Assembly: GCA_022600195.1 (NCBI GenBank)
Contig: JAHZKX010000049.1
Location: 62,001-126,000 of the forward strand
Direction: 5' to 3'
DNA: 64,000 nt
Source of the DNA: Planctomycetota bacterium
GTDB lineage: Bacteria; Planctomycetota; Planctomycetia; Planctomycetales; Planctomycetaceae
The notes beneath the pieces were generated by a model that saw only the letters and a program-made list of their open reading frames with translations, had not been told where the DNA came from and did not search any database. This document shows, piece by piece, positions 1-64,000 of the stretch (its first letter is position 1; each line of letters opens with the position of its first letter). The position numbers were made by a program, and so were the translations under genes.

Positions 1-804
1 ACGCGTTAGTACCAGAGCAGCGGGAGTGAAGTTCAAGTCGGGAAATAATTCTCCGTAACCCACATCATGCAGTACGCAGGTTCCCGGGCAGACTTCAATA
101 TCCGGATCATCAAAACCGGCAAAAATTGGAAACGATCCCGTTGCCCCAGCCACAATCCGTGGCACCGACAAGCCTTCGGTAATCAATTGATCTCGCAGGC
201 GGGACACATTCTCCCAGACAGCCCGCACAGCGACTTCGCGTTCCTTAAAATCAACCTGATGATTCTGGCCATCATAGACGTGCAAACCGGCGGCAACCAA
301 CCCCGGAGTATTCGCAATCATCTGATACAATTCAACAGCGGCTCCTTCCGGTTCCAGACCCGTTCGATTCTGCCCCGTGTTCAAGTCGAGTAGCACTTCG
401 ATCTCAACGCCCGCAGCAGACATGGCCTCGCCTAACTGCTCAATCGGCACCGGATGATCGGCGGTAACTTGAATCGAAACCGTGGGCCAGCGTTTTCGAA
501 ATTCGACAGCCCTTGCGATATTCGGACCCACCATGTTGTAGGCCAGACAAATATCTTTCACTCCCACTTCAGCCAGCATCTCTGCTTCGGGAAATGTTGC
601 CGCTTTATGTTTCTCAATGCCCAGTGAAAGCTCTAACTCAATCACTTCGCGCATTTTGTGAGTTTTGCAATGCGGTCGTAATCGGCTGGTATCGCCGACG
701 ATGGAGATCATCTTCCGTAAATTGTCTTCAAGTAACTCCTTGAAGATAATCATGCCCGGCGAAATAATCTGACTCGTATCATCTATCTGATAACATGCAT
801 CCAT
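1..804 (-). CDS. D-threonine aldolase-like PLP enzyme (partial, C-terminus outside window)
   Basis: The reading frame stays open from an ATG at 804 to the window edge, giving 268 residues without a stop. The product looks like the alanine-racemase-type TIM-barrel family that includes D-threonine aldolase and D-serine dehydratase. Members use PLP to cleave or deaminate D-beta-hydroxy amino acids in the cytoplasm. The N-terminal motif RPHCKTHK (residues 43-50) matches the family's PLP-lysine motif, with K47 the likely Schiff-base residue. LDLNTGQNRTG (about residues 140-150) and GLHVYDGQNH follow the family barrel pattern. The metal-binding C-terminal domain is not in view, so aldolase and dehydratase cannot be told apart. 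The gene starts 27 bp after the amidohydrolase stop and probably shares its operon. Confidence 0.8.
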   Translation of the reverse strand, partial: MDACYQIDDTSQIISPGMIIFKELLEDNLRKMISIVGDTSRLRPHCKTHKMREVIELELSLGIEKHKAATFPEAEMLAEVGVKDICLAYNMVGPNIARAVEFRKRWPTVSIQVTADHPVPIEQLGEAMSAAGVEIEVLLDLNTGQNRTGLEPEGAAVELYQMIANTPGLVAAGLHVYDGQNHQVDFKEREVAVRAVWENVSRLRDQLITEGLSVPRIVAGATGSFPIFAGFDDPDIEVCPGTCVLHDVGYGELFPDLNFTPAALVLTR

Positions 805-831
805 AGGAGGACCTGAAACAAATTTTTCTTT

Positions 832-1671
832 TTAAATGCCCTGGAAGAATACTTTTTCTGCCGTCTTTTCCAAAATCCAGTTTTTATCATTCTCGGAAAG
901 AAACGGTAAACCATTCTGGATTAAATCGATAGATGCTTTATAGGTATGATCGCCCTGTACCTGATAAGGGCAGTCCGTGGCCCACATCAGTCGATTGGCA
1001 CCAAACGCCTGATACACTTTTTTGATCAGGGAAGCCAGGTCATGATAAGGCATCTTCTTTTTCCCCAACGCATAAAACGCGGAGACTTTGACATACACAT
1101 TCGGATGCTTTGACATCTTACACAACATATCAACTTCTGCAGGATCGATTTTACCAGAGACCCCTATTCGGGCAATATGATCAATCACAACGGTTGTGTC
1201 CCGATGTTTTTGACACATCTTGTCTAAAGCCGGCAAGTAGACGGCATCCATCAGGCAGCACATGGCCATCTCTTCTTTGGCACCCGTTTTCCACATTTGT
1301 TCCATGCAATCCCCATCCAGCCACTCATCGGCTTTTTTGGTTTTAGGAGCAATTCGGAATCCACGCACGCCTTTCTTTTTCAGAGACTGCATTTCCGGAG
1401 TTGGATTGTCACCATTCTGATTGATCACAGCCACACCCGAAAACATGCCCGGATATTGAGCCATGCAATCCAACATATAGCTGTTATCAAATCCATAAAA
1501 CGACATTTGAATCAACACGACCCGATTCACGCCAACAGGCATCATCTGCGCCTGCAATTGTTCCGCGGTAAAACTGGGTGGCTTCATCTCAGAGAGTTTG
1601 CGTCCCGGAGCCAACGGATATTTTTTAATATCAGGAGTCCAGACATGCGAATGTGCGTCGATATATTCCAT
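832..1671 (-). CDS. Amidohydrolase-2 family metal-dependent hydrolase
   Basis: This 279-residue TIM-barrel hydrolase resembles the amidohydrolase-2 group (lactonase or decarboxylase type). The metal-binding HxH is in DAHSHVW (residues 5-11), a conserved His is in VIDHIAR in the middle of the protein, and the catalytic Asp is in WATDCPY near the C-terminus. There is no signal peptide, so it should be cytoplasmic. The family cleaves lactones or decarboxylates small acids; the actual substrate cannot be read from the sequence. It lies between a symporter gene (45 bp upstream) and the aldolase-like gene (27 bp downstream) on the same strand. That arrangement suggests a pathway that imports and breaks down a small organic acid or hydroxy amino acid. 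Confidence 0.8.
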   Translation of the reverse strand: MEYIDAHSHVWTPDIKKYPLAPGRKLSEMKPPSFTAEQLQAQMMPVGVNRVVLIQMSFYGFDNSYMLDCMAQYPGMFSGVAVINQNGDNPTPEMQSLKKKGVRGFRIAPKTKKADEWLDGDCMEQMWKTGAKEEMAMCCLMDAVYLPALDKMCQKHRDTTVVIDHIARIGVSGKIDPAEVDMLCKMSKHPNVYVKVSAFYALGKKKMPYHDLASLIKKVYQAFGANRLMWATDCPYQVQGDHTYKASIDLIQNGLPFLSENDKNWILEKTAEKVFFQGI

Positions 1672-1716
1672 AGCATGATCCTCTGATGGTCAGGTGATTA
1701 AGTGAATAAGCCAGCT

Positions 1717-3702
1717 TCAGGAGTTGGCTTTGTTTATGTAAAAATATTTTTGTACTAATTCATCTGAAGGCGGAGCCGTCAGCTTCGTCACAACAAAACC
1801 GGAAATGAATGAAACAAACAATCCAATGATGATCGGATCAAAGTTGAACAACTGGTAAGGCTTGAAGAAACTGCCATTCACAAAATACCCGGTAACATAC
1901 ATCGCAAGATGCACAGAGAAGCCTCCAATCATCGCTCCCATTGCACCCGCCGCATTGACGCGTCTCCAGTAGAGACCATAGACAACCGGTGCCAGAAAAC
2001 TGGCTGCTAAACCACTGCCCACATAAACAATGATATCCTGCAGGAACTGAGGTGGGTTAACTGCAACAAGCATCGCGGCAGTTCCCACCACAAACGTCGC
2101 CAGATAGCTCAAAAGCTTCATTGTCTTCTCGCTCGCTTCCGGGTTGATATTACGCTGGTAAACATCGCGAACCCAGGCAGAAGAAATCAGCAGCAGAAAA
2201 CTATCCACGGTCGACATCACGGCTGCAAAGGGAGCCGCCACCAGGAGACCTGCCAGCCAACCCATGCCGATATTCTCTGTCAAAAAGACAGCCATCTTCG
2301 GCATAATACTATCCGATTCGCCTTCCATTCCTGGTAACAGAACGCGTGCACAACAGAAAATAATCACCAACGGAAAGTAAATCATTGTGTAATAGATGGC
2401 GACGGTACAAATCGAACGCTGCAGCGTTTTAGTATCTCGAAAGGCCATTAACCGAACCATATTCGCAGGTTGGCCCGTTCCCGAAATTGCCCACATGAAG
2501 AAAAAGGAAATCGCCAGACTAAAAGGCAGGAAACCGTTGGAACTGCTCGGACTGGGTCCGGGTCCAGAGACGTAGGCACCCTGCTGAGTTCCTGATTCCC
2601 CATAGGCGTAAGCTTTCAAATCGATATTCGAAACTTTCACATCATCCAGAAACTTCTCACTTTCTTTTCGACCGAGAATCCTCTGAATGTCCTCCAGCGT
2701 CGTAAGTTGAAGTACCTTGACTTCATTGATCGTCGTTTTGCCCGCGGGAATAATCGCTGATTTCGTGACACGAAATAAGAGTGGAACTTTTTGGCCGGGA
2801 ATCGGTTCGTCTGTGATCCAGGTTCCCGTATCAATTCTCAGGATTTCCTCACGGGGCTTATTCAGGGTGAGTGTGATTCCCCCTTTATCCGGTGCTGAGA
2901 CACGCGGCGGCGTCATTTTCGCCATCAGTTTGGTTGTGTTTTCCAGGCCTCCTGCCTGAGAGATTGCCAGAGGTAACATGATGATCACACCCAGGACCAT
3001 CACAACGCCCTGCATCACATCAGTCCAAACTACAGCATGAAAGCCGCCATAGGTTGTATATAGAATCACTGCGACACCAAACACGAGGAGACACAGCAGA
3101 TATTCGGGGCTCTCAGCAGAAGAAAGCAGTGGTATGCCAGCTACAGCAGAGGCTAATCCGTCTGCCGTACTTTCAAACAGAGTGACACCTTCCAGAAGTG
3201 TCTGCAAGATCAAACTACCCGCTTTGAATTGGGCCACCAGATTGAACGACATAAAAAAGACAATCAGGGAAACCGCCATCAGGCCGAGCAGAGGACTATG
3301 AAATCGATCGCGTATCACGTCAGGCACGGTAATCGAGCCAGAGCGTCGCGCCACTTGATTGAGCCGCTTGCCAATGAAACCCATCGTACAGATCGGCACT
3401 ACCATATAACTTCCGATCCACAGCGCGAGAATCCAGCCATGTGTATAAATTTTGGAAGGAAAGCCAGTAAAGCTGCCTCCAGAACTACTGGTGGCAGCGA
3501 AAGTCAATGCAAATGCCCAGACTCCCAGTCCACGGCTTCCCAGAAAGTATTCGCTCAGAAAGCTTTTACTTTTCAGCAGGCGATTTGACATCGCAGCCAG
3601 CACAAACACGGCAGCTGTATAGATTAAAAATGAGACCAGTGCAGCGTCTGAACCATCTGCGGCAAACATGACTGGCAGTTTGTTGTTGATTAGCAAGTTC
3701 AA
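1717..3702 (-). CDS. Sodium:solute symporter family protein with a large internal insert
   Basis: This is a 661-residue polytopic membrane protein of the SSS (solute:sodium symporter) family. Many hydrophobic helices are visible, and the family-like stretch SSSGGSFTGFPSKI sits near residues 72-85. The family couples Na+ entry to uptake of pantothenate, proline, sugars or organic acids. Typical members have about 480-550 residues. Here a hydrophilic segment of roughly 120 residues (about 270-388) interrupts the transmembrane core and ends in a Gly/Ser/Pro-rich stretch. The start codon overlaps the stop of the upstream small membrane protein by 4 bp, so the two are translationally coupled. The downstream amidohydrolase and aldolase-like genes suggest the solute is their substrate. 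Confidence 0.85.
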   Translation of the reverse strand: MNLLINNKLPVMFAADGSDAALVSFLIYTAAVFVLAAMSNRLLKSKSFLSEYFLGSRGLGVWAFALTFAATSSSGGSFTGFPSKIYTHGWILALWIGSYMVVPICTMGFIGKRLNQVARRSGSITVPDVIRDRFHSPLLGLMAVSLIVFFMSFNLVAQFKAGSLILQTLLEGVTLFESTADGLASAVAGIPLLSSAESPEYLLCLLVFGVAVILYTTYGGFHAVVWTDVMQGVVMVLGVIIMLPLAISQAGGLENTTKLMAKMTPPRVSAPDKGGITLTLNKPREEILRIDTGTWITDEPIPGQKVPLLFRVTKSAIIPAGKTTINEVKVLQLTTLEDIQRILGRKESEKFLDDVKVSNIDLKAYAYGESGTQQGAYVSGPGPSPSSSNGFLPFSLAISFFFMWAISGTGQPANMVRLMAFRDTKTLQRSICTVAIYYTMIYFPLVIIFCCARVLLPGMEGESDSIMPKMAVFLTENIGMGWLAGLLVAAPFAAVMSTVDSFLLLISSAWVRDVYQRNINPEASEKTMKLLSYLATFVVGTAAMLVAVNPPQFLQDIIVYVGSGLAASFLAPVVYGLYWRRVNAAGAMGAMIGGFSVHLAMYVTGYFVNGSFFKPYQLFNFDPIIIGLFVSFISGFVVTKLTAPPSDELVQKYFYINKANS

Positions 3703-4076
3703 GATTCATTCCCCCCGGCTGTCGCTTCATCTTCATTTGCATGCATCTCGGCAATTTCTTCCGCGAGATCTTCACCTTCATGAGCGACGCCAAGGTCGTC
3801 TTCTTTCATGTAAAACAGGCAAAACCAGATTGTAAAGATGTCTGCTACGATCCAGGGAAATGCGATTCCCCAGAAAACCCAACTGGGAATTCCAAGCGTG
3901 GTTTCAACCGTCTCGGCATTCAAACCGGACTGAAACCCATTCATGTAACAATAAGGGACCGACCATAATAAGGCGACCACCCACAAACCCAGAATGATCC
4001 AGGCTTCACGTTTCGAGTTTAAAAAGACAGGATCAACTTCCATTGATTCTGTGTCGTTCGATGGTGCGGTACTCAT
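3699..4076 (-). CDS. Small two-helix membrane protein, DUF997/YhdT-like symporter partner
   Basis: I place the start at the ATG at 4076 (125 residues). A GAGGG lies about 8 bases before it, and the further ATG at 4109 has no ribosome binding site. Two hydrophobic helices are visible. The first follows SKREAWIILGLW and the second contains WGIAFPWIVADIFTIWF. The tail is acidic (many Glu and Asp) and cytoplasmic or exposed. The pattern resembles DUF997 (YhdT), small proteins often encoded directly before SSS transporters such as PanF. Here too the gene overlaps the symporter gene by 4 bp. It is probably an accessory or stability subunit; no catalytic motif is seen. Confidence 0.7.
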   Translation of the reverse strand: MSTAPSNDTESMEVDPVFLNSKREAWIILGLWVVALLWSVPYCYMNGFQSGLNAETVETTLGIPSWVFWGIAFPWIVADIFTIWFCLFYMKEDDLGVAHEGEDLAEEIAEMHANEDEATAGGNES

Positions 4077-4256
4077 GGCACGGCCCTCACTTCTAAACGA
4101 AATACTCATAGATAAGCGTTAAGCGAACGATTGTACTCTCGATCCAGACGAGACACAAAGGACCGCTACAGGAATGCAGAAATTTTATCAGAACCGAATT
4201 CACAGTGACAAAAACGTGAACAGACTGTTATACTGTTCCTACAACAAAAGATTTCT

Positions 4257-4292
4257 GTTTTACCAGTAAAACCAAATGCGTTTTTAAACGCA
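4257..4292. repeat. Two adjacent inverted repeats in the leader of the TRASH-type lipoprotein gene
   Basis: GTTTTAC-CA-GTAAAAC occupies 4257-4272 and TGCGTTT-TT-AAACGCA occupies 4277-4292. Both are perfect 7-bp arms, only 4 bases apart. They end about 30 bases before the ATG at 4323. They could be a tandem operator or small transcript hairpins. No regulator is encoded next to them. Confidence 0.5.
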
Positions 4293-4322
4293 AACCTGTT
4301 ACATGTTCGGGAGCGATATTTC

Positions 4323-5282
4323 ATGTATTTGCGTCACACTGTTTTTGCATTCGTCTGGCTTTTGCCCCTGACTTTCTGCATGAGTTGCAGTTCCGATTCC
4401 CCGGAAACAGAAAAAGTCGACGTTAATCTGGGTGGGAGCGTTGATTTGGGATCTGCAGGTGCCATCGATGCGAACAAGGAATTGGCCAGTGAAACAAAAA
4501 CCAAAAAAACAGCCCGAAGATTTCAACCCATTACGCTAGGAGGTAGTACGCCCACTACCACCAAAAAAACAGATCTACCAGATGAACAGAAATTCGATAA
4601 TGTTCTTGAGGCACTCAAACCACTTCAAATCATGCTCGGCGACTGGGGTGGCGTCACAAACAAAAAAATTGGCGGTTTCAGTTCTGTAGAAACATTAGAT
4701 TGGGTCTGGGATCTGCAAAGTAATCCCGCGCAACCGGCACTGGTCATGAAAGCTGATAAAAGCCGATATTATGAAAATGCCCGTTTGACCTATCTGACTG
4801 ACAAGCAAATGTATCAATTAACGCTCACCAACAAAGCGGGGCAGAAACGAATTTATGAAGGCACTTTTTCTGTGCCTCTGAAAAAAGTACCCGGAGATGA
4901 TAATCCCAATATTATGCACTCTACCTATAAACTCAGTCTCTCATTGGTTGAACCCGCAAACGAAAAAAAACGCGCTCAAATCATTCTCAACCAACAGAAC
5001 AACAACCGCTACCTGTTTGAACTTTATGATTTAAGAGGTGAGAGTTACGCTCGCTTTGACACAATCAGCACCCGACGTAAGGGAACTTCCTTTGCCAAAA
5101 GCGATTCCGATTACGGGTCTAAAACTTGTGTCATCTCAGGTGGACTGGGAACTTCGCAAGTCACATACCAGGGCAAATCGTTCTGGGTCTGCTGCAGTGG
5201 TTGTCGCAAAGCCTTCGATGCAGACCCTGAAAAATGGATCGCCAAATACGAAGCGAACAAAAAAAAGACCGCGAACCAGTAA
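4323..5282 (+). CDS. Putative lipoprotein with C-terminal TRASH/YHS-like metal-binding motif
   Basis: The 319-residue product begins with a short hydrophobic signal followed by CMSCSSD, a plausible lipobox with the lipidated Cys near residue 23, so it is likely anchored in a periplasm-facing membrane. The middle part (residues about 90-250) reads as a beta-rich domain that I do not recognise. The last 50 residues contain a Cys, then about 20 residues later WVCCSGCRKAFDADPEKW. This C-x20-C/C-x2-C layout resembles TRASH or YHS domains, which bind copper or other soft metals. GGGAG lies about 9 bases before the ATG. The gene stands alone, divergent from the symporter operon and convergent with the next gene. 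A metal-sensing or metal-carrying role is an inference. Confidence 0.6.
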   Translation: MYLRHTVFAFVWLLPLTFCMSCSSDSPETEKVDVNLGGSVDLGSAGAIDANKELASETKTKKTARRFQPITLGGSTPTTTKKTDLPDEQKFDNVLEALKPLQIMLGDWGGVTNKKIGGFSSVETLDWVWDLQSNPAQPALVMKADKSRYYENARLTYLTDKQMYQLTLTNKAGQKRIYEGTFSVPLKKVPGDDNPNIMHSTYKLSLSLVEPANEKKRAQIILNQQNNNRYLFELYDLRGESYARFDTISTRRKGTSFAKSDSDYGSKTCVISGGLGTSQVTYQGKSFWVCCSGCRKAFDADPEKWIAKYEANKKKTANQ

Positions 5283-5356
5283 ACCGAATTGTCTACTTGC
5301 ATTTAGCAATCTTTCTGCTCACAGGAAGTTAAATCAGGAAACCAGACTCGGACGGT

Positions 5357-6412
5357 TCACTTCGTCTTCCAGCGCGCTGTGATCTCATCCCATGTGGGAT
5401 CTGTCGTATCGGGCAGATTTTGCAGGTCCGGTACGCGTTCAATCACCTGCTCGAACAAGCTGGCAATTGCTTCTCCCATTTCCCATAAGGCATGGCGGAG
5501 ATTTGCCTTGTCCGCCGCTTCCACCATTTCCGCATAAGTGAGCCCACCTGTGATGCGACTGAGTTCTTCGTCGCATCGCCAACTGGTTCCCGACTGTTTC
5601 AGCGCGTATTTTTTGATGAGCCGCGGATTGCGTATTTTTTGATAGCGGCGATTCTCTGCCAATACACGCAACAAAAGTGGCTCATGCTGAGGTGCCCAGG
5701 CATCGGGAAAATCGGCCGCCAACAGACCCCGTGGCTGACCGACACGCATATAATGTAACTGCACCCGCTCAAGGGGAGTCTCTGCCAGATCGGTCAGAAG
5801 ATGCGCCCAGTCAAGGTGCAACTCTTTACGCCCGACTTCATGAAAAGTCACCAGGTCCTGAATGGGACGGTTGGCAGGCGTGTATTTGCCTCCCAGTAAA
5901 TCGAGCGTAATGCCCGGCTGTACCGATTTAATCAGGCTGTCTCCCACAATATGAGCCAGCCAGCCAAACAGATACGCCAGCTTGCGCTCACCCGGCCCGT
6001 AAAAGTCTTTTGCATCCTGAAAAACCATCGCGGCGTAGTCAGGTAAATGATCCCAGGGAACCGTCTGTTTTCGCTCGGCCGGCGCCCAGCCAAATACCAC
6101 ATGCGCACGGCCATAAAACAGACGATGGATCTCTCGGGGACGATATTCCCGGGAACCAAACTTCAGTGACCACGGCTTGACTGCTCCGCCTGTCAACGGA
6201 CTTTTTTCCAAAGGCGCTGTCCCAAAACCGACTTCCTGACCGGTATCAACGCAAAGGGCTTCCGGCATGATCTGAATATCACAGCCCATATACGCACCAG
6301 CAAGATAACTGGCATAGTGCTGATTAATCACAGACATGACAGGCAACTTCTTCTGAGCCGCCGCCTTTCCCGCCAGAATCGCATACATCGTATGGCCAAT
6401 GATTCCACTCAT
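5357..6412 (-). CDS. Conserved hypothetical, possibly zinc-dependent phospholipase C-like fold
   Basis: This is a 351-residue protein with no signal peptide and no transmembrane helix. Conserved-looking His and Asp residues sit in helical contexts: GHTMYAILAG at the N-terminus, YLAGAYMGCDIQ, LFYGRAHVVFG, LFGWLAHIVGDSLIKS and LVTFHEVGR. Spaced His/Asp residues in an all-helical protein recall the zinc-dependent phospholipase C/S1-P1 nuclease fold. In that fold, N-terminal and internal His plus Asp residues bind three metals. The match is by motif feel only, so the name is tentative. The gene is convergent with the lipoprotein gene. The function is unknown. Confidence 0.4.
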   Translation of the reverse strand: MSGIIGHTMYAILAGKAAAQKKLPVMSVINQHYASYLAGAYMGCDIQIMPEALCVDTGQEVGFGTAPLEKSPLTGGAVKPWSLKFGSREYRPREIHRLFYGRAHVVFGWAPAERKQTVPWDHLPDYAAMVFQDAKDFYGPGERKLAYLFGWLAHIVGDSLIKSVQPGITLDLLGGKYTPANRPIQDLVTFHEVGRKELHLDWAHLLTDLAETPLERVQLHYMRVGQPRGLLAADFPDAWAPQHEPLLLRVLAENRRYQKIRNPRLIKKYALKQSGTSWRCDEELSRITGGLTYAEMVEAADKANLRHALWEMGEAIASLFEQVIERVPDLQNLPDTTDPTWDEITARWKTK

Positions 6413-6748
6413 GAAATGATTCCCACCACCAGTTTAAAACGAATACCTCGACCTCAACCAGAAACTCTACTCAAGTTCATAATACAGTAATTGAATAGGT
6501 ATTGTATTAGAATTCGCATAAGTTCTGCAGACAACCATTGAAGTGATTGAAACCTTAGCCAATATCAGTAAACTCAATAGTACGAATGCCATAATTGCGA
6601 TTTTTAAACAGCTCACCTTTTCACACTTAAAGTTAACGACAACCGGAATGAGAAATCAAGCTCATGGTTTCGCAAAAACAGTTTGGATTTGAGAACGGCC
6701 CAAACCAATAAATTATTATGATCGCTTTGATTCAGGAATCATACTGAA
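6413..6748. other. Intergenic region between divergent genes
   Basis: This AT-rich stretch lies between the start of the minus-strand gene ending at 5357 and the phosphoesterase at 6749. It should hold promoters for both. AGGAA lies about 11 bases before the phosphoesterase ATG. I saw no hairpin, repeat or small gene. Confidence 0.4.
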
Positions 6749-7792
6749 ATGAATTTCGCAAAAATATTCTCCGCTATTCTTGCCATCGCTGCTTCTGCTT
6801 TTCCTGTTTTTGCGGAAGAACTTCCCCCTGCAGAAGAGGGAACCTTCAGCCTCGCCATCATTCCTGATACGCAGCATTATAAGACTGAAAAAACAGGGCG
6901 CAAGACTCAGCTGCAGGCAACGACAACCAATCGGGTTTTTGAAGCCATTACTGACTGCATCGTCGAGGAACTGGAACGACAGAGAATCGTCTTCGTCAGT
7001 CACGTAGGTGATATTGTTGATATTAACAACGATACACAATGGGCAGTCGCACAGAAATGTATGAATAAACTACATGGCAAAATCCCTTATGGGATTAGCG
7101 TGGGGAACCATGACATGATCAATCATGGTGATTCCTCGCTGTTTCAAAAATACTTTCCGAAATCACGATTCTCCAAGTTCGATTGGTATGGAGGCTGCTA
7201 TGAAGCTCCTGGTGGAAAGCCCGAAATCTCTGGGAATAACGCTAACAGTTTTCAATTATTTTCTGCAGCCGACATGGAATTTATCATCGTACATCTGGAA
7301 TGCAATGCCCCTGACGCTGTTTTAGCCTGGGCCGATAAAGTTCTGGAACAACATGCCAGTCGCAGAGCCATCATTACCACCCATATGGATCTGGGACCAC
7401 TCAATCGTCCTAAAGATCCCCGTGATTACTTTGACGCTCCGAAAGGGCGAATGACCTGGAAAAAATGTCATGGTTCTAAAGGGAATACGTCTCAGCAAAT
7501 GTGGGAAAAATGCTTCAGCAAGCACAAAAATTTGTTTCTGATCTGCTGCGGCGATCAAAGCCGCACACAGGCCCTGCACCAGACAGTCAAAGGCCAGCAG
7601 GGCAACTCAGTACATGAACTACTTTCCGATTACGGGTCTAAGGGCTTTCGCCTGATGCGATTTATTCCAAAACAAAACCAAATCGAAGTTCGTACCTGGA
7701 ACCCGATCACCAAAAAATTGTGTGAGAAAACCAGCATCGTTCCGAATCGCGATCAGCATCAATTTACGCTGAACTACCAGATGACCAAATGA
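6749..7792 (+). CDS. Secreted calcineurin-like metallophosphoesterase
   Basis: The 347-residue product has a signal peptide (hydrophobic run ending in FAEE near residue 24). It then shows the metallophosphoesterase motifs in order: IIPDTQHYK (metal-binding Asp and His), SHVGDIVD (GDxxD-like), VGNHDM (GNHD) and ITTHMD. The family uses two metal ions to hydrolyse phosphomonoesters or diesters, and the signal peptide places this one outside the cytoplasm. IPDTQHY with Gln after Thr is common in exported environmental members. The gene has its own promoter region and faces the heme-protein gene end to end. The substrate is unknown. Confidence 0.85.
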   Translation: MNFAKIFSAILAIAASAFPVFAEELPPAEEGTFSLAIIPDTQHYKTEKTGRKTQLQATTTNRVFEAITDCIVEELERQRIVFVSHVGDIVDINNDTQWAVAQKCMNKLHGKIPYGISVGNHDMINHGDSSLFQKYFPKSRFSKFDWYGGCYEAPGGKPEISGNNANSFQLFSAADMEFIIVHLECNAPDAVLAWADKVLEQHASRRAIITTHMDLGPLNRPKDPRDYFDAPKGRMTWKKCHGSKGNTSQQMWEKCFSKHKNLFLICCGDQSRTQALHQTVKGQQGNSVHELLSDYGSKGFRLMRFIPKQNQIEVRTWNPITKKLCEKTSIVPNRDQHQFTLNYQMTK

Positions 7793-7830
7793 TACGGATT
7801 TGATGATTCTGTTCTGGTGTTGAAGGCCTG

Positions 7831-8409
7831 CTACTTTTCACTGAGAGGTAGAGAAATAATCAAACCGGCAAACCGGGTATCGGTACTGCGGCGGTTGGGC
7901 ATGTGGCACTTGAGACATTGCGAAGGCAGGCGGATCGCACCGACATGGCGATAGGTCCCTTTCTCCACTTGCTCAAATTCTTTTTTACCTGAGGAAAGTG
8001 CTTCCGCAGCACTTTTTTCAAACTTGGTTTTGGGCTCATGGTCAATATTCATAGCCTCTGCATTGACAGAAATCCAGCGGAATTTGATGTTCCGGTTCTG
8101 CTGTATTTCTTCGAACACATCGTCAAGGACGCTGGAGGGAATCGGCAGCTTTTCATCTTCGCGATAGTATTTACGATGTACGATGAGCAACGTGGAATGC
8201 AATACCTCATGTAACAAGCGTGCCTGACCACGTGCCTCTTTGACAGACACCGGTTTCTGAACGACTTTCTGAGAGGCGCGGGCCTTCGCTTCCTTTTTAG
8301 AAACTTTGTCCTCTTTAACGCGTTCCTCAGCAAACCCCGAAGCCGCAAAGATCCCGGAAACAATGAGCGTCACGAAAGTGAGACGCGACAGATTCGAGTT
8401 CAAAAACAT
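7831..8409 (-). CDS. Exported c-type heme protein, DUF3365/Tll0287-like
   Basis: The start is the ATG at 8409, preceded by GGGAGAG; an earlier TTG at 8418 sits too close to that site. The 192-residue protein has a signal peptide ending near FAASGFAEE. Its Lys/Arg/Ala-rich linker leads into a domain like DUF3365 (Tll0287-like), which has a PAS-like fold with one c-type heme. The heme motif CLKCH is near the C-terminus, followed by the terminal strand FAGLIISLP, both as expected for the family. Related domains are found alone or in sensor kinases and are thought to sense redox state or ligands. It stands alone here, so it is either a periplasmic electron carrier or a free sensor. Confidence 0.75.
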   Translation of the reverse strand: MFLNSNLSRLTFVTLIVSGIFAASGFAEERVKEDKVSKKEAKARASQKVVQKPVSVKEARGQARLLHEVLHSTLLIVHRKYYREDEKLPIPSSVLDDVFEEIQQNRNIKFRWISVNAEAMNIDHEPKTKFEKSAAEALSSGKKEFEQVEKGTYRHVGAIRLPSQCLKCHMPNRRSTDTRFAGLIISLPLSEK

Positions 8410-8738
8410 GGTTGCCAACTCTCCCTGTTACCCTTAAGTTTATTATCGGATGTTTTTATCCAATATACCCCGATCAAGCGACTCCTGTCAAGAAAAGGAG
8501 TGCTGAAAGAAACAGACCTCACAGAAGGAAAACCATCACTTCCACAAACAAATAGACGGATTCAGAAGGGTTGATGCATTTCAACAGAGTGCAGCAACAG
8601 GTTCTGAAACCTGAATTTACAGAACGGGACTTTGATTGGCATTGATTCAATGAACTGTTTCGAAACTGCTACCATAACAAATATTACATGTATATAATCA
8701 GTTCTACTACTACTATCAATTATCACAGCAGTGTGTGT
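8410..8738. other. Intergenic region between divergent heme-protein and kinase genes
   Basis: No gene is supported here, apart from an in-frame ATG at 8688 that could extend the kinase by 17 unconvincing residues. The region is AT-rich towards the kinase and must hold both promoters. No repeat or strong hairpin was seen. Confidence 0.4.
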
Positions 8739-10442
8739 ATGTCTAAGCCGCTTGACATTGAATCTTTTCTGGAATTATTGAAGGAGAGCAATCTTCTCTC
8801 CCCGGAGGAGGTTCGCGCTGTCACTGATAAATTCAATCTGGAAGATGTCGCTTCTCCCAAAGAGTTGGCCCAGAAACTGGTGACAGAGAAAATATTGACC
8901 CGCTATCAAGGTGAACGTCTCCTTGCGGGACGCAAGCGGGGCTTTTTTATTGATCGCTACAAAGTTCTGGAAGTTCTCGGCTTCGGTGGCATGGGCAGCC
9001 TGTATCTGGCTGAAGATATCGAAACACAAGCGCCGGTTGCTTTGAAAGTGTTGAACGATAAATGTCGTAACGACAGAGGAATGCTTACTCGTCTCAAACT
9101 GGAAGCAACCGCTGGTGCGCGCATTGTGCATCCGCATGTCGTCAAAACCATCAACTACGATGACACTGGTGCCGTCTGTTTTATCGCAATGGAATTCGTG
9201 AAAGGAATCAGTCTGCTGGAGCTTGTATTGCTCAATCAAAAGTCATTATCCGCAATGCAGGCCTGTGATGTCATCTACCAGGCGGCCCTGGGTCTCGAAC
9301 AGGCACATGAGGCCGGAATCGTACACCGTGATTTGAAACCGGAAAATCTGATTATCGATTCACTAGGGTTTGTAAAAGTCCTGGACTTTGGTCTGGCTTT
9401 ACTGGAAGACAATCCTGAAGCGGAATTTTCACTGGCAATGATTTTTGGACATGGTTGTGTTGGTACGCCCGAATATATCGCTCCCGAACAAACACAGGAT
9501 GGTCAGACTGTCGACATCCGCAGTGATATTTACAGTTTAGGCGGCACGATGTATTTTTTACTGACGGGCAAACTTCCGTTTCCCAAAGGAACAGCCTCAC
9601 AGAAAATGCAGGCACATCGCCAGAAATCACCACAGCCCATCGCGGAAATTGCCCCTAATGTCTCTGAGAAAATCGTAGCGATTGTGGAAAAAATGATGGC
9701 CAAGCAGCCCGAAGACCGCTTTCAGTCCATGGCCGAAGTCGCTGAGGTGATAAAACCATTTGCCAAACGAAAATCGGTAAAATTTCAGTTCAACAAAATC
9801 GTATCGCAGCGAGTTAAAGAAGCCAAAGCACGCAATTCCATTGCCCAGTCAAGTATCGCCAGACCACAATTTTCCTCTCAAGTTGCGACCGCCAGTCGTG
9901 TGGCCGAGCTGGCACGTGAAAAAGCGGATGGTATCGAGCGGCTGACGCGCGGTGAATCGGAAATTTCAAAAAGCGGCATCCTGCGTCATGCGATACCTGT
10001 TGAATCTACAGACCTCATGGCACAACAGGCCACCGACTCGCTCGGTGACAATCTACAGCCGATTGAGTTGATTTCCCTCGATGACAAACAACGTTTCCCC
10101 ATTTTCAAACAGAGAGTCGTACTCGGCCGCAATGCCAGTTGTGACATTCAACTTGATCTCCCCGGCATTTCAGGAGAGCACTGCGCATTCCAATTTGAAA
10201 ATACCGGCTGGGTTGTCAAGGACCTCGACAGTAAAAACGGGATTGAGGTCGATGGCCGGCGAGTGCAGGACCAAATTCTGTTTCCCGGCAATACTCTGTC
10301 GATTGCCTCCAGCTACCAGTTTCGGGTCGCCTCTCCCAGCCAATACACGTCGCAGGGCAATCATAATAATAAATTGATCGCTGCCTCTGTCTTCATCGGG
10401 ATCTGTATAGTCGTCGGCATCGGATACTGGCTGCTCTCGTAG
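8739..10442 (+). CDS. Membrane-anchored Ser/Thr protein kinase with FHA domain
   Basis: I use the ATG at 8739 (MSKPLDIE, 567 residues) because the preceding 17 residues look like leader. A planctomycete-type helical leader (residues 1-70) precedes the kinase. The glycine loop is GFGGMG, the VAIK-type Lys is in VALKVL, the catalytic loop is HRDLKPEN (about residue 195), DFG is near 214 and APEQ follows. The domain therefore looks active. After a linker, an FHA domain (about 440-535) shows LGRNASCDIQL, SGEHC and DSKNGIEVDG, which bind phosphothreonine. A single C-terminal transmembrane helix (about 545-565) leaves both domains in the cytoplasm. The protein may bind its own phosphorylated residues. 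No phosphatase gene is adjacent. Confidence 0.92.
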   Translation: MSKPLDIESFLELLKESNLLSPEEVRAVTDKFNLEDVASPKELAQKLVTEKILTRYQGERLLAGRKRGFFIDRYKVLEVLGFGGMGSLYLAEDIETQAPVALKVLNDKCRNDRGMLTRLKLEATAGARIVHPHVVKTINYDDTGAVCFIAMEFVKGISLLELVLLNQKSLSAMQACDVIYQAALGLEQAHEAGIVHRDLKPENLIIDSLGFVKVLDFGLALLEDNPEAEFSLAMIFGHGCVGTPEYIAPEQTQDGQTVDIRSDIYSLGGTMYFLLTGKLPFPKGTASQKMQAHRQKSPQPIAEIAPNVSEKIVAIVEKMMAKQPEDRFQSMAEVAEVIKPFAKRKSVKFQFNKIVSQRVKEAKARNSIAQSSIARPQFSSQVATASRVAELAREKADGIERLTRGESEISKSGILRHAIPVESTDLMAQQATDSLGDNLQPIELISLDDKQRFPIFKQRVVLGRNASCDIQLDLPGISGEHCAFQFENTGWVVKDLDSKNGIEVDGRRVQDQILFPGNTLSIASSYQFRVASPSQYTSQGNHNNKLIAASVFIGICIVVGIGYWLLS

Positions 10443-10471
10443 AAAAGCCAGTGAAGGTGAGAGAATTCTGA

Positions 10472-11326
10472 TTACTTCTCGCCTTGCCCCAGCGTTCCTT
10501 CAAGATGCTTCGCTACCTGTTTTCCCAGCATACCGTAGCCTTTGCTGTTGAAATGTACGTCTTTCGGGTTTTGTGTTTCAGAGAGATGCGGAGTGATGAA
10601 GCTAAACAGATCATCAATCTCGACATTGTGTTTTTTCATTACGCGGGCGGCAATCGCGTTCTTTTCTTCCAGTGCCGTTTTCATTTTCGGGCCTTCTTTC
10701 CAATCGGCAGGAATCGGTGTGCTACTGGCCCAGACGACTTTGGCGCCTGTCTTCTTCAAGCGTTCAACTATAGTTTCCAGACGCGATTCATAATCGGCAG
10801 CAGCGGTGCGACGGTCATGAATTCCGAAATTGAAATGAATGACGTCCCAGTTGCCGTTTCCCAGCCAGACATCCAGTTTTTTCAGACCCGTTGCCGTCGG
10901 TCCGCAATTTGCCGGTGCACGATGCACGTTTGCTTTGCCAGCCAGCGCTTTGCGTGTGGCGAGTGTATAACCGCGAGACACGGAATCGCCGATCAATAAG
11001 ACACGTGGCAGTTTGGGATCATCGACAACATAATCCCAGGCAGTTACCCTGCCCGTCAGCTTTTGTTTTTTATAGATCGGCAGATAAAACGAGCCCAGAT
11101 TTTCCTCTAAGATGGTCTCCCACGCTTGTTGCTCTGGCGACAGTTTCGCTTTCCAGGCGGCAAACTTTTCACTCACAGCCGCCGCCTGCTCTGCTTTTTT
11201 CGTGGCAGCTTCCTTCGCATTGGTCGGCTCGGTTTTCTTGTCTTTCCCCCAGAGTGGAGATACGATGAGGCCTGTAAACAGACAAACAAAAAGATATGAT
11301 CGTAAGTAAGAAACTTGTTTGTACAT
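10472..11326 (-). CDS. Exported SGNH/GDSL-type hydrolase
   Basis: The 284-residue protein starts with a signal peptide ending around SPLWGKDKK. It then has a Lys/Ala/Glu-rich segment and an SGNH hydrolase domain. Block I is VLLIGDSVSRGY with the nucleophile Ser, the block III Asn lies in HFNFGIHD, and the C-terminal DVHFNSKGYGMLG carries the His of the triad. Such enzymes remove acyl or acetyl groups from polysaccharides or act as esterases. The exported location fits work on carbohydrate decorations. The gene is convergent with the kinase gene and has no operon partner. Confidence 0.85.
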   Translation of the reverse strand: MYKQVSYLRSYLFVCLFTGLIVSPLWGKDKKTEPTNAKEAATKKAEQAAAVSEKFAAWKAKLSPEQQAWETILEENLGSFYLPIYKKQKLTGRVTAWDYVVDDPKLPRVLLIGDSVSRGYTLATRKALAGKANVHRAPANCGPTATGLKKLDVWLGNGNWDVIHFNFGIHDRRTAAADYESRLETIVERLKKTGAKVVWASSTPIPADWKEGPKMKTALEEKNAIAARVMKKHNVEIDDLFSFITPHLSETQNPKDVHFNSKGYGMLGKQVAKHLEGTLGQGEK

Positions 11327-11493
11327 GCTCTGCTTCCCGCTATCTGGATGGAACTATCAAAATAAAACCTGCATTTCAGAATACCGGGAGCAAGAGCCGG
11401 AAACAATCTCGCTCCTTAAATTGTTTTCAAAACAGTTCTCTTAAAAATGATCCATGACATAAAATTCATATTTTTTCAACCAGGGACTTCCAA

Positions 11494-12243
11494 GTGTCAC
11501 ACAAATTCCGCTCAAAATTAAAACAAGGTGAACTACTCATTGCACCGATGGTAACGCTCTCCTGCCCGGAAACGGCAGAGATTTTGTCGGATGTCGGTTA
11601 CGACTGGCTGTTTCTTGACGCCGAGCACAGTACCTACTCGCCAGCTGACTTGCAGGCCATCATCGGACGCGTGGGGCACAAATTACCCTGCCTCGTCAGG
11701 CTTGAGGCGCCGGATGAAGTTCAAATCAAAAAAGCCCTCGACATCGGAGCCGACGGGATCATTGCGCCGCAGGTCAATTCCCCGGAAATGGCAGAAAAAA
11801 TCGTCTCCTGGTCCCGTTACTCACCCGATGGAACGCGAGGCGTTGGCCTGGGACGTGCCCACGGTTACGGTTTTTCGTTCGACGACTATCTGGGTTCAGC
11901 CAACGAAAAGACCACTGTGGTCGTACAAGCCGAACATATTGACGCGGTCAACTCGATCGAACAGATCGTTGAAGTGCCCGGTGTCGACGCGGTGCTGATC
12001 GGCCCGTATGATCTCTCCGCCAGTATGAAACGCATCGGCGAAATTGATCATCCTGAAGTGACCGGCGCGATTCAACACGTAACTGAAGTCTGTCAAAAAA
12101 ACAACATCCCCCTCGGCATTTTCGGTGTGACGGTTGATGCAGTCAAACCCTACATTGACAAAGGCTTCACTCTGATCACAGCCGGCGTCGATACAGTCAT
12201 GCTGGGCCAGGCTGCCCGAAGAATGCTGGGGCAATTGAAGTAA
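11494..12243 (+). CDS. HpcH/HpaI-type aldolase
   Basis: Translation starts at a GTG (11494) preceded by AGGGA. The 249-residue protein is a class II, metal-dependent aldolase of the HpcH/HpaI family. FLDAEHSTYS (general base His and neighbours), RLEAPD, GADGIIAPQVNS and GPYDLSASM are all typical. The family cleaves 4-hydroxy-2-oxo acids into pyruvate plus an aldehyde. Members include 2,4-dihydroxyhept-2-ene-1,7-dioate aldolase and 2-keto-3-deoxy-L-rhamnonate aldolase, and length alone does not separate them. No catabolic cluster surrounds it. Its stop is only 10 bp from the stop of the convergent gene. Confidence 0.88.
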   Translation: MSHKFRSKLKQGELLIAPMVTLSCPETAEILSDVGYDWLFLDAEHSTYSPADLQAIIGRVGHKLPCLVRLEAPDEVQIKKALDIGADGIIAPQVNSPEMAEKIVSWSRYSPDGTRGVGLGRAHGYGFSFDDYLGSANEKTTVVVQAEHIDAVNSIEQIVEVPGVDAVLIGPYDLSASMKRIGEIDHPEVTGAIQHVTEVCQKNNIPLGIFGVTVDAVKPYIDKGFTLITAGVDTVMLGQAARRMLGQLK

Positions 12244-12253
12244 TACGGAACAC

Positions 12254-12868
12254 TTATTCCTTTTTTTCTGACTCAGGAACTTTCAGCTTTGTTTTCGTCT
12301 CGTCGATATTTGCTGTTTCAACGGAAATCAGTGGATACTTTTTGAAAGCGTCTGCTGTCAGTTCGAGTGCGCGACCTGCTGCCGTCAATGCAAACCCACC
12401 GTTCATCGCAATATCAGAACGATAAGCGAGCAAAAATTTGTCATTTTCCAGACCCGAGTCTGTTAATACAGCCCCCCAGATTACTTTAATACGACCATCG
12501 CGGATCATTTCGACGATGGAATCTGGCACCAGCACGACGGAAACCGGGTCGGGTGGCACAATCGAGTTTGACTTCGGGGCCGGTGGTGGGTTGTTTAAAA
12601 AATTCTGTAGTTCTTCCATGTCGGCTGGTGAATATTTTCTGATCCGATGAAATTCGTGATAAGCCAACGCCAGCTTCTGTAAATCATCCTTAAATGAATT
12701 CTCGGGGGGATCTGGCTTTGGACTCCTTTGAAAATAGATTCCAATCAAAAGCACAATCAGGAATACCATCACCAGACTTCGGACAAGCAACGGTGAGCTG
12801 CTTGATTTCGCTGTTGATTCCAGCTGTGGTTGCTTTTCTTTTGCTTCTTCGTGTTCTGTTGAATCCAT
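12254..12868 (-). CDS. Hypothetical single-pass membrane protein
   Basis: The 204-residue protein has a charged N-terminus, one transmembrane helix at about residues 28-45 (LVRSLVMVFLIVLLIGIYF) and a soluble C-terminal part of about 155 residues. The pattern FKDDLQKLALAYHEFH followed by a short hydrophilic region recalls planctomycete envelope proteins with DUF1559-like or SinR-type names, but there is no clear family signature. It is probably anchored with the C-terminus outside the cytoplasm. The function is unknown. Confidence 0.6.
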   Translation of the reverse strand: MDSTEHEEAKEKQPQLESTAKSSSSPLLVRSLVMVFLIVLLIGIYFQRSPKPDPPENSFKDDLQKLALAYHEFHRIRKYSPADMEELQNFLNNPPPAPKSNSIVPPDPVSVVLVPDSIVEMIRDGRIKVIWGAVLTDSGLENDKFLLAYRSDIAMNGGFALTAAGRALELTADAFKKYPLISVETANIDETKTKLKVPESEKKE

Positions 12869-13022
12869 TATGGCCCCCGAATTCTCATCACATGGTCATT
12901 GTCAACATCTTAACTTGAGACACGACGATTAAACTGCGAATCTGACCGCTGATTTAACTGTACTCTGAAATTCTTCGAAAAACAACAACTGACCGGCAAC
13001 ATGTTCCCCAGACAAGACGTCG

Positions 13023-13931
13023 TTAATCAGAGTGACCGTCCCGCCAGAGAGTCCAGTAGACTCTCATCCGCCGGGCAAATGCTTTTGGTTTTTCGGCATA
13101 AATTCGATCGGCCAGTTGTAAAGCTGCTGACTGAAACTCCTGCCTCTGCTGGCAAATGAGTGCCTGAAATCGATTGACATTGGCAGATGATTGAAACGTC
13201 TCTGTTTCGCCGGTGATGAGGTGTGTCATCACGGCCAGATCATGATCATCACCCAGCAAATTGTTTAATAGATCCAGCTCTACGATGTAGGCTGAAAGAA
13301 TCGGTTTCCAACTTTCGTTTATCAGTTTCATATGATAAAGAAGATATTTACTGCGCTTGCGGCAATCGTGGAATAAATTGTCATCCGGGTTTTGATGCAG
13401 TTTTTTTAATGCTTCTGCTCCATGTTGATAGTTTTGTTTCAAACTTTGCGAGAGGACCTGCCCTGCTTTCCCCTTAATCTTCCAAGCCTCAATTGATTCA
13501 TAAGCGACTTTTAATTGGTCTCTGAGTTTGCTTAAATCAAGATCAATCCATTCATCCACAATCTTCTGTTTACGGGTTACAAACTTGTTTTCGAAATCCA
13601 GAAAGAGCTCTTCGCAGGTGGAGTCCGGAAAACGCTCTCGTAATTTCTGCAGCGATTCCAACATGGATTCCGCATCTCTGACACGAGACAAGCCCCGGCC
13701 GGCATCACGATACCAGACATTCAGTCTGGAATACTCACCACCTAAACCAGAACGAACAAGACGGATTAAACCACGCAGTTTTTTAAACTGTTTTCGAACC
13801 TCATGAATGGCCCGGTGCGGGTTTTGCTCTGATTGTTTTAACTCAAGAATCGCCTGGCTCAGTTGCTCTCTGGCAATTCGCTGAACTCCCGTCGTTAATG
13901 ATTCCTGCTGCTTGAATTGATAGCCCATCAT
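13023..13931 (-). CDS. CHAD domain protein
   Basis: This 302-residue, all-helical protein has the hallmarks of the CHAD domain. An N-terminal helix holds VRKQFKKLRGLIRLVR, a mid-protein segment holds FHDCRKRSKYLLYHMKL, and His/Lys/Arg residues are spaced along the helices. CHAD domains bind inorganic polyphosphate and associate with polyphosphate granules. There is no CYTH domain fused or adjacent, no signal peptide and no transmembrane segment, so it is probably cytoplasmic. It faces the same way as the MFS gene upstream, but the spacing (98 bp) is loose. Confidence 0.85.
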   Translation of the reverse strand: MMGYQFKQQESLTTGVQRIAREQLSQAILELKQSEQNPHRAIHEVRKQFKKLRGLIRLVRSGLGGEYSRLNVWYRDAGRGLSRVRDAESMLESLQKLRERFPDSTCEELFLDFENKFVTRKQKIVDEWIDLDLSKLRDQLKVAYESIEAWKIKGKAGQVLSQSLKQNYQHGAEALKKLHQNPDDNLFHDCRKRSKYLLYHMKLINESWKPILSAYIVELDLLNNLLGDDHDLAVMTHLITGETETFQSSANVNRFQALICQQRQEFQSAALQLADRIYAEKPKAFARRMRVYWTLWRDGHSD

Positions 13932-14029
13932 AAAACCTGAAAGTGATTATTGAGAGAACAAATCACACCATACCATAAATGTCAGCATATTTGAAACTTC
14001 CCGAACTGCCTTGCATTTCATTCCCGCAT

Positions 14030-15268
14030 TCAATCCGGGTTCGCATCCTCTTTCATCGTTTTGTCATTTTTAGATTCAACCCAGTGCATCACAGCCATGA
14101 TCAACACTCCAGAGATCGTAAACCCACTAATCACGGGGATCACCGTGCCATTATAACTGTGGCCGATAAATATGCCGCCAGGCACGGAAATTAAAGTCGA
14201 AAGTGCTCCCATGACAGCCGACCCGACCCCGGCGATATGTCCGAGAGGTTCCATGGCCATTGCGTTCAAATTTCCGTACATGATTCCGAAGCAAAACAAA
14301 ATCGCCATCATATAGACCATCATTGACCATAACGGAGGCTGGCCACCAACTGACAGTACATACAGAAAAAAGAACAGGGAAATCACCGTAGAAATACGTT
14401 TTGACCAGCGCGTGAGAAACTGCATGCCAAACCGCATGACGAGTCTGCCATTCGCAAATGAAGCACTGCCAATACAAAGTGCCAGAATCGCAAAATAAAG
14501 TGGAAACATGGTTCCGAGCTCATATTGCTTTTGAAAGATCTGCTGCGCTGAACTCAAATATCCTAGAAATGCACTCGAAATCAAGCCCAGTGAAATCGTA
14601 TATCCCAGAGAAACCCGATGAGAACAAACTTCATAAACAGCATGTTTGATTCTCTCGAAGGAAAAGGGAATGCGACGATTCTCAGCCAGTGTTTCGGGCA
14701 AGCGTAATGCAAACCAGAAAAATGTCAGCACTCCGCAGACCAGTAACGCAGCAAAGATCGCTCGCCAATGCGCAACCAGTAAGATACCCTGCCCCAGAGT
14801 AGGAGCAACCGCCGGCACGAAAATAAAAATCGTCATCACAAATGACATCACCCGGGCCATTGCCGGGCCTTCAAATTGATCACGGACGATCGCAACAACG
14901 ATACACCGCGGAGCCGACAACCCCAGCCCCTGCAAAAACCGTCCAGCAAGCATGACTGTGAAATCTGTTGAAAACAGAGAGCATAAACAGCCGCAGAAGA
15001 ACAGACTGAATCCCAGATAAACAGACGGCTTCCGCCCCGTTGAATCTGACAAAGGTCCATAGATGCCCTGACCAAAGGCCAGACCCAGAAACAAGACGGA
15101 AACGATCAGTTGACTGTCATTGACCTGATCTGCTCCCAGATCCTGACCAATCTCCGTGAGTGCGGGCAACATGGCATCAATCGACAACGCCACTAATGAC
15201 TGCATCATTGCCATCATTGCCACAAATTCACCAAATGCAATTGTGGCTGGTTTACTATTATGGTTCAA
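14030..15268 (-). CDS. MFS transporter, Bcr/CflA drug-efflux type
   Basis: The 412-residue protein has about 12 hydrophobic helices. The Bcr/CflA-type opening SIDAMLPALTEIGQDL and the loop 2-3 motif GPLSDSTGRKPS (MFS motif A) are both clear. This subgroup of the DHA1 family exports drugs such as bicyclomycin, sulfonamides and some amino acids by proton antiport in the inner membrane. The length is typical. The gene has no local repressor and no partner membrane-fusion protein, as expected for this single-component class. The true substrate is unknown. Confidence 0.88.
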   Translation of the reverse strand: MNHNSKPATIAFGEFVAMMAMMQSLVALSIDAMLPALTEIGQDLGADQVNDSQLIVSVLFLGLAFGQGIYGPLSDSTGRKPSVYLGFSLFFCGCLCSLFSTDFTVMLAGRFLQGLGLSAPRCIVVAIVRDQFEGPAMARVMSFVMTIFIFVPAVAPTLGQGILLVAHWRAIFAALLVCGVLTFFWFALRLPETLAENRRIPFSFERIKHAVYEVCSHRVSLGYTISLGLISSAFLGYLSSAQQIFQKQYELGTMFPLYFAILALCIGSASFANGRLVMRFGMQFLTRWSKRISTVISLFFFLYVLSVGGQPPLWSMMVYMMAILFCFGIMYGNLNAMAMEPLGHIAGVGSAVMGALSTLISVPGGIFIGHSYNGTVIPVISGFTISGVLIMAVMHWVESKNDKTMKEDANPD

Positions 15269-15572
15269 GGAAAATCATTTTCTGAAAGGAATTGATCCCA
15301 GGTGAGGTCCCATTCGTGACATACAAAATGGAATCATACAAGCTCTCTCAAATCAAACCAACAATACACAGTCAGATTCTTCCCTTGTTAAGCGAACTTC
15401 AAGACTCGCCTGATACGATAGATAAACCACTCTGAACACTACATGAATGAAGTGAAAACTGAGGCATCTCCTTCGAATTGAAAGGTTCCTCTTGCCCAAA
15501 TGATTATGAAAACTTATCTTTCGCATTGTGATTCCGTTCTTTTCATCATCAGGTACTAAAAAGAGAAATACT
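15269..15572. other. Intergenic region, divergent promoters
   Basis: This region lies between the MFS gene start and the small gene at 15573. AAGAGA precedes the small gene's ATG. A possible further start at 15528 is in frame but lacks a ribosome binding site. I saw no hairpin or repeat. Confidence 0.35.
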
Positions 15573-15842
15573 ATGCAAAGCGCAGAAGGTTGGCGTTCCA
15601 TCTTAGAAAACTGGCCAGAAGTCATTCCCAAACAGGGAATCGTGGTAACCACCTATCAGGAGTCCATTCCCTTTCAGAATTTTTTGCTTTCAAGTGGGAT
15701 CGTCTTGCTGGAACGCGATAAACCAGATTCACTGGGCGCACGAAAAGTGATGCTGTCGTACGAAGCCATCTGCGCGATTAAGCTGACTGATACCATGGAA
15801 CTGGCCCGCTATCAGGTGATGGGATTCCAGCCAACGACTTAG
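15573..15842 (+). CDS. Small hypothetical protein (89 aa)
   Basis: The start at 15573 is chosen because AAGAGA lies about 6 bases before it. The 89-residue product is soluble, with no signal or transmembrane segment. It alternates short strands and helices: GIVVTTYQESIPF, LLSSGIVLLERDKPDSLGARKVMLSYEAI. I do not recognise the family; the pattern could be a small beta-barrel or an SH3-like fold. Its stop codon is part of the first hairpin of a non-coding element that also follows the BON gene at 60967. The gene is therefore real in my view, but its function is unknown. Confidence 0.6.
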   Translation: MQSAEGWRSILENWPEVIPKQGIVVTTYQESIPFQNFLLSSGIVLLERDKPDSLGARKVMLSYEAICAIKLTDTMELARYQVMGFQPTT

Positions 15843-15940
15843 CCTGTCTCCAGGTTGACTGTAGCGTCTCCAAGGCCATTTGAAACGCGTATCGTAAAAT
15901 GGAAGGCGCTATGGTTAAATGGGAGTCGCGTTAGTCAATC
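15837..15940. repeat. Conserved structured element, copy A
   Basis: This segment aligns without gaps to 61195-61298 at about 70% identity by eye, with the longest exact block around GGCCATTTGAAACG (15874-15887). It starts at the stop codon of the small gene. Hairpin 1 is AGCCTG-tctc-CAGGTT (15841-15856, 6 bp with one G-U). Hairpin 2 is CCATTT (876-881 of the 15 kb block) with AAATGG (15897-15902) and an inner ACG/CGT. The outer arms 15840-15865 and 15908-15933 can also pair over much of their length with several G-U pairs. No T-run follows, so it is not a plain terminator. It could be a 3' RNA element, a small RNA or a repeat family. Confidence 0.6.
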
Positions 15941-15954
15941 AACGCAAACTCAGG

Positions 15955-16854
15955 TTAAGTGACCGACATCCAACGAGAAAGAACAAGCGTGGGGATCAGC
16001 AGTGCTGCAGTCAGGATTGCGTATTGTGGATTGGCTGTCCAGACAAAAACCATAATCGCGTTCAACATCACGTAGGAAGAAAGCATGGTTTTGACTGCGA
16101 TTTGTACATTTTGTGGTACCGGGTTTAAAATCGCCTGAACCAGACGCCGATTAATGGTCAACACGACTACTCCCACAGCCGCCAGTACCATGGACAAATT
16201 GATTTCTCGAGGCCAGGGATAAGTGGCCAGCATCCAGACCAGTGCGCCCAGCCCTGTATTAATCACGAGAGTACCACCAACCAGATGCCCACGGTGACTC
16301 TTTTTGGCTTCCATGCGTGCAAACCAGGTGAGCCCGACAATAAACAGACCCAGAGCAGCAGCAATGCGCAGCTGCGGCTTGACCCACAGATTAATTTCAC
16401 TCGCAACAGCACTGGCACCCAGCATGACATTCAAGAAACGACAAATGCCCATCATCAGTGGACCCAACACCGTTTTTTTCAGAATCATGTCATAACTCAG
16501 AATCGCAATCACCAGCAAACCAGCAACTATCAGACTCTGCTTACCGACAGTCTGCGCAGCGCCCACTCCGGCCAGCATCAGTAACCCACCTAAAACCGCA
16601 GCCTGCTGAGTGGAGATACGCCCGGAAGGAATCGGGCGAAAAGGACGTTCTTCGGCATCAACTTTCCGGTCGAAGACATCATTAAAGACCATTCCAGAAA
16701 GATATAAGCTGGCCGAAGCCACCAGCAGCAATGCGAATTGCAGGGGGAGCTCAAATGATCCATGTGTGAGCAAATAACCGAGAATAATATCTGACATCGC
16801 TGTGAAGACAGCGGGCAGCCGCATCAATTGAAAATAAGCGAGCCACTTTTTCAT
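15955..16854 (-). CDS. UbiA-family prenyltransferase (EboC-like)
   Basis: The 299-residue integral membrane protein has 8-9 helices and the UbiA signature NDVFDRKVDAEERPFRP near residues 57-73, whose Asp residues hold the Mg-diphosphate of the prenyl donor. The second Asp motif is less clear, around the SYDMILKKT loop. The family transfers prenyl chains to aromatic or polyol acceptors in the membrane. The start overlaps the end of the inositol-phosphate synthase gene by 4 bp (ATGA), so the proteins are made together. The acceptor may therefore be an inositol or cyclitol phosphate; that is inference. EboC of cyanobacterial export clusters belongs to the same superfamily. Confidence 0.85.
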   Translation of the reverse strand: MKKWLAYFQLMRLPAVFTAMSDIILGYLLTHGSFELPLQFALLLVASASLYLSGMVFNDVFDRKVDAEERPFRPIPSGRISTQQAAVLGGLLMLAGVGAAQTVGKQSLIVAGLLVIAILSYDMILKKTVLGPLMMGICRFLNVMLGASAVASEINLWVKPQLRIAAALGLFIVGLTWFARMEAKKSHRGHLVGGTLVINTGLGALVWMLATYPWPREINLSMVLAAVGVVVLTINRRLVQAILNPVPQNVQIAVKTMLSSYVMLNAIMVFVWTANPQYAILTAALLIPTLVLSRWMSVT

Positions 16855-18074
16855 GATGAAGATTCTTCAGAAACGAGCTTTGCCCATTCCTCCAGTTGCT
16901 GATACTGACGTTCAAATTCTGGGGTGGTAGCCTGCATCGGGCTCTTAAAAAACGAACTCAGGTGTGTCATCACACCAGATCGATTCCCGCGCCGCCACTC
17001 CCGTTCGGTGAAACGAACCATATCCAGTACCAGAGGCGCCGCCAGAATCGAATCAGTCCCCTGCCAGGTAAACTGCAGCGACATTTTTGTATCCAGAAAT
17101 CCTTGAAAATGAATATGATCCCAGGCGGTTTTCCAATCTCCCATTGATTCAATATATTCAATAGAGACCAGAGTTTGAGGCTTGTAACCAAGAATTTCCG
17201 TTAACAGATGATCTTTGGAATGGACCTTGTTCGATTTATTTACCGGGTCATCAAGAACTTTACCATCCAGGTTGCCAAAGATATTATGCCCCACCCAGCT
17301 CATGACATTCAGATTTCGGTGAGCAAACATCGGAGCGAGTACGCTTTTCATTAATGTCTCGCCCGTTTTTCCATCTCGCCCTCCATGTAACACTTGCTCT
17401 TCTTCAGCCAGTTCGACTAACGCTGGCAGGTCTGTTCCTGCAGAAGGCGTAAAGTTGAGATGCGAGCAACCCGCGTTCATGGCAGCGATGGCATAAATCG
17501 TCGAGGCAGGAACCGGTGATGTGTCTGCTGACTTCAGGGCCTCTTTTAATTCTGCCAGTGTCAGTGTTTTGGCAGATTCGACGACAGGTGGTTCTGTGGA
17601 AGCCAGATTAACGACAACAACATGTGCCAAATCGTGTTGTTCCTGAAATTCCCTGATATCTCCTGAGAGACGTGAAACCGTATCCTGCAGAGATTCCTGA
17701 TCAAATTGTTGCACCGCATCACCGGCCAGTGATCGAATGGTATCACCCACCTGGATTAACGTGCCCGGTTTGACATTTTTATCGAAGGCCTTCAATTCTG
17801 CTTCGACAGACTGTAACAGCGCGGGGTGAAATACTCCTGAGGTCTCGCTGAAATGTTTGGCAGCCTCTACAAACGAAGTGTCGCGGATTTCATGCCCGCC
17901 AATCACCAGTTGATCCCAGTCCGCCAGATTCAAATTTTCAAAAAAGGGATTTTCTGAAACAAGCCCACTCGTACCTGTGATTCCCTTCTGAAGGGCTGTT
18001 AAACCGACGGCGACAGTCGTAGAAACCCCGCCCCATGCTCCGATAATCCATATTCCGATACGTTGTTTCGTCAT
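16851..18074 (-). CDS. Myo-inositol-1-phosphate synthase family protein
   Basis: The 407-residue protein begins with the NAD-binding pattern GIWIIGAWGGVSTTVAVGL. It contains SWVGHNIFGNLDGKVLDDP, a variant of the family motif around the active site, and later FTWQGTDSILAAPLVLD, strongly typical of inositol-phosphate synthases. The enzyme converts glucose 6-phosphate to inositol 1(3)-phosphate by NAD-dependent oxidation, aldol cyclisation and reduction in the cytoplasm. The length matches prokaryotic members. The stop overlaps the start of the UbiA gene, and the phosphohexomutase gene, which could supply glucose 6-phosphate, lies 274 bp upstream on the same strand. The active-site motif differs from the eukaryotic form, so a related cyclase activity is possible. 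Confidence 0.85.
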   Translation of the reverse strand: MTKQRIGIWIIGAWGGVSTTVAVGLTALQKGITGTSGLVSENPFFENLNLADWDQLVIGGHEIRDTSFVEAAKHFSETSGVFHPALLQSVEAELKAFDKNVKPGTLIQVGDTIRSLAGDAVQQFDQESLQDTVSRLSGDIREFQEQHDLAHVVVVNLASTEPPVVESAKTLTLAELKEALKSADTSPVPASTIYAIAAMNAGCSHLNFTPSAGTDLPALVELAEEEQVLHGGRDGKTGETLMKSVLAPMFAHRNLNVMSWVGHNIFGNLDGKVLDDPVNKSNKVHSKDHLLTEILGYKPQTLVSIEYIESMGDWKTAWDHIHFQGFLDTKMSLQFTWQGTDSILAAPLVLDMVRFTEREWRRGNRSGVMTHLSSFFKSPMQATTPEFERQYQQLEEWAKLVSEESSS

Positions 18075-18348
18075 AATGCTGCCTGAAAACTGCTAAAATT
18101 TGTTTCAATTGAAATCGCTGATGATACTTAGGTAGGTAGGAGCAGAAAAAAACTGCTCGACTCGTGGCTGGTCAGATTCAATTGTTGCATTCATCCCGAT
18201 CATCTGTTCTGTGAAATCACGGTGTGAATCTCAATATCACAGAATTCCGTTAACCACGTTTAGTATTGTAGGTTCATGCCGACTCGTCACAATCGAGAGA
18301 TTCCTGATTGAGCCGATTTTTATCCTGATTCATTGCTGATGATCAAAA

Positions 18349-20196
18349 TTAACTGGTTTTCAGAGTTTGATCAATCCACTCCATCAATGACTCTTTAAAG
18401 CTTTCAATGATTGACTGAGCCTCGCTTTTTGTTTTTACAAGTTGAGTAGAGTCCGCCACCGCTGTCTGTGCAAAATAATAGAATTTAATCTTGGGTTCTG
18501 TACCTGAAGGACGCACACCCAGTTGTACAGTCAGAGGAGAATCTTCGCCCTCCGCTTCAAACATCAGAACATTTCCCTGCGGTTTAGAAAAGGTCTCGGA
18601 GGGGGTATTTTCCGGCAATGCTCGAATTTCAAGGTTTTGATAGTCGCGCACCAGCGTAAATGTGAGATTTCCCAGTTTTTGTGGGGGTGTATTCCGAAAG
18701 GCTTTCATTATTTGCTTGATTTGTTCATTTCCCTGTGATCCTTTGCAGGTTTTGGAAACTTGTCCTTCCAGATGATATCCATGTTCGAGATAGAGTTCAT
18801 CCAGAAGGTTCAGCAATGTTTTTCCCTCACTTTTCAATTCTGCCGCCAGCTCACAAACCCAGAGTGCGGCAATGGCTGCATCTTTGTCGCGACAATAAGT
18901 ACCAGAAAGATATCCCAGGGACTCTTCTGTACCAAAGACAAAGTCCTCCGGACCTTGTTCGTCCATCGTTTCTGCGATGTACTTAAACCCGACCAGCAGA
19001 TTATTGATAATCCGAACGTTCGCCTTCCGTGAAATTTCAGCGATCAGGGGAGTCGTCACAATCGTTTCCACGACATAGTGCCTGGGAGTCAGCGTCCCTT
19101 TTTTATGACGTTTGCAGAGAACATAATAGGCCAGTAATGCACCGACCTGATTCCCCGTAAGATGAATAAACTCGCCGGTATCGTTTTTAATACAGACACC
19201 CATCCGGTCAGCATCAGGATCACTGGCCAAAATAATTTCTGCACCGGTTTCTTTCGCCAGCGCGATGGCGGGTTGATAGACTTCCGTGCGTTCCGGGTTC
19301 GGCAGATGATCGGGAACATTGGGAAATTCCCCATTTTGTTCGCACTGGGGCTCAAAACGCTGAACCTGGTCAAACCCTGCCTCTTTCAAAACATGATAAA
19401 CAGAACTCTCTCCCACTCCATGCAGTGGAGTAAACAGCCCGTTCAAATCTCGACAGGTGGAATGGCTGTGTGCCGTAACAGAATTACGATATTCGCTGGC
19501 AACCTCCTCATCAATGAGTTGAATTAAACCCTGTTCGACAGCTTCATCAAAACCGATCGTGGGAATGTCAGTCGCCTGATAAACTTCATCAATGATACCT
19601 TGATCGTGAGGCGGCAGAACCTGTCCCCCGGTTGACCAGTAGGCTTTAAAACCATTGTCTGAAGGAGGATTATGTGAGGCGGTAATCATGGCACCCACAT
19701 CGCAGCCCAGATGCCTGACAGCAAAAGAGAGTTCGGGCGTTGAACGTGGTATTTTGAAAAAGTAAACGGTCAGGCCATGGGCGGCCATCACTGAGGCAGC
19801 AATTCGGGCAAATTGTTCTGAATTGATCCGTGAGTCATAGGCGATGGCCGCTTTGCCAGATGAGGTATCTGCAAATTTTTTGAAGTAGGCAACCAACCCA
19901 TGAGCCGATTCCGCAATCGTTCTTTCATTTATAGTGGCGGACCCGAACTCGCTCATCAATCCACGTCGACCACCCGTCCCAAAGGGAATCACTTCCCAGA
20001 AGCAGGTATCCAACGTTTCGAATTCTTTCGCATCCAGTAGCTTGAGAATTGATTGCTGGTAACAGGCATACTGAGGTTCAGTAAGCCATTTCTGCAAATT
20101 CATGAAGGCGGACTCAGAAAGTTGGTTTTCCCTGACAGCAGTGCGGGCGATTTCACATTTCTGCTGATAATCTGATGAGGAAGATGGTTGATTCAT
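18349..20196 (-). CDS. Phosphoglucomutase/phosphomannomutase family enzyme
   Basis: This is a 615-residue alpha-D-phosphohexomutase. The phosphoserine loop TASHNPPSDNGFKAYW (about residues 170-185), the metal-binding loop DPDADRMG, the sugar-binding loop GTEESLGYL and the C-terminal phosphate loop RPSGTEPKIKFY are all present and in order. The length fits the PGM2-like branch (about 570-620 residues) that uses glucose 1/6-phosphate or ribose phosphates. The enzyme is cytoplasmic. It lies upstream of the inositol-phosphate synthase with a 274-bp gap, so it is linked by orientation but perhaps not by one transcript. Confidence 0.93.
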   Translation of the reverse strand: MNQPSSSSDYQQKCEIARTAVRENQLSESAFMNLQKWLTEPQYACYQQSILKLLDAKEFETLDTCFWEVIPFGTGGRRGLMSEFGSATINERTIAESAHGLVAYFKKFADTSSGKAAIAYDSRINSEQFARIAASVMAAHGLTVYFFKIPRSTPELSFAVRHLGCDVGAMITASHNPPSDNGFKAYWSTGGQVLPPHDQGIIDEVYQATDIPTIGFDEAVEQGLIQLIDEEVASEYRNSVTAHSHSTCRDLNGLFTPLHGVGESSVYHVLKEAGFDQVQRFEPQCEQNGEFPNVPDHLPNPERTEVYQPAIALAKETGAEIILASDPDADRMGVCIKNDTGEFIHLTGNQVGALLAYYVLCKRHKKGTLTPRHYVVETIVTTPLIAEISRKANVRIINNLLVGFKYIAETMDEQGPEDFVFGTEESLGYLSGTYCRDKDAAIAALWVCELAAELKSEGKTLLNLLDELYLEHGYHLEGQVSKTCKGSQGNEQIKQIMKAFRNTPPQKLGNLTFTLVRDYQNLEIRALPENTPSETFSKPQGNVLMFEAEGEDSPLTVQLGVRPSGTEPKIKFYYFAQTAVADSTQLVKTKSEAQSIIESFKESLMEWIDQTLKTS

Positions 20197-20842
20197 CCTG
20201 TGCGTATTTCCGGGTTTGAGATCGCTGAGCTTATTTTTACTTAACTTTATGCTTTTTTATTTAGTCCATGTTCATTTTTCGGTACATATGAATCCTATTG
20301 AGAGCAATCTCCAGGTTGCGTCTCACATCGGGAAGCTGTTGTCCTTACCAATGAAACTCTGGTGGTAAATAAGATTGTAGAGTGAATTTACCTGAGAGCC
20401 AAGCCTCACGCGAATTCCTTTTCTCCAAGTAGAAAAGCGATGAAAGCCGGAGTTCCCTCTGGAATCGGTTCTGTATCAGAAAGTGAACACTGAACCGGAA
20501 TCTGATACCATTCATAATGCACATCGGAGAGAGTCTATTGTGATCATGGAACAGTTGGGCCTTTCGAAGAGAGTGATTTTTGCCCGCAAATGAGAAAGTT
20601 CGTTCATTAAGACTTTGCCAGTTTTTAGTTTCCCACCAATCAAGTCCTTGATTCCCTATAACATCAATGGCAGAATAGGTGAATTAAGCTTGTCGGTGAC
20701 AGCCTGAAAATATGAAGATTCAATTGGGAGCCATCTGTAATCAAAAAGGAATTCTCCTGTTTTGTTTATTGATTCTCCGGATTCTGCTCTTATGTTCCAA
20801 TTCATGATGAACCTGCTTGGACAATGAAAATAAGGTATTACT
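20197..20842. other. Long intergenic region upstream of the Hsp70 gene
   Basis: This 646-bp stretch separates the divergent mutase and Hsp70 genes. A minus-strand frame at 20656-20916 exists, but it overlaps the Hsp70 start and reads as random protein. AAGG lies about 9 bases before the Hsp70 ATG. I saw no CIRCE-like inverted repeat, strong hairpin, tRNA or repeat. Confidence 0.4.
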
Positions 20843-22426
20843 ATGAAGTTTCTTGAAGGTCTTACTGTTGGCGTTGATTTGGGAACGACGTACTCAGCGA
20901 TAGCACAACTGGACAAGGATGGTCAACCAATCTCCCTGAAGAATACAGATGGTCGATCAATTACCCCTTCTGTTGTTTTACTGGGAGAGGAAGGCCGCGT
21001 TGTTGTAGGTCCCTCTTTTGAAAGAACGGCAATTGAGGATGATCCCTCTCGAATCGTCGAAGCAATCAAAAGGCATATGGGAGATGATAATTTTTATGTT
21101 GTCTACCAGGAAAAAAAGCTGACAGCCGAATTCCTTTCTGCTTTGATTCTGAAAAAGATGAAGCAGGATGCTGAAAAGGAAATTGGGCCTATCACCAACG
21201 CTGTCATTACAGTTCCCTATTATTTCAATGATGTACGCCGAAAAGCGACTCAGGATGCTGGTCGAATTGCCGGCCTGAATGTGATCGATATCATCAATGA
21301 ACCTACAGCAGCTACATTAGCTTATGCCTGGAAGCGGGATGAGTTAGGAAATCCTGATGCGATGCCCGACGGCGAACGAACGATTCTGGTGTATGACCTG
21401 GGTGGTGGTACATTTGATGTTACAGTCGTTCGTTATTCTCCCACTCAATTCCGGGTACTGGCAACTGACGGTGACGTGATGCTGGGGGGGCTCGATTGGA
21501 GCCAACGCATTGTTGACCATGTTGCAGAACAATTCCAAAAGAAATTTGGCAGTGATCCACGGGAAGATCCTGTGACATTGCGGACCTGTGTGCAGGAATG
21601 TGAAGATGCAAAACGTGAGTTGAGCCATAAAGCACAGACTCCCGTTTCAATTTATCACAAAGGTAACACATTAACGGTAGCATTGACGCGTGGTGACTTC
21701 GAGCGAATGACAGCAGATTTACTGCAACGAACCCGAGACACAACCGAACTGGTCATGCAACAGGCGGGAGTTAAAAAAGGCCAACTGGACGATGTGGTGC
21801 TGGTAGGTGGATCTACATTGATGCCCGTTGTGGAAGAAATGCTGAAGAATGTCTGCGGGAGTGAACCTTCACGAACGATGAACCCCGAAGAAGCAGTTGC
21901 CCAGGGAGCAGCCATTCACGCAGCCATTCTTGAAGCTCGGGTAACCGGTGGCGAAAGCCGCATGGCCCAGACAGTCATCAAGAGATTACGCAGCGTCAGC
22001 ACCTCCGATGTGAACTCTCACTCGCTGGGTGTGAAGATCACTGATCCCAATAATTCATCCCGAAAAATTAATCATATCATGATTAAGCGGAATACCGAGA
22101 TACCAGCCAGTGTCAGCCAGAAATTTGTGACCACGACAGATAATCAGCAAAGAATTCATGTCATCATTCTCGAAGGGGAAGCCAGTGATCCGGATGCCTG
22201 TTCTACGATTGGTGATTTCCGAATTCTCAACTTACCTCCAAATTTGCCAAAGGGTTCACCTGTAGAGGTAACGTATCGTTACGATTCCAACGGTCGAATT
22301 CATGCTTCGGCACGGGAATTGACTGGTAATAATGAATCGGCAACTGAAATTGTTCGTGATTCCGGTTTGGATACGGATGGCGTTGATCGATTCGAACTCT
22401 TAGCCAAAGATTACATGGTAGAGTAA
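20843..22426 (+). CDS. Short Hsp70 (DnaK-like) chaperone
   Basis: The 527-residue protein starts with the Hsp70 phosphate-1 motif VGVDLGTTYSAIAQL. It contains ITVPYYFNDVRRKATQDAG, the phosphate-2 motif VYDLGGGTFDVTVV and the adenosine motif VVLVGGSTLMPVVEEML, so the ATPase domain (about residues 1-375) looks intact. The remaining 150 residues fit a beta-sandwich substrate-binding domain, but the helical lid of DnaK (about 640 residues in total) is largely missing. Planctomycetes often carry such short Hsp70s besides DnaK. The next gene, 120 bp downstream, encodes a J-like domain, so the two probably act together. No GrpE is nearby. Confidence 0.9.
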   Translation: MKFLEGLTVGVDLGTTYSAIAQLDKDGQPISLKNTDGRSITPSVVLLGEEGRVVVGPSFERTAIEDDPSRIVEAIKRHMGDDNFYVVYQEKKLTAEFLSALILKKMKQDAEKEIGPITNAVITVPYYFNDVRRKATQDAGRIAGLNVIDIINEPTAATLAYAWKRDELGNPDAMPDGERTILVYDLGGGTFDVTVVRYSPTQFRVLATDGDVMLGGLDWSQRIVDHVAEQFQKKFGSDPREDPVTLRTCVQECEDAKRELSHKAQTPVSIYHKGNTLTVALTRGDFERMTADLLQRTRDTTELVMQQAGVKKGQLDDVVLVGGSTLMPVVEEMLKNVCGSEPSRTMNPEEAVAQGAAIHAAILEARVTGGESRMAQTVIKRLRSVSTSDVNSHSLGVKITDPNNSSRKINHIMIKRNTEIPASVSQKFVTTTDNQQRIHVIILEGEASDPDACSTIGDFRILNLPPNLPKGSPVEVTYRYDSNGRIHASARELTGNNESATEIVRDSGLDTDGVDRFELLAKDYMVE

Positions 22427-22546
22427 CAACCCGTCTAACCACGGTCCTGGACGTCTCCAGAACGAGACTTTGAATATTGATCTGAAGTTGCGTCAAACTG
22501 AAATAGAACACATCGTTTTTGATCCAAGAGCAAGGAGTCCTCTGAG

Positions 22547-23587
22547 GTGGCATTAGATGTCTATAAGGATTGGCTGGGAATACCGGAAGGGGATCGCCCT
22601 CCTCATCATTACGACTTACTGAGATTAGTACAATTCGAAGATGATGAAGAAAAAATTCGTGCACACTATAAGAAATTGAATTCGCACGTTCGAAAATATG
22701 CAGCCGGGAAATATTCTATTGAATCCCAGGATTTGCTGAATGAGTTAGCAAAAGCCATGCTCTGTCTGACAGACCCCGAGCGAAAAAAGGAATATGACGA
22801 GAGTCTGGGACGCGAATTTGATGACGAACAGGGAACAGGTGCACAATCAGTCGAAGAAATTCTGGTCGAACTGGGACATATCGATAAATCTCAGGCTGCT
22901 GAGTTAGCTGAGTTTGCGGAGCAACGTGGTCTGTCGATTCGCGATGCTGCAGTACAAATGCGACTGACTGATGCGGAAACCGCGACACAGGCCCTCGCTC
23001 GTTCACAGGGTATACCTTATATTGATTTGGAGGAAACATTTCCTGATGACGAAATCTTAGATCTGATGCCTCAGCAGGTTGCCAAACGAAATACAATCCT
23101 GCCTTTATTCATCGACAATGACGTATTACTGGTCGCCTGCGCCGATCAACCAACTCACGAACTTGAAGATGAACTTCGCATGCGTTATCAGGTTCCCTCT
23201 CGTTGGGTGCTGGCAACTCCACGCTCTATCAGCCAGGGGATCGTAAACTATTATGCTGCAGCAGCAAATCGCAATGAAGAGACATCATCGACCACTGCTC
23301 AGAGCTCCGACAGTAAGCCTTCAAAAAAACCAAAGCCTGAGAAAAAAGTTGAAAAAACAAAACCCTCCAAAAAAAGAGGGAACGAACTCTCGCCTGACGA
23401 GTTAAAAGAAAAGAAACAGATGGCGTTCATCCTTTGTGGATGGGCCTTTTGTGGATCGATCTTAATTGATCAATACATTCTGAAAAGCTATGTCTTTCCG
23501 CAAACATGGCCCTGGCATTTTATGCTGACGACAATCAGTGTTCCCCTTATCGCCTTTTATTTATTGTCTGGAATGTGGAAGAAGTAA
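22547..23587 (+). CDS. J-like domain plus MshEN (GspE N-terminal) domain membrane protein
   Basis: Translation begins at a GTG (22547), with AAGGAG about 10 bases before it. The 346-residue protein opens with VYKDWLGIPEGDRPPHHYDLL and continues as a J-domain-like helical hairpin (to about residue 95); there is no clear HPD, so it is divergent. Residues about 100-240 read as an MshEN/T2SSE-N domain (EEILVELGHI, then GIPYIDLEETFPDDEILDLMP), a fold that binds c-di-GMP or nucleotides in secretion ATPases. A Lys/Ser/Pro linker is followed by two transmembrane helices at the C-terminus. Together with the upstream Hsp70 it suggests a membrane-tethered co-chaperone responding to a nucleotide signal. 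The signal is an inference. Confidence 0.7.
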   Translation: MALDVYKDWLGIPEGDRPPHHYDLLRLVQFEDDEEKIRAHYKKLNSHVRKYAAGKYSIESQDLLNELAKAMLCLTDPERKKEYDESLGREFDDEQGTGAQSVEEILVELGHIDKSQAAELAEFAEQRGLSIRDAAVQMRLTDAETATQALARSQGIPYIDLEETFPDDEILDLMPQQVAKRNTILPLFIDNDVLLVACADQPTHELEDELRMRYQVPSRWVLATPRSISQGIVNYYAAAANRNEETSSTTAQSSDSKPSKKPKPEKKVEKTKPSKKRGNELSPDELKEKKQMAFILCGWAFCGSILIDQYILKSYVFPQTWPWHFMLTTISVPLIAFYLLSGMWKK

Positions 23588-23813
23588 ATTCGATTTCATC
23601 ACTGTTTTCCTTACATGTGGCATAATCACTACAGCGTTAATGAGTTTCTAAGCTCCCTGCCTGTGAGCCGTTCGTCTCTGAATCCTTTCGACCAGCATTC
23701 CGATAATATGCTATATTTACGAGGGAATGAACCGCATCTTTAAATGATGTTTTTCTTTTCTCTGCCTGTCTCGCTTCCATTGCATTGGAATCTAAAACGA
23801 CCAGGAGTCTCAG

Positions 23814-24065
23814 ATGGCGATTTCTTCTGTTACGTCTGCAATGAATACTGCATTATCGAGTATAGACCGCGTCAGTCAGCGTATCGAAGAAATTGCCGGC
23901 AATGTCGCTTCAGGAATCGAGAGCGAAGCGGGAGTAGAAAGTCATTTGATCAACAGCGGAATTCTGGATCTGCCACTATTGAAACAACAGACACTCGCCA
24001 ATGTGAAAGTGTTTGAGACAGCAGAAAGCCTGTTGAACACACTCATGATTCAACAGCGAAAATAA
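23814..24065 (+). CDS. Minimal flagellar rod/hook-like protein (83 aa)
   Basis: AGGAG lies 7 bases before the ATG. The N-terminal part, ALSSIDRVSQRIEEIAGNVAS, matches the conserved amphipathic helix of flagellar rod and hook proteins (FlgB, FlgC, FlgE). The C-terminal NVKVFETAESLLNTLM matches their C-terminal helix (usual form: nakvi-tademL-tLl). Between them are only about 30 residues, so the usual central domains are absent. It is far shorter than FlgC (about 135 residues). It may be a rod adaptor like FliE or a free D0-type filament former. No other flagellar gene is adjacent, although an FlgI-like protein occurs 10 kb away. Confidence 0.55.
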   Translation: MAISSVTSAMNTALSSIDRVSQRIEEIAGNVASGIESEAGVESHLINSGILDLPLLKQQTLANVKVFETAESLLNTLMIQQRK

Positions 24066-24082
24066 CATCGAATGCAGAGACA

Positions 24083-25387
24083 CTATTCTTCAAATGGTGC
24101 ATTAGTGTTATCTGGTTCTACTTTTCTGAGTTCGGCAATCAAATGTCCCAGCCTGCGAACTTCGATCACATTCAGCCGATAGCCGTTCCAGTCACAAAGG
24201 TCGCCCACCTCGGGGAGCCGTTCCAGTTTTTCATGAAACATACCGGCAACCGTTAACAGGCTATCGTCAGCAAGCTCGTAATCCTGCTGTAATTTGCGGC
24301 AGAGATAGCGAAGCGTTGTGATTCCCTCAACATGATACACGCCTGTCGTCACTTCAATGACTGGCTCACGTCGTAAAATTCGTTTTGCCCGGCTCGGTTC
24401 CGGTGAGAGAATGGTATCAATAATATCGTCATAAGTGGCGATCCCAATGGTCTCTCCATATTCATCAACCACCGAAGCAAAGTGACAATCTTCCGTCTGA
24501 AATCGTGAAAAGACTTCGGCTAGATTCGCACACCAGGGTACATGTACGATACGCTTCGACTTTTGATTCAGCGCCTTTTCAGAAAAAGAAGACAGGTCCG
24601 TCAGCGAGATAATCTGATTAATTTCATCTGAATCGTTCTCACGTCTCCGCAAAATGATGTAATCCGTATTGGGAGTAATTTTCGTCAGATCTTCCAGCTT
24701 AAAAGGCATGTTGAATGTGAGATAGGTTCCCCTGGGGCGCATTACTTCTTCGACCGGCATTTCTGAAAGATCTAAAATGTTATGCAGAATCTGTCTTTCA
24801 TGGCGAATGACTTCTTCACTGGCGCCCGACGCGTCTACAGCCCGTTCGAGATCTTCTGAATGTAAATAGGATTCTTTCTGGATTTGAGGCCAGAACGTCC
24901 GACGCATCAGCTTGCTGATATTCTGTAATAGCGGAATGACAGGGTCGAGAATTCGTACAGAAAAAGCCAGAGGCCAACTTACCAAAACTGCAATTTTTTT
25001 CCTGAAGACTATGGAAAGACTCTTGGGAAGAACTTCGCCAAACAAAATAATCGCCAGCAGACTTCCCACACTGAAGACACCCGCTGCCGCGGTCATCCCT
25101 TTGTCTGCTAACGATTTTGCTATTACTCCGGCCACTGCAAAATAGGTAAGGTTGATCAAGAGGTTCCAGAACAAAACAGCGGTCAGCAATCTGTCAGCAT
25201 CAGCAACCAGAGTCGCGATGATCTGTTCGCTGGGTTTCCCTTTGCTGAACTGCCTGAGTTCAGCCCGTGAGAGATAAAAGATTGCAGTCTCGCTTCCCGA
25301 AAAGAAACCGGAAGCACAAGTCAGAGCGAATAACGCCAAAGACCCTGGAAACCAGATTGGAATGGTATCAATAAATGCAATCATCAT
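24083..25387 (-). CDS. CNNM/CorC (HlyC) family membrane protein with CBS domains
   Basis: The 434-residue protein has an N-terminal DUF21 domain of about four transmembrane helices (FSGSETAIFYLSRAELRQ is the family's usual signature). A tandem CBS region follows (about residues 195-335, including MPVEEVMRPR), then a C-terminal CorC/HlyC domain (ETIGIATYDDIIDTI and DWNGYRLNVIEV). Such proteins handle Mg2+ or Co2+ homeostasis in the inner membrane; the CBS pair binds adenine nucleotides. The length is typical. The gene starts 19 bp after the permease gene stop, on the same strand, so it is probably co-transcribed. Confidence 0.87.
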   Translation of the reverse strand: MMIAFIDTIPIWFPGSLALFALTCASGFFSGSETAIFYLSRAELRQFSKGKPSEQIIATLVADADRLLTAVLFWNLLINLTYFAVAGVIAKSLADKGMTAAAGVFSVGSLLAIILFGEVLPKSLSIVFRKKIAVLVSWPLAFSVRILDPVIPLLQNISKLMRRTFWPQIQKESYLHSEDLERAVDASGASEEVIRHERQILHNILDLSEMPVEEVMRPRGTYLTFNMPFKLEDLTKITPNTDYIILRRRENDSDEINQIISLTDLSSFSEKALNQKSKRIVHVPWCANLAEVFSRFQTEDCHFASVVDEYGETIGIATYDDIIDTILSPEPSRAKRILRREPVIEVTTGVYHVEGITTLRYLCRKLQQDYELADDSLLTVAGMFHEKLERLPEVGDLCDWNGYRLNVIEVRRLGHLIAELRKVEPDNTNAPFEE

Positions 25388-25405
25388 GAATCAGGAACTG
25401 CCACT

Positions 25406-27151
25406 CTATCCCTTATCAAAAGTGGTTTTTCCCAAGGCAACATCAAATTCAGATACTGCCGGAATATACATAGCCAGAACAGGAAGACCATAAGCAAAGA
25501 GAATTGTAACCAGTACACCCAGAGTTCCTCCCAGCAAAAACGAAGTAATTGCATAAAAAGTCAGGAAGGGAAGCAGCCAGGCTGAAATTGCCAGAGCACG
25601 CGAGGGGTTGCGGTACGTGAGAGAGGAATGCAAAGCGGCACTCCCCACAACAATAAAGATCAGGAAGCTTTGAAGCTGTAATGCAAAAGAAGAACGTGCC
25701 TGCACCAGCAAAATCATGAAGATACCGATTCCAATAAAAAGGAAAAACATCGTCCCCAGACTGCCCCCGATAGCTGATCGACTATTGTCATAAGTCAGCC
25801 CCATATGCAATCCAAGTACCACTGCAAAAAGAATCAGCGATAAAAAACCAACCAGAGCACAGAGAAATCCTTCGGTTGAAAAAACACCCTGGCTCCCAAG
25901 ATAAAGTAATATCATCAGCGGAACCAGAATCAATTCTTTAGTGTTATAGAAAATGCCTCCTAATTTCCCTAATACAAATTCTTTTGCAGAAATATCCGTT
26001 ACCAGCAATAGCTCCAGAGTTTTGCTGTCTTTCTCCGATGTAATAGACGTAACGGCCTGTGTGTTCGCCAGCACCAGACTTAACCAGGCAATTCCTGCAA
26101 ATGCTAATCCCTGTGGAGGAATCACTCCCAGATACAAAGTTCCCTCAGCAACCGCATCCGAAGTAGAAGCAGACCAGAGGGTAAACGCTGCCAGCAGAAA
26201 ATAAGCCAGTTTAATGACAAATGCTTTTCTCCCATACGCCTTTGTCATGATTTCCCGCCAGACAATCGGATTCGACCAGATTTGACGAGTTTTCTCTTTC
26301 GTGGTGACAGCTTCCTTTTCTTCGGTGGTAGCAGTCGCCTGATAGACGGAACGCGATGGGTTCCAGACCCGAAGCCGAAGAATCGTATAAGTTTTCAGCG
26401 CGATTCCTAAAATCAACAGGCTGATCAGAGAAGGCCAGGCACTCACGGTGACAGGTTGCAAACTTAAATTCAGCGAGAGAGGATTCAGGATTTCATACAG
26501 AGAGCGGAACGGATTTAACCCGGAAATCCAGGGACGAATGCCGGACTCTACACTGATGAAACTGACCATAAGTTCCACCACTCCCAGAAATACCACCATT
26601 CCCAAAACACTGATGGCCAATGTTTGAAAGGTTTTCTCTCTCCAGAATGCAACCAGACCTGCCCAACTCCCGGTTGCAAAGACAGTCATCAGACATAAGA
26701 GTTCGATCCAGACAATCTGTGATAATTCAATGCCTCCCAACATGTACAGGAACACAAAAACCGGAATGGAAGCAGCCAGCAGAACATAAACCATCAGCAA
26801 ACTGGATTGAATTTTTCCACTCACAAGCTCCCGGTCTTTGAGTTCCGTCATTAATAACAGAATCAGAGTCCCGCGATCTTTTTCCTGTGCAATACTACCT
26901 GCCGAAAATAACAGAGTGAAAAAAAGTATGAGTAATAATTGCAGGAAAGCGATCATCTGAAAGATCAAGTTTCCCAATCGGGCAAATTCCCCAATGGTTG
27001 TGGTCTGAATTTGCTGCGTTCCCAGTATGGTTTGACCGGCTGTGAAGATCAAAATAAAGACAGCCGCCACGTAACCGGAACGAATCAGGTAATGACGAAG
27101 TTGGCGGGGAGACGTTAACGCTTCCCTTATAAATATCGGATTGCTAAGCAA
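25406..27151 (-). CDS. ABC-2 type permease with two tandem halves
   Basis: The 581-residue membrane protein has about 12 hydrophobic helices arranged in two similar halves. Each half carries the ABC-2-like cytoplasmic motif, first in EKDRGTLILLLMTELKDREL and again in EKDSKTLELLLVTDISAKEF. The second half begins near residue 290, after a hydrophilic linker. ABC-2 permeases export polysaccharides, lipids or drugs, or act in gliding and sporulation, together with an ATPase. No ATP-binding-cassette gene is visible in this window, so the partner must be elsewhere. The protein belongs to the run that ends with the CNNM gene. Confidence 0.75.
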   Translation of the reverse strand: MLSNPIFIREALTSPRQLRHYLIRSGYVAAVFILIFTAGQTILGTQQIQTTTIGEFARLGNLIFQMIAFLQLLLILFFTLLFSAGSIAQEKDRGTLILLLMTELKDRELVSGKIQSSLLMVYVLLAASIPVFVFLYMLGGIELSQIVWIELLCLMTVFATGSWAGLVAFWREKTFQTLAISVLGMVVFLGVVELMVSFISVESGIRPWISGLNPFRSLYEILNPLSLNLSLQPVTVSAWPSLISLLILGIALKTYTILRLRVWNPSRSVYQATATTEEKEAVTTKEKTRQIWSNPIVWREIMTKAYGRKAFVIKLAYFLLAAFTLWSASTSDAVAEGTLYLGVIPPQGLAFAGIAWLSLVLANTQAVTSITSEKDSKTLELLLVTDISAKEFVLGKLGGIFYNTKELILVPLMILLYLGSQGVFSTEGFLCALVGFLSLILFAVVLGLHMGLTYDNSRSAIGGSLGTMFFLFIGIGIFMILLVQARSSFALQLQSFLIFIVVGSAALHSSLTYRNPSRALAISAWLLPFLTFYAITSFLLGGTLGVLVTILFAYGLPVLAMYIPAVSEFDVALGKTTFDKG

Positions 27152-27259
27152 TGTTCTCTGGCCTTTTTCTCCAACAGGTCACAGCAGTCAATTGGGAGAC
27201 GCCCTTCTCTGCCCAACCCTTTTGTTACAATCTCAAGATTGAATGATTAGAATATGATA

Positions 27260-28252
27260 TTAAATTGATCTCTGAATGGCAAATTCGGTCAGTTCCTCCA
27301 GAATTTGCCTCGCTTGTGATTCAGGACAATCTTTCAAAGCTTCTCTGGCTTGTTTAGCAAATTCACGGGCACGATTGCCAGCGTACTCGATGGCATCACT
27401 ATTTTTGATAAATTGAGCCAGACGCGATTTTGTTTGTTCATCGGGCTGGGACAGGATTTCCTGGATCATCGCCTGAGTATCCTGATTACTCTGATCCAGC
27501 AACCGAATCAGAGGCAGGGTCAATTTTTCTTTTTGCAGGTCTGAGCCGAGAGACTTACCCATTTGTTCTTCATTGCCGAGCAAATCAAGCAAGTCATCTG
27601 TAATCTGGAATGCAACACCTAATGCGCGTCCGTAGTCATCCATTGCCTGAATGATTTTTTCATCAGCGTCAGCATAGATCGCCCCTAACTGTGTACTGAT
27701 CGCACAAAGTTCAGCCGTTTTTCCATTGATGATCTGCAAATACTGTTCTTCAGATAGATCCAGGTTTCCGCGCTCATAAATCTGAGCCAGTTCACCTTCA
27801 CAAACCAGATTGGTAGCACGACCGATCAGACGGCAGGCACGCGCATCACCCAGACTGGCAGTCAGGTGAAACGCATGTGTGAATAAAAAATCTCCAACCA
27901 GGACACTGGTCTCATTATTCCAACGGGAGTTGACCGTTGCCACATGACGACGGATGATGGCATCATCCAATACATCATCATGTACCAGAGTTGCCAGATG
28001 AATCATCTCTACCGCAGATGCCAGAACATAATGACTGTCGTTGATGCCCCCCGTTGCCGCTGCCGAGAGCAGCAATAAGATCGGACGTAGTCGTTTGCCC
28101 TGAAAACGTGTGATATGCTGCAATACATCGTGGACATAGGGATGTTTCGAGCTGACTTCACTCAAAAAAACGAGTTCCGCCTGTTCTAATTCACCGCCGA
28201 TTAACTCTTCGACACGTGCCAGAAGGTCATGTGTCGTAAGATGGTCCCCCAT
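27260..28252 (-). CDS. Polyprenyl diphosphate synthase (long-chain, trans)
   Basis: I choose the ATG at 28252 (330 residues), which has GTGAGG about 6 bases before it; the longer frame to 28348 adds 32 residues that do not fit the family. The first Asp-rich motif is DDVLDD (about residues 88-93), in LVHDDVLDDAIIRR. The second is ITDDLLDLLGN (about 217-227), with GKSLGSDLQKEK after it. These match trans-isoprenyl diphosphate synthases such as octaprenyl diphosphate synthase, which supply quinone side chains. The residues before the first motif are small, which would permit a long chain. The enzyme is cytoplasmic. It is in line with moaC and the permease gene on the minus strand. Confidence 0.88.
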   Translation of the reverse strand: MGDHLTTHDLLARVEELIGGELEQAELVFLSEVSSKHPYVHDVLQHITRFQGKRLRPILLLLSAAATGGINDSHYVLASAVEMIHLATLVHDDVLDDAIIRRHVATVNSRWNNETSVLVGDFLFTHAFHLTASLGDARACRLIGRATNLVCEGELAQIYERGNLDLSEEQYLQIINGKTAELCAISTQLGAIYADADEKIIQAMDDYGRALGVAFQITDDLLDLLGNEEQMGKSLGSDLQKEKLTLPLIRLLDQSNQDTQAMIQEILSQPDEQTKSRLAQFIKNSDAIEYAGNRAREFAKQAREALKDCPESQARQILEELTEFAIQRSI

Positions 28253-28513
28253 TACAGCCTCACCACAATATCGATTCGATTTTCCAGGACTTGTCTGGCG
28301 ATTGGTTATTGAAAAACACGGAACATATGACCTGCTAATTGAGATCACAATTCGCAGGCCATTGTAAGCATTCTACCTGCAGATAGGAATGCAAACAGGG
28401 TGCCCCTCTATGAAATCGGAGGGCGAAAATTGCGATTTCCTCAATTTCAGGATCAAATCAAGGGAGATTCATCTTGAATACGGAGCCCTGATTGTGGCCC
28501 GAAAATGAGAAAT

Positions 28514-28993
28514 TCAGTCGACCACTCTCTTATAATGGCCGCTTTTCCCGCCTGATTTTTCCACAAGCCGCGTTGGGCCCAGACTCATGGCACGGTCAAC
28601 GGCTTTGCACATGTCATAAATGGTTAAAGCAGCAATACTGACCGCCGTCAATGCTTCCATTTCGACACCGGTTTTCCCATCAACCTTCACGGTCGATTCA
28701 ACACGGATTACCGTCCCATTCCGGGGCTCAAAATCAAGAGATACACTGTTGATGCCCAGAGGATGACATAAAGGAATCAGGTCCGCAGTTTTTTTCGCTG
28801 CCATAATTCCGGCAATGCGGGCGATTTCCAGCACATCACCTTTGGAAATCTGCCGATCCAGAATGAGCTTTTGTGTTTCTGGTTGCATCGTGACGAAGGA
28901 TTCTGCTATGGCGGTGCGCGAGGTTACCTCTTTGCCACCGACATCAACCATACGGCTGGCGCCTTCTTCATCAAAATGAGTCAATTCTGACAT
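28514..28993 (-). CDS. moaC: Cyclic pyranopterin monophosphate synthase
   Basis: This 159-residue protein is MoaC, which converts the 3',8-cyclo-GTP made by MoaA into cyclic pyranopterin monophosphate in molybdenum cofactor synthesis. The match is clear: [12 protein letters not shown] at the N-terminus, [10 protein letters not shown] in the middle and [25 protein letters not shown] towards the C-terminus, with the active-site Lys in the last part. The length is normal. The gene starts 73 bp after the smc stop on the same strand. MoaA and the other cofactor genes are not in the window. Confidence 0.96.
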
Positions 28994-29066
28994 TTGAACC
29001 TCGCTCGCATCTCTGGCAAATTATTCCAGGTCCGGGAAAAACGCAAACCGGTGAGGTCCGTTTTTG

Positions 29067-32000
29067 CTACGCCGCCTCGGAGGCATCATTCGAATCGGAA
29101 TGCTTGAAGTTTCCATCTTCAGTGACGTCATCAAACCGCACGGACATCCGTTTGGAGACCCCTGATTGTTCCATTGTAACTCCATAAAGGACATTTCCGA
29201 CAGTCATAGACCGCTTATTATGCGTGATCATTATGAACTGTGTGGTATCTTTGAAGTCATCAATTAAACCGGCATAACGCTCGACGTTGGCTTCATCCAG
29301 AGCCGCATCCACTTCGTCCAGAATACAAAAGGGACTGGGACGACTACGAAAGATTGACATTAACAGGGCAACTGCAGTTAATGTTTTTTCGCCACCACTG
29401 AGTAAAGTCAGGCCACGCAACTCTTTCCCCGGCGGACGCGCCACGATTTCAATTCCACATTCGAGAACATCTTCAGGATCTTCAAGAATGATGTCGGCTT
29501 CTCCCCCTCCAAATAGCTTACGGAATATTTCCTGAAAATGGCCTCGTATCACTTCGAAGGTATCTGCAAATAATCGCCTGCTCTCCACATTGATCCGTCG
29601 GATAATTTCTTCTAACGATGATTTTGCTTCTTCCAGATCATCGAGTTGCGATTTCATATATTCGAAACGAGTCTCCAGTTCATCCAGGTCTTTAAGACTG
29701 TCTGAATTAATACTGCCCATCATTTTAATTTTGCGTCGCAGACGATTCACCTGTGATTCGATCTCAGGTCGAATTTCAAGGTAAAGTTCGATATTAAACC
29801 CGAGTTGCGCAGGAGCGTCACTCTCTTCGACAAGCTCTATCTCTACACGCTCTTCATTTTTTTGATCAATTGAAGAAAACGATATCTGTGCTTCCTCACT
29901 CTCCACTTCCGAATGTTCAGCCTCGGAATCAGTGTCCTCTTCCCGATCAATCTGCGATACTTCTGCCTGAGTTTGCTCTTCGAGGTATTGCTTCAGAACC
30001 GATTCTCCCGATGAAACGATCTCCTCCAGCGAGAGTTGATACTCTTCCTCAATGCGTTCAGCCAGAGTGCTGATCTGATGTTCGATATCGCGGGTCTTGA
30101 TTTCTTCCTCGTGTTTCTGGTCATTCAGTTCGCGGCGTTCTTTACGAATCGCTGCCTCTTCAGAACTAAGCTCCTTTTTGAACTGTCGTTTTTCATCACG
30201 AAGCCTGGAAAGAGATCCTGCCTGCTCAAATAATGCTTCCTGAATTAAAAATTGCTCATCCAGTAGAGCGCGCGTATTCAAAATATGCAATTTAATTTGC
30301 GAGTTTTTTTCCATTGACAATTCATAACGTCGGCTGGACTCATACTGTTGCTGTTCTCGCTGTTCGAATTCGAGCTTCATATGACCAAATCGCTGCTCCA
30401 GCCCGGCCAGACGTTCTTCGTGCGTTGCCAGTTCCAGTTGCCTGGAGTTCTGCTGCTCTTTCAGCTCTTGAATTTCACACTGTTTGTTTAACAAGACAGA
30501 TTCGTCCTGCTGTATTGTTAAATTCAGGCTTTCCAGTTTTTCTTCTGTTTCCTGTTTCTGGACGAATACGACTTCTGCTTCAGTCTGTAATTTTTTCGAG
30601 TGATTTTCATGGTCTGTCAACTCGTTCTGGACAGTCATCAATTCTTCGTTTATTTGTTCCCGTTTGTGTTCCGCTGCAACCTTCGCCGCCTTTTCCGTAG
30701 AGAGATTTTCTGATGCTTGTTGCATTTGTTCTTGCCAGGAGCGACGTTCTTCTTCGACCGTCGATAATAACGTATCTAACTTTTCGAGAGCAGACTCATT
30801 ATCATTCAAAGTACGATCCATTCTGATCAGATCGTTTTTCAGCTTCCTTAATTCACTCCTGCGAGTAAATATTGCAGACTCGCCACGTACTTCACCAACA
30901 AATACAGATTGATTCGCTTCGACCAGTTCTCCTTGTAATGTCACAAAGCGGCAATTTTGACCTTCTAACCGCGACAGCTTGACAGCTGTCTCAAATGAAT
31001 CAACGATCCAGGTATCGGACAGCAGTAACTCTGCCAGATATTGATTCTCTTCTGATGGTTTGACTAATTTATCTGCGCGATAAATCACGCCGAGTTCTGC
31101 AGACAAATCCAATGTGATTTGCTTCTTTTCCGCAGAGAACGATTCCGGAACAGCCGCATCTCCTTCTACAGAGAATCCATTGACGGCAGGTTCTACAAGG
31201 TTTGTCTGTTGATCGCGTGAAGAACGCGTAATAAAACCAACCCGGCCGGAAATCGAATATTTTCCTTCTTTCAGAAACTGATAGAGTGGATCAAATTCAC
31301 TAATCACCAATAATTGTGAACGGATTCCCAATGCGACTTCCAGAAGAGCCGCCTGCTCAAGATCGACATCCAGAAGATCAGCCACACTTCCGATAATGGT
31401 ATTCCAGGGAGAATAGTTGGAGGTCTGCGCCCGGTTTAAAATTTCTTTGACGCCAATACTGATTCCTTCCTGACGTTGCTCCAGGTCTTCCAGCACGCTT
31501 TTTCGTGCCTGATCGGCACTCCGTTTTTCTCTCAGGTCCGAAAGCTGTTGTGTTTTCTGGTCCTGCTCGCTTAATAATGCCTGTTTTTTTTCATCCACAC
31601 TGGATAGATTTTGCGCATACTCGGCAACTTTCTCTCCTGCCAGACGAAATTGCAAATTTGTTTTTTCAACAAGCGATTTTGCCTCTTGAAATTTTTCTTC
31701 CAGTTGCAATCGCTTATCATTCGATTTCTCGGTGGAAGCAGTCACATTCTTCTGCTCAGTTTGAATCGAAAAGAGTCGGTTGTCTAAATTAAGAGAGGCC
31801 TTATTTAACTCATGAACAACTTGCTGGTTTTGTTGAATCTGTTCACTGACCTCATCTAATTCTTTTGTCACTTCGGTAATTCTGGAACGAGTTTCTTCCA
31901 GTTTCTGGCGTTGAATTTGAAATTCAGATTCAGATTTGTTCTTCTCGTTCGTAACTGCTTCGAGATCATTTTGAATTTCGGCTGTTCTTCTTGTCATCAA

Positions 32001-32978
32001 AATTCGCTGTTTGCGCAAACGGATAATTTCGGTTTCGAATTCCTCTTTCCGTTCAAGCTGGTGCTCAATCGCTGTTTGATTTCCGGCGATCCCTTCCCGT
32101 TGCGAGGCGACTTTTTTCTCAACCGATCTCAATTGGTCATCAACTTCTGAGACCTCGGAATCAATGGCCGTTAATTGTTCTTCATAAGTTTGATACTCGG
32201 CGTTCAGTTCGTTTATTCGCTTCTGATATTGATTGATTTTTTCCTGAATCGCTGACTGCTGTGTGGTCAAATGCCGCCAGTCATCCGCCGCCATTCCCAT
32301 CCAGAGCTTGCGCAGTTCGGTCGATGCTTCGCGGTATTTAGATGCTTTCGAAGCCTGACTTCGAGTTGAATTCAACTGAGCTTCCACCTCATCGACAATA
32401 TCTGTCAGTCTGAGGAGGTTCTGGCCGACTCGCTCCAGTTTGCGTTCTGCATCAACTTTTCTGGACTTATAGCGACTGATGCCCGCCGCTTCTTCAAACA
32501 CCACGCGCCGCGTTGCGGCATTTGCCTGTAGAATCTGGTCGACACGACCCTGCTCGATAATACTGTAAGCAGAAGTTGCCGCTCCGGTTCCCATAAAGAG
32601 ATCACGGATATCTTTCAGACGCACTGTATTCCGGTTAAGGAGATATTCTGAATCGCCGTTCTTCCACAGCCTGCGTCCGATCTGCACTTCTGGAGCATCA
32701 ATGTCCAGAAAGCCACCTTGATTGTTAAACGTCAGTGTGGCTTCGGCGTAAGGGTTTGGTTTACGCCCCTGGGAACCATTGAAAATCACATCCGTCATGT
32801 CCTTGCCGCGAAGACTTTTAGGACTCTGGTCCCCCAGAACCCATTTGATTCCGTCCACGACATTACTCTTGCCACTACCGTTGGGCCCAACAACGCAAGT
32901 GATGCCTTCCGAAAATTCAAAGATGGTACGGTCGGCAAAACTCTTAAAGCCGAACAGTTCCAATGATTTCAGCATCAC
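29067..32978 (-). CDS. smc: Chromosome segregation protein SMC
   Basis: The 1303-residue protein has the N-terminal Walker [13 protein letters not shown] (about residue 32), a coiled coil, a hinge (about 510-690), a second coiled coil and a C-terminal ATPase half with LSGGEKT (signature) and [15 protein letters not shown] (Walker B). It is a full-length SMC ATPase that organises and segregates the chromosome with ScpA/ScpB. It is about 100 residues longer than common SMCs (about 1150-1200). Some of the extra length is an acidic low-complexity insert (about residues 1005-1050) in the second coiled coil. It sits upstream of moaC in a long minus-strand run. Confidence 0.97.
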
Positions 32979-33077
32979 TAAACCTTACACGGTAAAACAG
33001 ACGTGAGTGCCTGACTTCCAGTTGACAACTATGCATTTAAAGCAACAGATCTTGAATCAATTCGATTCGTGAATAGA

Positions 33078-35150
33078 TTATTTTTTGAAATAACGAAACC
33101 AGTTTTTAAACGTGGTTTGTTTGACAAATTTTTCACCTTCGTCCTCTGATTTCGATTTTCTTGAATCAGATAACGTCGCTTGTCCTTTGTCATCCTCATC
33201 ATCTGATTCTTTCGATGATTTCTCCCGAGGTGCTCCTGAATGGAATATATTCGGGACCATATTCGGATTGCCGACACGAGAGCCTTTTCTGGATTTCGAT
33301 TTGGAAGACTTCTTACTACTCGACTTCTTACTACCCGACTTCAAAGCCAGTAACGAAGTATCTGCATCCGGGCGGTAATACATGCGGCCCCCTTCAGGCA
33401 GGGCGTCGATTTTGACCTGTCCTTCGATGTTTCCCTGATGATGTGCCTGTAAAATCATTTGTGCAATATCTGGATAACTGGCACCCATCTCGACTGCCGT
33501 CCGAATTACAACAGCAATATTTCTGGAAGTTTTCTTGCGCTGATCCTGTTCGCCAACTTCATACTTACTGACTGTCACCTCATGACTCCCTGCTGCACCG
33601 GTAATTAATACATCACCTGCGCGAATGGCAATGGGAACTCGAAATTCCTGTTCTGAACCGAACAGTACCACTTCAGGATGTTTGCGGTGTGTGATGTGAA
33701 TCATCGGGCCGCCATTTTTAGGACTTCCTTCTTTCGCATCCGGATCGGTATTCGCGACGGTCTCCAGTTCGGTTTGCAAAACATGAAGTAAAAATTCGTC
33801 CCGCATATTTTCGCCTCTAATGAAGGGATCATTTTTATCCAGTGTCCAAAGGGCACGGAAGGCACCATAGCGTGTTTCGGCACTGGTCATGCTCATTAAT
33901 TCCCGTAAATAAAGATGAGCCTCTGGTTCATCAATTGCAGACATCGCAGCCAATGCATAAACACGAAATGCTGGTTCTTCTCTGGCAGCTTCGGCCAGAT
34001 CCTTAAGACCCGATCCGTCATCCAGATAAGCGAGTGCCATGGCTGCATGAAACCGGATTTCCAACAGAGGGCTTTTCAAAGCAGATTTCAAAATGGGAAT
34101 CGATTTTTTACCAATCGCTTCCAACTGAATGGAAGCTTTTTCCGCACGCCCGGGCATCATAATTTCTTCCGTAAGCTTCTGCATGCGCACGCGTTGGGCT
34201 ACATCGGTTTCACGGAAGGCAATATATCGCACGACTTGTAAATATCGTGAATCGTTGTGTTTGTATCGGGGCTTCAGCTTCAAAACGACTTTTTTGTCTG
34301 TTTTGGCCTCTGCCAGTGGTTCTTCGATTCCATATTTATCAAAGTGGTGAAAACGACCGCCAATTCGATCAGCGATACGTTGGGCATTTCGAATACTTTT
34401 GAAATCATTTCGCAGGTACAAGGCCAGATTCCGATCTTCGGTTACCGAAACTCCACCTGACAAAATCCGCCCACGACGCATGATGCCGGCGACTGCCTTT
34501 TTACGATTTGAGTCAGACATCGGGGGAATTAAAATCGCTCCATGTGCCTTGGCAAGAATATGGCCTTTCAAAAGCCCGCGCCCCTGAATCATGGCCTGCT
34601 CTGCAAGGTAGGATTCCATTAACCAGCCTCCTTCAAGGCTGGTCGCATCACTACTGCCCGGCAGATAAACTTCCACATCAAAGGTTTCTCCTTTGCGAAT
34701 CAAAGGAGGGAGATAAGCTTTCACGATGACCAGAGCCGTCGAAGGACTTCGCAGAATCTGGTTTGGATTTTTCACATTGCGACGACGCATCTCACGCAGC
34801 AACGCTTCGCGGTGAACCGAGGGAGGCGGGTTGCCGCCTGTCCCCTTTAATCCGGTCACCAGGCCCACGCCTTGCAGTGCGATCAGATTTCTGCCAGTAA
34901 TTTGTGTGTAGTCTCCGATGAAAGGAGTTTCCACTTTCGTCTCAAACTCATCTGAAACAGAAGTTTCATCATCGGGACTTTGCGACCGTAATTTAGCGGG
35001 ACTTAACCAGTTTCCCGGGTTCAGATTCAATTTCTGGCATCCCGAAAAGCCGGTTGTCAGCATGGTTACGATGATTAATAGATTGACAGAGTTTTTCACA
35101 GCACGACCCCGTTTGTGAGAAAGTAGTCTTTTCAGAACAGTAGTCCTCAA
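33078..35150 (-). CDS. FlgI-like lipoprotein with HEAT-type repeats and Lys/Ser-rich tail
   Basis: The 690-residue protein has a lipoprotein-type signal (lipobox near TTGFSGCQ, residues 33-40). Residues about 75-330 read like the flagellar P-ring protein FlgI: GRNLIALQGVGLVTGLKGTGG, then a long beta-rich part. A helical region of about 110 residues (about 345-455) repeats alanine-rich pairs such as FHAAMALAYLDD and RVYALAAMSAID, as in HEAT or PBS-lyase repeats. A second beta-rich FlgI-like part follows (GSEQEFRVPIAIRAGDVLIT). The C-terminus is a Lys/Ser-rich low-complexity tail. In true FlgI the ring is continuous and no HEAT insert is present. It may be a planctomycete envelope ring protein. 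Confidence 0.65.
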   Translation of the reverse strand: MRTTVLKRLLSHKRGRAVKNSVNLLIIVTMLTTGFSGCQKLNLNPGNWLSPAKLRSQSPDDETSVSDEFETKVETPFIGDYTQITGRNLIALQGVGLVTGLKGTGGNPPPSVHREALLREMRRRNVKNPNQILRSPSTALVIVKAYLPPLIRKGETFDVEVYLPGSSDATSLEGGWLMESYLAEQAMIQGRGLLKGHILAKAHGAILIPPMSDSNRKKAVAGIMRRGRILSGGVSVTEDRNLALYLRNDFKSIRNAQRIADRIGGRFHHFDKYGIEEPLAEAKTDKKVVLKLKPRYKHNDSRYLQVVRYIAFRETDVAQRVRMQKLTEEIMMPGRAEKASIQLEAIGKKSIPILKSALKSPLLEIRFHAAMALAYLDDGSGLKDLAEAAREEPAFRVYALAAMSAIDEPEAHLYLRELMSMTSAETRYGAFRALWTLDKNDPFIRGENMRDEFLLHVLQTELETVANTDPDAKEGSPKNGGPMIHITHRKHPEVVLFGSEQEFRVPIAIRAGDVLITGAAGSHEVTVSKYEVGEQDQRKKTSRNIAVVIRTAVEMGASYPDIAQMILQAHHQGNIEGQVKIDALPEGGRMYYRPDADTSLLALKSGSKKSSSKKSSKSKSRKGSRVGNPNMVPNIFHSGAPREKSSKESDDEDDKGQATLSDSRKSKSEDEGEKFVKQTTFKNWFRYFKK

Positions 35151-35467
35151 CTGAAACCATTTCCGAACGCAATTTGACCATCAAGTAGCCAGGTGTTTTT
35201 AGAAACCTGCCTCTTTTCAGTAGAAACACTGAAATCGACCTGAGGAATCAAACATTGCCAGAACTGACAAAGCAGAAAACCTGAAGAGAATTGAGATTTG
35301 ATTTGAATTTGAGAGAGATTAATGTGGGTCGGAAGCTTATCTCATCAAGAAAATGTGGTCAATACCTTTTTCAGACCCCGTCAGAACCCGAAATTTCCGG
35401 ACGCATCGTGATCGTGAATGAAGGTAAAGACCGAGCAGGCAAAGGGATAGTCAATACTTTTTGCAGA
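35151..35467. other. Intergenic region, no gene seen
   Basis: This 317-bp stretch lies between the LptA-like gene (ends 35468) and the FlgI-like gene (starts 35150), both on the minus strand. It may hold a promoter for the FlgI-like gene. I saw no hairpin, repeat or small gene. Confidence 0.35.
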
Positions 35468-36175
35468 TTAACTTTTCTGGGGAGCGAAAGAATCTAACGG
35501 GCTGGGGAAGGGATTCGCTTTAGTCGGCTCATTAGAAAATGGGCTTGTTTTAAATTGCTCAGGTTGAGGAGGCCCAAATTTGCTCTGCGGCCTGTATTGG
35601 GGTTGGGGGCTGAAAAAATCATCTTGTTTATTTGCTTTCCGCTCCGAGATTTCGACAGGGCCACTTGATTTGATCAACACCACGTTTTGATCCTGAAATT
35701 GAATTTGAATCTCCGTGGCTTCCATGTGGGTCGTTTTTGAACCATTGGACCTGATCAGCACAGCCTCCTGTTTTTCTCCCCCGTTCAGTGTGAGCGACTT
35801 CGCACCCAGATCAAACTTCGCTTCCATCGCCTTTGCACGCAATCTGTCGCCTTTGCTGATAATTTCGACGTTATTACTTAGTTTGAGCACAACATCTTCT
35901 AGTTTCTTTGTATAAGTCACCTCGATAATACCTGCTGAGAAAGTCATTTCATCGATCTGGATACCAGCCTGCCCCTGAAGATTGATGAAATGTTTGCCAT
36001 CACGCTGTATCTTAAAGTCGATTTCCTCCCCCTTTAATACCATTCCTTGCAATTGAATGGTATGCACCTCGGCCGAGGCAGCCACTTTCGGTTTTGGATC
36101 TGCCGCAGAACCAGGGGCAACAAGACCAAGAGAAATGACTGAGATCAGGCTGGCCGAAAATAATTTGTTGAACAT
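35468..36175 (-). CDS. LptA/OstA-like periplasmic protein
   Basis: The 235-residue protein has a signal peptide ending near GLVAPGSAADPK. A region of repeating short strands follows (about residues 80-180): YTKKLEDVVLKLSNNVEIISKG, then LRAKAMEAKFDLGAKSLTLNG and later VVLIKSSGPVEI. This beta-jellyroll pattern is that of OstA/LptA proteins, which bridge the periplasm and carry lipopolysaccharide. The C-terminal 50 residues are Pro/Phe/Gln-rich and probably disordered. LptA is usually about 185 residues, so the tail is extra. No lptB or lptC gene is next to it. Confidence 0.6.
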   Translation of the reverse strand: MFNKLFSASLISVISLGLVAPGSAADPKPKVAASAEVHTIQLQGMVLKGEEIDFKIQRDGKHFINLQGQAGIQIDEMTFSAGIIEVTYTKKLEDVVLKLSNNVEIISKGDRLRAKAMEAKFDLGAKSLTLNGGEKQEAVLIRSNGSKTTHMEATEIQIQFQDQNVVLIKSSGPVEISERKANKQDDFFSPQPQYRPQSKFGPPQPEQFKTSPFSNEPTKANPFPSPLDSFAPQKS

Positions 36176-36430
36176 GATTTGTCTCCGCTGGCAATAATCG
36201 AAAAAATTCCAGATTCCGGGGCAAGCTTTGGCAGTGTTCTAACAAACAGTCCTGAAACCGTCCATGCCAATCCACGCTGAAATGGTCTCTTTGCTCGATC
36301 ACGGAATATCTTTGCTGAAACAGTTTTCAAACGATTCCCATTGCGCCATGATATTAAGAACATCGATACTTGTGATCGTTTAAGAAGTTACAACATTCCT
36401 GATCATCAGAAATCCTGAGAGAAACCCCTT

Positions 36431-38467
36431 ATGATTTTTCAACGAACTTTTATTGTCAAAACTACAATTGTGTTTGGTCTGTGTGCGACACTTTCCCCTG
36501 CCCTGTTACTGGCCGATGGCCCCGCCGACAATATACCCGAAAAGGTTCGCAAGATTCCGGCACTGGGAGTGGAAGTTCCCGAAAAACAAAAACAGCAACT
36601 CCAGCAAGGACTGGCGAAACTGCAAGCGTCCCTTGATCAATTAAAGAAGAGCAAGGACTCCCGAATTCAATCATTGATTCCGGATGTGGAAATCTATCAT
36701 CGAGCCGTGCGTTGTGCGCTCGAATATCAGGAGTTCTTTCATGAGCGTGAAATTGGCAACGGGCTCAAGTTATTACAACAGGGCCAGGAACGGGCCGAAC
36801 AGTTACTCAAAGGGGAAGCACCCTGGACTCAAAAAACGGGACTGGTCGTTCGCGGCTATATTTCGAAAATTGATCAGACCGTGCAGCCTTACAGTCTGGT
36901 CATTCCAGACAGCTATACTTTTTCGGGAAAAAGCGACTATCGCTGTGATCTCTGGTTTCATGGCCGAGGAGAACGCCTGAGCGAAGTCAACTTTATCAGC
37001 CAACAGCAGCGATCTCGCGGTCAGTATACTCCTGCCAACACGATTGTTCTCCATCCCTATGGCCGTTATTCCAACGCCTTCAAGTTCGCCGGTGAAGTGG
37101 ATGTGCTCGAAGCACTGGAATCAACCAAACAGAATTATCGCATCGACGATGATCGCGTATCCGTGCGTGGTTTTTCAATGGGGGGCGCTGCCTGCTGGCA
37201 GTTCGCCGTGCATTACTCTGATCGCTGGTTTGGCTCCAACCCGGGAGCCGGCTTCTCTGAAACGCCTCTGTTTCTGGATGTGTTCCAGAAAGAAACTCTG
37301 AATCCGACCTGGTATGAGAAGAAGTTGTGGCAATGGTATGACTGTCCTGGCTACGCGTTGAATCTGTATCACTGCCCGACCGTCGCTTATAGCGGCGAGA
37401 TCGACAGTCAGAAACAAGCAGCCGATGTGATGGAAATCGCTCTCGAAAAAGTGGGCATCGACATGGTTCATATTATTGGACCCAACACCGCGCACCGGAT
37501 TCACCCCGACTCCAAAATCATCATCGAAAACAAAATGGACTCACTCGCGAAAGTGGGTCGCCAGCGCGTTCCCAGGACCGTGCATCTGGTCGCCTATACC
37601 TTAAAATATAATCGCATGGCGTGGGTTACACTGGATGCGATGCACGAAGAATGGACACAGGCCCAGATCGATGCCCGCCTGTCGAGACGCAATCGAGTCG
37701 ACGTCAAAACCAAAAACGTGACTGCGTTTTCGTTGAAAATGAACGCAGGAGAATCGCCGTTGGATATGACTCATCCGGTGATGGTTCAAGTAAATGGCAT
37801 CAAACTCGAAGCCCCCCGCCCTCTCTCTGATCGTTCGTGGCATGTTTCTTTTCACAAATCCGGTGATACATGGAAAGTCGGGCCTGCGATTCATGAACCA
37901 GGACAACTGGTCAAAAAGCATAACCTGCAAGGACCCATAGACGATGCCTTTATGGATTCCTTTATCTTCGTCTCCCCTTCGGGAGCGTGTGCTTCACCTG
38001 CCGTTGACAAGTGGGTGAAGTCTGAAATGAAACACGCCATCGTGCATTGGCGCCAACAGTTTCGCGGCGATGCACGCGTGATGAAAGACTCAAACATCAC
38101 CGACAAAGAAATTGCCTCCAGCAATCTGGTGCTGTGGGGAGATCCGGAAAGTAACACGCTCATTAAAAAGATCGTCGGCAAATTACCGATCACGTGGAAC
38201 CGTGATGAAATTATTGTGGGAGAGCAACGCTTCTCTGCCGCACATCATGCTCCGATTCTGATTTTCCCTAACCCGTTGAATCCGAAAAAATATGTGGTTC
38301 TCAACAGCGGTTTTACGTATCGCGAATATGCGTATCTCAATAATGCCAGACAGGTTCCGATGCTGCCCGACTGGGCCATCATTGACTTACGTACTCCCGC
38401 AGGCTCCCAATATCCAGGAAAAGTTGTCGATGCCAATTTCTTTGACGAGAACTGGCAGTTAAAATAA
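36431..38467 (+). CDS. Exported alpha/beta hydrolase (prolyl oligopeptidase-like)
   Basis: The 678-residue protein has a signal peptide (hydrophobic to about residue 25, ALLLADG). After an N-terminal helical part, the hydrolase core shows [10 protein letters not shown], the oxyanion-type [26 protein letters not shown] with the nucleophile Ser (GFSMGG), and a candidate catalytic His in [12 protein letters not shown]. The family includes prolyl oligopeptidase-like and PHB-depolymerase-like enzymes. The C-terminal third has a beta-rich domain of unknown type. It precedes the RidA-like gene by 73 bp on the same strand, so the two are probably co-transcribed. The substrate is unknown. Confidence 0.75.
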
Positions 38468-38540
38468 CAGACTCGGATTCCTGAACAGGATACTTCGGAA
38501 TAAATCAACAATTGATCCTCTAAGAAATGATGAATCTACT

Positions 38541-39737
38541 ATGAAATATTTCACGAATACTCTGATGATAGTACTTTTTATGGGAATGACCGGCATGGTC
38601 TCTGCAGAAGTCACCTATCTTAAATCCTCGGCTAAAACGGGGTCCTCACTCTGCGTGATTGTTAAAGACAATGTTCTGGCTCATACTTCTCAGATCACAG
38701 CCATTGATATCCACGGCGGTTTGGTTGCTCCTGCAAATGCCAGTGATCAAACCATGCGGGCTCTTAACAACCTGAATTACCTGCTGAAAAAAGTGAATGG
38801 TAATCTGAAGCGACTGGTGAAGTTAAATATCTATGTAACAAGTGCCGACCTGGTTCCGGAAGTTCAGAATAGAATCGCAAAGGAATTGAAAGGGAAGTCG
38901 CAACCTGCGTGCATGTATGTGGTCACAAAACTCACGACCCCGGGTGCTCTGGTCGCCATTGATGCAGTCGCGGCAACCGGTTCTTCCGAGAAAATATCGA
39001 AAGCAAAAATTTTCAACGACGACGTTTCCGGTTTTCGCGTCGCTCTGTTACCAGCGGGACGAACGGCTTATATCTCTGGTCAGGCAGTCAAAGCAGACAC
39101 GCTGGCCGAATCTACGAAAAAGACGATGGAAGAACTCTTTCAGACGCTCAAGTACCTGGGAGGTTCTCGGGCAAATATCATCCACATCAAAGCCTTCCTG
39201 ACTCCCATGAATCAGGCCCTCCAATCCCGTCAGGTCATTGATGGTTTTTTCCCCGTTGATCGAAAACCTCCGGTATCACAGGTCGAGTGGTTTTCTTCTC
39301 TGCCCATTGAAATTGAAATGATTGTTGCACTGCCCGGTGAAGCACCCGCGGCACGACCTGAGGAGACCGTCGTCTACAAAACACCGACCGGCATGAAAGC
39401 CTCACCCGTGTTTAGCCGGACTGCTATCGCAGAAGTCAGTGACCGGATTTATGTATCAGGAATCACAGCGAAAAAGCCCGGCAACAATGACGAACGCATT
39501 CGCAGTGTTTTCAACCAACTTAAAGAGATCGTGGGAGAAGCCGGCAGTGATATGCGACACCTGGTGAAAGCCACCTATTATGTATCGGAAAATGAAATCA
39601 GCGGCGATTTCGGCAAGATTCGCAAAGACTATTATGACCCCCAGCGTCCGCCAGCTGCCTCCAAAGCCACGATTAAAAGCGTGGGCATCCCCAATCGTAT
39701 TCTGGTAGTCGATATGATTGCTGTGCCTAAAAAGTAG
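38541..39737 (+). CDS. Exported protein with three RidA-like domains
   Basis: The 398-residue protein has a signal peptide ending at about residue 22 (GMVSAE). Three RidA/YjgF-like units of about 115 residues follow: roughly 26-147, 155-268 and 282-396. Each has the pattern of an N-terminal strand, AYISGQA- or RIYVSGI-like segment, a helix and a C-terminal IEMIVALP- or VVDMIAVP-like strand. RidA proteins usually form trimers and use an Arg in a P-A-R motif to hydrolyse imines. Here that place reads QPAC, PPVS and PPAA, so the Arg is absent. The role is therefore probably binding, not deamination. A strong terminator follows. Confidence 0.8.
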   Translation: MKYFTNTLMIVLFMGMTGMVSAEVTYLKSSAKTGSSLCVIVKDNVLAHTSQITAIDIHGGLVAPANASDQTMRALNNLNYLLKKVNGNLKRLVKLNIYVTSADLVPEVQNRIAKELKGKSQPACMYVVTKLTTPGALVAIDAVAATGSSEKISKAKIFNDDVSGFRVALLPAGRTAYISGQAVKADTLAESTKKTMEELFQTLKYLGGSRANIIHIKAFLTPMNQALQSRQVIDGFFPVDRKPPVSQVEWFSSLPIEIEMIVALPGEAPAARPEETVVYKTPTGMKASPVFSRTAIAEVSDRIYVSGITAKKPGNNDERIRSVFNQLKEIVGEAGSDMRHLVKATYYVSENEISGDFGKIRKDYYDPQRPPAASKATIKSVGIPNRILVVDMIAVPKK

Positions 39738-39765
39738 TATTAAATGCTTATTTGATAAGAACTAA

Positions 39766-39796
39766 AAACGCCCTGTTGAACCAGGGCGTTTTTTAT
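39766..39796. terminator. Bidirectional rho-independent terminator
   Basis: A 10-bp GC-rich stem (AAACGCCCTG with CAGGGCGTTT, loop of 6) is flanked by A-runs and a T-run (TTTT at 39791-39794). It ends the hydrolase/RidA unit on the plus strand and serves the convergent minus-strand gene ending at 39826. Confidence 0.9.
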
Positions 39797-39825
39797 CGAT
39801 ATGTATCAGTCATTTGACTAATTGT

Positions 39826-40194
39826 TTACTTGCCGACATTCCAACCACCAACGGTAAAAATAACAGTAAAGAACATTAATATTGGAAACATCAAAAAGAA
39901 AAACAGGCCGATGGCGGATAACCATCCCACTACTTTCAGAGATTTGTATTTTTGATAAGCCTTGATCGACCCGAACAACCATACGGCCAATTGAATAAAA
40001 GGAGGAAAAGAAAATGCCATTCCAATCGGGACTGCTTTTGGCAGAATAAAGTTGATAAAAAGCAGCACTGCAATTGTTACAGGACTTCCAATCACTGAAA
40101 CTCCCAATAGCCCCAACGACCAAAGAGTAACAACTCGAAAAAGCTGTGCATCCGCTTGTTTTCCTGCCTTTTCATTTTCTGGTTCTTGGCACAT
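39826..40194 (-). CDS. Small hypothetical membrane protein (122 aa)
   Basis: The 122-residue protein has a hydrophilic N-terminus (about 20 residues) and three or four transmembrane helices, among them ITIAVLLFINFILP-like and LSAIGLFFFLMFPILMFF. I do not recognise the family. It ends 30 bp from the bidirectional terminator. No partner genes on its strand are close; the next gene upstream is the DUF1501 gene over 300 bp away. Confidence 0.6.
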   Translation of the reverse strand: MCQEPENEKAGKQADAQLFRVVTLWSLGLLGVSVIGSPVTIAVLLFINFILPKAVPIGMAFSFPPFIQLAVWLFGSIKAYQKYKSLKVVGWLSAIGLFFFLMFPILMFFTVIFTVGGWNVGK

Positions 40195-40502
40195 TAGAAA
40201 CCCTCTAAAAGAATGGCAGAAGTATTTCGAACGAACAGCAAAATTAAAATCCGCACATTAGCTGACAATAACCAGAACAGATTTTTAATTTACAGAGATG
40301 AAATGTTTACCTAAAAGTATTTGCATCACCTAAAATTTTTGCCAAACGACGTCCATTCTAATTTTGAGTCAAGACTGAACGAATTGTCGCGCAGCTAAAG
40401 CATGTGCAATACCTGGAAATCCTACGCAAGTGTGCATGATAAAAAAGTCTTATTGCACCAGTACTTTTTTATCGATGTGAATTGGTTTATCATTACATGT
40501 AT
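40195..40502. other. AT-rich intergenic region between two minus-strand genes
   Basis: The region follows the DUF1501 gene stop (40503) and precedes the small membrane protein start (40194). It holds the hairpin listed at 40438-40473 and AT-rich sequence likely to be the promoter of the membrane-protein gene. No other repeat or small gene was seen. Confidence 0.35.
40438..40473 (-). terminator. Terminator hairpin after the first DUF1501 operon
   Basis: A perfect 11-bp stem, GATAAAAAAGT (40438-40448) with ACTTTTTTATC (40463-40473), encloses a 14-nt loop. It lies 30 bp beyond the stop of the DUF1501 gene. The stem is A/T-rich, and its own T-run could serve as the release tract in either direction. 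Confidence 0.6.
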
Positions 40503-41966
40503 TCAGGCAATGATATCATGCACGATGCGGTTGACCTGTCTGTCAATCAATGATTGTTCCGCACCATTGCGAGTGAACGTCAGACGTTCTGCATCCAGTC
40601 CAAACAGATGCATCAAAGTCGCGTGATAATCGCTGGGGCTGACTTTATCTACGACGGCGTGGTGCCCGAATTCATCGGTACCACCGTATGTCATGCCCCC
40701 TTTCAAACCACCGCCTGCCAGCCACATACTGAAGCCGTAGGTGTTATGATCCCGTCCCTGTTTCGCGATGCCGGCATCGTTCTGAATCACGGGCAGCCGC
40801 CCCATTTCTCCGCCCCAATGCACGAGTGTTTCATCGAGCAAACCTCGCTGTTTGAGATCTTTTACCAGACCTGCGGAAGGAACATCGACTCGCTTGCAGG
40901 TTCTGGGAAGTGCCGTTCGCATACTGGTATGATGATCCCAATGCTGGTTGCCCGTCATAATTTGCACGAACCGCACGCCACGTTCAATTAAACGACGGGA
41001 AATCAGGCAACGTTTGCCGAACTCGGCAGATTCGGGTACGTCAATTCCATACAGGGCTTGCGTGGCTTTGGTTTCCTTGCTCAAGTCGAGCGCTTCTGTT
41101 GCCGCGGTCTGCATTTTTGCAGCCAACTCATAACTGGATATTCTGGCGGAAAGATCATCTTCACCCGGATGTTGACTGAGATGTCGTTGATTCAATTTTC
41201 CTAAAAAGTCGAGATATTTTTCCTGTGCTTTCCCACTCAGATGAGGGGGAGCATTGAGATTCAGAATCCGTGGTTCTTTGGGACGAATGACCGTTCCCTG
41301 GTAAAGCGAAGGTAGCCAGCCATTGGTCCAGTTATTAACACCCAGTACCGGTGCCCCGCCCGGATCCACCATCGCAATGTAAGCGGGAAGATTTTCTGAT
41401 TCGGATCCTAATCCGTAAGTCAACCAGCTTCCTACCGTCGGACGTCCTGGAAGTATGCGACCGGTATGCATGGCATAGATGGACTGACCATGATTATTCA
41501 CACTGGTGTGCATGGATCGCATGACCACAATATCATCGACGACTTCACTTAAACCGGGCAATAATTCTGACAGTTCGGTACCACATTCTCCATGCTTGCT
41601 GAATTTCCAGGGAGAGCCGAGAACTTTCGAGCTGGCCTGGGCAGCGTTGTCGTATTTGATGTCTCCCGGAAATTTCTTGCCATCATACTTCTGGAGCATG
41701 GGTTTGGGATCAAACATATCCAGATGACTGGGGCCTCCCTGCATGAACATTGAGATCATGGCTTTTGCTTTGGGAGCATGATGTGTTGGTTTCAATTTTA
41801 AATCAAAATGTTTATTCACCAGTTCAGGACGTATCGCCGGATTCTTGGCCAGAAGGGGATCCTGGTTCAACAGCCAGGATAAAGCCACAGAGCCGATGCC
41901 CATTGAACTTGACGCAAGAAAATGTCGCCTTGAGTGCAAGCCTGTTGTTTGTGTTTGATGATTCAT
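40503..41966 (-). CDS. DUF1501 family exported protein (copy 1)
   Basis: This 487-residue protein opens with a twin-arginine leader (SRRHFLASSSMG, residues about 12-23, then a hydrophobic run), so it is exported folded. The body has motifs common to DUF1501 proteins of Planctomycetes: MISMFMQGGPSHLDMFDPKP, LVHWGGEMGRLPV, and a C-terminal ATLMHLFGLD. The fold is related to the alkaline phosphatase/sulfatase superfamily, and this points to possible hydrolysis of ester bonds; no activity has been assigned to the family with certainty. It follows the PSCyt1/DUF1553 gene by 65 bp and almost always accompanies such genes. Confidence 0.9.
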   Translation of the reverse strand: MNHQTQTTGLHSRRHFLASSSMGIGSVALSWLLNQDPLLAKNPAIRPELVNKHFDLKLKPTHHAPKAKAMISMFMQGGPSHLDMFDPKPMLQKYDGKKFPGDIKYDNAAQASSKVLGSPWKFSKHGECGTELSELLPGLSEVVDDIVVMRSMHTSVNNHGQSIYAMHTGRILPGRPTVGSWLTYGLGSESENLPAYIAMVDPGGAPVLGVNNWTNGWLPSLYQGTVIRPKEPRILNLNAPPHLSGKAQEKYLDFLGKLNQRHLSQHPGEDDLSARISSYELAAKMQTAATEALDLSKETKATQALYGIDVPESAEFGKRCLISRRLIERGVRFVQIMTGNQHWDHHTSMRTALPRTCKRVDVPSAGLVKDLKQRGLLDETLVHWGGEMGRLPVIQNDAGIAKQGRDHNTYGFSMWLAGGGLKGGMTYGGTDEFGHHAVVDKVSPSDYHATLMHLFGLDAERLTFTRNGAEQSLIDRQVNRIVHDIIA

Positions 41967-42031
41967 AATTCGATACCGTTCTTGTATCAGACATCTGTTG
42001 AAATTAGTTGGTCATGAAAAACGAACTCTGA

Positions 42032-44941
42032 CTAATCTACGTACAGGAATCCGTTGCTGCTGAGTAATGCCTGACAAAAAGTAGCCAATGCCAATTGCTC
42101 AGGCGTTTTCTTTGTTTTCACTTCTGCAGTTTTGAATTGCGCAATTTGCAGGTCAATAAATTCGACGGATTGTTTTACTTCTTCTGCGGAGGGTTCTTTT
42201 CCATAGCTGAGTATCCAGGCCAATTTGACCTGCTCTGCCTTATTTCCGGCGCGTTCCTTTGCCAGCCTGTCGGCAAAATATTCGGCATGTTCCACCATAA
42301 ACCCACTGTTCATCATCAACAGTGATTGAGGTGCTACCGTTGAAGAAGCCCGTTTTTCACAATTGGGTTCCATTTTCGGAGCATCAAACATATCGAGCAC
42401 AGCCAGAGGTTTACTGCGATTGACGGCAACATAGATACTGCGACGGAACTGGCGATCATCCATTTTGATGGCCTTTTTCTGTCGACCGGCGGTATCAACA
42501 TTGGCGATACCAACCACGATTTGTCCGACTTCGTCTTCCTTTACAGGAACCGGCTCGCCGTACAGTTCCGTTTTCAGTTTTCCTGTCACCGCAATGATTG
42601 AATCACGGATTGTTTCCGCTTCCAGGCGACGTACGGGCATGCGACCGTATAACAGATTATCTGGGTCCACCGCGTTGTAATCGGTCGATCTCTGTGAACT
42701 TTGCCTGTAAGCTGTTGAAGTCATCAGCATCTTATGCAGCCGTTTAATCTTCCAACCATTGGCTACAAAATCATGCGACATCCAGTCTAATAATTCCAGA
42801 TGCGTGGGCGGAATGCCCAGTTTCCCGAAGTCAGTGGGCGATGCCACGATTCCTTTACCGAAGTGGTGCAACCAGATACGGTTGACAAAAACACGTGCAG
42901 TCAGGGGATGCTTGCCGTTAGTTAAATAATTGGTATAGGCTAACCGTCGTCCTGTCGTTGGGAGTGTTTTATTTTTGGGTGGAATTCCAGCAGTCTGTTT
43001 CAGATTTGACTTGATCACAGATAAACCCGCTGGTAGCAATTCATGTTTGGGCTGTTCGAAGTCTCCCCGATTGAAGAAGAATGTTTTGGGCACTTTACCC
43101 GGGACTTCAGTCAACACACGAATAAATTCTTCTTTGGGTTTTTTGGCTCTGATTTTCGCCACTTTATCACTCAAGAGATTGAGTGTACCCGTCGTTTTGA
43201 GGTCTGAGAGCCGCTTGGCTTCATCCTTCCAGTGCTTAATCTGGGCGGCGCCTTTCGCGTCAAATTTCTCAAGGTTCGAAACCGAAACTAACAACGCAGG
43301 ATATTCAGCGATGATTTTTTTCTGCTCCTCGGTCCTTTTTTTCGCATCTGTTTTCTGAGCCGTTAACGCGAGTTTTTTTTGCGCCTCAGGAATTTTCCCC
43401 AGTGTTTCTTTCTGGATTTTTTCAACCAGCTCTTTACCGAGTGCTTTGGCTTTCTGGGCGGCTTTACCCGAATCTTCGTGTAAGGTTCGATCGTAAAGAT
43501 AGAGTGAACCAGAAGACAGACGATTGATGCGGGGAAATGCCTTCAGCAATGCAACCTGTTCCTTGGTTCTCTTTTTGCCCGTTGTTTTATAAGCAGTGCG
43601 AGTTAAGTCACGTTTCTCTTTCGGAACTGCAAGCAGCTCCCGCTCCAGCGTACGATCGACGAATTTGGTCACCAGTTTCGTTCGCTCTGCTAATACTTTT
43701 TTTGCTTCCGCTTCGAATTCGTTGGCGATTTTGCGATCGGCGTCTGACATGATCGAGATGCGTCGTGAAACCGGTGCACGCCAGTTTTTCCAGTCCAGAG
43801 CAGGTTCAAAGATTGCACGAAATCGATAGTAATCGTTTTGAGGAATCGGATCGTATTTATGATCGTGGCACTGTGCACAGGCAACAGTCATTCCCAGAAC
43901 CGATGAGGAAACGATGTCAATCGTATCCGTGATGACCTGGTTCTTTGCCACTTCTTTCTCTGCGGGATTGCTACCTGTACCATCTGGAGCCATTCGTAAA
44001 AAACCGGTTGCCACCAGCTTTTCCAGATCTTGCGGACTCATATTTTTATAAGGTGGTTTGACCATTTCGTCTCCCGCAATCTGTTCGCGGAGAAACTGGT
44101 CATAGGGTTTGTCTTCATTGAAAGCACGGATGACATAATCCCGATATCGAAACGCCCAGGGACGTTCCATATCTTTATTATTGTAGCCTTCCGAGTCTGC
44201 ATAGCCGGCGACATCCAGCCAGTGACGGCCCCAACGTTCGCCATAATGTTTTGAAGCCAGCAGGCGGTCGATCAATTTTTCGTAGGCATCGGTGCTTTTA
44301 TCATCGAGAAACTGTTTCAATTCTTCCGGAGTGGGAGGCAAACCCGTCAAATCATAATACGCACGGCGTGCCAATGACGTTTTTGATGCGGGAGAAGAAA
44401 AGCTCAGCCCCTTTCCTTCCAGCTTCGCCAATAGAAATGCATCGACGGGCTGTCTCACCAGTTTGGTATTGTTGACTTTTGGAACAGGAGAGTTCTTCAC
44501 AGGCTGGAAAGACCAGAATGCTAAATCATCGGGTGCAAGATAATCTGCCTCTATTTTTTCTGGTTCGGGGTGCAGTGTTTTTGCCCCCTGATCGATCCAG
44601 CGTTTGAGGATGTCTATTTCCTCCTGGGGCATATGCTTGTCTTCCGGAGGCATTTCGTGGGCCACCACGCGGGAAATCAACTCACTCTGATAACTTTTAC
44701 CGGGAACAATGGCTGGTCCGCTGTCGCCACCTTTGACCATGAAACGCATGAGGCGCAAGTCGAGATTTCCCTCTTTGACACCGACTTCGCCGTGACAATG
44801 CAAGCAGTGCACTTTCAGGATTTTTCGCACATCTTTTTCGAACGAGAGTGCGCCTGTTTTTTTAGCGGGATCCGCTGCTTGAGTGACACTCAGACAGAGA
44901 GAGAAAGAAAATGCATACGCCAGGAAAAGTCGCCCGTTCAT
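42032..44941 (-). CDS. PSCyt1-DUF1549-DUF1553 surface cytochrome-type protein (copy 1)
   Basis: I take the ATG at 44941 (969 residues), which gives a normal signal peptide (LFLAYAFSFSLCLSVTQA). The first heme motif CLHCH is at about residue 46, within the planctomycete cytochrome C domain (PSCyt1). DUF1549 follows, with the usual HYGERWGRHWLDVAGYADS. The second CxxCH, CAQCHDHKYDP, is near residue 355, and DUF1553 ends the protein with ARVFVNRIWLHHFGKGIV. Between them, a Lys/Glu-rich helical insert contains two similar copies of a KKRTxEQ motif. The protein is exported and probably binds heme. Its role, perhaps in binding or attacking complex carbohydrates, is unproven. Confidence 0.9.
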   Translation of the reverse strand: MNGRLFLAYAFSFSLCLSVTQAADPAKKTGALSFEKDVRKILKVHCLHCHGEVGVKEGNLDLRLMRFMVKGGDSGPAIVPGKSYQSELISRVVAHEMPPEDKHMPQEEIDILKRWIDQGAKTLHPEPEKIEADYLAPDDLAFWSFQPVKNSPVPKVNNTKLVRQPVDAFLLAKLEGKGLSFSSPASKTSLARRAYYDLTGLPPTPEELKQFLDDKSTDAYEKLIDRLLASKHYGERWGRHWLDVAGYADSEGYNNKDMERPWAFRYRDYVIRAFNEDKPYDQFLREQIAGDEMVKPPYKNMSPQDLEKLVATGFLRMAPDGTGSNPAEKEVAKNQVITDTIDIVSSSVLGMTVACAQCHDHKYDPIPQNDYYRFRAIFEPALDWKNWRAPVSRRISIMSDADRKIANEFEAEAKKVLAERTKLVTKFVDRTLERELLAVPKEKRDLTRTAYKTTGKKRTKEQVALLKAFPRINRLSSGSLYLYDRTLHEDSGKAAQKAKALGKELVEKIQKETLGKIPEAQKKLALTAQKTDAKKRTEEQKKIIAEYPALLVSVSNLEKFDAKGAAQIKHWKDEAKRLSDLKTTGTLNLLSDKVAKIRAKKPKEEFIRVLTEVPGKVPKTFFFNRGDFEQPKHELLPAGLSVIKSNLKQTAGIPPKNKTLPTTGRRLAYTNYLTNGKHPLTARVFVNRIWLHHFGKGIVASPTDFGKLGIPPTHLELLDWMSHDFVANGWKIKRLHKMLMTSTAYRQSSQRSTDYNAVDPDNLLYGRMPVRRLEAETIRDSIIAVTGKLKTELYGEPVPVKEDEVGQIVVGIANVDTAGRQKKAIKMDDRQFRRSIYVAVNRSKPLAVLDMFDAPKMEPNCEKRASSTVAPQSLLMMNSGFMVEHAEYFADRLAKERAGNKAEQVKLAWILSYGKEPSAEEVKQSVEFIDLQIAQFKTAEVKTKKTPEQLALATFCQALLSSNGFLYVD

Positions 44942-45171
44942 AGAAGAAGACTCTCTTGGTAATAGAACTAAGTGAGGACTATCCACTGGGATGGATAGTG
45001 TTTAAGGAGGGTTAAAAGCACTCATAAAACCAACAATATTTAAGAGTTACTTATATATTATAGTATCGGTTTCAGACCGAATTACAAGAGAGGATTTTCC
45101 ATCAAATTGATACAGGATCAGGTGCAAATAATCGCAATCATGCAAATTATGACAGCCCTAGAATGAATCCG

Positions 45172-45203
45172 AAAAGGCTCAGGAAACAAAATCTCCCTAA
45201 GCC
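45172..45203 (-). terminator. Rho-independent terminator after the second DUF1501 gene
   Basis: On the minus strand the stem is GGCTTAGG with CCTGAGCC (8 bp, one G-U), loop of 12, followed by TTTT. It lies 34 bp downstream of the stop at 45237. Confidence 0.65.
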
Positions 45204-45236
45204 CTTGATAATATATAGTTTAGAACTCGACACATT

Positions 45237-46688
45237 TCAGCCGGTCACCAGTTTTTTCATGAACTCACCTTCATTCAAAGTCGGTCGTTCAGGGCTTCCT
45301 TTATGGCGATATTCCAGTTTCATATTACTCAGACCCATTAAGTGATAGATGCTGGTGTGAATATCACGCACATGCATCCGGTCTTCGACCGCATAGAGGC
45401 CCAGCTCATCAGTGCCCCCAATTGTTTGCCCGCCTTTAACGCCTCCACCGGCCATCCACATGGTAAAGCCTGTGGGATTATGATCGCGGCCATCCCCTTT
45501 TTCACTCATCGGCGTGCGACCAAATTCACCGCCCCACACCACCAAAGTGGAATCTAACAGACCTCTCTGTTTGAGATCTTTCAACAGACCGGCAACGCAC
45601 TTATCCATACCTTTACAAAGCGCCGCGTGGCGCTTTTCAATGCCGGAGTGAGAATCCCATTTGCTGCCCGTGCCGTTATAAAGCTGGATGAAGCGTACGC
45701 CCCGCTCAACCATTCTTCGCGCTAACAGACAATTCGTGCCATAAACTTTGGTCTCTTTCTGATCCATACCATACAGTTCATACGTCTCTTTGGTTTCCTG
45801 GGTTAAATCGACGGCTTCAGGAGCAGCGGCCTGCATTCGAAAAGCCAATTCGTAAGATTCAATTCTTGCATCCAATTCAGATTGCTGTTTCCGCGACTGT
45901 GCATGACGTTGATTCAGAGTCGCCAGCAAATCCAGTTTTCCCGCTTCCTGGGAAGCGAAAATATTTTGGGGCCGATACAGGTTGGAAATCGGTTCTTTTC
46001 CCGTATTCAGTCGAGTGCCCTGATACACGGCAGGAATAAAGGCGGTTCCCCAGTTCCGTGGACCATTTACAGTCGTTCCGTTGTTGTCCTGAATCACAAC
46101 GAATGCGGGCAGGCTTTCGTTTTCCGTACCCAGACCGTAGGTCACCCAGCTACCTAATGAGGGGCGACCGGCGAGGGGAATGCACGTATTCATCTGGCAG
46201 ACGCCACCGGCATGATTGATGCCATTCGTCCAGCAGCCACGCACCACGGCGATATCATCAACGCAGGTCACGGTATGCGGCAGCCAATCGGAAACCCAGG
46301 TTCCTGCTTCACCATGCTGCTTCCATTTTCGTTTCGAAGCGAGCAAAGGTGAGTTCACTTCTCCCATTGCGGTAATCGGCCGCTTAAAACTTTCCGGCAG
46401 CGGTTTCCCTGCCAGTTTTTGTACTTCCGGCTTGGGATCAAACAGATCGATGTGGCTCGGTCCACCTTCCATGAACAGAAAGATCACACTTTTCGCCGTC
46501 GCCGGGAAGTGTGTCTGCTTTGCTGCCAGAGGTGACATCGGTTTGGTGCTGGTCTTGACTGCGGCCTGAGCCTGCTGTGCCAACATGGCATTTAAGGCAA
46601 TACCACCAAAACCGGCTCCTGCCTGCAAAAGCAGTTGTCGTCGATTGATGACCGATTCAGGAAATGCCTGAGTGGGTTGATTACTCAT
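45237..46688 (-). CDS. DUF1501 family exported protein (copy 2)
   Basis: The 483-residue protein starts with a Tat-type leader (INRRQLLLQAGAGFGG). The body repeats the family motifs: VIFLFMEGGPSHIDLFDPKP, LVVWGGEFGRTPMSEKGDGRDHNPTGF and TSIYHLMGLS. It is related to copy 1 along its whole length. It follows its PSCyt1/DUF1553 gene by 41 bp and precedes the terminator at 45172, so it is the last gene of the sigma-FecR-cytochrome operon. Confidence 0.9.
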   Translation of the reverse strand: MSNQPTQAFPESVINRRQLLLQAGAGFGGIALNAMLAQQAQAAVKTSTKPMSPLAAKQTHFPATAKSVIFLFMEGGPSHIDLFDPKPEVQKLAGKPLPESFKRPITAMGEVNSPLLASKRKWKQHGEAGTWVSDWLPHTVTCVDDIAVVRGCWTNGINHAGGVCQMNTCIPLAGRPSLGSWVTYGLGTENESLPAFVVIQDNNGTTVNGPRNWGTAFIPAVYQGTRLNTGKEPISNLYRPQNIFASQEAGKLDLLATLNQRHAQSRKQQSELDARIESYELAFRMQAAAPEAVDLTQETKETYELYGMDQKETKVYGTNCLLARRMVERGVRFIQLYNGTGSKWDSHSGIEKRHAALCKGMDKCVAGLLKDLKQRGLLDSTLVVWGGEFGRTPMSEKGDGRDHNPTGFTMWMAGGGVKGGQTIGGTDELGLYAVEDRMHVRDIHTSIYHLMGLSNMKLEYRHKGSPERPTLNEGEFMKKLVTG

Positions 46689-46729
46689 ACTATTGTCTTT
46701 CCGCTATTACTATCGTGGATCACGCTTGA

Positions 46730-49700
46730 TTAATCGAGGTAGAGAAATTCGTTGGAGTTTAACATCACGTGACATAAATCTGCTAACGCCTGTTGTCGCG
46801 CGTTGTTTGCCACCGTTGATGTATTCGAGGGCAGGATGTGCAGCGCGTCAGCCACGCTGTTTTTGAGAAGTCCCTGTTTGGTATTAAATTCCCAGAAGCC
46901 AATTGCCGAAGCGTGTGGCTTTCCGGAGGAATGAATTAACAGTTCTTCCTGGCTTAAAGCCGCGCGGGATAACCTGACATTATCGAGCAGACCGTTCCAT
47001 CTGCTGCCTGTCGTTTTATCCCGGCCTCCGAGAACAAGCTCATTTTCAGGACGATAGTCGCTGATGACTTTGTGTTTGACAGAGACGCGCTGCAGCGGTT
47101 TTTTTGAAAACAGCTCTTTGACATAAAATTGAATTCCCGTTTCACCGGTTTCAGCCATCTTAAGCGAGGCGGCAACATAATACGGCTTGTTCAGTTCCAG
47201 ATGCAGATTGGAAGCAACCACTTCATAGGTGAGTTTGCCCGCCTGATTGTTTCCCACCAGTTGCAGAATCAGATTTCGTGGTTTATAGGCTGATTTCTGG
47301 CTTGTGACACCAAACGACCATCCTCGCTGTTTGGTATTTCCCGTCCATTGTGAGGCAATCGTATTCACGGCGGCATTTTCATAGACCGACCCTAATTGCA
47401 CATAAGCTTCAATCGTGAAATCCTGATCTGGTAGATTTTTTGAAGCTGGAATGTGCAGCTTTGTCAGCGTCGATCCTTTTCCGAGCTTGATTGCTTCCTT
47501 CGTCGTTTTTGTGATTTCGCCGATAAACGTTTTCTGCCGGCCAGCTGCTTCCGCTGTGATCCGTTTTTGTTGCGATTTCAAAAAATCTGAATAGAGATCA
47601 ACTTCTACCGGTTCTGGATCTTTACCAAACGTCATCTTATGGAGATAGGACACCATTTCCCTGTCATCGGCAAATGACTTTGCTTTCAGGGAACGGGCCA
47701 TTGCGTTGGCGCGTTTCAGAAACCAATCCCCATTAATCATCAACAATGCCTGATTTGCCGTTGTAGTGACATCGCGTTGCGCGACACTTTTGATACCACC
47801 GGGCAGATCAAAGGCTCCCAAAACAGGGTCTTGCACGTTGCGTTTCATAATTGTGTAAACACTACGGCGTGGTAGATTGGCACTTACGCTGGGTCCTCCC
47901 AGTTTTTGATCGAGTTCTCCGGAAAGAAACAGTGCTGAATCCCGAATGTCTTCTGCATTGAGTCTGCGAATGTTGGCACGCCAGTGCAGACGATTTTGGG
48001 GATCTTTGAGTTCTGCCTGTTTCGCAGCAGGATGAAAAGCGGCGAGTCGATATGTGGACGAGTTCATAATCAGACGATGCAGTTTTTTAATGCTCCAACC
48101 ATTGTCCACAAAATAGGATGTGAGCCAATCCAACAGTTCGGGATGACTGGGCGCTTCGCCCATATGTCCGAATTCGTTTGCCGTGGAAACCAGACCCGTT
48201 CCAAAATGGTACTGCCAGACACGGTTTGCGATCACACGCGTTGTCAGTCGATTTTGTGGATTGACCATCCAGTTTGCTAACGCGGTGCGACGTCCTGAAG
48301 AATGGGGGGCTGTCGAAATGGGGATGATTTCCGCTTCGCCAGGTTTCAAAAGAGAAAGAAATCCGGGAACAATCGGCTTGTGTTCGGGATCATCGGGAAT
48401 GGTCGTAATCGGAAGCGCTCCCCGTGCATCGGTGACACTCATGCCCGTCGGCAACGGTTTCGGTTTGAGCTTATCAAAGGCAGCCAGTTCTTTAAGTAGT
48501 GCGCGATATTTTTCACCGTCAGGTTTTTCGCTCTTCTTTAAAGTGGCGAGAGATGTTTTCTGCTTGATGACGACCTGCCTTTGCACGAGGTCTGCCAACT
48601 GGTGATCCAGGGCAGTCCGTTTCTCTTCCGGTTTTGCCATTATTTCCTGCAGGTCAGCCGGAAACATTTTGATTTGACTTTGCGCTGCTTTTTTAAGTGT
48701 ATCCCGTATTAACGCATCGATTTTAGTACGAATGCCTGCCGTCTTTTTTTCCCAGATTTCAAATTTCTGGTTATATTCTGCCAACTCTTTCGGTGTCGCA
48801 AAAGGAACATCATCCCGCGGCATCAGAGGTGCAAAGAATGCCTGCAGCCGGTAATAATCCTGGTGAGGGATCGGGTCAAATTTGTGATCGTGACACCGTG
48901 CACATCCCATGCTGACTCCCATAAAGACATCACCGGTGGCATCGGTAATGTTATCCAGAATATCATTCCACTGGGTGCGTGAATCACGCTGGTTATATTC
49001 ATAAAGATTGTGTCTCAGAAAGCCTGTTGCCGCTAATGCATCAGGATCTTCAGGGGCAATTTCATCTCCGGCCAGTTGTTCTCTCACAAACTGTGAATAA
49101 GGTTTATCGGTGTTGAAGGAACGAATGACATAGTCTCGATAACGCCAGATTTCCGGGCGAAATGCATCCTGGTTGAAACCATCCGACTCGGCATAACGTA
49201 CGACGTCGAGCCAGTGCCGGGCCCATTTCTCACCGTAATGAGGATTCTCCAGCAATTCATCAACCAGACGCGACCAGGCGTCAGGCGAGGTATCATTTAT
49301 AAAAGCGTTGATTTGCTCCACAGTGGGAGGCAGGCCAATCAAATCGTAGTACGCACGCCTGATTAAGGTGGTACGGCTGGCTTCATCAGCGGGAGTCAGC
49401 CCTGCTTTTTTCAGACGGTCATAGACAAAGGCATCCACCGGGTTTTTTGACCAGGCACTTTGATCGACTTGAGGAACCCTGGTTGGTTTGACAGGCTGAA
49501 ACGACCAGAAGCTACGATCTTCCTCAGTAAAAAAGTTCTCATTGCTTCTTTGTTTGATGACGTAGTCTTTATTTTCAGGCCAATAGGCGCCTTCGTTGAC
49601 CCAACGGGTTAAAGCGGCGATTTCTTTGTCTTTCAGTTTACTTTCCGGCGGCATTTCAAAGGATTCGAAATTGATCGCTTCCACCAGGATGCTCTCGTTT

Positions 49701-49957
49701 GACTTGCCGGGCACGATCGCAGGACCACTTTCTCCTCCTTGAAGAATTGCTTTCAGAGAATCAAGACGCAAGTCGCCTTTCTGCTTTTTCTCACCGTGAC
49801 ATTCCAGACAGTGCTTGATCAGCAGCGGACGAACTTCCTTCTCAAAAAAATGAAGCTGCTTCACATTCACGGGTGAATTAGCGGCTTTCACTTTTTCTGC
49901 TGCACTCACCAGATTGGCGGCAACCAAAAGAAACAGACTTACGATAAGGAGTCTCAT
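46730..49957 (-). CDS. PSCyt1-DUF1549-DUF1553 protein with LamG-like insert (copy 2)
   Basis: The 1075-residue protein has a signal peptide (LLIVSLFLLVAANLVSAAE). PSCyt1 with CLECH is near residue 51, DUF1549 runs to about 340, the second heme motif CARCHDHKFDP is near 351, and DUF1553 follows (TRVIANRVWQYHFGTGLV). Before the last DUF1553 segment there is an inserted beta-rich domain (about 836-1009: DFTIEAYVQLG, GWSFGVT, ELVLGGRD, WNGLLDNVRLS). This is the pattern of a LamG/concanavalin-like sugar-binding domain. The C-terminal LADLCHVMLNSNEFLYLD is standard. Copy 1 lacks the insert. The two copies are homologous. Confidence 0.9.
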   Translation of the reverse strand: MRLLIVSLFLLVAANLVSAAEKVKAANSPVNVKQLHFFEKEVRPLLIKHCLECHGEKKQKGDLRLDSLKAILQGGESGPAIVPGKSNESILVEAINFESFEMPPESKLKDKEIAALTRWVNEGAYWPENKDYVIKQRSNENFFTEEDRSFWSFQPVKPTRVPQVDQSAWSKNPVDAFVYDRLKKAGLTPADEASRTTLIRRAYYDLIGLPPTVEQINAFINDTSPDAWSRLVDELLENPHYGEKWARHWLDVVRYAESDGFNQDAFRPEIWRYRDYVIRSFNTDKPYSQFVREQLAGDEIAPEDPDALAATGFLRHNLYEYNQRDSRTQWNDILDNITDATGDVFMGVSMGCARCHDHKFDPIPHQDYYRLQAFFAPLMPRDDVPFATPKELAEYNQKFEIWEKKTAGIRTKIDALIRDTLKKAAQSQIKMFPADLQEIMAKPEEKRTALDHQLADLVQRQVVIKQKTSLATLKKSEKPDGEKYRALLKELAAFDKLKPKPLPTGMSVTDARGALPITTIPDDPEHKPIVPGFLSLLKPGEAEIIPISTAPHSSGRRTALANWMVNPQNRLTTRVIANRVWQYHFGTGLVSTANEFGHMGEAPSHPELLDWLTSYFVDNGWSIKKLHRLIMNSSTYRLAAFHPAAKQAELKDPQNRLHWRANIRRLNAEDIRDSALFLSGELDQKLGGPSVSANLPRRSVYTIMKRNVQDPVLGAFDLPGGIKSVAQRDVTTTANQALLMINGDWFLKRANAMARSLKAKSFADDREMVSYLHKMTFGKDPEPVEVDLYSDFLKSQQKRITAEAAGRQKTFIGEITKTTKEAIKLGKGSTLTKLHIPASKNLPDQDFTIEAYVQLGSVYENAAVNTIASQWTGNTKQRGWSFGVTSQKSAYKPRNLILQLVGNNQAGKLTYEVVASNLHLELNKPYYVAASLKMAETGETGIQFYVKELFSKKPLQRVSVKHKVISDYRPENELVLGGRDKTTGSRWNGLLDNVRLSRAALSQEELLIHSSGKPHASAIGFWEFNTKQGLLKNSVADALHILPSNTSTVANNARQQALADLCHVMLNSNEFLYLD

Positions 49958-50031
49958 GAATCAGGCCTTTGTTATTAATCGATGCCGCGAAAAAAATCGA
50001 TTTTCTAATGGCATCACGCCAGGTTTTGCTA

Positions 50032-51732
50032 TTATTTTTTGGGACGTTTTAAGGGAGGGAGACCGGCGATAAATACGGGGTCAATGATATCAGCGTTATC
50101 TTGCGCATCCTGAAGAAATAAACCTTCAACCGTTTCTCCCTCTGCAAATCCCAGGTCAGACAGATCAATGCCCACAGCCAGTGCTTTGGCACCGACGATG
50201 TGCAAATTGCCGCCATTCCCCAGGGCAGTTTCCAACTCATTGCGAGAACTAATACCGGATTTTTGTTTATTATTAAAAATGTGTAACCAGAATTTCTCTA
50301 ATGATTTTGCTTCCGGCGAAGCAAGATCGATATCAAACTGTTCAATTTTATGTGTTTTCCGTTTCGAGGCAAAAGGTAACGGAGTGGCGTAAAAGGCATC
50401 GCCGGCTGTGGTGTGAACAATGACCTGCAGATCAAACAGAACAATATCGGGTCCGGCATCATTAATGACGGGTTCGCGGAAACGAATCGCCATTCCCGGT
50501 GTATTGGGCTGATTCGGATCCTCAACTTCATTCATCACGGGTGGCGCGGTCAAAGGTGTGGTCGAACCAGAGGGATTCACAACGCCGGTCAACAGACTTC
50601 GATCCTGATCGAGCAGATGTCTGCGTAAAGTGAGGGGGTTACCATCAGTGGCAGGGTCAATGCCATCGTTTCTGGTCAGAAAGGAGCTGCCTTTGTAGTG
50701 AGTCAGCTCAATCCCGATCAAATCTTCGACCGCATATTGATACGCGGTTCCCCCTCTCTGGATCGTAACACTTGTGAGATCTTCTGCTTTGCGACGCGGT
50801 CCCACAGTGGTCGTATAGGAAATCACCCGATCGGGTAATGTTGAAACATATTGATGGCTGTCAAAGGGAATTTGATCAACGACTAATCCGTTATTCGTGG
50901 TTAAACGCTGTGCCATGCCTTTGGTCAATCGTTTTGCAGTAATGCCGGAATTATCATCCCGTTTAATCGGGCGGACATCCGTTTCGCCTTCGATCACTTG
51001 CACGTCGGTATTACCGGCTTCTGAAACATTGACCGAAAACCGAGTACCATAATCGACAACGTTAGACAGCGGTGTTTCGACAGTGAAACCTTCTGCCCCT
51101 TCAGGAGCATAAACAGAACATGCACCGTAGCGGATCGCCAGGTGCTCTATTCCTCCAGATTCAAACACAGCCGGTCCTGTCAGAATGACCTCTGCACCAT
51201 TAGAGAAAACAATTTGGACCTGCCCTGCAGAGATGGCATATTCCTGATAAGTTTCGATCGGCGACCCCACTTTGAGAACAGGCGCACCGTCCGCAAAACG
51301 AACTGCCGCTGTTTGAGTTACTTCCGCAACAGAAATGTTCTTGGGAGAAGTCTCAACTTGACTGATTTGAGTCGGCGTTGATGGTTTTAGATTGAGAAAA
51401 AGAAAGCTGCCTACGATTGTGGCACAGATGGCAGTCACCATCAGCCAGAGAGATTGAGTTGTCGTAAACGTATTCTTCGAGGATACTTTCTCCTGGAAGT
51501 TTGGTATTGTCTGTGCGTGAAAATGAAAATCGATCTCGGTTTCAGGCTGTTCATCGTGCAGTCGCTCAAGATTGAGATGCAACTCCAGGTAATTGAAATA
51601 GTCACGTCTTGCCTCGGCGTCTTCGGCTAATATCTTCTCCAGCATGAGATGCTGTTCCGTTGTGATCGTTTCGTTGCAGAGTGCCCCAAACAGATCATAC
51701 AGGTTTTCGTTCTGACTGTTCTGTTGCATCAT
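50032..51732 (-). CDS. FecR-domain membrane protein (anti-sigma/sensor type)
   Basis: The 566-residue protein begins with a cytoplasmic helical part (LYDLFGALCNETITTEQHLMLE), as in planctomycete anti-sigma proteins. One transmembrane helix is at about residues 94-114. An outer FecR domain follows at about 165-255 (AISAGQVQIVFSNGAEVILTGPAVF, then VETPLSNVVDYGTRFSVNV). The C-terminal 300 residues are beta-rich, contain DQDRSLLTGVVNP, and are specific to this group. Its start codon overlaps the sigma gene stop by 4 bp, so sigma and FecR are made together. It probably senses a polymer or surface signal and sequesters the sigma factor. Confidence 0.85.
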   Translation of the reverse strand: MMQQNSQNENLYDLFGALCNETITTEQHLMLEKILAEDAEARRDYFNYLELHLNLERLHDEQPETEIDFHFHAQTIPNFQEKVSSKNTFTTTQSLWLMVTAICATIVGSFLFLNLKPSTPTQISQVETSPKNISVAEVTQTAAVRFADGAPVLKVGSPIETYQEYAISAGQVQIVFSNGAEVILTGPAVFESGGIEHLAIRYGACSVYAPEGAEGFTVETPLSNVVDYGTRFSVNVSEAGNTDVQVIEGETDVRPIKRDDNSGITAKRLTKGMAQRLTTNNGLVVDQIPFDSHQYVSTLPDRVISYTTTVGPRRKAEDLTSVTIQRGGTAYQYAVEDLIGIELTHYKGSSFLTRNDGIDPATDGNPLTLRRHLLDQDRSLLTGVVNPSGSTTPLTAPPVMNEVEDPNQPNTPGMAIRFREPVINDAGPDIVLFDLQVIVHTTAGDAFYATPLPFASKRKTHKIEQFDIDLASPEAKSLEKFWLHIFNNKQKSGISSRNELETALGNGGNLHIVGAKALAVGIDLSDLGFAEGETVEGLFLQDAQDNADIIDPVFIAGLPPLKRPKK

Positions 51733-52286
51733 TTTCCCTCTCCTGTATATGACAAGATGCGATCAATACAGTGAGTCAATTGACGACGAATCTGATTAAG
51801 CCTGTTATATAATGTTTGAATGGCTGTCCCGGTTGCCTCGGCCACATCTTTGACCGGTGACTGACCGCGATAAACCTGATCCACCAGTTTTTGATCCTTC
51901 TCTTTCAATTTTTGAATACAGTCCTGTAAAGCAGAGGCCCTCTGGTTAAACTTGAGTTGCGGAATCTCTGCTCTCTCATCAGCCAGCTGCTGAATGACAT
52001 CATCCTGAAATTGTAATCTTTTTCGTTGCGCGACTCGAATAAAGTTTTTCACTTCATAGAATGCCACACCACAAGCCCAGGAAAAAAAACTGCAGGAATC
52101 ATCATAATCGGAAAATTTTTTCCAGAGAATCAGACTGGTTCGCTGGAAAACATCTTCTGCGTCATCCCGATTTGGCAGCAGGGAATAGATATACGAATAG
52201 AGCTGATTCCGATGCTGAGTAAACACATGCAGAAACTTCATCTGTAATTCATCAGGCAAGGCTGTCGATTCTTGATCGTTGCTCAT
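51729..52286 (-). CDS. ECF-type RNA polymerase sigma factor
   Basis: The 185-residue protein has sigma-70 region 2 (QLYSYIYSLLPNRDDAEDVFQRTSLILWKKF) and region 4 (KLVDQVYRGQSPVKDVAEATGTAIQTLYNRLNQIR, a helix-turn-helix). It has no region 1.1 or 3, which is typical of ECF factors. The -10-binding region has the planctomycete form NRDDAEDVFQ, and FSDYDDSCSFFSWACGVAFYEVKNF lies between the two. Stop and start overlap with the FecR gene. It heads a run of FecR, PSCyt1/DUF1553 and DUF1501 genes and probably drives them, including itself. Confidence 0.92.
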   Translation of the reverse strand: MSNDQESTALPDELQMKFLHVFTQHRNQLYSYIYSLLPNRDDAEDVFQRTSLILWKKFSDYDDSCSFFSWACGVAFYEVKNFIRVAQRKRLQFQDDVIQQLADERAEIPQLKFNQRASALQDCIQKLKEKDQKLVDQVYRGQSPVKDVAEATGTAIQTLYNRLNQIRRQLTHCIDRILSYTGEGK

Positions 52287-52745
52287 AAAACGATGTTATT
52301 CGTGCTTCTTGAAATTCCACAGAGACGCAACTTCAATCCCAACAATCGAAGTCCTCTATAAGATATCGTACAAACTCGCACCGACTTACTCCCTCATTAT
52401 ACAAAATCAATTTGTAAATGATTTAAATGTAGTAGTTTGCGAATCATAACCATTTGTAAGCTAAAGTATCATATAGCTTGGCTTTATCGAAAGTTCACTA
52501 ACAATTATCAGTCTCAAGATAATAATGAAACGAACCATTTTCCATTAATTTTCAGGTAAATCCCTATATCTGCATACGACTACTTATACGGGGATCTCTA
52601 ATTGATTTTCCTCAACCACCCGGATGAGTGCAGCATCACTTTCCCACCTGCAGGCGCGTCATGCGCTTCCACGACCCCACCAACTGCACAATTGTCCTAA
52701 TTCTAGATTCGATTTACAAACTCAGCTTAGAAAGACGCCTCTTTG
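52287..52745. promoter_or_regulatory. Divergent regulatory region between ECF sigma and DUF1559 genes
   Basis: This 459-bp, AT-rich region separates two operons reading away from each other. It contains AAATCA-N9-TGATTT (52404-52424) and ATTATC-N8-GATAAT (52504-52523), plausible operators. The sigma gene's own promoter should be on the left side. I saw no gene. Confidence 0.4.
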
Positions 52746-53750
52746 ATGAAGAAATTAAGTCCATTGAACTACCGACGGGGATTTACCCTGATTGAATTAT
52801 TGGTAGTGATTGCCATTATTGCCATTTTAATAGCACTATTGTTACCCGCTGTTCAACAGGCGCGTGAAGCAGCTCGGAGAAGCACTTGTAAAAATAATTT
52901 AAAACAAATGGGTCTTGCGATGCACAATTACCATGAAACGTTTCGTACGTTTCCTCCCGGTTATGTGGAAGAAAATCTGCCTTCCAGTGGTGGTGTGATC
53001 GTTGATAACGAAGGACATTGGGCCTGGAATGCTTTACTCTTGCCTTACTTAGATCAGGCCCCTCTGTTCAACCAGCTCAGTGTTGGTACGATTCCCGTAT
53101 CTACGGTACTGAATACAGCAAGTATCCGAAATACAATGCAACAAACACTACCTGTATTTCGTTGTCCCTCAGACACAGGACCACAAATTCATGACGAAGC
53201 CGGTCGTAGAATCAAAGCCACCGGTGGCTCGGAATATGGTCTGGCTGTGACAAATTACATTGCTTCAAATAGCTCTTATGGCCTGAAAAAGAATCAGGGA
53301 TCAGATCCTGCCAGTACGGCCAATGGTGCTTTTTTCCGAAACAGTTCTGTGCAGATGCGTGACTTAAGCGATGGCAGCAGTAATGTTATTCTGGCCGGCG
53401 AACGTGCCTATAAACTAGGATCAATCAAAGCATATGCAGGTGCTCTCTATGCAGCACGGGATTACAACGCAACGGGTCCCGCTATCAGTTCTGATGGCTC
53501 CGGTTCAAATCAAGGTCTGATCTCCATCTTTGGAGGTGGTGCGGCACCGATCAATGCCAGTCCTGCATCGGGACAGGGAAGAATTGCCTTCAGCAGTAAG
53601 CATGTTGGTGGTGCTCATTTCCTGTTTGGCGATGGTCGAATTAGATTCCTCAGCGAAAACATTGACCATAGAGCCGCCAGCATTGCAAATGACAGCACGT
53701 TGGAATACCTGATCGGTATTAATGATGGCAATGTAGTGGGTGAATATTAA
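52746..53750 (+). CDS. DUF1559 protein with prepilin-type N-terminus
   Basis: Translation begins at the ATG at 52746; a TTG directly before it is in frame. The 334-residue protein starts with [25 protein letters not shown], a type IV prepilin-like leader with the cleavage Gly and Phe. [28 protein letters not shown] is the standard DUF1559 sequence, and the C-terminal [20 protein letters not shown] is the family's final motif. The leader suggests processing by a prepilin peptidase and assembly in an envelope filament or as a surface protein. Planctomycetes encode dozens of these; this one is followed by hairpins and a small lipoprotein gene. Confidence 0.92.
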
Positions 53751-53782
53751 ACATTGACCATTTATTCAACGAACGAGAATCC

Positions 53783-53819
53783 AAAGGGACGAGCAGTTTA
53801 AATGGCTGCTGGTCCCTTT
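53783..53819 (+). terminator. Hairpin after DUF1559 gene, first of two
   Basis: Arms AAAGGGAC-g-AGCAG and CTGCT-g-GTCCCTTT pair over 13 bp with one G/G mismatch and a 9-nt loop. The T-tract is only TTT, so it may stall or process the message rather than end it fully. Confidence 0.6.
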
Positions 53820-53837
53820 ATCGCTACGCAGAAACAA

Positions 53838-53866
53838 AAACCAGGAATCAGACGCCATCCTGGTTT
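53838..53866 (+). terminator. Hairpin after DUF1559 gene, second of two
   Basis: A perfect 9-bp stem, AAACCAGGA (53838-53846) with TCCTGGTTT (53858-53866), has an 11-nt loop and ends in TTT. With the preceding hairpin it forms a tandem structure between the pilin-like gene and the lipoprotein gene. Confidence 0.6.
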
Positions 53867-53961
53867 CAACTTTTGCCGCAAGACCATCCCTTTAGCAGGC
53901 ATGAAACATGCCGGTTCTTAAACTTTCACATACTAAAATCTATTACACTCAGGAGACTTCA

Positions 53962-54390
53962 ATGAAATTAAGAGGCAAATGGAACGGAATCTTTCTCTTC
54001 AATCTGATATGTATCATCGCTGCTGGATGTGGGGGCGGGTCCAGTGATCAACCGGATCTGGGGTCTGTTACCGGAAACATCGTTATCGATGAAAAACCAG
54101 TATCAGGTGCGATGGTCGTTTTCAGTCCCGAAAAAGGGCGTTCTTCAATGGGAATAACAGACGGTGATGGCAATTATGAATTGACTTATGTTGGCGAGAC
54201 ACAAGGCGCCAAATTAGGCAAGCATACCATCAGCATCACTACCGTGCAGGAAGATAATTCAGAAGAATCGGGAGAAGAAGTAGCAAGTTTCAAAGAGTCA
54301 ATTCCCGCCAAATATAATACGAAATCGACACTGACAGAAGAGGTAAAAGCTGGCGATAATGTCTTCGATTTTAAGCTGACCTCAAAATAA
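53962..54390 (+). CDS. Small lipoprotein with carboxypeptidase-regulatory-like domain
   Basis: The ATG at 53962 is preceded by AGGAG. The 142-residue product has a lipoprotein signal with lipobox IIAAGCGGG (Cys near residue 23). A beta-sandwich-like domain follows, with VTGNIVIDEKPVSGAMVVFSPEKG and a later GNYELTYVG, the pattern of carboxypeptidase regulatory-like or Ig-like domains in planctomycete lipoproteins. It is often found directly after DUF1559 genes, as here. It is likely anchored in the outer or cytoplasmic membrane facing the periplasm. The function is unknown. Confidence 0.75.
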   Translation: MKLRGKWNGIFLFNLICIIAAGCGGGSSDQPDLGSVTGNIVIDEKPVSGAMVVFSPEKGRSSMGITDGDGNYELTYVGETQGAKLGKHTISITTVQEDNSEESGEEVASFKESIPAKYNTKSTLTEEVKAGDNVFDFKLTSK

Positions 54391-54415
54391 GCAAGGGCAG
54401 ATCTTACCCAATTCA

Positions 54416-54454
54416 GGCTCTGTGGAATCAATGGGGATTCTTCAGAGTCTTTTT
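54416..54454 (+). terminator. Rho-independent terminator after the lipoprotein gene
   Basis: GGCTCTG (54416-54422) pairs with CAGAGTC (54443-54449), 7 bp with one G-U, plus an inner GAATC/GATTC. TTTTT follows at 54450-54454. Confidence 0.75.
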
Positions 54455-54469
54455 ATTTGTTCTGTTGGG

Positions 54470-57400
54470 TTAGTTTTCCAGCGTCAATAAAAATGCGATC
54501 AGGTCTGCCATCTCCTGCGCTTTGATTTTCTTTTCCAGGCCTTCCGGCATCAATGATTTTCCCGAACTTTTGATCTCTTCGATATTCTCTCGCAAAATGG
54601 TAATCTCTTTGTTCTCTGCTTTTTTCACAGTGATGCTGGATGGGGTCTCATTCACGATGATGCCGGTTTCGATCAATCCCGAATCTGTCACAACCACATA
54701 CTCCAGAAAGTTTGGCGAAACTTCTTTATTGGGGTCCAGCACATGCACCAGAATTTCTGACGCTGTTCTGTTTTTGATCGTGGCCAGATTGGGACCGACT
54801 TCATAACCTTCTTTTCCCAGCTTATGACAGGTGAGACAATCACGCTTGAAGATTTTTTTCCCCTCGGCCAGATCAGTTTTTAATGAAAGTGCCGGCTGAT
54901 ATTGCGAGATAATTTCACGACGAGGACTGAGAATATCGCCGGCAAACAGTTTTGTGGCCTGCTTTTTGATTTCCAGATTTGTACTTTTCAGAAGGATCGT
55001 CCGTCTGACCTGGGGAATCTGGCTGATGAAAACCGTTCTGTCGGAGATCGCGGCAAACAGTCTCAAAATCCAACTTTGTCTTCGTAACAGACGATTCACG
55101 ATTTCTGTTCTCACATTCGGAGTCAGAACGGGATACTGTTTGAGTAACAGGTCTGCCACTTTCGAATCGGTAAAACTGGTCAATGCTTCCACTGCAGAAA
55201 TTTGAATGGCCTGGGGTTCACGTGCATCCAACAGTGGCATGAGCGCTGCCTCAGCCGTCGGTAAATCGGTACAGCTTAATAATTCAATGGCCTGCTGGCG
55301 CACTGTGATCGTCTTGTTTCGATTAATGGCCACCTGTTTCGATTGTTCGATTTGCCGACGTATCAATTTTGCGGAGTCGGATGTTTCCTCTTTTGAGAAT
55401 GTAAGAAGCGTTTTACCACCCCGTTTTAACCCCTGACCAATAGAGAGAACGATCAGGTTTTGAACATTGTCTGTTTTTTGAGTTTCACCGGGACAGCGAT
55501 AGCGGGAAGCCAGTTCCAGAATTTTTTTTACTTCCGGATCCTGTCTTCGTGTGCCGATCACATTTGCAAGCTGGCTTAACAACAGTCTGGCTTCTGAGCT
55601 GGCAGCAAAATTGACATCAGCTAATAAACTCTCTAAAAATTCCGCAGTCGATTCTGACAGTGAACTGAGAACGGCTGTCCGAATCCACATGTCTCCATGA
55701 TCGCGACGCGCAATTTGATACAAGGCATTCGCGACCTTGGGATGGTTGAGTTCTCCTAAAGTGAATGCCGTTTGAAAGCGAACTCGTGGATCCTCATCGG
55801 CAGCCAACTCCAGAACTTTGTTTCGCAAATTTTCGCTCTGTTTCAGTTTTGGCTCGGCAAGTCGGATGGCAACGCGCCGAATTTCCGGATCGCTGTCATT
55901 CAAAACGCGATGTAAGTTTTCATCGCTGAGTGCGTTTAATCCCTGAAGTGACCAGAGTGCATGCAATCTGGCCAGAGGGGATGTGCTTTGATTCAATAAT
56001 CGATTCAGGAGTGGTACGGCTGACTGATCCTGTCGTTCGAATATCAGTCGATGCGCTGTATCCCGCCACCAGACATTGGGGTTATCCAACTCGGCAACCA
56101 GTGTTTTGATATCTGCTGTGCCCAGACGTGGTTGTTTCGGTTTTTGGTAACCGGCTGGATAGGCTGGGGGAACCATACGGTAAATCCGGCCTCGATCCCG
56201 GCCACTGGTCAGATCCAAGTGTGCTTTGATATCATCGGGGATTGACCAGGGATGTTCGATATTTTCACGGTACATATCCAGAACGTGTAAAGTGCCATCG
56301 GGAGCGTTCAAAAAATTCACGGGGCGAAACCAGTTATCAGTCGAAGCCAGAAACTCAACATTTGCGTGTGCCCTTCTGGCTTTAAATGTGACGCCATCTG
56401 GCGTCATCAGATACCGCATGACCAGATTTCCAGCCACTTCTCCGATGAAAGTATTGCCATAATATTCTTCGGGATAAGCTGACCCCCGATAAATGGTGAC
56501 GCCAGCGGAAGAGGTTACAAAGCCGGTGGCATTTTTTTCGCTGCGTGGCGAGCGGGAACTGGGATCAGAAGCCAGTCGTTTTGCATTGATGATTCTCCAG
56601 GGCTCGGGAGGGCTTGCGCGAAAAACGGAAATGGTATCACCCGCATCGGCTGAATTATTAATGGCAGACACAACCGGTAAATAGCGATTGCGCGCCAGAT
56701 ACTTTGTAGGGAGCACAATGTGCATCAGGGGATTGCGAATGTTACAGATGAAACGGTTTCCCCAGTCATCAAACGTATTCCCGAAACGAGCACCGCCGGA
56801 AATGACTTCGAAGGACTCTGTTCCTGCATCAAATCGAAAATCGCGGCGTCCCATATTAATGGGATCTGTTTTGGAGACGCCACTGGCCCGGATACTCCCT
56901 CCGTTGCTGCCACCTGCACCATAAATCTGATGATCAAGGCCCCATTTGAGATTATTCATCACTGCCTGCACATTGAATTTGCGAAATCCGGTGAAGACTT
57001 TGCGTTTGATATCCGCTTTGTGATCCCCGTCTGTGTCTTTGAAGTACCAGATATCAGGTGTGGCAGAAACGTAGACGCCCCCTTTCCAGAATGCCAGACC
57101 TGTTGGCCAGGAAAGTTGATCAGCAAAAATGGTCGAGCGATCAAACTTTCCATCGCCGTCCACATCTTCTAATACGCGCACTTTTCCGATGGGAGCCGAT
57201 TTTTGTTCTGCCCAGGCTTCATCCAGAGACTTGTCTGTATAAGGGTAGTCATTCATTTCAATCACATACGCCAGCCCATTTTCGTCATACTGCATCGCAA
57301 CCGGATCCGTGACAAGAGGCTCCGCAGCCAATAACTCCATACGAAAACCATTTTCCATACGGAACGATTTCAACGCTTTTTCAGGAGACAGGGGTTTCAG

Positions 57401-57559
57401 GCGAGGTAGTACATCTGCCAGCGATTTGGAACTCGCCTTCTTTTTCTCAGCAGTCTTTTTTTCAGCAGAATTGAGCTGTTCGGTCAAAGCAATGAGAGAG
57501 ATGAGGGCTACCACAGCCGAGAGCAATAAGGCCTGTTTGAAAATCAGCTGTCTCATCAA
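54470..57559 (-). CDS. Exported propeller/HEAT/heme protein (putative membrane-bound dehydrogenase type)
   Basis: This 1029-residue exported protein has a signal peptide ([18 protein letters not shown]). The N-terminal half is the planctomycete/verrucomicrobial 'putative membrane-bound dehydrogenase' domain, a beta-propeller-like unit. Its [23 protein letters not shown] and [19 protein letters not shown] repeat as is usual. Alanine-rich HEAT repeats follow (about 500-860: [25 protein letters not shown]). The C-terminal cytochrome domain has [18 protein letters not shown] near residue 906 and [26 protein letters not shown]. It probably carries one c-type heme. The substrate is not known. Confidence 0.88.
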   Translation of the reverse strand: [1029 protein letters not shown]

Positions 57560-57729
57560 TCATCCTCTCAGAAAAGCACGATTTCAGGAGTGGCCCCATA
57601 CATCTGACTTCCTGAGATTGTACCGGGCTACTTTAGGAAGGAATCTTAAATAATTGTAAATTGGCCTCTACTCATTCACAAGAGACAATCAGGTAATGCA
57701 AAGCGATTCGTTTGGGAGTGGATACAAAA

Positions 57730-57768
57730 AAACTCTCTTCACGCGCACGCGAAGAGAGTTTGAATTTT
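57730..57768. terminator. Bidirectional terminator
   Basis: An 11-bp stem, AAACTCTCTTC with GAAGAGAGTTT (57730-57740 and 57751-57761), has a 10-nt loop. On the minus strand it is followed by a T-run, so it serves the redoxin gene ending at 57785. On the plus strand TTTTTT also follows. Confidence 0.8.
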
Positions 57769-57784
57769 TTGATCAATCAAGTCG

Positions 57785-58378
57785 TTACACTGCAGGTTGA
57801 CCGGTGAAGTATTCCGGTTCCTGGCCTGCCTGCCATTTAATGTTGCAGCCAATGCTGGGTTTCTGATTTTCGGTCACAGGGGCGCCAGCCAGAACAGCAT
57901 CGCAGGCCACGCGTAGATCTGCACCGGTAATCGGTTTCTCATTCCCTGGACGACTATCGTCAAACTGTCCCCGATAGACCAGTTTTTGTTCCTGATCGAA
58001 CAAGAAGAAATCCGGAGTGCAAGCGGCTTTGTACGATTTAGCAACTTCCTGAGTGGCATCGTATAAATAAGGGAAGTGATAACCTGCCGCATTGGCTTCC
58101 TCTGCCATTTTTTCCGGGCTGTCATCGGGGTGCGATGCGACATCATTCGAACTGATTCCCACGACCCCCAATCCTTTTGACATATATTCATCCGCAAACG
58201 TTGCCAATGCTTCGCGCAGATGGACTACAAACGGACAATGATTACACATAAAGATTACCAGCAAACCTTTGGAATCCTGAAAGTCGCTGAGAGACACGTG
58301 ATTTCCATCGACATTTTTCAATGAAAATTCAGGGGCCTGGGTTCCTAGAGGTAACATTGTTGAAGCAGTTTTAACCAT
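57785..58378 (-). CDS. Thioredoxin-fold redoxin (AhpC/TSA-like) protein
   Basis: The 197-residue protein is a cytoplasmic redoxin. The N-terminal TMLPLGTQAPEFSLKNVDG is the AhpC/TSA-type start. MCNHCPFVVHLREALATF holds the active-site CNHC in place of the usual CGPC. Later GVVGISSNDVASHPDDSPEKMAEEA and CTPDFFLFDQEQKLVYRGQFDDSRPG follow the family pattern. Such proteins are thiol peroxidases or disulfide carriers. No signal peptide is seen. It is transcribed away from the CoaD gene, which reads the same way 48 bp upstream. Confidence 0.85.
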   Translation of the reverse strand: MVKTASTMLPLGTQAPEFSLKNVDGNHVSLSDFQDSKGLLVIFMCNHCPFVVHLREALATFADEYMSKGLGVVGISSNDVASHPDDSPEKMAEEANAAGYHFPYLYDATQEVAKSYKAACTPDFFLFDQEQKLVYRGQFDDSRPGNEKPITGADLRVACDAVLAGAPVTENQKPSIGCNIKWQAGQEPEYFTGQPAV

Positions 58379-58425
58379 GGTATGCTCTCCTTGTTTTACA
58401 TCGACTAATAGCGTCGATTCAGATT

Positions 58426-58950
58426 CTATGGGGAATTTTTTAAATCAAATTTTTTAATTAAAGGGTGAACAACCCGCTTAGGAACGAAGTCCTTCAGTTT
58501 TTCTGCTGCGACATCGCCACCCAGTTGTGCAATTTGTTTGATTAACGAGCTGGAAATATGTGTGTATTTTTCGCTGGCCATCAGGAAAACGGTTTCGATA
58601 TCGGACGCCAGCGTTCTGTTAGCCAGTGACATGGTGAATTCCGCTTCGACATCGGTTAAAGTTCGCAGTCCTCGGAGCATGACGCCGCCGCCACACTCGC
58701 GCACAAAGTTCACCGCTAAACCCTGAAACGATTTGACTTCGACATTGGGAAAAGCAGACAGAAGTTCTTCCAACATCTGCAGGCGTTCTTCAGCTGAGAA
58801 TAATGGTTTCTTATCCGGATTGATTCCAACGCCCACTGTGATCTTGGAGTAAATCTCGGCCCCGCGCCCGACAATATCGAGATGCCCGAGCGTAGGAGGG
58901 TCAAAACTACCAACATAAACAGCATGATGTCGGTTGAGCGTATTCGTCAC
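58426..58950 (-). CDS. coaD: Phosphopantetheine adenylyltransferase
   Basis: CoaD transfers AMP from ATP to 4'-phosphopantetheine, the penultimate step of coenzyme A synthesis, in the cytoplasm. The nucleotidyltransferase motif is in AVYVGSFDPPTLGHLDIV (TxGH), and the substrate loop is ISSSLIKQIAQLGG (ISSxxxK). I set the start at the GTG at 58950 (174 residues), with AAAGG about 8 bases before it. The longer frame from 59052 adds 34 residues that do not fit CoaD, whose normal length is about 160. Confidence 0.93.
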   Translation of the reverse strand: MTNTLNRHHAVYVGSFDPPTLGHLDIVGRGAEIYSKITVGVGINPDKKPLFSAEERLQMLEELLSAFPNVEVKSFQGLAVNFVRECGGGVMLRGLRTLTDVEAEFTMSLANRTLASDIETVFLMASEKYTHISSSLIKQIAQLGGDVAAEKLKDFVPKRVVHPLIKKFDLKNSP

Positions 58951-59236
58951 AAAACTGCCTTTCTCGCGAAATTCCTGCCAACTTGATTTTTCATTGTAAC
59001 TGGAATCCTGTTCGATCCAAACGGACAGAATCCAATTTCTAAGATGAATCATAAGATTTGCACACTGGTCGCAGAAGTGAGGCTCCAGGAGTGAATTGCA
59101 AAATCACCAGCCTCGTTGTGTAATGGGAATAGTAAATATATTGTTTCCTGATAGATGTGAAGCAGACTCTCAATTGATCATCTATTAACCGACCACTTAA
59201 ATTCATTAACATCTCTATTTTCAGGAGCATCGTCGA

Positions 59237-60562
59237 ATGCGATTTTCTGTTTGTCGCTCAACAATTCAAACGGCATCTATCGGATTGATGCTGCTATTCT
59301 TCATCAGTTCCGTGTCTGCAGCACCCCAAAATCTGGCGGATGTTTCGAAGCTGTTAAAACAACCAACAAATAAAGAGAACCAGAAGCAGGTCCTTGATTT
59401 CTTTCAGAAACGCTATCAGAAAGAAAAAGATTTATCGAAAGGCGTGCATCGGCACTTACTCGAAAAAACTGACGATGGCGGCGGTTATGCAGGCTGGTTT
59501 TTAAAAGCTGACCCAGAAGCGAACGTCGTCATCTACGCCGAAAAGAATCGTCAATGGCCTATGATTGCTCTGGGAGATTCGGGCTACTTTGCGCGAGTGG
59601 AACGGTTTCCTAATTTTTCTGCAGCCCATTATCGGTATAGTATCAATGGTCGCCGCCTGCCTGCTGGCAGATTTAATCGTTTTGGCTTTGAAAGCTACGA
59701 GTGGAGACTGGAAAGTCTGAGACATAAGGGAGTACCTCAGGGAAAACTGATTCCAATGCCAGCCTTTAAAAGCACACGTCAATACCCGGGAACCGTCAGG
59801 GACTGGTGGGTCTATGTGCCGGCTCAATATTCAGAGACAAGTGGACCCGCGAAACTGATTGTTTTCACCGATGGGAAAGGCTACTGTCACGGGGATGGGA
59901 ACGCCACGATTGTCCTCGATAACCTGATCCACACCAAAAAAGTTCCGGTTTGCATCGCGGTTTTCATTAATCCCGGAGTGATTCCCGCTGGTTTAAAAGG
60001 AAAACAGGAATTTCGAAATCGCAGTAACGAGTATGATACCTGTACGGCTCAATACGCCACTTTTCTGGACGAAGAGATGTTACCTGTGGTTCGCAAACAG
60101 TATCGCATTTCTGATAAACCGGAAGACCATGTGATTTGCGGTGCCTCTTCCGGAGGGAGTTGTGCGTTTACAGCGGCCTGGCATCGAACTGATCTGTTTC
60201 AGAAAGTGATCTCCTTTGTAGGCAGTTTCTGCGATTTCCGCGGGATCAATGACTATCCCTCCCGAAAAAACAACACGATTCCCCTCGATCAGTTTGGCCC
60301 CTGGAAGACAGCCCATGATTATCCCGGTCTGATCCGAAAACAAGACCCTCCCAAGCCAATCAAGACGTTTTTACAGGATGGTGATAACGATTTAGACAAT
60401 AAGCTGGGTAACTGGTTTCTGAATAACGAGAGGATGGCAGCAGCACTCGCTTATAGTGGATACGACTACTGGTTTGTGACCGGACATGGCATCCACAGCA
60501 GTCGTCATGGCAAAGCAGTATTACCCGATGCTCTGGTCTGGATCTGGAAAGACGGAAAATAA
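59237..60562 (+). CDS. Exported esterase (enterochelin-esterase-like alpha/beta hydrolase)
   Basis: The 441-residue protein has a signal peptide (LMLLFFISSVSAAP). AGGAG precedes the start by about 9 bases. After an N-terminal beta-rich part, the C-terminal hydrolase domain shows DWWVYVPAQYSE, KLIVFTDGKGYC, HVICGASSGGSCAFTAAW (nucleophile Ser in GASSGG) and GHGIHSSRHGKAVLP with the likely catalytic His. This is the esterase D/enterochelin esterase-like group, which cleaves acyl groups from siderophores or polysaccharides. The signal peptide suggests action on external carbohydrate esters. Upstream on the opposite strand is coaD. Confidence 0.8.
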   Translation: MRFSVCRSTIQTASIGLMLLFFISSVSAAPQNLADVSKLLKQPTNKENQKQVLDFFQKRYQKEKDLSKGVHRHLLEKTDDGGGYAGWFLKADPEANVVIYAEKNRQWPMIALGDSGYFARVERFPNFSAAHYRYSINGRRLPAGRFNRFGFESYEWRLESLRHKGVPQGKLIPMPAFKSTRQYPGTVRDWWVYVPAQYSETSGPAKLIVFTDGKGYCHGDGNATIVLDNLIHTKKVPVCIAVFINPGVIPAGLKGKQEFRNRSNEYDTCTAQYATFLDEEMLPVVRKQYRISDKPEDHVICGASSGGSCAFTAAWHRTDLFQKVISFVGSFCDFRGINDYPSRKNNTIPLDQFGPWKTAHDYPGLIRKQDPPKPIKTFLQDGDNDLDNKLGNWFLNNERMAAALAYSGYDYWFVTGHGIHSSRHGKAVLPDALVWIWKDGK

Positions 60563-60966
60563 AAACAGGCCAAAATAAGACTTATTTCCAGCGAATCGAA
60601 ATAATCATTCATATTTTTATTTGACGAAACGCTAGTCACTCGATAAATTTACATGTGTAAGAATTCAACAGGAGTAAATGGTCTTGTTTTCTGAAGAGCA
60701 AGGAACCTGAAGAAAACAAATTATTGAGAAGAGTTGAATATCAGACCCTCTCATAATTTACCCGTTATTTACCAGTTGAGAATTTACAATAACAGAAAAA
60801 TGGATTTGTGTTCTGCAACTGGCGGAACAATGTTAGCTGCTTGTCGAGAAGAGTAAACTGCCTCAGAGTGACCTGCCTTGAATACTGCGACAGCACGGAA
60901 TTGATCGCTGGCTGGAACACAAGTGATTGTCTGAAGGTACATTTACTCATTCAAGGAGGATCACTT
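60563..60966. other. Intergenic region before the BON gene
   Basis: A weak inverted repeat, AAATAAG-A-CTTATTT (60573-60587), follows the esterase stop without a T-run. The rest is AT-rich and should hold the BON gene promoter. A minus-strand frame at 60765-60950 reads as random protein. Confidence 0.35.
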
Positions 60967-61200
60967 ATGACTGTAGAGACGTATTCACAAAAAGCAAAAA
61001 CACTCTCACGAAAGATTGAACAGACGATCGCCTTACGTACGGGAAGTCAGGTTCAATCTCTAAAAGTGGACATTCTGGGGGAAATCGTCGTTCTTTCCGG
61101 GCGCACTGATTCCTTTTACCACAAGCAGCTTGCAACCCATGCCGCTTTAAGTGAAATCGATCAGTATGCGCTGACCAATAATATTCGTGTTGAACTCTAA
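60967..61200 (+). CDS. BON-domain protein (77 aa)
   Basis: AGGAGG lies 8 bases before the ATG, a strong site. The 77-residue product has the BON pattern: a helix (TYSQKAKTLSRKIEQTIALRTG-like), then strand VQSLKVDILGEIVVLSGRTDS, helix FYHKQLATHAAL and a final strand. BON domains bind phospholipid or other hydrophobic ligands. There is no signal peptide or transmembrane helix, so it is cytoplasmic. Its stop codon TAA overlaps the first hairpin of the conserved non-coding element that also follows the gene at 15573. Confidence 0.75.
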   Translation: MTVETYSQKAKTLSRKIEQTIALRTGSQVQSLKVDILGEIVVLSGRTDSFYHKQLATHAALSEIDQYALTNNIRVEL

Positions 61201-61298
61201 CCTGTGTCCAGGTTTACTGTCTCGCCTTCATGGCCATTTGAAACGAGTATCATCGATTGAAAGGCACTCTGGTCAAACGAGATCCATTCTAGTTGATT
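61195..61298. repeat. Conserved structured element, copy B
   Basis: This is the counterpart of 15837-15940. Hairpin 1 is AACCTG-tgtc-CAGGTT (61199-61214), a perfect 6-bp stem. Hairpin 2 is GCC-a-TTT (61233-61239) with AAA-GGC (61260-61265) and an inner CGA/TCG. The two copies differ in hairpin 1 mainly at a pair that is A-U here and G-U in copy A. It lies between the BON stop and the end of the convergent plsY gene. Confidence 0.6.
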
Positions 61299-61349
61299 AC
61301 CCGTTCCTGTAGGAAACAGGAACAGCTTCAGCAAACTCCCGTTAACGAA

Positions 61350-61399
61350 AATCAAAACCAGCGAATTGATCAGGATGATCTTTTCTGGCTGGTTTGATT
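61350..61399 (-). terminator. Terminator-like hairpin downstream of plsY
   Basis: AATCA-a-AACCAGC (61350-61362) pairs with GCTGGTT-TGATT (61388-61399), 12 bp with one bulged A and a 25-nt loop. On the minus strand it is followed by TTTT-C-GTT. It lies 23 bp beyond the plsY stop. Confidence 0.5.
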
Positions 61400-61421
61400 C
61401 ATCCCGGGCCCAGGCTTTCTC

Positions 61422-62186
61422 TTACACTTCTTCATCCACTTTCGTCTCAGATGAAGTGTTTTCCGCGCTCTTTCGGCTGCCAAACTGAAATTTCTTTTCT
61501 TCCCCCCGCATGATTCGTCCCAGATTGCTCCAGTGACGCACGACAATTAACAGCGGGACGGCAATACTGAAAACGGCAAGCCCCCATTTTTCCTGCGTGA
61601 AAGCAGAAGCCCCCAGCTGGATGAATTGCGCCACAGCAAAGGCAATGGCGGCAACAATGGAGCTAAGGGCCACAATTCTTGTAATCAGAAATGTCAGAGC
61701 AAAGGCGCCCACGGCAATCAATGTTGACCAGGGCCCCAGAACCAAGATCACTCCCAGACTGGTGGCAACACCTTTTCCACCCCGAAAACCAAGCCAGACT
61801 GGAAACATGTGACCGAGAATCGTAGCCACGCCACTCAAAACTCTTACCTGGTCAAACTGAGGAGAATCAGAAGTTACAAATAAAGTCGGAATGAATAATA
61901 CAGGAAGTAATCCCTTTAAGGCATCCAGTAGCAGAACAACTATCCCCCATTTTGCTCCCAACGTTCTTGCGACATTGGTTGCACCAATATTCCCGCTACC
62001 CACGTTGCGAATGTCGGTTCCTGCAACCAGTTTCGCTGTCAACAGGCCGAAGGGAATCGAACCGGTCAGATAGGAAGCCACGGCAACAAAAATCCAAAAA
62101 TAATCTGCAAACATGTGTTGGACAGTCTCGTATAATGCAAGGTGAGTCATTTCAGTAAAGAAACGGGCTGTGATGATACTCGACAT
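61422..62186 (-). CDS. plsY: Glycerol-3-phosphate acyltransferase PlsY
   Basis: PlsY adds an acyl group from acyl-phosphate to glycerol 3-phosphate in the inner membrane, the first step of phospholipid synthesis. The motif TGSIPFGLLTAKLVAGTDIRN and the following GSGNIGATNVARTLG are family signatures, and VWLGFRGGKGVATSLG is the acceptor-binding loop. About five transmembrane helices are seen. The protein is 254 residues, longer than the usual 200 or so. Starts at 62150 or 62114 would make it shorter; none has a strong ribosome binding site. The C-terminal tail is hydrophilic (Lys/Glu-rich). Confidence 0.9.
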   Translation of the reverse strand: MSSIITARFFTEMTHLALYETVQHMFADYFWIFVAVASYLTGSIPFGLLTAKLVAGTDIRNVGSGNIGATNVARTLGAKWGIVVLLLDALKGLLPVLFIPTLFVTSDSPQFDQVRVLSGVATILGHMFPVWLGFRGGKGVATSLGVILVLGPWSTLIAVGAFALTFLITRIVALSSIVAAIAFAVAQFIQLGASAFTQEKWGLAVFSIAVPLLIVVRHWSNLGRIMRGEEKKFQFGSRKSAENTSSETKVDEEV

Positions 62187-62391
62187 CGACCAGAAAACAC
62201 AATAACAGGCTTAGATGCCTGATGAAGAATTTGACGCCATTTCCCTCCCTGCCTGAATGCAACAACGGCTCTAATCGCCGGTAAACTCATAAAGTTCCAA
62301 CTTACTGTTGGCCCTGACCTTGTGAATGAATTATTCTGAACGTTCAGGGTGCCATGCCTATCTCGATTCTCTTTTTCGTTTCAACGTAATC

Positions 62392-64000
62392 ATGACAGAA
62401 AAAAAACTTTCCATTCTCTCAACCGATCAAAAACAGCAGACTGACATCGAACAGGGATTGTATCCTGCGCGATGGTGGCATCGTGCGGATGAGAAAATCA
62501 TCTGCGATTTATGCCCGCGCACCTGTTCTCTGGCAGAAGGTGATCGGGGCTTTTGTTTTGTGCGTCAGAATATCGCTGGCGAAATGGCTTTGACCACTTA
62601 TGGACGCAGCACCGGATTTTGTGTCGATCCCATTGAAAAAAAACCGTTGAATCATTTTTACCCTGGTTCAAGTGTGCTTTCCTTTGGGACCGCAGGCTGC
62701 AATCTGGGCTGTAAGTTTTGCCAGAATTGGGATATTTCCAAATCGCGGGAAATCGAACGTCTCAGTGCCCGCGCCCTGCCTGAAGAAATCGCCCTGGTAG
62801 CTTCTGAGTTAGGATGCCAGAGTGTCGCCTTTACGTACAACGACCCCATTATCTGGGCTGAATATGCGATAGAAACTTCCAAAGCCTGCCACGCTCAAGG
62901 TGTGAAAACAGTCGCCGTCACCGCGGGCTATATTTCTGAATCAGCGAGGGCTGATTTTTTTGAACATATCGATGCTGCCAATGTCGATTTGAAAGCGTTC
63001 ACGGAAGAATTTTACTATCGAACCACTCTATCTCACCTGCAACCTGTCCTGGAAACATTACGTTGGCTCAAGCATGAAACCGATGTCTGGTTTGAAATCA
63101 CAAATCTGGTGATTCCGCAGGCGAACGATGATGACGATGAATTTCAAAAGATGTGCGACTGGATTTTGAATGAAGTCGGCGATGAAGTACCACTTCATTT
63201 TTCGGCCTTTCATCCGGACTTCCGCATGCAGGACCGGGGCTCGACTCCGCCTGAAACTTTGATTCGCGCACGAGATATTGCTTTGAAAACCGGGCTGAAA
63301 TATGTTTATACCGGTAATGTCAACGACGCCGCGACACAAAGTACTTATTGTCCAAACTGTCAACAGACCCTCATCGAACGCAACTGGTATCAGTTGGGAA
63401 AATATGCTCTGAACCAAAACTGTTGCGGTTATTGTGGCACTCAAATCTCTGGTGTATTCAGTGACAAACCAGGAACATGGGGGCAAAAAAGATTGCCCGT
63501 AGATATTCAAGATTTTTTAAAAAAACATTCCGGCACGAACTCTCAAAATACTAGACTTCAGAAAGGTTCCTCGACAATGCAGGGTAACGAATCGCCCCAA
63601 AACATCGAACTCACCAGCGAAGATGAGAAAAAAATACTTCAGAAGGCGGCTGCCGTTGTGGTGGGGACAGCGACTCAAAACAATCCCACAGACATTGCTC
63701 TGGATGAACTCGAAGATACTGTGATCAACGGTGCCTTTGTCAGTCTCAAACGCATGGGGCAATTGCGATCGTGTTGTGGTAATTTTGGGCAACCGATGCC
63801 GCTGGGACAAGCGCTACACCAGGCGGCAATACGCGCTGCCAAAGACGATCCCCGGTTTCCTCCCATTTCCTCCAGTGAATTATCCCAGCTTGACCTGGAA
63901 GTCTGGTTACTATCCGAACTGGAAGAGGTACAGGAACAGGGGGCAGATCGAATCAACGCTGTCACAGTCGGTCTGCATGGTTTACAGATTCGCGCTGATG
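62392..64000 (+). CDS. AmmeMemoRadiSam system: radical SAM protein fused to AMMECR1 domain (partial)
   Basis: The reading frame stays open from the ATG at 62392 to the window end (536 residues). N-terminal Cys residues (C38, C41, C45, C55; CDLCPRTC then GFC) precede the radical SAM motif GCNLGCKFC (C103, C107, C110), which binds a 4Fe-4S cluster and cleaves S-adenosylmethionine. SVAFTYNDPIIW and ANVDLKAFTEEFYYR are typical of AmrS. A zinc-ribbon-like YCPNCQQT and CCGYCGTQ follows at about residues 318-350, then a linker. From about residue 405 comes an AMMECR1 domain (GAFVSLKRMGQLRSCCG). The missing part may be the rest of AMMECR1 and possibly a Memo domain. The reaction is not established. 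Confidence 0.88.
   Translation, partial: MTEKKLSILSTDQKQQTDIEQGLYPARWWHRADEKIICDLCPRTCSLAEGDRGFCFVRQNIAGEMALTTYGRSTGFCVDPIEKKPLNHFYPGSSVLSFGTAGCNLGCKFCQNWDISKSREIERLSARALPEEIALVASELGCQSVAFTYNDPIIWAEYAIETSKACHAQGVKTVAVTAGYISESARADFFEHIDAANVDLKAFTEEFYYRTTLSHLQPVLETLRWLKHETDVWFEITNLVIPQANDDDDEFQKMCDWILNEVGDEVPLHFSAFHPDFRMQDRGSTPPETLIRARDIALKTGLKYVYTGNVNDAATQSTYCPNCQQTLIERNWYQLGKYALNQNCCGYCGTQISGVFSDKPGTWGQKRLPVDIQDFLKKHSGTNSQNTRLQKGSSTMQGNESPQNIELTSEDEKKILQKAAAVVVGTATQNNPTDIALDELEDTVINGAFVSLKRMGQLRSCCGNFGQPMPLGQALHQAAIRAAKDDPRFPPISSSELSQLDLEVWLLSELEEVQEQGADRINAVTVGLHGLQIRAD

Follow-up and report, generated by a model that had tools for sequence, protein, structure and literature searches.

A repeat that often ends on stop codons in planctomycete genomes is very probably a TA-bounded miniature transposon with IS630-type ends

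Miniature transposons (MITEs) of the kind described here are already known from other bacteria. The nearest known kind in size and copy number is RUP of pneumococcus together with IS630-Spn1. RUP is a 107-bp intergenic repeat present in about 108–110 copies, with terminal repeats that resemble those of an IS630 element and with TA in its target (PMC2229807, PMC3049150). Insertion into TA with TA duplication has been obtained in vitro with ISY100 of the IS630 family (PMC2170065). Pseudomonas syringae carries MITEPsy1, a 100-nt MITE with CTAG or YTAA as its target, for which a 4-nt duplication and a tentative IS5 origin ('IS5?') have been reported (PMC3189936). The Correia or NEMIS elements of Neisseria measure about 107 or 155 bp and have 5'-TA termini and inverted repeats (PMC2229807). 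REPs of planctomycetes are mentioned in PMC3733652, in the text of which neither CTAG nor IS630 occurs.

Against this background, two stretches of the DNA studied here are very probably two copies of one non-autonomous miniature transposon, which measures about 90 bp, is bounded by TA and has ends of the IS630/Tc1-mariner type. This reading is carried by a family of copies, empty sites with TA duplication, an IS630-like right end and a conserved stop position. Its likeness to RUP lies in these described features, the host of RUP belonging to a different phylum. TA duplication is likewise found with ISY100 and the IS630/Tc1-mariner elements, which are autonomous, whereas the MITE described here codes for nothing. 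MITEPsy1 is alike in size and target and differs in its reported duplication and origin; the Correia elements differ in having 24-bp terminal repeats and in a 107-bp form for which fusions with reading frames are reported, whereas here no copy lies wholly within a predicted gene. Among titles and abstract openings, mostly of the non-subscription literature, we found no description of this repeat or of stop-codon insertion by IS630-type MITEs.

The window, that is the whole stretch of 64,000 nucleotides that was analysed, contains two copies. Comparison of 15837–15940 with 61195–61298 gave 73 identical positions out of 104 (70%) without a gap, as the first-pass annotation had estimated by eye, and all remaining ungapped 104-mers of the window scored below 55/104 against copy 1 on either strand. 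The small plus-strand genes of 89 and 77 residues at whose stop codons the matches had been said to begin, and the convergent minus-strand frame said to follow each match, were all present. Alignment of the family refined the element bounds to 15839–15934 and 61197–61292, with TA at each end.

Copy 1 (15839..15934, plus strand) is a 96-column family unit with about 90 bp between the TAs. Its left TA (15840..15841) lies in the TAG stop (15840–15842) of the 89-aa gene (15573..15842, plus strand), and its right TA (15932..15933) is the target duplication. The 89-aa gene has no Pfam match and is present at the same place in 16 aligned relatives. The convergent frame (15955..16854, minus strand) presumably encodes a UbiA-type prenyltransferase, judging from its sequence. 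Copy 2 (61197..61292, plus strand) has its left TA at 61198..61199, within the TAA stop (61198–61200) of the 77-aa gene, and its duplicated right TA at 61290..61291; the family consensus at this stop reads TAG, as does the closest relative, G010. The product of the 77-aa gene (60967..61200, plus strand) is BON-like at 24.8 bits, under the Pfam cut-off of 27, and that of the convergent frame (61422..62186, minus strand) we take to be a PlsY-like protein. A short inverted repeat (GTTCCTGT...ACAGGAAC) occupies 61303–61323, 3' of copy 2. Since relatives that are free of the element have a similar inverted repeat soon past the stop codon of the 77-aa gene, insertion of copy 2 has shifted this possible terminator about 92 bp farther from that stop. 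CTAG is rare in the window (positions 1–64000): apart from those in the two MITE copies it occurs 11 times, and the trinucleotide counts predict 37.

Further copies were sought in the genome and in relatives. BLAST with copy 1 against its own genome (G000) at E≤10 returned 43 places, and a sequence-only profile built from an alignment of 39 copies, duplicates and truncated copies excluded, gave 57 matches in G000 at E<1e-4, including the two in the window. When 40 genomes were searched with this profile, all 17 genomes of the genus (G000 included) had at least one match, the number ranging from 1 to more than 100, with scoring limited to 104 candidates per genome; among the 23 genomes outside the genus, 22 had no match and one had a single marginal match (E=0.004). 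The element is short (about 90 bp), non-coding and present in many copies. A second subfamily (…CCATTTGGATCAAG…TTGGACGCG…) accompanies the main subfamily in G000 and in G015 (L016:1404-1499, L062, L360 and L361). Some copies stand in tandem with a 92-bp period, sharing one CTAG or TTAG and, wherever seen, in head-to-tail order: at L016 (G000 C20:104953-105138), at L007 and L010 (the ends of contigs C59 and C83), at G010 C371:6345-6531 and at L247 (G010 C328). The C20 pair joins two subfamilies, which suggests that a younger element landed in the terminus of one already present; other tandem copies look like duplications. Two contigs of the G000 assembly terminate within tandem arrays.

Relatives preserve the sites in the empty state. 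In G010, which does not carry copy 1, ACGACTTAG is followed at once by a flank as long as that in the window; the window itself reads ACGACTTAG, the element, TAG and then the flank. The site of copy 2 is filled in G010 and empty in the other 13 of the 14 relatives displayed, all 14 of which have the 77-aa gene. Further empty sites with TA duplication were found at other loci; at L149 the duplication fits less cleanly, the right TA being altered. TA stands at both element ends in 20 of 51 copies in G000 and in 35 of 40 in G014. In these 55 copies with TA on both sides, the reconstructed target is CTAG or TTAG in 49; counted one side at a time, the base to the right of the target TA is G in 52, and that to its left is C in 31 and T in 21. 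IS630 itself prefers CTAG. At the site equivalent to L149, where G000 and G010 carry the MITE, four other genomes (G014, G007, G011 and G005, at L222, L224, L225 and L226, respectively) have another insert, strongly palindromic and about 90 bp long, just past the stop codon. An integron attC site had been considered from the anatomy of the element and was abandoned on sight of the empty sites with TA duplication.

Genome G001 contains a 1.03-kb element whose reading frames match HTH_Tnp_IS630 and DDE_3, and G016 holds its counterpart, the second frame being 98% identical; both ends of both elements read CTAGAGCGCATCACA. The right end of the MITE matches the two ends of the G001 element at 28/35 and 27/35 positions, a score reached by none of 2000 shuffles, and in G013 the right-end match to the IS630-like element spans 28 bp at 96%. 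The left end of the MITE has diverged further: it resembles the right end of the IS (equalled by 12 of 2000 shuffles for the G000 consensus and by none of 2000 for G014) and shows no match to the left end of the IS (equalled by 1184 and 184 of 2000, respectively). The two ends of the G000 consensus are themselves weakly alike (119/2000 shuffles as good). A scan for IS ends, which took in 54 of 80 fetched related IS loci and considered TA-bounded ends only, found TA-bounded inverted ends at 34 of the 54, in 33 of these starting with GA; the targets of the 34 were CTAG (19), TTAG (8), CTAA (6) and ATAA (1). When 17 DDE_3 loci from the genus were examined, MITE-like ends were seen only in the G001 and G016 elements and in a truncated one at L379. 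The genus is probably Gimesia, since a truncated transposase resembling that of G011 is present on two MAG contigs of Gimesia. The proposal in the first-pass annotation that the repeat is mobile and lands behind genes is therefore borne out by the 57 profile matches, the empty sites with TA duplication and the IS630-like right end.

An autonomous partner was looked for in G000 and not found, no DDE_3 match being present in that genome at E≤1e-3. DDE_3 is missing from 8 of the 17 genus genomes, each of which has at least 22 copies of the MITE, and it is present in all four genomes with 1–2 copies; presence of the gene therefore does not follow MITE copy number. This absence, together with the weak match of the MITE left end to the IS, would suit mobilisation of a non-autonomous element by a transposase of another family. 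We regard that explanation as improbable: the right end is close to an IS630-like element, most clearly in G013, the TA duplication and the YTAR target fit IS630-like elements, and IS630-like relics exist in G007 and G014. The relic in copy-rich G007 (L389, C1:2649092-2649610) is an IS630-like element bounded by CTAG with a large internal deletion, plausibly a step on the path from IS to MITE, and that in G014 is a fragment. We read this pattern as loss or decay of the driver transposase in many hosts. A REP/RAYT repeat fits poorly, since the palindrome of that class spans 20–40 bp (PMC3733652) and the repeat described here measures about 90 bp and duplicates TA.

Mobilisation by an IS630-type transposase thus remains the preferred reading, and we infer it in the face of the weaker left-end match and with no matching transposase remaining in G000. 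The transposase, of IS630/Tc1-mariner type, would have been supplied in trans, and the element would have been inserted at a (C/T)TAG-type target with duplication of TA.

A different reading takes the repeat for a cis-acting RNA element, a 3'-UTR structure or a terminator-like hairpin that spread for its function behind genes, much as the first-pass annotation had proposed an RNA element or a small RNA. The plus-strand consensus does form a long hairpin (z −2.14, 6 of 200 shuffles as good); in the stem of the G000 consensus, seven pairs depart from Watson-Crick pairing and each of them is G-U. RIBOSUM-scored RNAalifold on 139 copies gave the hairpin, at −41 kcal/mol for the plus strand and −31.8 kcal/mol for the opposite one. 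The fold of a single copy reached z −2.63 for copy 1 and only −0.74 for copy 2. Default RNAalifold, however, returned no consensus structure for 39 copies or for the plus strand of the 139, the consensus hairpin is not followed by a U-run, and an Rfam scan of the whole window at gathering thresholds gave 0 matches.

Covariation was likewise divided. Pairs changed on both sides exceeded shuffles in two alignments, the second made up of 54 of the 139 aligned copies (10 against 5.9, reached by 22 of 500 shuffles, and 8 against 3.0, reached by 0 of 500), and columns 5 and 16 alternate between A-U and C-G among lineages. Against this, slid controls show equal or more double changes, the proportion of paired cells equals that of the shuffles (81.8% versus 81.8% and 87.0% versus 87.0%), and single changes in Watson-Crick stem pairs led to G-U 48 times and to A-C 60 times (p=0.29). 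The switch at columns 5 and 16 is lineage-diagnostic, and columns 5 and 84 behave nearly alike. Two small helices were set aside, that of columns 5–8/13–16 because its covariation is this same kind of lineage-diagnostic switch and that of columns 35–39/44–48 because it is broken in most G000 copies.

Conservation lends the RNA reading slight help: in the 8 of 15 G000/G010 pairs that were taken as secure after the table had been viewed, the shared elements are slightly more conserved than their non-coding flanks (89.4% versus 85.6%, p=0.027), the coding flanks being 92.0% identical; over all 15 pairs the values are 86.5% for elements, 82.0% for non-coding flanks and 87.5% for coding flanks. Copies are found in convergent, co-directional and divergent gaps alike, which argues against the RNA reading. 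Taken with the missing default structure, the paired cells at the shuffled mean and the G-U and A-C counts, this makes the RNA reading very unlikely and leaves the proposal of the first-pass annotation without support. The probability that the two loci match by chance, or through a single duplication, is reduced to almost nothing by the 57 profile matches in G000 and the copies in every genus genome searched.

How general the stop-codon boundary is was addressed with gene calls from a simple codon-score script trained on 27 long frames of the window. The count in G000 used 51 distinct copies out of the 57 strong matches (52 rows, one repeating L016). None of these 51 copies, of the 40 in G014 or of 10 in G010 lies wholly within a predicted gene, and a few overlap a gene end. 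An element end falls exactly on a stop codon in 15 of the 51 G000 copies (left end in 12, right end in 5, both in 2); the left boundary at a stop codon that had been noted earlier is hence real in both window copies and holds for this fraction of the family rather than for all of it. With a null derived from one 64-kb window, the present one, which has 34 stop-codon TAs and 421 intergenic TAs, 7.5% would be expected (P=3e-6 for 15/51), and 11% if the null is restricted to YTAR sites (P=3e-4). In G014, 6 of 40 copies lie on a stop codon, which is not significant (P=0.075); the two genomes pooled gave 21/91 (P=3e-6 for all TAs and 9e-4 for YTAR sites).

For 13 of the 15 stop-codon copies, the stop has an identical position in one or more relatives that lack the element (copy 1, copy 2, L149, L067, L027, L140, L005, L008, L025 left, L061, L064, L065 and L146; L074 and L068 fall outside). 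Exceptions within this set are copy 1, where 4 of 16 relatives have a host gene shorter by one codon, L064, where G016 and G013 agree and G006 has no stop at that place, and L025, where in G006 the gene on the right extends three codons farther. At L149 the stop is TAA in element-free relatives and TAG in filled copies. At L008 the relative G002 has a single CTAG that provides the TAG stop of both convergent genes, and in G000, with the element present, each gene has its own stop, the right flank reading CTAT and the minus-strand stop still TAG. Both ends of the element have G directly after TA, so that a TAA or TAG that is hit is rebuilt as TAG, and it is for this reason that the stop position is preserved. 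The 12 left-end cases today comprise 8 TAG and 4 TAA, the latter where the first G of the element has become A. The stop-codon boundary is an effect of the insertion site.

When the element enters a TAA or TAG stop at its TA, in whichever orientation, that codon should accordingly read TAG again; the protein would stay as it was and the insertion could persist, and we infer that this silence explains the excess of stop codons among the insertion sites. Because a (C/T)TA(G/A) target and ends starting with G together recreate an amber stop whichever way the element lies, one may go further and suppose, tentatively and with more doubt than confidence, that stop codons serve this IS630 group and its MITEs as safe harbours, that selection has kept this combination of target and ends, and that the habit converts TAA to TAG, as seen at L149.

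If the safe-harbour reading is true, an element could settle directly behind a coding sequence, even between convergent genes that share a CTAG stop, with the protein unaltered. What appeared to be a non-coding RNA becomes a mobile element with clear bounds, and silent occupation of gene ends would follow from a simple rule, namely that a TA target and a terminal G restore the stop. The rule could be examined wherever a genome carries IS630-type elements, and it is relevant to the evolution of stop codons, of overlapping gene ends and of hairpins between genes.
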